Below, piece by piece: positions 1-20,154 of a stretch of DNA of 20,154 bases. Under the pieces are notes generated by a model that was given only the letters and a program-made list of their open reading frames with translations, had not been told where the DNA came from and did not search any database. The stretch spans positions 1 through 20,154 of IMG/VR virus record IMGVR_UViG_3300030104_001614, one strand, 5' to 3'. A program made the translations under genes and the position numbers. Source of the DNA: a virus. Within the stretch, counting starts at the first letter, position 1, and each line of letters begins with the position of its first letter.

Positions 1-275
1 TCTATGTTGATAATCTTTTCATTTGCCAAGATTTGGTTTGCTCCAACGAGAGGAGTACCTACTGTATGGTAAGCAGCAGTAGCAGTTCCAAGAACTGGAA
101 ACTGTGCTGACTTACCACTTGTGATAGTACGAACTGAATGAAGTTGCTCGTTGAAAATGTTATTTCTGGCAAACGCAGTTAGGACCTCTCCACTAAAAAT
201 TTTAAGGAAGAGATCGTTAAATCCTGTGCCAGAGTTATTAACCAAACCAAGGCGTGAAACTGTGGCGTTAGCCAT
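1..275 (-). CDS. Major capsid protein, N-terminal part (cut by window edge)
   Basis: This is the first ~91 codons of a T7 gp10-like major capsid protein; the rest lies beyond the left edge. The protein forms the icosahedral shell around the scaffold. The start is ATG at 273-275 (MANATVSRLGLVNNSG), preceded by a strong ribosome binding site (AAGGAG about 8 bases upstream), the clearest Shine-Dalgarno in the window and fitting for a highly expressed protein. Visible stretches such as RTITSGKSAQFPVLGTA and NQILANEKI are typical of the N-arm and early core of marine T7-like capsid proteins. It follows portal and scaffold in the canonical T7 order. Family call is from recognition of these segments; the missing C-terminus cannot be judged. 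Confidence 0.9.
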   Translation of the reverse strand, partial: MANATVSRLGLVNNSGTGFNDLFLKIFSGEVLTAFARNNIFNEQLHSVRTITSGKSAQFPVLGTATAAYHTVGTPLVGANQILANEKIINI

Positions 276-391
276 GTTAAACTCCTTAGATAAAATTTAT
301 ATTTGATTAAAAACTTTCATTCACTTTCGCCTATCATTTCACAAGTGTTATCTACCTCAGTAGGCACTCATAATATATAGAGTAATCGTTA
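276..391. other. Leader region upstream of the capsid gene
   Basis: This 116-bp gap is long for this genome. On the minus strand it carries an AT-rich segment and the AAGGAG ribosome binding site of the capsid gene. A weak 4-bp stem (CTAC/GTAG) lies near 348-359. I looked for a copy of the CACTATAG promoter core that would match the T7 phi10 position and did not find one. Confidence 0.4.
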
Positions 392-658
392 TTAAGTTTT
401 TACAGACCCACAATTCCACTTGCGTAGAGCAAGAGCTTTGCGTGTCAATTTACCACCTTTCTTCAATGGTCCTTTTACCTTTTTCATTCTTGCACAGAAG
501 GATTTTCTTCTGGCTTTCTGTCTAGGTGAAAGACCACTTGTTTTAGTTACAGGAGGTTTTAGATTACCACCTGTTGCATTGTTGTATTTCGTCCGACCTG
601 CGGGAGTAAGACCACCTGTGGGGTCTTTATCCTTTTTAGTCATTGAAACACTAGCCAT
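392..658 (-). CDS. Small basic conserved phage protein (DUF6321-like)
   Basis: An 88-residue, lysine/arginine-rich protein. The segments PTGGLTPAGRTKYNNATGGN, NLKPPVTK and SPRQKARRKSFCARM match, as I recall them, a small protein family (DUF6321-like) common near the structural genes of marine T4-like and T7-like phages. Its role is unknown; the charge and position between scaffold and capsid genes suggest a DNA- or virion-associated protein, but that is inference. The start is taken at MASVSMTKK; a second Met (residue 6) is an alternative. It contains no membrane segment. Confidence 0.75.
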   Translation of the reverse strand: MASVSMTKKDKDPTGGLTPAGRTKYNNATGGNLKPPVTKTSGLSPRQKARRKSFCARMKKVKGPLKKGGKLTRKALALRKWNCGSVKT

Positions 659-692
659 CTAAACGAAAGAGGTTATTTAAAATATAGCATTA

Positions 693-857
693 TTACGCAA
701 TCTTTAAACTATCTCTATTTTTTTTCTTCTTTTTATCTGGAAACCCTTTCTGCATATTTGCATAGGCTTCATCTGTAATAGTACTTTTCTTTTTAGAACG
801 ACTAATACCTTTTTTCTTTCTTTGATTAATGTTGTAGTAAAGACCTTTTTTAGCCAT
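693..857 (-). CDS. Very small basic protein (MAKKGLYYN family)
   Basis: A 54-residue open frame starting MAKKGLYYNINQRKKKG and ending SLKIA. The opening MAKKGLY-x-NI is one I recognise from tiny conserved proteins of cyanophages and other marine phages. It is extremely basic, with runs of lysine at residues 14-16, 22-24 and 42-46, which would suit binding to nucleic acid or capsid. It starts two bases after the scaffold stop, so it is part of the head operon. Function is unknown. Confidence 0.75.
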   Translation of the reverse strand: MAKKGLYYNINQRKKKGISRSKKKSTITDEAYANMQKGFPDKKKKKNRDSLKIA

Positions 858-859
858 GA

Positions 860-1717
860 TTAACCTTGAGTAAATACGTCACTACCAGCTAGACGTTTCT
901 GAACATCTTCTGTGTAGGTTACATCTTTACCATAGCGTTGATCTGACATAGCAGCTACAACTTCTGCTGTTGATCTGTAAGGATTAGGACCACTTGATGC
1001 TGGTTTACCTGTAATTAAATTAGGTTCAGTTCCCATAGCTTTTGAGTATTGTTGATAAAGACCTTGCACCATGAGTTTTAATTGTGGTGCGGTCATAGTT
1101 TTAGTTGCTTCATTAAAATCTTCTATCTCTGCTTTCGGTAAACTTTCCATAGCCCAACTAACCATCTTGCCATAGCTATCATCACCACCTACTGAATCTC
1201 TAATACCTTTTACTTCTGCTTCTGCTAATTCTGCTTCTGCTTCCCCTGCTTCTCCATAACCCATTTCGGCTGCTCTACCTGTAAGGTAAGAATCTACAGC
1301 TCCTTTACTTAGTCCAGCATCTAATAAAGATTGATACATTTCTTCTGGTATTTCACCTTCATTCTTATGAAACTCTGCACTAATTTTGTATGGGTCAATT
1401 TCTGCTTCTTTAAAAATATTACCTAAAGTTTCACCGTAAGCTTCATTAACAGTTTCATAATTAACAGACCCATCTTCTGTATAAAAATCTTCATAACCTT
1501 CTGGGGTTTCAGTTTGGGTTTCAGTCTCAGCAACTTCTTCTTCTGTTACTGTACCAAGCTTACCTTCTAATTCTTTATAACTATTAGCAAGTTCTTCTAC
1601 ATTTCTAAACTTACCAAGTATCAGACCGTTTTCGTCTGTTTCATTTTCCGCTAAAGTTTTTAAATCTTCTTGAGACATTGGTGGTGTCTCTGTGACATTT
1701 ACTTGTGATGAAGTCAT
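860..1717 (-). CDS. Capsid assembly (scaffolding) protein, T7 gp9-like
   Basis: A 285-residue, strongly acidic, Glu-rich protein lying between portal and capsid genes, as gp9 does in T7 (307 residues). Scaffolds form a transient core that directs procapsid assembly and then leave. Near residues 34-56 it carries LGKFRNVEELANSYKELEGK, a segment recurrent in phage scaffolding proteins. The middle (about 60-170) is low-complexity acid-rich sequence, and the C-terminal part is more ordered and mildly basic, the part that usually contacts the capsid protein. The start ATG at 1715-1717 has no Shine-Dalgarno but follows the AACCAC element seen at other starts. A CACTATAG promoter-like core lies ~19 bases upstream. 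Confidence 0.88.
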   Translation of the reverse strand: MTSSQVNVTETPPMSQEDLKTLAENETDENGLILGKFRNVEELANSYKELEGKLGTVTEEEVAETETQTETPEGYEDFYTEDGSVNYETVNEAYGETLGNIFKEAEIDPYKISAEFHKNEGEIPEEMYQSLLDAGLSKGAVDSYLTGRAAEMGYGEAGEAEAELAEAEVKGIRDSVGGDDSYGKMVSWAMESLPKAEIEDFNEATKTMTAPQLKLMVQGLYQQYSKAMGTEPNLITGKPASSGPNPYRSTAEVVAAMSDQRYGKDVTYTEDVQKRLAGSDVFTQG

Positions 1718-1731
1718 AGTGGTTTTTTCTT

Positions 1732-1887
1732 TTAACTATAGTGAATTGTACTGCCATGTCTAGTGGTTACATCACCTGAGTTTTCTGGTACAGGGTTTTC
1801 TTCGTAAACACCTAGTTCACTAACGATAGCTTTTTCAGAAACAAACTTTCCATCTTCGTTTCTTTTTCTAGATTTTTTAGCTGGCAT
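1732..1887 (-). CDS. Small head-module protein of unknown function
   Basis: A 51-residue protein (MPAKKSRKRNEDGKFVSEKA...) with a basic N-terminus and a polar, acidic C-terminal half. The start at 1885-1887 is chosen over an upstream in-frame ATG because GGAGG lies ~9-13 bases before it, and because it then overlaps the 3' end of the portal gene by only 11 bases. Not recognised with confidence. Its position between portal and scaffold suggests a small virion or assembly factor. Confidence 0.65.
   Translation of the reverse strand: MPAKKSRKRNEDGKFVSEKAIVSELGVYEENPVPENSGDVTTRHGSTIHYS
1733..1755 (-). promoter_or_regulatory. Candidate phage RNA polymerase promoter before the scaffold gene
   Basis: The minus strand reads AATTCACTATAGTTAAAAG, with the core CACTATAG shared by T7 and SP6 promoters and by the strong candidate after terminase. 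The implied start would be near 1736, giving a ~19-base leader to the scaffold ATG. T7 has its phi9 promoter in this position. Against it: the core also encodes the last codons (HYS and stop) of the upstream small gene, and bases upstream of the core differ from the strong candidate. Confidence 0.4.
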
Positions 1888-3460
1888 CTTGAGGTTCCTC
1901 CATTTGTTGGGTTTGTGCATTAGTCATATCAGCTTGTGCATTAGCAGCAGGGTCAAGAAGTTTTGAACCTAAAGCTGCTGGTCCAAGACTTTGAATGAGC
2001 TGTTGCTGTTGAGCTTGCTGCATTTCTTCTTGGATTTGCTCAGCATCTTTTACTAGGTTAGCAGTATCTATACCGATACTGGTAGCTAGTCGTTTTATGG
2101 CTTCATCTACATTGACGTACTGACGCATAACATCTGGTCCTAACGCTTGAGCTACAGTTGTTATAAACTCAATTAATTTATTCCTATCATTACCTCTGCC
2201 AAGTCCTTGAAGTCCAGTTACTATCTTAGGTTTGACTAATTTAGAATCTAGCTTTGCTACTTTGCCAGCTCTTACCATCATGTGAATACGTCTTTTTAAA
2301 TATTTAAGTTGGAACTCTTGCGTCAAGATACTGTAAATTCCCCCAAGACTATTCTCTAGTTCTTGTGCCATAAGATTTATCTCGGCTGCTGTTACTCTTT
2401 CTGCGTCACGTTGTACTGATCTTGCCATCATAAAAGCATATTCAAGTCTTGCTTCTATCCTTTGAATAATTGTTTGTGCAACACTAAAGTCAGACCCTTT
2501 ACCTACTTGCATGACAGAAATATCAGCAGCACTTCCTTCTCTGATAGCACCGTTGGGAGCCTTTGCAATAGTGCTTGCTCTTGTAATTCCATTAGGGTTA
2601 ACAAGAAATAATACCTTTGCACTAGCAGCAGCACCTTCAATAATTGCTTGCATCAAAGACTCAAGTGTTATTAAGTCTCCTCTATATTCTTCTACATATC
2701 CCCTACCATAATCTTCACCATCAACTCTAATAAATCTTAGTGGAATCCAAGGTGATACTTCTTCTTTAGATTGACCTTGTGTATCTGGTATGATTTCACC
2801 TTTACATTCTTGATGCCAGATAACATCATCATTAAATCTTTTAATGCAAGTATAAATATCAAGATCATCTTCATAATTTTTGGCATCATAGCTTTCTTTT
2901 TGTCTTATCTTTTCTATGAAGTCAGCAGGTAAGGCTCTTGGATTAACAGATTCTTTTGTAAATATCTCTATGACATTACCTACCTCGTCACGTTTGCATA
3001 CATATTTAGACAAAGGATATACCTTCAAACCTTTATCTGTTAAATAAAGCAAGACATTTCCTGATACTACTAAATGTTTTAAAGCTTCAAACATAGCAAC
3101 CCTATCGTTAGAAACTTCTATCTCATTCATCAATACATTTTCATAAGACCGTAAACCTTTATCTATTTCACTTGCTAAACCTTCTTGTCCTTCTTTTACT
3201 AACTCTGTTCTATCAACTTCTAATTTAAAAAATGCTGTGCTTGGTGGTAGCAAAGTCATTAATAATTTATTCGATAAGCTATTAACACCACGACTACCTA
3301 CAGCTTGGAAAGGTGTTTTTAATTTAGCTCTAGTACCACTTGTCTGTTCTGGTATAAGACTAGGTATCGTAAGCTTTGACGATTCTTTAGCTTCTCTATC
3401 GTATGTTGATCTTAACGAAACAAGTTGTTCGTATTTGTTTGCTGCTGTAGAGCCTTCCAT
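1877..3460 (-). CDS. Portal protein (head-tail connector), T7 gp8-like
   Basis: A 527-residue protein, close to the length of T7 gp8 (536). Twelve copies form the ring at the capsid vertex through which DNA is packaged and ejected. The N-terminal pattern (YEQLVSLRSTYDREAKESSK, then TPFQAVGSRGVNSLSNKLLMTLLPPSTAFFKL) is characteristic of podovirus connectors. A C-terminal Gln-rich stretch (about 480-500) precedes a flexible acidic tail. The ATG at 3458-3460 sits two bases past the stop of the preceding gene, so translation is probably coupled. It lies directly upstream of scaffold and capsid genes. Confidence 0.93.
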   Translation of the reverse strand: MEGSTAANKYEQLVSLRSTYDREAKESSKLTIPSLIPEQTSGTRAKLKTPFQAVGSRGVNSLSNKLLMTLLPPSTAFFKLEVDRTELVKEGQEGLASEIDKGLRSYENVLMNEIEVSNDRVAMFEALKHLVVSGNVLLYLTDKGLKVYPLSKYVCKRDEVGNVIEIFTKESVNPRALPADFIEKIRQKESYDAKNYEDDLDIYTCIKRFNDDVIWHQECKGEIIPDTQGQSKEEVSPWIPLRFIRVDGEDYGRGYVEEYRGDLITLESLMQAIIEGAAASAKVLFLVNPNGITRASTIAKAPNGAIREGSAADISVMQVGKGSDFSVAQTIIQRIEARLEYAFMMARSVQRDAERVTAAEINLMAQELENSLGGIYSILTQEFQLKYLKRRIHMMVRAGKVAKLDSKLVKPKIVTGLQGLGRGNDRNKLIEFITTVAQALGPDVMRQYVNVDEAIKRLATSIGIDTANLVKDAEQIQEEMQQAQQQQLIQSLGPAALGSKLLDPAANAQADMTNAQTQQMEEPQDAS

Positions 3461-3461
3461 A

Positions 3462-3701
3462 TCATGTTGGATAGTTTAAATTATTTGCACCCATACCCAT
3501 AGTTGTTGTAAGTAAAGGTATTTGTAAAGACCTAGTTCCTAACATCTTAGGTTTATTTACTTCTGTTTTTGTAGTACCAGTTTTCTTTTTCCTTGAAGGT
3601 CTTTTCTTTCCTACCGATACAGTTTGTGCAGTAGTTTCTATTGCACTATCTACTGGCTCTGGATCTGGGGGAGCTGGTGGCTTTGGTCTACGCAAACACA
3701 T
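3462..3701 (-). CDS. Small Pro/Lys-rich protein upstream of portal (possibly gp7.3-like)
   Basis: A 79-residue protein beginning MCLRRPKPPAPPDPEP, with a basic middle (KKRPSRKKKTGTTKTE) and a Gly/Asn-rich end. Low-complexity proteins with an MC...P-rich start occur before the portal gene in marine T7-like phages. T7 has the small tail proteins gp6.7 and gp7.3 in this region. A tail or virion role is inferred from position only; sequence identity to gp7.3 is not apparent by eye. There is no hydrophobic lipoprotein signal around the N-terminal Cys. Confidence 0.6.
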   Translation of the reverse strand: MCLRRPKPPAPPDPEPVDSAIETTAQTVSVGKKRPSRKKKTGTTKTEVNKPKMLGTRSLQIPLLTTTMGMGANNLNYPT

Positions 3702-3703
3702 AA

Positions 3704-4027
3704 TTATGCTGTCCTCGTTTTAGAGTACCTTCTTTTATTATAGTTGTCTTTTGCTTTTTGTTGTCTAGCATTTCTAAGGTTTCTGTCTTGAACTGTATTG
3801 TTTCTCCTTGAGCCGCCAGTAAGTGCGGAAGTTGTAGCTAGGTTTTGTTGGCTTGGGTCTACATAAGTTCCTTCTTCTTTCTGTCTTTTAATCATCAAAG
3901 ACTCAGTAGCTTTTTTTGTATCTTTAGGATTATCTACATCTGTTTGTTTACCTGTTACAACAGGTGGAGCATTACTAAACTTAGGTTTCTTTTCGGTAGT
4001 AGCTGAACCTCCCATACCAAAACACAT
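3704..4027 (-). CDS. Small Gly/Lys-rich protein, head-tail module
   Basis: A 107-residue hydrophilic protein beginning MCFGMGGSATTEKKPKFSN and ending in a very basic region (QDRNLRNARQQKAKDNYNKR). The MCxGxGGS start resembles its neighbour's MC start and recurs in small proteins upstream of the portal in marine podoviruses. It probably belongs to the gp6.7/gp7.3 functional class (ejected or tail-associated proteins), but this rests on position and composition. It lies two bases from the next gene in the head operon. Confidence 0.6.
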   Translation of the reverse strand: MCFGMGGSATTEKKPKFSNAPPVVTGKQTDVDNPKDTKKATESLMIKRQKEEGTYVDPSQQNLATTSALTGGSRRNNTVQDRNLRNARQQKAKDNYNKRRYSKTRTA

Positions 4028-4029
4028 GA

Positions 4030-4233
4030 CTAATTCTCCAATACGCTTTCAGTTAACATGGTTTCTTTTTGTCTTAGCTGTTGTTCTATAAGAAAGTCTA
4101 CAACAAATCTTTGACCAGCTTTAAACCATATCTCTCTATCAGATAAAGATAAGTCAGGGTGACGTTGAGGAAATACAGTATCTAAACCATTTATAAGTTC
4201 ATCTGTAATAGGTGGCAGATTTCTATTTTCCAC
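4030..4233 (-). CDS. Small conserved phage protein, first gene of the head module
   Basis: A 67-residue protein (ENRNLPPITDELINGLDTVF... with FKAGQRFVVDFLIEQQ). The pattern PPITDELI...FP...P.....W..GQR.VV..L recurs in small conserved proteins at this site in marine podoviruses, to my recollection, without known function. The start is GTG at 4231-4233; no in-frame ATG lies near. It is the first gene after the gap holding a hairpin and promoter candidates, so it probably opens the late transcription unit. Confidence 0.65.
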   Translation of the reverse strand: MENRNLPPITDELINGLDTVFPQRHPDLSLSDREIWFKAGQRFVVDFLIEQQLRQKETMLTESVLEN

Positions 4234-4368
4234 AATAAAAAGCTAGATATATTTATATTATATGTTAGTATGCAAATAGCAAGGAGTGGTTACTTTGCTG
4301 CAACACAACCTCCATTAGTGAGATAGGGTGGGTTGATTTTTTACAAGACCCTAGATGAGTGGTTCCAT
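4234..4368 (-). promoter_or_regulatory. Intergenic control region before the head module, with promoter candidates
   Basis: This 135-bp gap separates replication genes from head genes. At 4309-4326 the minus strand reads CTATCTCACTAATGGAGG, resembling the T7 promoter core CTCACTATAGGGAG; its first 13 bases recur exactly upstream of the ArdC gene. Closer to the head module lies a host-type candidate: TTGCTA (4277-4282), a 16-base gap, then TAATAT (4255-4260), with TATAAT overlapping at 4257-4262. The position fits the T7 class II to class III switch. None of these is proven. Confidence 0.45.
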
Positions 4369-4375
4369 CTAGGGT
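4348..4375. terminator. Hairpin at the end of the exonuclease gene
   Basis: Perfect 10-bp inverted repeat ACCCTAGATG / CATCTAGGGT with an 8-base loop. The exonuclease stop codon lies inside the stem. The T-rich tail (TTTTGTTTT) follows on the plus strand, so by the usual rule it would stop rightward transcripts best; on the coding (minus) strand the tail is CTTGTAAAAAA. It may be a terminator or an RNA-processing/stability hairpin between the replication and head units. Confidence 0.6.
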
Positions 4376-5115
4376 TTTGTTTTGGGATTCCATAGTTTTA
4401 CTTCACCTGTACTGTAGTTATAGTCTCCTTCTCTTAATATTCTTGTAAGTCTTACATTGAGAATAGCATCAGCAATACTATGACCTTTCTTTGTATATGT
4501 CTCCTGTACTTTTGACCATAGTGCTTCTCTAGTATCAGGTGTATTAGCTAGTGTTTTAGAAGCAGTAACCATACCCATACCTTTAAGACCTGCAATACCA
4601 TCACCTGAGTCACCAGCTAGTGACATTTCAAACCAATGCCTATCAGCTTTCTTCTCTGTGATATGTAAGATCTCATCTTCTTGTATTAACTTACAAGGTA
4701 TAGTCTTCATGTCTTTATCAACAGAAACTATGATTGGATTTTTATACTGACCGTTCGTGGCTAAAAGACCTAATACATCATCACCTTCTAAGTTTGGATA
4801 AGCAGCAGATTCATACTCATTCTTAATTTTTTTAATAATACTTTTAAGTGCTAGTGGTTTTCGTTTACCTATCCTATTAAGTTTGTACTCAGGAAATATT
4901 TCATGTCGAAATGTAGGGTAAGAAGTAAAGCACATAACCACATCATGCTTGTCTTCTGCTATCTGTTTATATACTTCTAACCTGTTTTCAATCAGGTTCA
5001 TAATATCTCTTTCATCAGAGTGAAGAGTATGTTGCCATTCATTCCACCTTGTATCTACTTCGCAAGCACAACAAGAAGAATAGACTAGCCAATCAGCATC
5101 AATTAATAAAGTCAT
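4369..5115 (-). CDS. 5'-3' exonuclease, T7 gp6-like (FEN family)
   Basis: A 248-residue flap/5'-nuclease-family protein. In T7 the gp6 exonuclease degrades host DNA for nucleotides, removes RNA primers and helps process concatemers. Metal-binding acidic residues appear in order: D6 and D8 (LLIDADW), E110/D112/D113 (LEGDDVLG), D133/D135 (SVDKDMK) and D169/D172 in GDSGDGIAGLKGMG, which begins the helix-3-turn-helix DNA-binding motif. It overlaps the primase-helicase stop by 4 bases (ATGA), so the two are translationally coupled. In T7 a DNA polymerase gene stands between them; here it does not. Confidence 0.9.
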   Translation of the reverse strand: MTLLIDADWLVYSSCCACEVDTRWNEWQHTLHSDERDIMNLIENRLEVYKQIAEDKHDVVMCFTSYPTFRHEIFPEYKLNRIGKRKPLALKSIIKKIKNEYESAAYPNLEGDDVLGLLATNGQYKNPIIVSVDKDMKTIPCKLIQEDEILHITEKKADRHWFEMSLAGDSGDGIAGLKGMGMVTASKTLANTPDTREALWSKVQETYTKKGHSIADAILNVRLTRILREGDYNYSTGEVKLWNPKTKP

Positions 5116-6725
5116 AGTTCAGCAAAATCATTTTCATATACGATTAATCGACCTGTCTTTTGGTCGTATAATAATTTATCTACCTCACCTGTCATCCCTG
5201 TATGTCTAGACTTGAGTACCTTTAACTGTAATCGCTGTCTCTCACTAGCATCCCCTGTCTGGTTTCTGGAAGCCGAGAGTACGACATCACTTAGTTGAAG
5301 TAGTGAATGAGATCCTCTTAAGTCTGAAGTATCAACCTCCCTGCCTGACTCATGTGATTGTCCTTGTGGCCTTCGTAAGTGACTGACTAATACAAGAGCT
5401 ATACCAGTAGCTTCACATAAACTTCTCAGCTTGGTCATTATTATATCTATTGCTTTACGTTCATTATCTAATTCAAGACCAGATAAAACTATACTGATGT
5501 GGTCAAGAATTACTACCTGCACTCCATCAACTGTTGCTAAATATCTTATCTGTTCTAGCAATACATCAGGTTCAAGACTTCCAAAATGATTGTATAAAAA
5601 AAGACTGCGACTTGACGTAAGTTTGTCAAATGCAGTCCGTAGCTTAGTTTCGTCTATACCATCTTCATCTAAGTGCAAAGGTACATTCATGTCAATACCT
5701 ACCAGACCTTGAAGAGTTCTTTGTACTGATTCTTCAAGTCCTATATAACCAACCTGTAATCCTCTCTTTAAAAAGTGATGGCAAAACTCCCTGCAAATTG
5801 TGGATTTACCTGCTCCACTTGCGGAAGCTACTGTGAATAGCTGACTAGGAAACAAACCTCTTGTAAAATTGTTTAACTTTGGAAAAGGAAAATCTGTTAC
5901 AGCTTTACTTGTTTCTTTAGTAAACAAATCCCAAGCGTCTGCTGCATTAATAAGAGAGTCAGGTCTTACAGGTTTAGCACCCCATAGTTTTTTCTTTACT
6001 ATCTCTCCCTCTCCAAGTACAAGATGATCGTTGACATCATTACGATCTAACCTAGCTATTGCAACCTTACCTTTAGGTAGTACTTCTAAACATTTCTCTA
6101 CTGCTTTATTACCTGCGTCATCATTATCAAAGCATAAGACTATACGACAATAAGTATCTAACCATTTGTAGTTGGCTGCCAAATACTTAGCTGCTGACTG
6201 TACTCCTGATGGGATAGAGATACAGGGAAACTTGTTACCTTGTATTTGTGACCCACTCATACAATCAATTTCGCCTTCAAAGCAACTAACAAATACAGAT
6301 CCATTACTACCATGTTGTCGCCATAGATGCTGACCCCATAGCTGTACGTTAGATATGTCTCCTAACCAAACAAACTTCTTATCTTGAAAACGTATATGTT
6401 GTGCTACATCCCTTCCTTTCTGGTCTTTATAAGTAGCAACTTGTACAGGTTGCCCTCTATATTCTGCCTGTCCATATCCAAATAGTTCGCAAGTTTCTTT
6501 GGTGATTCCACGTTTAGCTAAAGCTATAGGTGTTACCTTCAATAGTTTTGGATTTGTTTTCTTTAGTGGAATAACATTCGTCACTTTCTTTTCCTTGTTT
6601 TGGTTTGGGTAGTAGGTGTATTCGCAGTCCATAGTGAAGCAATGTTCATGTCCATCATCAAAGACTGCACAATTTTTTTTGCCACAATCAGGGCAAACTT
6701 TTTTATTCTTGTATGTGCTTTTCAT
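5112..6725 (-). CDS. Primase-helicase, T7 gp4-like
   Basis: A 537-residue bifunctional enzyme (T7 gp4 is 566) that unwinds the fork and synthesises RNA primers. A zinc ribbon with C11, C14, C29 and C34 recognises priming sites. The TOPRIM primase core shows FEGEID (E150, E152) and FDNDDAG (D200, D202, D203). The RecA-like hexameric helicase has Walker A SASGAGKST (301-309), Walker B VVILDH (D408) and a SHLRRP segment. All catalytic residues seem present. Start is ATG at 6723-6725, overlapping the end of a small upstream gene. It lies in a polycistron from ssDNA-binding protein to exonuclease. Confidence 0.95.
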   Translation of the reverse strand: MKSTYKNKKVCPDCGKKNCAVFDDGHEHCFTMDCEYTYYPNQNKEKKVTNVIPLKKTNPKLLKVTPIALAKRGITKETCELFGYGQAEYRGQPVQVATYKDQKGRDVAQHIRFQDKKFVWLGDISNVQLWGQHLWRQHGSNGSVFVSCFEGEIDCMSGSQIQGNKFPCISIPSGVQSAAKYLAANYKWLDTYCRIVLCFDNDDAGNKAVEKCLEVLPKGKVAIARLDRNDVNDHLVLGEGEIVKKKLWGAKPVRPDSLINAADAWDLFTKETSKAVTDFPFPKLNNFTRGLFPSQLFTVASASGAGKSTICREFCHHFLKRGLQVGYIGLEESVQRTLQGLVGIDMNVPLHLDEDGIDETKLRTAFDKLTSSRSLFLYNHFGSLEPDVLLEQIRYLATVDGVQVVILDHISIVLSGLELDNERKAIDIIMTKLRSLCEATGIALVLVSHLRRPQGQSHESGREVDTSDLRGSHSLLQLSDVVLSASRNQTGDASERQRLQLKVLKSRHTGMTGEVDKLLYDQKTGRLIVYENDFAEL

Positions 6726-6861
6726 TATTTAAATTACATTTGTGTTCATTCAAAATTACATCTACCCACTCGTCACCATTCCAAACAATCCATATATTTC
6801 TATGGTCATCATATAAAGTGCAACCGAGACTAGGGTTTTGTGGTAAAGGATAGCTAGGCAT
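6703..6861 (-). CDS. Small acidic Trp-rich protein of unknown function
   Basis: A 52-residue frame starting MPSYPLPQNPSLGCTLYDD and containing RNIWIVWNGDEWVDV. It is supported by tight packing: its ATG overlaps the stop of the gene before it, and its end overlaps the primase start by 23 bases in another frame, filling what would otherwise be a 128-bp gap in a gapless operon. The Trp-rich pattern with polar turns resembles a small beta-rich domain. I do not recognise the family. Confidence 0.6.
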   Translation of the reverse strand: MPSYPLPQNPSLGCTLYDDHRNIWIVWNGDEWVDVILNEHKCNLNNEKHIQE

Positions 6862-7072
6862 CTTTAATTTTAAGTGCAAGGTTAGTTTGACTTAAGGTGT
6901 ATTGAAAAATAGATTTAGTAATCATTTCTTCGTATGTGTTTCTTGCTGTCCATTCTTTACCTTTAGAAATTAATCGTGGATGATCGCTTTCTAATTTATT
7001 TAATAGAAAAATCAAATCTCGTATGCGACTACGGATTTGTTGTTTACGATCATCTATGTGTGGGTTAGTCAT
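6854..7072 (-). CDS. Small helical protein of unknown function
   Basis: A 72-residue, Arg/Lys/Ile-rich protein (MTNPHIDDRKQQIRSRIRDL...) that looks largely alpha-helical, with a leucine/isoleucine heptad-like stretch (IRSRIRDLIFLLNKLE). The start at 7070-7072 is chosen because it gives an 8-base overlap with the endonuclease stop; longer in-frame starts would run deep into the endonuclease gene. Not recognised. It sits within the replication operon, where T7 has lysozyme (gp3.5), but it shows no amidase motif. Confidence 0.65.
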   Translation of the reverse strand: MTNPHIDDRKQQIRSRIRDLIFLLNKLESDHPRLISKGKEWTARNTYEEMITKSIFQYTLSQTNLALKIKDA

Positions 7073-7448
7073 ACCATTCAGTAGGAATAAATTTATCGCA
7101 GTAGAGAAACCCATGTCTCTCACACCATTTGGCATAAGAGATAGAGTTCTTTGCTTTGGTTAGTTTGGTCTTGCTATTTTGAAAACAAAACCTGATGTCT
7201 AGTTCGGGTCTAGTCTTCTTAATAACAAGATGTTTTCTTCTGTCCTCAGAGGAAAAATATCCTTTCGTTTCACAATAGAAATCATTAAGGATAAAGTCTG
7301 GTCTGTAGCTGTAGCTAATTGTGTAGTCAATGCTGATAGTTTCATAAGTAAATTTTATTTTCTTTTTGTGTAAACTGTCGGCAAAGGTAGCTTCAAACTT
7401 ACTCTTATACTTAGAAGTCGGCTGCGGTTGCAGTCGTTTTTTCTTCAT
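7065..7448 (-). CDS. Endonuclease I / Holliday junction resolvase, T7 gp3-like
   Basis: A 127-residue PD-(D/E)xK nuclease. T7 gp3 resolves branched DNA before packaging and helps break down host DNA. Catalytic candidates match T7 in order and spacing: E19 (KFEATFA), E36 (FTYETISIDY), D51 (YRPDFIL), E60 and K62 (YCETKGYF); T7 has E20, E35, D55, E65 and K67. The start at 7446-7448 (MKKKRLQ) is preferred to one eight codons upstream because it aligns better with the family; either way the gene overlaps the 3' end of the ssDNA-binding gene. Confidence 0.9.
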   Translation of the reverse strand: MKKKRLQPQPTSKYKSKFEATFADSLHKKKIKFTYETISIDYTISYSYRPDFILNDFYCETKGYFSSEDRRKHLVIKKTRPELDIRFCFQNSKTKLTKAKNSISYAKWCERHGFLYCDKFIPTEWYD

Positions 7449-8076
7449 AGTTTGATGGTTCTGCTGCTTCAAAATCGCTTGCTCCCCCTCCTGTAAATGG
7501 AACTATATTCCTAAAACAAATGCTCAATGGAATACATTTAATACCAACACCATTACCGCCAGCATCATATCCTTTAGCAAGGAAAGACATTTGACCAGTA
7601 GTTTCTGGGTCTATCTTTTCAAGCTGCTGTCTTTCTTCATCAGACATTAAACGTAAATCGTTTGTGTAAAACGCAACAGGTGTATTGTTGTATGGCTGTC
7701 CTGTATTAGGATTGACACCACTTGCTTTTTTAGAAACTTTTACTACTAAATAGTCCTCTTCAAATGACCAAGGAAAACTTGGCTCACCTGTCTTTTGACT
7801 TTTAGTAAGTGTAAATATTCTATCTGGAAAAGCTTCTTTTAAACTTGCTTTCCATCCTTCAAGTAGTTGCTCTAGTTTCTGAACCATAAAGCTAGTAGCT
7901 TCTACCAAGTTACCCTGTTCGTTTTTAATTTGACTACCTACTGGTATAAGTAGTTCACCCTTCCATTTTCTTACACCTTTATATTCGTCAGGTGTTACAT
8001 AATAAGACCAACGAAATTTAGTTCCGTTTGGCGAGACAAGTTTAATTGTCTCAGGTTTTGGACCTGCTTGTTCCAT
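7411..8076 (-). CDS. Single-stranded DNA-binding protein, T7 gp2.5-like
   Basis: A 221-residue protein (T7 gp2.5 is 232). It coats ssDNA and contacts replisome partners through its C-terminal tail. The body has the family's pattern (SPNGTKFRWSYYVTPDEYKG..., PWSFEEDYLVVKVSKKASG, GYDAGGNGVGIKCIPLSICF). The tail is acidic and ends in Asp-Phe (TATAADF), matching the acidic tail with terminal Phe that T7 gp2.5 uses to dock on DNA polymerase and helicase. Keeping this tail is notable because no phage DNA polymerase is visible; helicase or host enzymes may be the partners. Confidence 0.9.
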   Translation of the reverse strand: MEQAGPKPETIKLVSPNGTKFRWSYYVTPDEYKGVRKWKGELLIPVGSQIKNEQGNLVEATSFMVQKLEQLLEGWKASLKEAFPDRIFTLTKSQKTGEPSFPWSFEEDYLVVKVSKKASGVNPNTGQPYNNTPVAFYTNDLRLMSDEERQQLEKIDPETTGQMSFLAKGYDAGGNGVGIKCIPLSICFRNIVPFTGGGASDFEAAEPSNYEEKTTATAADF

Positions 8077-8148
8077 GAATTGTACCTTGGTTAGTATCTG
8101 GTTTTATCGTCTATAAAAGACGTTCACTTATTGTACCTTAGTTCTCTG
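8077..8148 (-). promoter_or_regulatory. Spacer between RNA polymerase and ssDNA-binding genes with a direct repeat and a hairpin
   Basis: This 72-bp gap is the largest in the RNAP-to-exonuclease stretch. It holds two copies of ATTGTACCTT[A/G]GTT on the plus strand (8079-8092 and 8130-8143; minus strand AAGGTACAAT), 51 bases apart, flanking a small 5-bp hairpin (CGTCT/AGACG, 8108-8122). The position, between an early polymerase gene and class II-type genes, would suit a promoter or RNA-processing site. The repeat does not match the CACTATAG candidates. Confidence 0.4.
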
Positions 8149-10545
8149 TTAAGTAAATATATATGGTGCTGTCAACACATCTGTTATATCAAACTCCCCC
8201 ATGTGTAGTGCTGGCGGTAACTCGTTGCTATCACTTAGTTGTTGTACTGATTGATGATATAAATTATCTAAATTATTATCGCTATAAATATTGAAGAAAC
8301 TTTGCTTAACACATTCAATAAATCTTTCAAGTTCACTAGCTGGACTTCCATAACAATCGTGGATAATACAAAAGTTTTTTAACCCCTGTTTACCAGCTTC
8401 AACTAAACTCATGTGACAATGTGCTGCGTCAAGACTATGAATATAATTACTTGGAAAACCCTGTATTTGTTTTCGTTTATCTATCTTTGTTTTATTAGAT
8501 TCATTTAAAGATAACTTGATACTTGAATTACTTATCTTTGTTGTTACTCTTTTTGCTTGGCTTTGATAATAATTTTGTTGAACATAAAAACCACTAGGAC
8601 TATGCCAAGCTATCGGTTTATTTTCTTTATTAAAACATTTTGCTATATCTGTTAAATGATTTAATAGTTGTGGTGACTCAGGGGTTACATACTTAACAGC
8701 TTGCTCGATCATAACTGCAAGATAAAAATTGTTCTTAAAATTTTTGGCCATAAAAACATTTTCATTTACAAAATATTTTTCTATATAATTTGCTATACCG
8801 TATGTCGTTGAATTATAAGGAACCATTAATACAGGTTTCTTTATAAATGCTCTTGTAAATTTATCTCGTTCTTTATACCACTCTTTAGCTTGGTCTGTAG
8901 TGTCATGTTTTAATAGCATAAGCAATACATCTAACACTTGTTTATATAAGTCTTGTGGCTTTTTAACTATCTGCAAGTTAACTTTATTCGCTAACTTTTG
9001 ATTACCTGTAAGACCTGCTATGTGTTGATAACCATTGTTTGTACCATCAAGACAACAAACATGATGTGATACATAACCCCAACCATGTATTTGAAATTCA
9101 CTCCATTCTTTACACCATTGCAAAAATTGAAATGGTTCTTTTGCTTGACCCCAAATATCTATATTACTAATAGGGTCTTTATAAACATCTTCAGCCCAAT
9201 CAGTACCAAGAGAATGTGCAAACTTTATTCTATCTTCATACGATTCTTTGTTTAATCCATAGTGATTGGCTCCGCTAATTGCCAGCCAGTTTAGTTGCTC
9301 CATATTATCTATAGCTGCACCCCTATTAAATATATGTAAACCTCTAGCTATGTCATTTCCTTGTGGGTGAAAGTTAGCAGTAACAGGGTACATTCTTCCT
9401 GTCCAATCAAATTGATATATGTGATGAAATTTTTCACCAACATATTTTTTTGCAGTATCAATCATAGATATTATTTGATACCGTTTGCTTTTATTTTGTG
9501 CGTTCATATCATGTATTAAGGATGCTAAGTATCTCCACTCCTTCCAAGCTTCTGGATCTTGTTCTTTATTGATTGGTTTCGTTGGTACTTCCTTAAGTTC
9601 TCTATCAATCAATGAACCTACCTCTATACGTTCTTCCCAACAGTATTCAAGAATATCAAGAACAAATTTATCTACTGTCCACTCAGTTTGACTTGCCAAA
9701 GATAACGCTTTCAGACATAGTGTTAAGTCTTGTTCTTGTACTTTTTTTAAATGGTCTCGATCAGTAGATTTTATTGCTCTTGTTTGTAATCTGTCTGTAA
9801 AATATCCTCCATCATTTATTGATGTCCACTCTCTAGGTTTATCGTAACAAGGTAATAGTTGTGGATATAAAGCTATCCTGTTAGCTCTACCCTGTTGTAT
9901 ATATTTCATATAAACATCAGTAAAAACAACAAAACTTGTTGTAGTTTTACCAACTCTTTTACTAATAAATTTAATCATTTTTAATTTCATTGCTGTAAGT
10001 TCTATTAACTTCAATCCAACTCTTAATTTATTAGTCCTAGACCAAGGTTCAAAGCTATGACCTTTACGGTTCATGTGATGAATCATTACACGTTTTTTAT
10101 ATCCGTCATGGTTGGTATCTTTTGTATGGTTTTTTATAGCTTTAAAATGTTTAGGGTCTTGCTTTTCAAACTCAGTAAACCTAAGTTCATCTTCTAACAT
10201 TTGACCTATCTTTACAGCAGTTTGCGTTGTAGTTTTTTGTACACTTATACAATCAATAATTTGTTTAAAAGCAATAAAAGAAACTACATCTAAGTCAGGG
10301 AATTTTGATAAATAAATTGCAGATATAACTTGCCTTCCAGCTTTACCAGTAAAAGAAACTTTAATATGTTCTTTAAGATATTTTGTAAGCTTATCGAGAC
10401 CTGCTTCAATTAAATTTCTAGCGTAATAATTTTCAGATTCTTTCCCTTTTTCTATATTTTTATTTTGTTTACTGATCTTGTTATAGGCTGAGATACTACA
10501 GATACTTTGCTCTAGCTCTAGTTGTTTCTTACTTGGTTCAATCAT
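8149..10545 (-). CDS. Single-subunit DNA-dependent RNA polymerase, T7 gp1-like
   Basis: A 798-residue T7-family RNA polymerase (T7: 883), which would transcribe the middle and late genes from phage promoters. Motif A is LDGTNNGYQHIAGL with catalytic D500. Motif B includes KKPVLMVPYNSTTYG (about 566-580), with the Lys and Tyr needed for nucleotide selection. Motif C is IIHDCYGSP with D730. The promoter specificity loop should lie around 670-695, before GFPSNYIHSLDAAH. It is ~85 residues shorter than T7, mostly in the N-terminal and inter-motif regions; Syn5-like cyanophage enzymes are also short. Its ATG overlaps the integrase 3' end by 8 bases. Confidence 0.95.
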   Translation of the reverse strand: MIEPSKKQLELEQSICSISAYNKISKQNKNIEKGKESENYYARNLIEAGLDKLTKYLKEHIKVSFTGKAGRQVISAIYLSKFPDLDVVSFIAFKQIIDCISVQKTTTQTAVKIGQMLEDELRFTEFEKQDPKHFKAIKNHTKDTNHDGYKKRVMIHHMNRKGHSFEPWSRTNKLRVGLKLIELTAMKLKMIKFISKRVGKTTTSFVVFTDVYMKYIQQGRANRIALYPQLLPCYDKPREWTSINDGGYFTDRLQTRAIKSTDRDHLKKVQEQDLTLCLKALSLASQTEWTVDKFVLDILEYCWEERIEVGSLIDRELKEVPTKPINKEQDPEAWKEWRYLASLIHDMNAQNKSKRYQIISMIDTAKKYVGEKFHHIYQFDWTGRMYPVTANFHPQGNDIARGLHIFNRGAAIDNMEQLNWLAISGANHYGLNKESYEDRIKFAHSLGTDWAEDVYKDPISNIDIWGQAKEPFQFLQWCKEWSEFQIHGWGYVSHHVCCLDGTNNGYQHIAGLTGNQKLANKVNLQIVKKPQDLYKQVLDVLLMLLKHDTTDQAKEWYKERDKFTRAFIKKPVLMVPYNSTTYGIANYIEKYFVNENVFMAKNFKNNFYLAVMIEQAVKYVTPESPQLLNHLTDIAKCFNKENKPIAWHSPSGFYVQQNYYQSQAKRVTTKISNSSIKLSLNESNKTKIDKRKQIQGFPSNYIHSLDAAHCHMSLVEAGKQGLKNFCIIHDCYGSPASELERFIECVKQSFFNIYSDNNLDNLYHQSVQQLSDSNELPPALHMGEFDITDVLTAPYIFT

Positions 10546-11380
10546 TCAATACACCTACAACAGAATGTAAGGCTCTTGGCTGTAGGTGTGCATAGATCAT
10601 GGTTGTCTTTATATCTTCATGACCTAACCAATCCTTAACAAGTAGCAAAGGAACCCCACGTTGCACCAATCTGCTTGCTGTTGTATGTCTACATAGGTGT
10701 AAGGTATAAAACTTTTTATCGGCATAACCTAACGACTTTCTAGCGTCTTGCCAGATACCGTTGAGCTGGTCATATTCAAGACTAAATAACCTATCAAAAT
10801 CTTTTACTTCTCTGTAGTATCTCCTTATTTTTACTTGTACTCTATCGGTCATAGGTACAGCTACAGCTTGATCGTTTTTTCTATCGTTAAAGTTAATTTG
10901 ATTATTGTCAAAGTCAACAAATCTTTTTTCTAATCCAAGTAGTTCATTGACCCTGCAACCAAGATCAATAAGGCAACTAACTATATCAAATGCTTCATAG
11001 TAATCATTTTGTATAAAATATTTAAGAAGTTCATCTTCCATATCTTGAGTTAAATATTCTACCTTTTGTTTCTTTATCCTATGTCTTTTGGGTAGTCTAA
11101 CTTTATCAATATATCCGTCATCAATCATGTGATCTAAAACTGTTTTTAAATAACCTCGTTTTGTATTAACAACAGCCTTACTATTTTTTAATTTTAATAG
11201 TAAGTAATCCATCATTTTATTTACAACAGGTGTTGTAATTTTGTTTACTTTTAAATCTCCAATAGCTTGAATGTTATGCTTCATAGCTGTAAGAAAATTC
11301 TTGGCTGAGTCAGTACCGTTGTACTGTCTTTTATACACTATCCGAGTAGCTTCCGATAGCGTTGGAATTGTTTTTTTCAT
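10538..11380 (-). CDS. int: Tyrosine recombinase (integrase)
   Basis: A 280-residue phage integrase with an N-terminal SAM-like core-binding region (about 10-95) and a catalytic domain. The catalytic set appears complete: R143 (GCRVNELLG), a probable Lys near 168, H228 and R231 (HLCRH), H254 (LGHED) and nucleophile Y263 (MIYAHL). Such enzymes insert phage DNA at an attachment site, often a tRNA gene. T7-like cyanophages typically carry an integrase just before RNA polymerase, although lysogeny by them is rarely shown. The start ATG at 11378-11380 is preceded by AGAACCACT. I found no tRNA-like attP in this window. Confidence 0.92.
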   Translation of the reverse strand: MKKTIPTLSEATRIVYKRQYNGTDSAKNFLTAMKHNIQAIGDLKVNKITTPVVNKMMDYLLLKLKNSKAVVNTKRGYLKTVLDHMIDDGYIDKVRLPKRHRIKKQKVEYLTQDMEDELLKYFIQNDYYEAFDIVSCLIDLGCRVNELLGLEKRFVDFDNNQINFNDRKNDQAVAVPMTDRVQVKIRRYYREVKDFDRLFSLEYDQLNGIWQDARKSLGYADKKFYTLHLCRHTTASRLVQRGVPLLLVKDWLGHEDIKTTMIYAHLQPRALHSVVGVLND

Positions 11381-11399
11381 AGTGGTTCTAAATAAAAAA

Positions 11400-11624
11400 T
11401 TAATCTGTCATCAAGTCATCTATCATTTCAAGATAACCCTTCTTGCCAAAGTCTATTAAACCTTGCGTTGTATATTCTCTTGTAGAAAACTTATTCCCAC
11501 AAACAGAACAAGTACGAGACCGCCATACAAACGGTGTCGTACTCTTCTGGTTAGTACCAGTTCCATTTCTTTTAATAGAATTGTTTACTGCTGATTCAAG
11601 AGAACCGCATTTACTACACTTCAT
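11400..11624 (-). CDS. NrdR-like zinc ribbon protein without ATP-cone
   Basis: A 74-residue protein with two Cys pairs: C3/C6 (MKCSKCGSLES) and C39/C42 (RTCSVCGNKFSTREY). This matches the N-terminal zinc ribbon of the ribonucleotide reductase repressor NrdR (MxCPxC...R.C..C..RFTTYE), which binds DNA. Full NrdR has a C-terminal ATP-cone of ~100 residues that senses nucleotides; here only a ~24-residue tail follows. ATG at 11622-11624 is preferred to an upstream TTG because it gives a 4-base overlap with the preceding gene. It may be a DNA-binding regulator or a dominant mimic of host NrdR; this is inference. Confidence 0.7.
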   Translation of the reverse strand: MKCSKCGSLESAVNNSIKRNGTGTNQKSTTPFVWRSRTCSVCGNKFSTREYTTQGLIDFGKKGYLEMIDDLMTD

Positions 11625-11764
11625 AAATCTTGTTCCCAAAATTTAATAAGGGTCTTTAACTCTGCTATCCGCTTTTCAGCATGAAGTTTTTTCTCAAGCT
11701 TTCTAGTTGTAATTTGTTTCAACATGGCTTGAGTTTCTTTGTTGATCTCTTCCATAAAATTCAT
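11621..11764 (-). CDS. Small coiled-coil-like protein of unknown function
   Basis: A 47-residue frame (MNFMEEINKETQAMLKQITT... to WEQDL), almost entirely charged and helical, with leucine/isoleucine spacing fitting a short coiled coil. It is supported by ATGA overlaps at both ends: its start overlaps the stop of the upstream gene, and its stop overlaps the ATG of the zinc ribbon gene. Without it there would be a 136-bp hole in an otherwise gapless operon. Not recognised. Confidence 0.65.
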   Translation of the reverse strand: MNFMEEINKETQAMLKQITTRKLEKKLHAEKRIAELKTLIKFWEQDL

Positions 11765-11964
11765 TCGTTACTCCAATCTCTTTTATTAATTGGCACTCTC
11801 ATTTTTATTGAAGCAATAAAGTAAGAGTGACCGTCAGAAGGGTCTTTTCTAATAACACTTTGACATGAAAGTGTGCGTTCAAATGGACAATCCCATTGGT
11901 ACTTTGTAATTTTTTTAAAGTACTCATCTTTTGGAATGTCAATAAATTTTCTTTCTTCTTTCAT
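11761..11964 (-). CDS. Small early protein of unknown function
   Basis: A 67-residue hydrophilic protein (MKEERKFIDIPKDEYFKKIT...) with two cysteines (CPFERTLSC) and a C-terminal strand-like stretch (YFIASIKMRVPINKRDW). Not recognised. It overlaps the neighbours on both sides by 4 bases (ATGA), so it is co-translated within the early cassette. The AACCAC element immediately before the ATG is here also the end of the upstream coding sequence. Confidence 0.65.
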   Translation of the reverse strand: MKEERKFIDIPKDEYFKKITKYQWDCPFERTLSCQSVIRKDPSDGHSYFIASIKMRVPINKRDWSNE

Positions 11965-12158
11965 TGTGGTTCCTCTGTTTTGATTTGGTTAATAGTTTTA
12001 ATAATTTCTTGTTTGTAATACTCAATAGTTTCATCTACTAAAAGGTTGCCCTCTTTATCAGAGGGCGGAAAGATAGCAAAGTTTCTATCGGTAAGTTTAA
12101 CGGCTCTATGCAATATGCAGTCAAGCTCAAAGAGAGTGGCAGTTTTTGATCTAGTCAT
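11961..12158 (-). CDS. Small early protein of unknown function
   Basis: A 65-residue protein (MTRSKTATLFELDCILHRAV...) with an N-terminal helix and a charged C-terminal helix (DETIEYYKQEIIKTINQIKT). Not recognised. Its ATG overlaps the preceding gene's stop by 8 bases and its stop overlaps the next gene by 4. Confidence 0.65.
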   Translation of the reverse strand: MTRSKTATLFELDCILHRAVKLTDRNFAIFPPSDKEGNLLVDETIEYYKQEIIKTINQIKTEEPQ

Positions 12159-12303
12159 CTTCTAACCACTTCTCACCTTCTTTTAATACACCAAACAAAC
12201 GCATAATGTCATCATACGTTTGTTTACCTGATTGAGTCATACATTGATAATCCCAACCTAAGTCAGTTAATTTTTCAAGAAGTTTTTTACCGCTAATATT
12301 CAT
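12151..12303 (-). CDS. Small early protein of unknown function
   Basis: A 50-residue frame (MNISGKKLLEKLTDLGWDYQ... to EKWLEDD) with an acidic C-terminus. It begins two bases after the stop of the 12306-12590 gene and ends overlapping the next start by 8 bases, which is the operon's usual spacing and the main evidence that it is real. The N-terminal LLEKLTDLGWDY segment looks like a small helical domain. Not recognised. Confidence 0.65.
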   Translation of the reverse strand: MNISGKKLLEKLTDLGWDYQCMTQSGKQTYDDIMRLFGVLKEGEKWLEDD

Positions 12304-12305
12304 GA

Positions 12306-12590
12306 TTAATTTCTCCCTGTTTCGATACCAGTAACTTGCTCAAACTTTGATAAAGCTTTATTATTCATACCGCCAATATGCCAAAAGTGTTTATCTTTTG
12401 GTGTATCGTCTAGCTTCCAATCATAAACAGTAAAGTCATCAGTCATCCATTCAACAGATACCTTACCGTCACCATCATTTACTGTTGGTTTTGAATAAGT
12501 TCCTTCTCTTTTGTAGTCTGGTTCTCCTAGTGCATTAACTAGCTCGTCATAAGTTGTTAAGGCATAGCCTTGTAAGCATGAAAACATCAT
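12306..12590 (-). CDS. Conserved small phage/plasmid-type protein of unknown function
   Basis: A 94-residue acidic protein. The pattern TYDELVNALGEPDY...DGKVSVEWMTDDFTVYDWK...FWHIGG resembles a family I recall from phages and plasmids (aligned roughly as TY.EL...GEP......K...EW......TVYD.K.......WHIGG) with no established function, sometimes near antirestriction genes. Start ATG at 12588-12590 has a good ribosome binding site (AAGGAG ~10 bases upstream) followed by AACCAC. It is the first gene after a strong host-type promoter and probably heads the operon that runs through integrase and RNA polymerase. Confidence 0.75.
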   Translation of the reverse strand: MMFSCLQGYALTTYDELVNALGEPDYKREGTYSKPTVNDGDGKVSVEWMTDDFTVYDWKLDDTPKDKHFWHIGGMNNKALSKFEQVTGIETGRN

Positions 12591-12648
12591 GATGTGGTTC
12601 TCCTTTTTTTGTGATTAATAACTATGGTTTTACACATAGCCATATCTA

Positions 12649-12676
12649 TTATTATGCAAACATAAAAAAATGTCAA
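12649..12676 (-). promoter_or_regulatory. Host sigma70-type promoter for the integrase/RNA polymerase operon
   Basis: On the minus strand a perfect -35 box TTGACA (12671-12676) is followed after 16 bases by the -10 box TAATAA (12649-12654; CATAAT overlaps). The predicted start near 12642 gives a ~50-base leader before the 12590 gene, containing short inverted segments (CTATG/CATAG). Early T7-like genes must be read by host polymerase before the phage enzyme exists, so a consensus host promoter upstream of the RNA polymerase operon is expected. Confidence 0.7.
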
Positions 12677-12726
12677 CCCTAAAAAGTGTGGACTTTCTAA
12701 GATTGACTTTATTGTATGCAAGTTGA

Positions 12727-13053
12727 TTAAACTTGATTCAACTTTTTCTTATTGCGGTATGAGTCAAGATCAGTACTAAACCCGCCCATTGAAACAATTA
12801 CTAACTGTCTAAAGATTTCGAAAACTTTTTCAATATCTCTAATTGGATTGATTGGTTCAATATCAGAATCATTAAATGCTCTATGAAAAGCTAACCATTC
12901 CTCAACATATTGATAGACTTCAAACTCTAAGCCTTTCTTTTTATTTTCATTAAAAGAATTAATAGAGTTACAAACAAAGTCTTGATTCTCATTAAACCAA
13001 AAGACTCTTTTAAAATCTTTTGATGTAATTGTTTCTTGTTTCTTGTTAATCAT
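12727..13053 (-). CDS. Early protein of unknown function
   Basis: A 108-residue protein (MINKKQETITSKDFKRVFWF...) with aromatic and acidic content, including FEVYQYVEEWLAFHRAFND and an Ile/Val-rich segment (KVFEIFRQLVIVSMGGFS) that could pack as helices but is too short and charged to be a clear membrane span. Basic ends. Not recognised. The start follows AACCACAA, and a hairpin lies just upstream in the gap. A separate promoter sits in the 136-bp gap after it, so it is probably the last gene of a separate early unit. Confidence 0.65.
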   Translation of the reverse strand: MINKKQETITSKDFKRVFWFNENQDFVCNSINSFNENKKKGLEFEVYQYVEEWLAFHRAFNDSDIEPINPIRDIEKVFEIFRQLVIVSMGGFSTDLDSYRNKKKLNQV

Positions 13054-13082
13054 TTGTGGTTAAAAGTAAGGGTGTAAAGATA

Positions 13083-13111
13083 CCTAGAAGATAAAACAAG
13101 TATCTTCTAGG
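13083..13111. terminator. Strong hairpin between two early genes
   Basis: Perfect 11-bp inverted repeat CCTAGAAGATA / TATCTTCTAGG with a 7-base loop, in the gap between the 13126-13554 gene and the 12727-13053 gene. The minus-strand tail is only partly T-rich (TATCTTTAC), and on the plus strand it is CGATTTTG. It may be a terminator, or a processing/stability hairpin setting expression of the downstream gene. Confidence 0.65.
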
Positions 13112-13125
13112 CGATTTTGAGTGGA

Positions 13126-13554
13126 CTAAACTGTAGATTTTTCTACAAATTCTGGGAACTCTTGAGAAAGTCTTTTTTCTATGGTTTTGTAATCCATATC
13201 AAATTCAACAATCATTTTTTCCCTTTCGGTTTTACGAATCTCTTTTCTTTCCTTAGTTTTTTTAATCTGTTCTTTAAGGTTTTTAATCTCATCTAGATAA
13301 TATTTAACCTGATCATCACAGGCTGAAATTTTATTATCCATTTGTTCAAGTTGTTTGAAATAACCTTTACGGTCATATCCCCAACCATCATAATTATCAT
13401 CATCTAATGATCTTTCAAGATCATAGAATCTGGAATTAAGATCATCATTCCATAAGTCAGATTCTTCTCCGCCTAATTCAAACATTTTTGAATGAAATTT
13501 TCCGAGAATTGGAAAGGCTTTTTCAGCCCATTTTAAATAGTGTCCAGCTTTCAT
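13126..13554 (-). CDS. Coiled-coil early protein of unknown function
   Basis: A 142-residue highly charged protein. The N-terminal part (about 1-75) is mixed, with an acidic, Trp/Tyr-containing stretch (DDDNYDGWGYDRKGY). Residues about 78-120 form an evident coiled coil (QMDNKISACDDQVKYYLDEI, then EIKNLKEQIKKTKERKEIRK). Start Met at 13552-13554 (MKAGHYLKW) is preferred to one 33 codons upstream because a perfect hairpin lies in that stretch and the AACCAC element precedes this ATG. Not recognised. It follows ArdC in the first early unit. Confidence 0.6.
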   Translation of the reverse strand: MKAGHYLKWAEKAFPILGKFHSKMFELGGEESDLWNDDLNSRFYDLERSLDDDNYDGWGYDRKGYFKQLEQMDNKISACDDQVKYYLDEIKNLKEQIKKTKERKEIRKTEREKMIVEFDMDYKTIEKRLSQEFPEFVEKSTV

Positions 13555-13606
13555 AGTTAGTGGTTCTAAGTTAAGGTTTACAAGTGAAAGGTTTATGAGC
13601 CTTTCA

Positions 13607-13628
13607 TAGAGGGCTAGAAAGCCCTCTA
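13607..13628. terminator. Hairpin just after the ArdC gene
   Basis: Perfect 9-bp inverted repeat TAGAGGGCT / AGCCCTCTA with a 4-base loop, 15 bases past the ArdC stop. It has a GC-rich core and is compact, but the minus-strand tail (TGAAAGGC) lacks a run of T. It is likely a terminator or RNA-end stabiliser, and it is one reason to place the start of the next gene at 13554. Confidence 0.6.
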
Positions 13629-13642
13629 AGAAAGATTCTGAA

Positions 13643-14593
13643 CTATTGCTCACCTATTACTAGGTCAGCCGCTTTAACAGCACTTGAGAATACTTTCATA
13701 AGGTTAGATGCTTTACCATCTAAAGCACTTATCCAAGACTCAAAATAAGATACATGATTTTGAGTATCACAACTTATTTGAAGTCTATTAGAAATTAACA
13801 AGCTAGAAAATTCTGCTGTCAATTCTTCCAATGCTCGGTTACTTGTTTTTGAGTAACCTTTTAACCATGCTCTATCTAACCTTTTAGAGTTACCAGTAGC
13901 ATGAGAAAATTCATGAGCAAGTGTTGATAAATAAGCTTCATCATTTTTAAAAGTTGATCTATCAGGCATAACTACCATATCTAAACTAGGCTTGTAATAT
14001 GCACTATCTGAACCATGCTTAAGACCGCCTTCTAATTGATCTTTGAAGATCATTAAACGATCATGAGCAAGCTTACATCTTTTAGCTAGTGGTTTAGCTT
14101 TCTTATCGCAATTAGTTTTATGATCTTGAATGATCTTATCTAATTTTGCTTGGGACTTGCTATCCTTACCAGCCATATCTTGAATGTTAAAAACAGTAGC
14201 ACCTTTAAATCTAGTTTTAATAATAAATTCTTGGTTCCCATCTTTATCAAGAATAGGTTTATTATTCTCATCTTTAAGATCAATTTTTATTAAATTTGGT
14301 CTTAAAATTCTGGCACATTTTGCACCTTTTTTAACTATAAAATTTTCTTTTTTAGCCTGAGAATAACCAGCCCATAAAGCTAAGTCTTGACCTCTAGAAA
14401 ACATATACATTTCTAGTAATAAAGGATTAGCTCCTGAGTATTCATGACCAGTTAAAAAATTAGTGTGAACACCTGAGTTAGTAGGTGTCCAAGGTTTATG
14501 CCAAGGTGACTTATTTTTATTGGAATTAATGATATTCATTAAATCCTCTAAAATCTGTTCTTCTACTTTGACTTGTGGTTTTGAAAATGCCAT
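13643..14593 (-). CDS. ArdC-type antirestriction protein (ssDNA-binding domain plus zinc metallopeptidase)
   Basis: A 316-residue protein with the two-part ArdC layout. The N-terminal ssDNA-binding domain (about 8-140) shows ILEDLMNII...PWHKPW, TNFLTGHEYSGANPLLL, LWAGYSQAKK, VKKGAKCARIL and ATVFNIQDM. The C-terminal SprT/IrrE-like metallopeptidase has AHEFSH (H227, E228, H231) and a downstream ELTAEF Glu. Plasmid ArdC protects incoming DNA from restriction. The start at 14591-14593 (MAFSKPQV) is chosen because family homology begins there; an upstream in-frame Met adds 23 AT-coded residues unlike the family. It is the first gene after the putative genome end. There is no ribosome binding site. 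Confidence 0.88.
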   Translation of the reverse strand: MAFSKPQVKVEEQILEDLMNIINSNKNKSPWHKPWTPTNSGVHTNFLTGHEYSGANPLLLEMYMFSRGQDLALWAGYSQAKKENFIVKKGAKCARILRPNLIKIDLKDENNKPILDKDGNQEFIIKTRFKGATVFNIQDMAGKDSKSQAKLDKIIQDHKTNCDKKAKPLAKRCKLAHDRLMIFKDQLEGGLKHGSDSAYYKPSLDMVVMPDRSTFKNDEAYLSTLAHEFSHATGNSKRLDRAWLKGYSKTSNRALEELTAEFSSLLISNRLQISCDTQNHVSYFESWISALDGKASNLMKVFSSAVKAADLVIGEQ

Positions 14594-14597
14594 TTGA

Positions 14598-14610
14598 ATT
14601 AGTGAGATAG
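14598..14610 (-). promoter_or_regulatory. CTATCTCACTAAT element just before the ArdC start
   Basis: The minus strand reads CTATCTCACTAAT, identical to the 13-mer at 4314-4326 before the head module and close to the T7 promoter core CTCACTATA. If used as a phage promoter, the transcript would start only a few bases before the ATG, so the message would be nearly leaderless. A host-type pair (TTAATA, 16 bases, TATTAT) lies just upstream on the same strand. A 13-base match alone could be chance in AT-rich DNA. Confidence 0.35.
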
Positions 14611-14701
14611 TTTTAATAATAGAATTTAATCTATTGATATTAATATATATACTAATATCCAAAAAGTAAATACTATGTAAACTTTTGTTACTTTCTTATT
14701 T

Positions 14702-14842
14702 ATTTGTTTATACTTTCTTATCCTTTTTTATTCCCTTATTGTTTATATTTTTGTTTCTCTAATTTATCTTTAATTGTTTATATTTTTTATTCTTTAATTT
14801 ATCCTTAATTCTTTATATTTTTTGTTGCTTATCTTCTATCCA
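14702..14842. repeat. Degenerate 35-bp tandem repeat array, about four copies
   Basis: Units begin ATTGTTTATATTTTT and end TTTATCYTTA. The clearest copies are 14738-14772 and 14773-14807 (both 35 bp), then a diverged copy at 14808-14842 (ATTCTTTATATTTTTTG...) and one before them at 14702-14737 (ATTTGTTTATACTTTC...). The plus strand is almost pure A/T/C-poor pyrimidine. Candidate roles are a terminal-repeat flank, terminase or replication-origin recognition, or DNA bending. The array is not coding on either strand. Confidence 0.7.
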
Positions 14843-14870
14843 ATTCTTATTACTTTTTATTTACTAATTG

Positions 14871-14959
14871 TACTCACTAAATAATACTACCGATTACTTA
14901 GAAATTGATTTGTAAGTAACATTTTTGATTTGACTACAAATACCCACTAAATAATATTA
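14871..14959. repeat. 19-bp direct repeat pair
   Basis: TAC[T/C]CACTAAATAATA[C/T]TA occurs at 14871-14889 and 14941-14959, exactly 70 bases apart, with 17 of 19 bases identical. On the minus strand the units read TA[A/G]TATTATTTAGTG[A/G]GTA. Read on the plus strand, the first copy with its upstream bases (TAATTGTACTCACTAAATAA) looks like the T7 promoter, but it would point toward no gene. As minus-strand units they may be the start regions of tandem early host promoters. Confidence 0.7.
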
Positions 14960-14988
14960 TATATATTCTGAGACACCAGTTATATCAA
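14960..14988 (-). promoter_or_regulatory. Candidate host sigma70 promoter upstream of the early region
   Basis: Minus strand TTGATA (14983-14988), a 17-base gap, then TATATA (14960-14965). The predicted start falls in the second copy of the 19-bp direct repeat. It faces the ArdC gene ~360 bases downstream. The position corresponds to T7's A1-A3 early promoters. In such AT-rich DNA -10 boxes are common, so the support comes mainly from the -35 box and spacing. Confidence 0.45.
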
Positions 14989-15194
14989 TGATTTTGCCTA
15001 GAAAAACCTTTATATATATAGAAAATTAAGTCGAATGGGGAATTTTGGGGTCGACATATACGCTATACCCCTTCAAATTTTTCCGTTAAATTTTTTTTAG
15101 TAAGAAACCATCAAGCAAACTGTCCAAAGAACAGACAGGGAAGGGGATCTGAGAGGGATTCTTAAGGAGTACCTTAGTGTAAGGAGTAAGTTCT

Positions 15195-15213
15195 TCTCCT
15201 ATAGTGTCCATTA
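15195..15213 (-). promoter_or_regulatory. Strong candidate phage RNA polymerase promoter (SP6/T7 type)
   Basis: The minus strand reads TTAATGGACACTATAGGAGA, beginning at the terminase stop codon. GACACTATAGGAGA matches the SP6 promoter core GACACTATAGAAGA at 13 of 14 bases and shares CACTATAGG with T7. The implied start is the G at 15199. It fires leftward into the gene-free region and then the early genes. T7 has comparable promoters (phiOL, phiOR) at its genome ends linked to replication and packaging. It is the best evidence here for what this phage's RNA polymerase recognises. Confidence 0.7.
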
Positions 15214-16932
15214 ATAGCGTTTATCAATGAAACCATCATCAGATACGTTGGTATTTCTAATTTGTTGAGGAGTCATCCCCATAGCAGATTGAGATATGGT
15301 GTTATTCAGAAGGGAACCCCAGTTATCTAGGTGAATGGAGAGGAGTTCATCTTTACGTTTAGCGATATTTGTATCTTCAGTTTGAGCCATGTACTCAGTC
15401 CAGTAGCCAACTGCCCCTGCGAGTGAGTCAGCGAGGTCATCATGAACGAGAGAACCTCTATGTCTTGATAGTCGGGATAGTTGATAGACAAGTTGAAGCT
15501 TTAATCTACGTTCAGGAGTTTCTTCAGGGTTAGAACGGAAGTCTTTTTCTATCACTTTCTGGTCAATTATTAGACGGTGAGAGTTCATAACAGGTTCTAA
15601 GGTATCAATTATTCGCAGTTCTTTAGTCTTATTGTTTCTGACATCTTCTAGTTGGCATGGATGAAATCGCATTAGGAAAGGTTTTAGAAGTTGAGAGAAC
15701 ATACCGCCACCAAAGTTTTGTTCAACAAGTATTTTATTGATCTTATTATCTCTAGCAACCTTGGCTATCTTCTCAAGAACCCTATCTGAGTACCCCCCAG
15801 AGAGACCTAAACACTCTGTTACGTATAAATTACCGTTCAACATTTTTACACAGCTTATAGCGGTCTGATCCTTACCAGTTCCAGATGGGTCAACGAACAT
15901 AACGGAACCTGTATATTCTATGAAGTCTCCAAATTGTTGGGCAGGTCGGTAAAACCTGTCACCGTTAAAGCCTACACATTGCAGATCGGTGATTACATAT
16001 TCGGGAGAGTTGGACCAAATAACTTTTTCGGGAGCAAATTCTTTATTAACTGGCATTATTACGAGGTCATTTATTTTTAATGGGTAACGATCTTGGTCAG
16101 ATAGTGTTGTATCTAGCTGGAATTGCAGGTTAAAGCCACTACGACCATAAGAAGCTTCTCTTTCCATAAGATCCTGTGCAGAGAACCTAATCGGGTCTAC
16201 AGGGTCTTTTGGTTGGGCTATACCGTCTGTTAATTCCTTGAGAATTTTAGGAGCAAGTCTATCTCCGTAGTTATTTTTTAGATTTGGGTAACGTGCAGTC
16301 CATATTCGTGTTTCATATCCTCTTTCTTCTAGTGTTAGGTACACAGAATTTTCTACTTGAGGAGTACCAAGAAAGGTAATCTTACCGTTAGGTTTTAGGA
16401 TTGCTTCAAATTCTTTTACAGCTTCACTAAGTTTGTCTCTCATTGGTTGAGTAAAAGAATTATTAGGAACCTCTACGTCATCAGCAATTACTTCGTCTGC
16501 CCTAGCTCCTGACATCTGCCCTAGAACCCCTCTAGAAGAGCATGAGGGAGCATGGTCAGCTTGTGCTGGTCTTACATCAAAACTCACTTTACTGTTTCTC
16601 TGGTCATCCCTAGGTATCAACCCAGAAAGGATTGGCATTTCGTTTATAAGACGCATAGTAAAGGTCGTAAAATTATCAGCTCTGTCTTTACTGGCAGATA
16701 CAACTAAGAACTTTAGTTGTGGGTTCATACGAAGTCGCCACACAACGTAAGTAGAAGTAATCCAACTTTTACCTACCCCACGAAATCCTTGAATGATCTT
16801 ACGTCTAGCACCATATTGTAGATATTCAGCTATATCTAACTGAACAGGAGTAGGATCTGGTAGGTTTAGATGTCTCCAAGTAACGATTAAGAAATATCTA
16901 AAGTCTTGTAATTTTTCTGGTAAAGGATGCAA
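15211..16932 (-). CDS. Large terminase subunit (DNA maturase B), T7 gp19-like
   Basis: A 573-residue packaging motor and nuclease (T7 gp19 is 586). ATPase: Walker A GFRGVGKS (49-56), Walker B VIADDVE (148-154) and the coupling motif ITFLGTPQ (185-192). The RNase H-fold nuclease has D348 (MFVDPSGTGKD), E404 (ILVEQNFGGG) and D498/D499/D502 (VHDDLADS). It cuts concatemers and pumps DNA through the portal. The start appears to be TTG at 16930-16932, immediately after and in frame with the small-terminase stop; the next Met is residue 70, which would delete Walker A. No ribosome binding site is visible, so it probably depends on reinitiation. Confidence 0.94.
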   Translation of the reverse strand: MHPLPEKLQDFRYFLIVTWRHLNLPDPTPVQLDIAEYLQYGARRKIIQGFRGVGKSWITSTYVVWRLRMNPQLKFLVVSASKDRADNFTTFTMRLINEMPILSGLIPRDDQRNSKVSFDVRPAQADHAPSCSSRGVLGQMSGARADEVIADDVEVPNNSFTQPMRDKLSEAVKEFEAILKPNGKITFLGTPQVENSVYLTLEERGYETRIWTARYPNLKNNYGDRLAPKILKELTDGIAQPKDPVDPIRFSAQDLMEREASYGRSGFNLQFQLDTTLSDQDRYPLKINDLVIMPVNKEFAPEKVIWSNSPEYVITDLQCVGFNGDRFYRPAQQFGDFIEYTGSVMFVDPSGTGKDQTAISCVKMLNGNLYVTECLGLSGGYSDRVLEKIAKVARDNKINKILVEQNFGGGMFSQLLKPFLMRFHPCQLEDVRNNKTKELRIIDTLEPVMNSHRLIIDQKVIEKDFRSNPEETPERRLKLQLVYQLSRLSRHRGSLVHDDLADSLAGAVGYWTEYMAQTEDTNIAKRKDELLSIHLDNWGSLLNNTISQSAMGMTPQQIRNTNVSDDGFIDKRY

Positions 16933-17154
16933 TTATAATTCAGCTAAAGGTACAGCTTCTAAGTCTGGTAAACCTTTCATTAGTTCTGCCATAGGGTTAC
17001 TTTCTACAGGAATACACTCAACACCGTTATCTTTTAAGAATTGTCTAGCTACGTTTAGATCACCAGCTTTTGCATCACCACTTTTAATCTTATCTAATAA
17101 TTCTTTAGCTAAACATAAATGCAAAGTTTCTAAAACTTTTAAACTTCTATCCAT
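16933..17154 (-). CDS. Small terminase subunit (DNA maturase A), T7 gp18-like
   Basis: A 73-residue protein (T7 gp18 is 89) that recognises phage DNA for packaging. The pattern LKVLETLHLCLAKELLDKIK...GDLNVARQFLKDNG is the helical DNA-recognition region of podovirus maturase A proteins; ADLxVARQFLKDNGI is especially typical. It lies directly upstream of the large subunit, as expected, and in the same frame, separated by one TAA codon. Start ATG at 17152-17154. Confidence 0.88.
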   Translation of the reverse strand: MDRSLKVLETLHLCLAKELLDKIKSGDAKAGDLNVARQFLKDNGVECIPVESNPMAELMKGLPDLEAVPLAEL

Positions 17155-17181
17155 GATTAGTATTGTTTTTAATTAATATAA

Positions 17182-17490
17182 TCATTTTTTAGTTCTATTG
17201 CCAAACAAAACATACTTAAGTTTACCTATAAAACCTAATTTACTTTCTTTTTTGTACTGTTCTAGTTTTTGTTCAAGTCTCCAAAGTTCACTTTCTGTAT
17301 CAGAAATCCGAATTAAAGCTGCTACAAGTAACATATCTTGCAGTCTTATTTGTTTTACAAGGTCACAACAATAGTCTTTGATAACAAGATCAGGTAAATC
17401 TTTCACCTCTCTGCATTTTATTTCTATTTCAAGCTCTACTTCAGGAGGAGGATTACCAATAAGAACATCAAAAAATTCTTTGTGGTTCAT
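17182..17490 (-). CDS. Protein of unknown function upstream of terminase
   Basis: A 102-residue protein (MNHKEFFDVLIGNPPPEVEL...). It has an acidic N-terminal half, a hydrophobic helix-like stretch with leucines and isoleucines (IRLQDMLLVAALIRISDTES), a coiled-coil-like segment (SELWRLEQKLEQYKKE) and a basic hydrophobic C-terminus (FIGKLKYVLFGNRTKK). It could be membrane-associated and act in lysis, since T7 has holin (gp17.5) and spanins near the terminase genes, but no clear transmembrane span supports this. Not recognised. Confidence 0.65.
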   Translation of the reverse strand: MNHKEFFDVLIGNPPPEVELEIEIKCREVKDLPDLVIKDYCCDLVKQIRLQDMLLVAALIRISDTESELWRLEQKLEQYKKESKLGFIGKLKYVLFGNRTKK

Positions 17491-17491
17491 A

Positions 17492-17656
17492 TTAGTTCAA
17501 CTTTGGGAAAAGTTGCTGCTCCAACATATCTACAGCTTTGTCGTCTAATGTATTCGAGGTCTGCTTACATATTGCCCGAAGCAAGTCCAACACTAACCTC
17601 TTCACAGCAGTCGTAGTGAAGAATTTTAGTAATACTGGTTTTAGTATTTTTAGCAT
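17492..17656 (-). CDS. Small protein of unknown function, divergent from the holin-like gene
   Basis: A 54-residue frame (MLKILKPVLLKFFTTTAVKR... to LEQQLFPKLN) with an amphipathic or membrane-interacting N-terminal helix and a C-terminal helix (DDKAVDMLEQQLF). It ends two bases before the next start, like other genes of this strand. Similar short proteins starting MLK.L.P.VLK accompany lysis-region genes in some cyanophages, to my recollection. Upstream on its strand is TTGTCT, 17 bases, TATGTT, a plausible host-type promoter. Confidence 0.6.
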   Translation of the reverse strand: MLKILKPVLLKFFTTTAVKRLVLDLLRAICKQTSNTLDDKAVDMLEQQLFPKLN

Positions 17657-17721
17657 AGTTTTGTGTGTTACTTCCCAAACATAGCTAACTTGCTAGTATT
17701 AGACAAGAGTTTTACGTTTTT
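17657..17721. promoter_or_regulatory. Divergent promoter region
   Basis: These 65 bases separate the leftward small gene at 17656 from the rightward cassette at 17722 and must drive at least the rightward genes, which no minus-strand phage promoter can reach. Leftward: TTGTCT, a 17-base gap, TATGTT. Rightward: TAGTAT (17694-17699) as a -10, with a poor -35 (TTCCCA) 16 bases before. No CACTATAG-type phage promoter core is present. Confidence 0.4.
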
Positions 17722-18111
17722 ATGGCAGAACAACCAAAAGAAAATAAAAAAGGAGTCTGGTTTAAATTACAAGAAGCAGTACCAGATCGTGAAGAGCAGT
17801 TTGAGTTTGTTTCTTTAGCTGTCAGATTAACGCTATTGCTTTGGGCTACTGCAATGCTCAGTTTAAGCTATTTAGACTTAAGCAAACTTGGCATACCACA
17901 ACAAAAAATTGACCCGACATTTATAGCTTCGGTCTTTGTGGGGCTTGCTAGTTCTTTTGGAGCTTCTATTACACAAAAGGGTAAAGAGAATGGCAGTAAA
18001 AATGGTAAGAGTGTAAAGGCTGAGTTGCAAGAAGTGTTAGGTAATACACAACTTGTACGGATTGATACTCCTATAAGACTAATAGTAGATCCTAAACAGG
18101 AAAAAAAATGA
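17722..18111 (+). CDS. Holin-like small membrane protein
   Basis: A 129-residue protein with a charged N-terminus (MAEQPKENKKGVWFKLQEAV), two hydrophobic helices (about 28-50: FVSLAVRLTLLLWATAMLSL; about 66-84: FIASVFVGLASSFGASI) and a charged, polar C-terminal tail. Two spans with charged ends and a hydrophilic tail fit class II holins, which permeabilise the inner membrane at lysis. I recognise the overall pattern from conserved cyanophage proteins whose function is unproven. It is the first gene of the only rightward cassette and overlaps the next gene by 4 bases (ATGA). Confidence 0.65.
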   Translation: MAEQPKENKKGVWFKLQEAVPDREEQFEFVSLAVRLTLLLWATAMLSLSYLDLSKLGIPQQKIDPTFIASVFVGLASSFGASITQKGKENGSKNGKSVKAELQEVLGNTQLVRIDTPIRLIVDPKQEKK

Positions 18112-18473
18112 AGAAACTTTTATTATTAGGTTTATTTTTGGCTGCTCCTTGCTATGCAAACGGAGTACCAACGTGGAGTACTGGTTCTTCTAATAGAACT
18201 GAGAATACTACACAGACTATTACACGCTCCATAGTGACCGAGAAATATGGGTCAGCTTTAAATACTTGGGAAGCATCTAATATTGCTGTTACAAGTGCTA
18301 ATAGTGGCGGCATAACTCATACAGATGCAATCTTTACTCCTAAGACAGATACCGCAGATTGGTCACTTAGTATTACTACTAGAGCAGCTAGTCAAAAGAT
18401 TGAACAAATTACACAGAATGATGCGATTACGACTACTAGCGTTATCACTTCTTTGTCTGTCTTTAGTCAGTAA
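18108..18473 (+). CDS. Exported protein of unknown function (signal peptide)
   Basis: A 121-residue protein with a classical signal peptide: MKKLLLLGLFLAAPCYA, with likely cleavage after CYA (residue 17). The mature part is Thr/Ser/Asn-rich (TENTTQTITRSIVTEKYGSA, SITTRAASQKIEQI) and beta-strand-like, without Cys pairs or an enzyme motif. Export through the Sec pathway is unusual for a T7-like phage protein; it may act in the periplasm or outer membrane at lysis or in superinfection exclusion (inference). Its last 56 bases overlap the next gene in another frame. Confidence 0.65.
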   Translation: MKKLLLLGLFLAAPCYANGVPTWSTGSSNRTENTTQTITRSIVTEKYGSALNTWEASNIAVTSANSGGITHTDAIFTPKTDTADWSLSITTRAASQKIEQITQNDAITTTSVITSLSVFSQ

Positions 18474-18978
18474 AGCAAGAGCCGAAGGCGATACAAACGT
18501 ACAGGCTCAACCTAATGCTGTAGGTAATTCATCAATAATTAATCAGAATATGAATGTTAATAATGGAATGACAGGTAAGTTGCAGTTTGGAAATCTAGTA
18601 TGTAGCCAACCAACAATGGCATTTACACCTTTCTATACAGGTAATGATGCAGAGAATCCTAGTAGTGAGACTTATAGTATCAATGAAGGTTGGGGATTTC
18701 AGATGTCATTTATGATCCCACTTGGAACTAATAACGAAACGTGTTCGGATTTAGCCAAAGTAAAGCTAGACTTAGCCATAGAAGAACTAGACAAGCAAGT
18801 GCATGATAAACAATTAGTGAGAGTCTTGAAGTGTAGTCAGCTTCACGCATCAGGCTACATGATAAATCCTAAATCTAAGTTCGCATACATCTGTAATGAT
18901 GTAATCAATATACGAAGTTATGTAAAAGCTAATCCTTCTTTGTTTGAAAATCCTTCACCTCCTTCTTCAGAACCTTAG
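18418..18978 (+). CDS. Exported protein of unknown function (signal peptide)
   Basis: A 186-residue protein. From the ATG at 18418 it has a signal peptide (MMRLRLLALSLLCLSLVSKARA, likely cut after ARA); a longer frame exists, but its 31 extra residues lie before this signal. The mature part contains SSIINQNMNVNNGMTGKLQF, an aromatic stretch (FTPFYTGND, GWGFQMSFMIPLG) and four cysteines that could form two disulfides. I recall similar proteins in cyanophages without function. The C-terminus (ENPSPPSSEP) runs 50 bases into the convergent 18929-19408 gene. Confidence 0.7.
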   Translation: MMRLRLLALSLLCLSLVSKARAEGDTNVQAQPNAVGNSSIINQNMNVNNGMTGKLQFGNLVCSQPTMAFTPFYTGNDAENPSSETYSINEGWGFQMSFMIPLGTNNETCSDLAKVKLDLAIEELDKQVHDKQLVRVLKCSQLHASGYMINPKSKFAYICNDVINIRSYVKANPSLFENPSPPSSEP

Positions 18979-19408
18979 TAAATATTTTCTTAGATGTTTT
19001 CTTGATAAAAGCTAGTACAGACTGCATAGCAATACCACCTGCTACAGATACAACTGAAGCTGTACCTGCTGCTATTACACTTGATGCTATGACCTCTGGG
19101 GCAGGTATAGGCATTTCCCCAAAAAAAGGTATATTAAATGTAGCTACAGATTCAGATGATAAAGTTTCTTTGGGGATTGGCAGGTTTGTCGGTATTGTCT
19201 CTGGTGTTAGTTTTAACGCTTCCTCCGTTGAAGATGCTTTTTCTTCTTCAGCAGAAGATCCCTGATCTCCCAGACCCGACTCAACTTGTTCCAGACTCGG
19301 TAAAAGAATTGGATCTAGATATGGAATCTCTGCCACAGGTGGATAAAAAATTGTTTTAGGTGGTACGAGATAATCTGTATTAGGTAAATTAATCTCAGGT
19401 ATGTCCAC
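18929..19408 (-). CDS. Proline-rich protein with a C-terminal membrane-type helix
   Basis: A 159-residue protein. Residues 1-60 are rich in Pro and aromatic residues (INLPNTDYLVPPKTIFYPPV), 45-105 are acidic and Ser/Thr/Pro-rich, then a hydrophobic segment (about 107-133, ASSVIAAGTASVVSVAGGIA) precedes a strongly basic tail (KKTSKKIFTKVLKKEVKDFQ). The layout suggests a membrane- or virion-associated protein with a flexible N-terminal arm; I recall such a protein next to tail fibre genes in marine phages. Start is GTG at 19406-19408; no ribosome binding site is evident. It reads in line with the tail fibre gene. Confidence 0.65.
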   Translation of the reverse strand: MDIPEINLPNTDYLVPPKTIFYPPVAEIPYLDPILLPSLEQVESGLGDQGSSAEEEKASSTEEALKLTPETIPTNLPIPKETLSSESVATFNIPFFGEMPIPAPEVIASSVIAAGTASVVSVAGGIAMQSVLAFIKKTSKKIFTKVLKKEVKDFQTKKD

Positions 19409-19429
19409 TAACTTTAATTTTTAACATTA

Positions 19430-20154
19430 TTAATTTTCTTTAAATATTAAAACTTGAGTATAAATTTCTGTATCAAATCCAGAAGAATTACCTAATCCTT
19501 CACCATCAATATTCCCTACCCTTTGTCGAATATCAAATGATTTTGTACCACTAATAGTAAATCTACAAGTTAAATTAATATGTCCACCTGTAACAGCAGC
19601 ATCACGAATATAAACAACTTGCGAATATGCTACTGTTGTTCCATCTGTAATGTTATAAAGTAATGCTTTTGAACTGTTTGTTCTATGAGCAGGAATACTA
19701 GCTTGAATAATATAAGTGCCAGCTATTAAGGTAAAATTATTACTTGATAATGAGACAAAATTACCAGTATCAAACACTTCGGTGTTTAAATCTCTTTCAA
19801 AATATCCAGAATTATTAGGTGGTTGACCTCCATGTGTACCTGCTGACTTCTGATCTTGAAGTAAAGCAATACCAGAAAATAAACCAGCACTAAGTCCAGT
19901 TAAGTTTGCTCCGCTAATTGCTGGCAATGCTCCTGTTAAGTTAGCAGCAGGTATTGATGTAAGGTTAGCTGCACTAGCAGCAGGTAACGTAGCAGGGAAA
20001 CGTGCATCTGGAACTGTGCCTGATGTAAGGTTACTTGCACTTAAAGCTGTAAGGTCTTTTGCTGTGTTTGCTGCTATAGCTGTATTAATTGAGTTAGCCA
20101 ACTTATCTGCTGTTACTGCATCATCAGCTAATTTAGATTCCGTTATACTTCCAT
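19430..20154 (-). CDS. Tail fibre / receptor-binding protein, C-terminal part (cut by window edge)
   Basis: The frame is open through the right edge (…ESKLADDAVTADKLANSINT), so the N-terminus lies outside. The visible ~240 residues have repeated short motifs first: LADDAVTADKLA and several A-[AS]-x-NLT-[SG] repeats (ASNLTSGTVPDARFP, AANLTSIP, AANLTGALP, GANLTGL), which form beta-stranded trimeric shafts. The last ~135 residues (from about RDLNTEVFDTG to FKEN) look like a C1q/TNF-like jelly-roll tip (NFTLIAGTYIIQASIPAHRT), a common receptor-binding end of phage fibres. It is the likely host-recognition determinant. Confidence 0.8.
   Translation of the reverse strand, partial: GSITESKLADDAVTADKLANSINTAIAANTAKDLTALSASNLTSGTVPDARFPATLPAASAANLTSIPAANLTGALPAISGANLTGLSAGLFSGIALLQDQKSAGTHGGQPPNNSGYFERDLNTEVFDTGNFVSLSSNNFTLIAGTYIIQASIPAHRTNSSKALLYNITDGTTVAYSQVVYIRDAAVTGGHINLTCRFTISGTKSFDIRQRVGNIDGEGLGNSSGFDTEIYTQVLIFKEN

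Follow-up and report, generated by a model that had tools for sequence, protein, structure and literature searches.

The best described relative of the gene treated here is ArdC of the plasmids R388 and pSa (6I89, 6SNA). In the available part of the R388 report, ArdC is required in the recipient cell, where it counteracts HsdRMS, a type I system that cuts double-stranded DNA; the protein prefers single-stranded DNA and overhangs, and the authors expect it to be synthesized only after the plasmid has become double-stranded (PMC7213743). The metal-ligand mutant E229A, which corresponds to E257 in the protein described below, keeps full conjugation-promoting activity (PMC7213743, same part). Excerpts of two further sources mention the family in other settings: a survey of polyvalent proteins found ArdC-N to be rare in those of phage type and suggested autoproteolytic release (PMC5512222), and one PF08401 protein of a Fonsibacter phage is named as possible protection (PMC6811365).

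Among described phages, the closest case is Prochlorococcus phage P-SCSP2 (OM416780) of the MPP-C clade, whose gene 42, deposited as a hypothetical protein, is 94% identical to the protein studied here and has the same flanks, namely the large terminase subunit (TerL), an integrase and the RNA polymerase (RNAP). The clade has been described as lacking a DNA polymerase, and the integrase of P-SCSP2 has been noted; the word 'restriction' is absent from the main text of that paper as available (PMC9860041). More distant ArdC-like proteins, 30-37% identical, are found near an integrase in three other marine autographiviruses, Pelagibacter phage HTVC011P (gp02), Cyanophage SS120-1 and MedDCM-OCT-S38-C3, where they are annotated as antirestriction proteins; other small genes precede ArdC there, and the HTVC011P protein falls in a different branch of the family. 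In T7 the early position before RNAP is held by Ocr (gp0.3), a small, strongly acidic DNA mimic. In the open-licence literature, we found no discussion of marine T7-like phages whose genomes open with ArdC and no antirestriction assay for any member of the ArdC branch described below.

The window, as we call the stretch analysed, is a whole virus record of 20,154 bases, and the end that enters the cell first is deduced from gene order. The features that bear on the argument are as follows.

13643..14593, minus strand: ardC-like gene, 316 aa (P0001); PF08401 and PF18818, PHROG 7245, 6i89/6sna, dN/dS about 0.1
14168..14563, minus strand: ArdC-N domain (ssDNA-binding type), residues 11-142, including the 'squiggle' VFNIQD at 134-139; Pfam ArdcN 11-135, and alignment to VFNADQ of R388
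13700..14026, minus strand: zincin-like metallopeptidase domain, residues 190-298, with H227, E228, H231, E257 and Y283; Pfam MPTase-PolyVal 190-298, and residue mapping to R388
14594..15210, no strand: AT-rich gap of 617 nt between TerL and ArdC; from sequence, with a function inferred from T7 gene order
14642..14670, minus strand: candidate sigma70-like promoter TTTACT-17-TATATT, about 48 nt before the ardC start codon
15194..15213, minus strand: TAATGGACACTATAGGAGAA, overlapping the TerL stop; a single occurrence in the window where chance would give none
15211..16932, minus strand: terminase large subunit, T7 type; PF22530 3.1e-35, PHROG 38
10538..11380, minus strand: tyrosine integrase; PF00589 1.1e-19
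8149..10545, minus strand: T7-type RNA polymerase; PF00940 4.2e-75, PHROG 414

The order on the minus strand is TerS, TerL, the 617-nt gap, ArdC, eight small ORFs (at least 40 aa each, of unknown function or weakly matched), integrase and RNAP, followed by SSB-like, endonuclease-like, primase-helicase, exonuclease and portal genes. The nearest complete genome, that of P-SCSP2, has the same gene order; its record is a permuted assembly whose break falls within the early region. TerL ends at 15211, and ardC is the first ORF of at least 40 aa to follow it if a 41-codon ORF overlapping the TerL stop is set aside. By analogy with T7, the gap between TerL and ArdC is presumed to hold the genome ends and early promoters. 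ArdC lies between this presumed left end and RNAP, on the RNAP strand, which is the class I (early) position of a T7-like phage. The first-entering position proposed in the earlier note thus stands in the sense that ArdC is the first substantial ORF past TerL and precedes both integrase and RNAP, with the left end placed by gene order. The window is a T7-like, integrase-bearing picocyanobacterial phage of MPP-C type, and ArdC fronts its early region. At 4369-6725 the exonuclease gene comes straight after the primase-helicase gene, and an intervening DNA polymerase gene is missing, in line with the description of the MPP-C clade.

The identity of the protein as an ArdC is well founded. Both Pfam domains exceed their curated cut-offs (PF08401, 4.6e-17, 62.8 bits against 22.6; PF18818, 2.8e-29, 102.2 bits against 27.5), PHROG 7245 ('anti-restriction protein') covers P0001 nearly end to end (2.6e-62), and the PDB sequence match is R388 ArdC (2e-23). 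The AlphaFold model (pLDDT 86.6, pTM 0.83, 32 sequences) matches 6sna_A, the R388 protein, with Z 23.1 over 256 residues and an rmsd of 3.4, so the predicted fold is also that of R388 ArdC; the next folds, IrrE (Z 6.4) and PprI (Z 5.5), score far lower. These and the lethal-factor matches are weak, and no fold beyond ArdC is claimed. The two-domain architecture with an HExxH centre, read earlier from the sequence, is likewise borne out: ArdC-N is joined to a metallopeptidase in which H227, E228 and H231 are intact, the motifs being HEFSH at 227-231, EE at 256-257, Y283 and VFNIQD at 134-139. By alignment, the metal ligands and catalytic residues of R388 ArdC, H201, E202, H205, E229 and Y255 (PMC7213743), correspond to H227, E228, H231, E257 and Y283 in the window, E202 being placed by the HExxH motif. 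NCBIfam gave no match up to E 0.01, and neither did PADLOC, whose library covers defence proteins and not counter-defence ones.

Relatives at 94% and about 59% identity begin at the same alignment column, which supports the start codon at 14593; a TTG-initiated version of 339 aa is also open. dN/dS against the near relatives P-SCSP2 and L007 is 0.08-0.11 (NG86) and lower with YN00; by this sequence measure ardC is under purifying selection. As judged from its sequence, ardC is a real, intact and functional-looking gene that is ordinary for its kind.

The window protein shares with R388/pSa ArdC the domain order, the HExxH and glutamate helix, the Y255 equivalent, the squiggle and the fold, but it is only 27% identical and differs in several respects. 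It is encoded in a phage early region rather than a plasmid stability region, it belongs to a separate tree branch in which the span from the VFN motif to HExxH is 91 residues against 78 in R388 (13 more), and it is basic (net charge +10, pI 9.24), whereas the R388 protein is near-neutral. Such a charge agrees with DNA binding and counts against Ocr-like mimicry. The proposal that ArdC functionally replaces Ocr amounts to an analogy of position, both genes being early and before RNAP; the proteins are unrelated. Also, the oddity that the earlier note saw in a protector of single-stranded DNA being used by a phage that injects double-stranded DNA largely dissolves, as R388 ArdC counters a type I system inside the recipient cell and does so with its protease dispensable (PMC7213743, in the part available). 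If it is made once the plasmid is double-stranded, a phage injecting double-stranded DNA is not an odd user of ArdC.

The region upstream of ardC holds a promoter-like site whose place is conserved in some relatives. The window's own site is weak alone (29 of 300 shuffles of its stretch score as high), and three loci that are near copies of one another (L009, L010 and L012) have TTGACA-17-TATATT at the same alignment place, a score reached in 0 of 300 shuffles. A good sigma70-like site also lies nearby in L018 (6 of 300 shuffles); in L007 the -35 match is lost and the best site is equalled in 211 of 300, and the scan gave nothing special in L002, L003, L004 and L017, the place scanned in L017 being a match edge and not a start codon. 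The conserved place supports, short of proof, early transcription of ardC by the host in this clade, and early expression of the gene is likely. The element TAATGGACACTATAGGAGAA at the TerL stop (15194..15213) resembles, as we take it by eye, a T7 RNAP promoter. Its inner 13-mer occurs in 10 of 296 loci (some of them duplicates), in near relatives of the window only and once per locus; when 13 intergenic regions of P-SCSP2 were compared, no motif recurred in the way that a set of phage RNAP promoters would. The gap also contains two copies of TATTATTTAGTGRGTA, at 14860-14889 and 14930-14959, 70 bp apart, of which P-SCSP2 has one exact and one degenerate copy.

Our leading reading, which we consider about evenly poised between right and wrong, is that the window ArdC serves in early antirestriction by binding DNA. 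Host RNA polymerase would transcribe ardC first, from a putative sigma70-type promoter just upstream; by homology with R388 ArdC, the basic ArdC-N domain may bind single-stranded or partly single-stranded phage DNA; and the bound protein would shield the incoming genome from a host type I enzyme until the DNA is modified, replicated or integrated. A target of this kind exists in some possible hosts, since, of 201 genomes from the family of Cyanobium sp. CH-040, 73 contain the type I specificity subunit PF01420 (14 of the 73 being 1.9 Mb or less), and in 128 it was not found, a family-wide count that is not specific to Prochlorococcus. The reading is favoured by the domains and fold, the invariant residues, the gene order, the place of the promoter-like site, purifying selection, the hosts with PF01420 and the activity of R388 ArdC; against it stand the distance from R388, the patchy occurrence of ArdC, the 128 of 201 genomes in which PF01420 was not found, and the conserved protease centre. 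If it is correct, the slot of Ocr is occupied in marine T7-like phages by a protein of unrelated structure, in parallel to the anti-defence genes that plasmids carry in their leading region (PMC11541004, in part). The reading can be put to the test in P-SCSP2, an isolate that grows on Prochlorococcus MED4.

The protease centre poses a sharper open question than the type of DNA that is bound, namely why it is invariant when it is dispensable in R388. The metal ligands, the general base and the tyrosine are unchanged in all 179 sequences compared (23/23 T7-like, 65/65 other viral, 80/80 from genome contigs and 11/11 from plasmids), counts that are partly shaped by the search patterns, an EE.. 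motif for the viral set and a ..HE motif for the genome set; in the viral set the HExxH residues and the tyrosine lie outside the pattern and were not selected for. The profile scan of viral contigs contributed its best 80 matches. Such invariance in spite of dispensability suggests a further function, and as E229A is fully active in R388, an H227/E228 protease mutant would probe a different function and not antirestriction. The protein may be a host-directed early protease, in which ArdC-N brings the metallopeptidase to DNA so that it cleaves a DNA-bound host factor (a repressor, a nucleoid protein or a defence protein, for instance), as IrrE/PprI or Spartan would. We hold this as a tentative alternative, clearly short of an even chance. 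The conservation in 179 sequences is stricter than would be expected of a relic, the best fold matches behind ArdC are IrrE and PprI, and ArdC-like peptidases of jumbo phages have been proposed to cleave host proteins in part of a review (PMC7824862); however, the fold matches are below the level that would indicate more than a common arrangement, and in the available part of the R388 work a pull-down gave only a YjgA-like protein and cleavage of HhaI was not seen (PMC7213743).

Searches across phages reveal that ArdC is rare among T7-like isolates, as only 56 of 50,697 phage records contain it (tblastn), many of them not T7-like (for example, Caulobacter jumbo phages), against 2116 records matched by the RNAP of the window (E limit 1e-30). 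Where ArdC and a T7-type RNAP occur together (19 loci after dropping two duplicates), RNAP follows ArdC on its strand in 17, or in 18 if P-SCSP2 is treated as circular. The exceptions are L001, the permuted P-SCSP2, and L053, in which RNAP is on the opposite strand and no integrase was found. In the 20 loci that have ArdC and a T7-type TerL, TerL lies upstream of ArdC on its own strand in 10 and on the other strand in nine, and downstream of it in one; the collinear layout with ArdC after TerL therefore accounts for only half of the cases. Some T7-like relatives, namely HTVC011P, SS120-1 and S38-C3, are already annotated with an antirestriction gene; the layout of ArdC before RNAP recurs, and this positional pattern is under-described.

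An integrase is found in 18 of the 19 loci, and together with the preference of R388 ArdC for single-stranded DNA and overhangs (PMC7213743, in part) this would suit an establishment factor, which binds exposed single-stranded stretches or ends and aids circularization or integration, with no role in antirestriction. This explanation is improbable in our view, because most T7-like relatives have an integrase in any case (20 of 27 loci that extend at least 3 kb upstream; Fisher p 0.115 against 18/19) and ArdC is absent from 18 of the 20 relatives that bear an integrase. Linkage between ArdC and integrase is not claimed on these counts.

The patchiness is seen from the side of RNAP as well: among 17 RNAP-anchored loci with at least 6 kb upstream, ArdC is present in two, both already in the ArdC set, and absent in 15. 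In L179, a close T7-like relative, TerL, integrase and RNAP are kept and the slot of ArdC holds a 128-aa protein. Taken together, the swap and the patchy occurrence indicate that ArdC is an optional occupant of an early slot. Both would also be expected of an accessory gene in an exchangeable early slot, giving a strain-specific benefit against a host defence other than type I restriction, an explanation that we regard as very doubtful: an antirestriction gene would be equally patchy, and PADLOC, as a defence library, indicated no other system. The L179 protein (L179:6033-6419) belongs to phrog_18284, of unknown function.

The descent of the gene was followed in three quick trees, all unrooted and with SH-aLRT alone as support: the first with 102 of the 181 extracted sequences, the second with 60, and the third, the widest in its sampling of hosts, with 72 including 18 from genomes. 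Eleven plasmid ArdCs, hand-chosen from 3137 matching records, were placed (eight in the two smaller trees). The smaller trees leave out the long-branch sequences L255, L262, L263, L084 and L100, near copies, and most rows from genome and viral contigs; L014, whose sequence is cut, was dropped from the trees, and in the third L285 and L280 are shorter sequences and L267 was too short to enter. All three unite the window ArdC with T7-like phages, other viral contigs and picocyanobacteria in one clade, which is distinct from R388 and the plasmid sequences of proteobacteria and is split from the plasmid ArdCs by starred branches. In the third tree this clade (SH-aLRT 99) holds 22 of 23 picocyanobacterial, 16 of 20 T7-like and 11 of 15 other viral rows, and the T7-like rows outside it are L002, L005, L061 and L062. 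The closest plasmid row in two trees, from a Synechococcus elongatus plasmid, is still outside the clade, and among the matches listed the best plasmid one shares 32.9% identity with the window protein, while the nearest phage one shares 94%. The suggestion of a plasmid-derived module is thus unsupported, as the window ArdC does not group with R388 or any other plasmid version sampled. Plasmid origin is rejected for lack of support and is not disproved at depth, the trees being unrooted and 11 of 3137 plasmid records being placed.

A single clade of T7-like ArdCs was rejected when the other viral contigs were counted as outsiders (p-AU 1.24e-59), a value owed mostly to unclassified viral contigs and picocyanobacterial rows that fall among the T7-like proteins; against plasmids and non-cyanobacterial cells alone, one such clade is not rejected (p-AU 0.329). 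As the result depends on the set of outsiders, no number of ArdC acquisitions is claimed. On the host side, ArdC-N is present in 58 of the 201 genomes of the picocyanobacterial family examined for PF01420. One bolder account, to which we assign a low probability, is that T7-like picocyanobacterial phages and their hosts share an ArdC branch of their own, exchanged between chromosome and phage and selected for early DNA-guided proteolysis of a host factor. If this were so, plasmid antirestriction would be only one face of the ArdC family.

Several smaller observations concern the records themselves. Some of the picocyanobacterial ArdC-N homologues (L095-L098, L267-L296) are chromosomal and, judged by eye in L096 and L098, lie among housekeeping-like genes; in twelve regions compared, neighbours are common to at most three. 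L034, the one contig inspected by eye in a sister group, differs in both terminase and portal and seems not to be T7-like. Deposited as a MarR regulator, gene 1 of Roseobacter phage CRP-804 (L005:1-909) is actually an ArdC homologue that shares 29% identity with the query over 95% of its length. In addition, the ArdC of Ssp-JY41, a 'Synechococcus phage', and that of a Ruegeria TM1040 plasmid are nearly identical (L265, L266), which suggests that this 20-kb record may not be a cyanophage.
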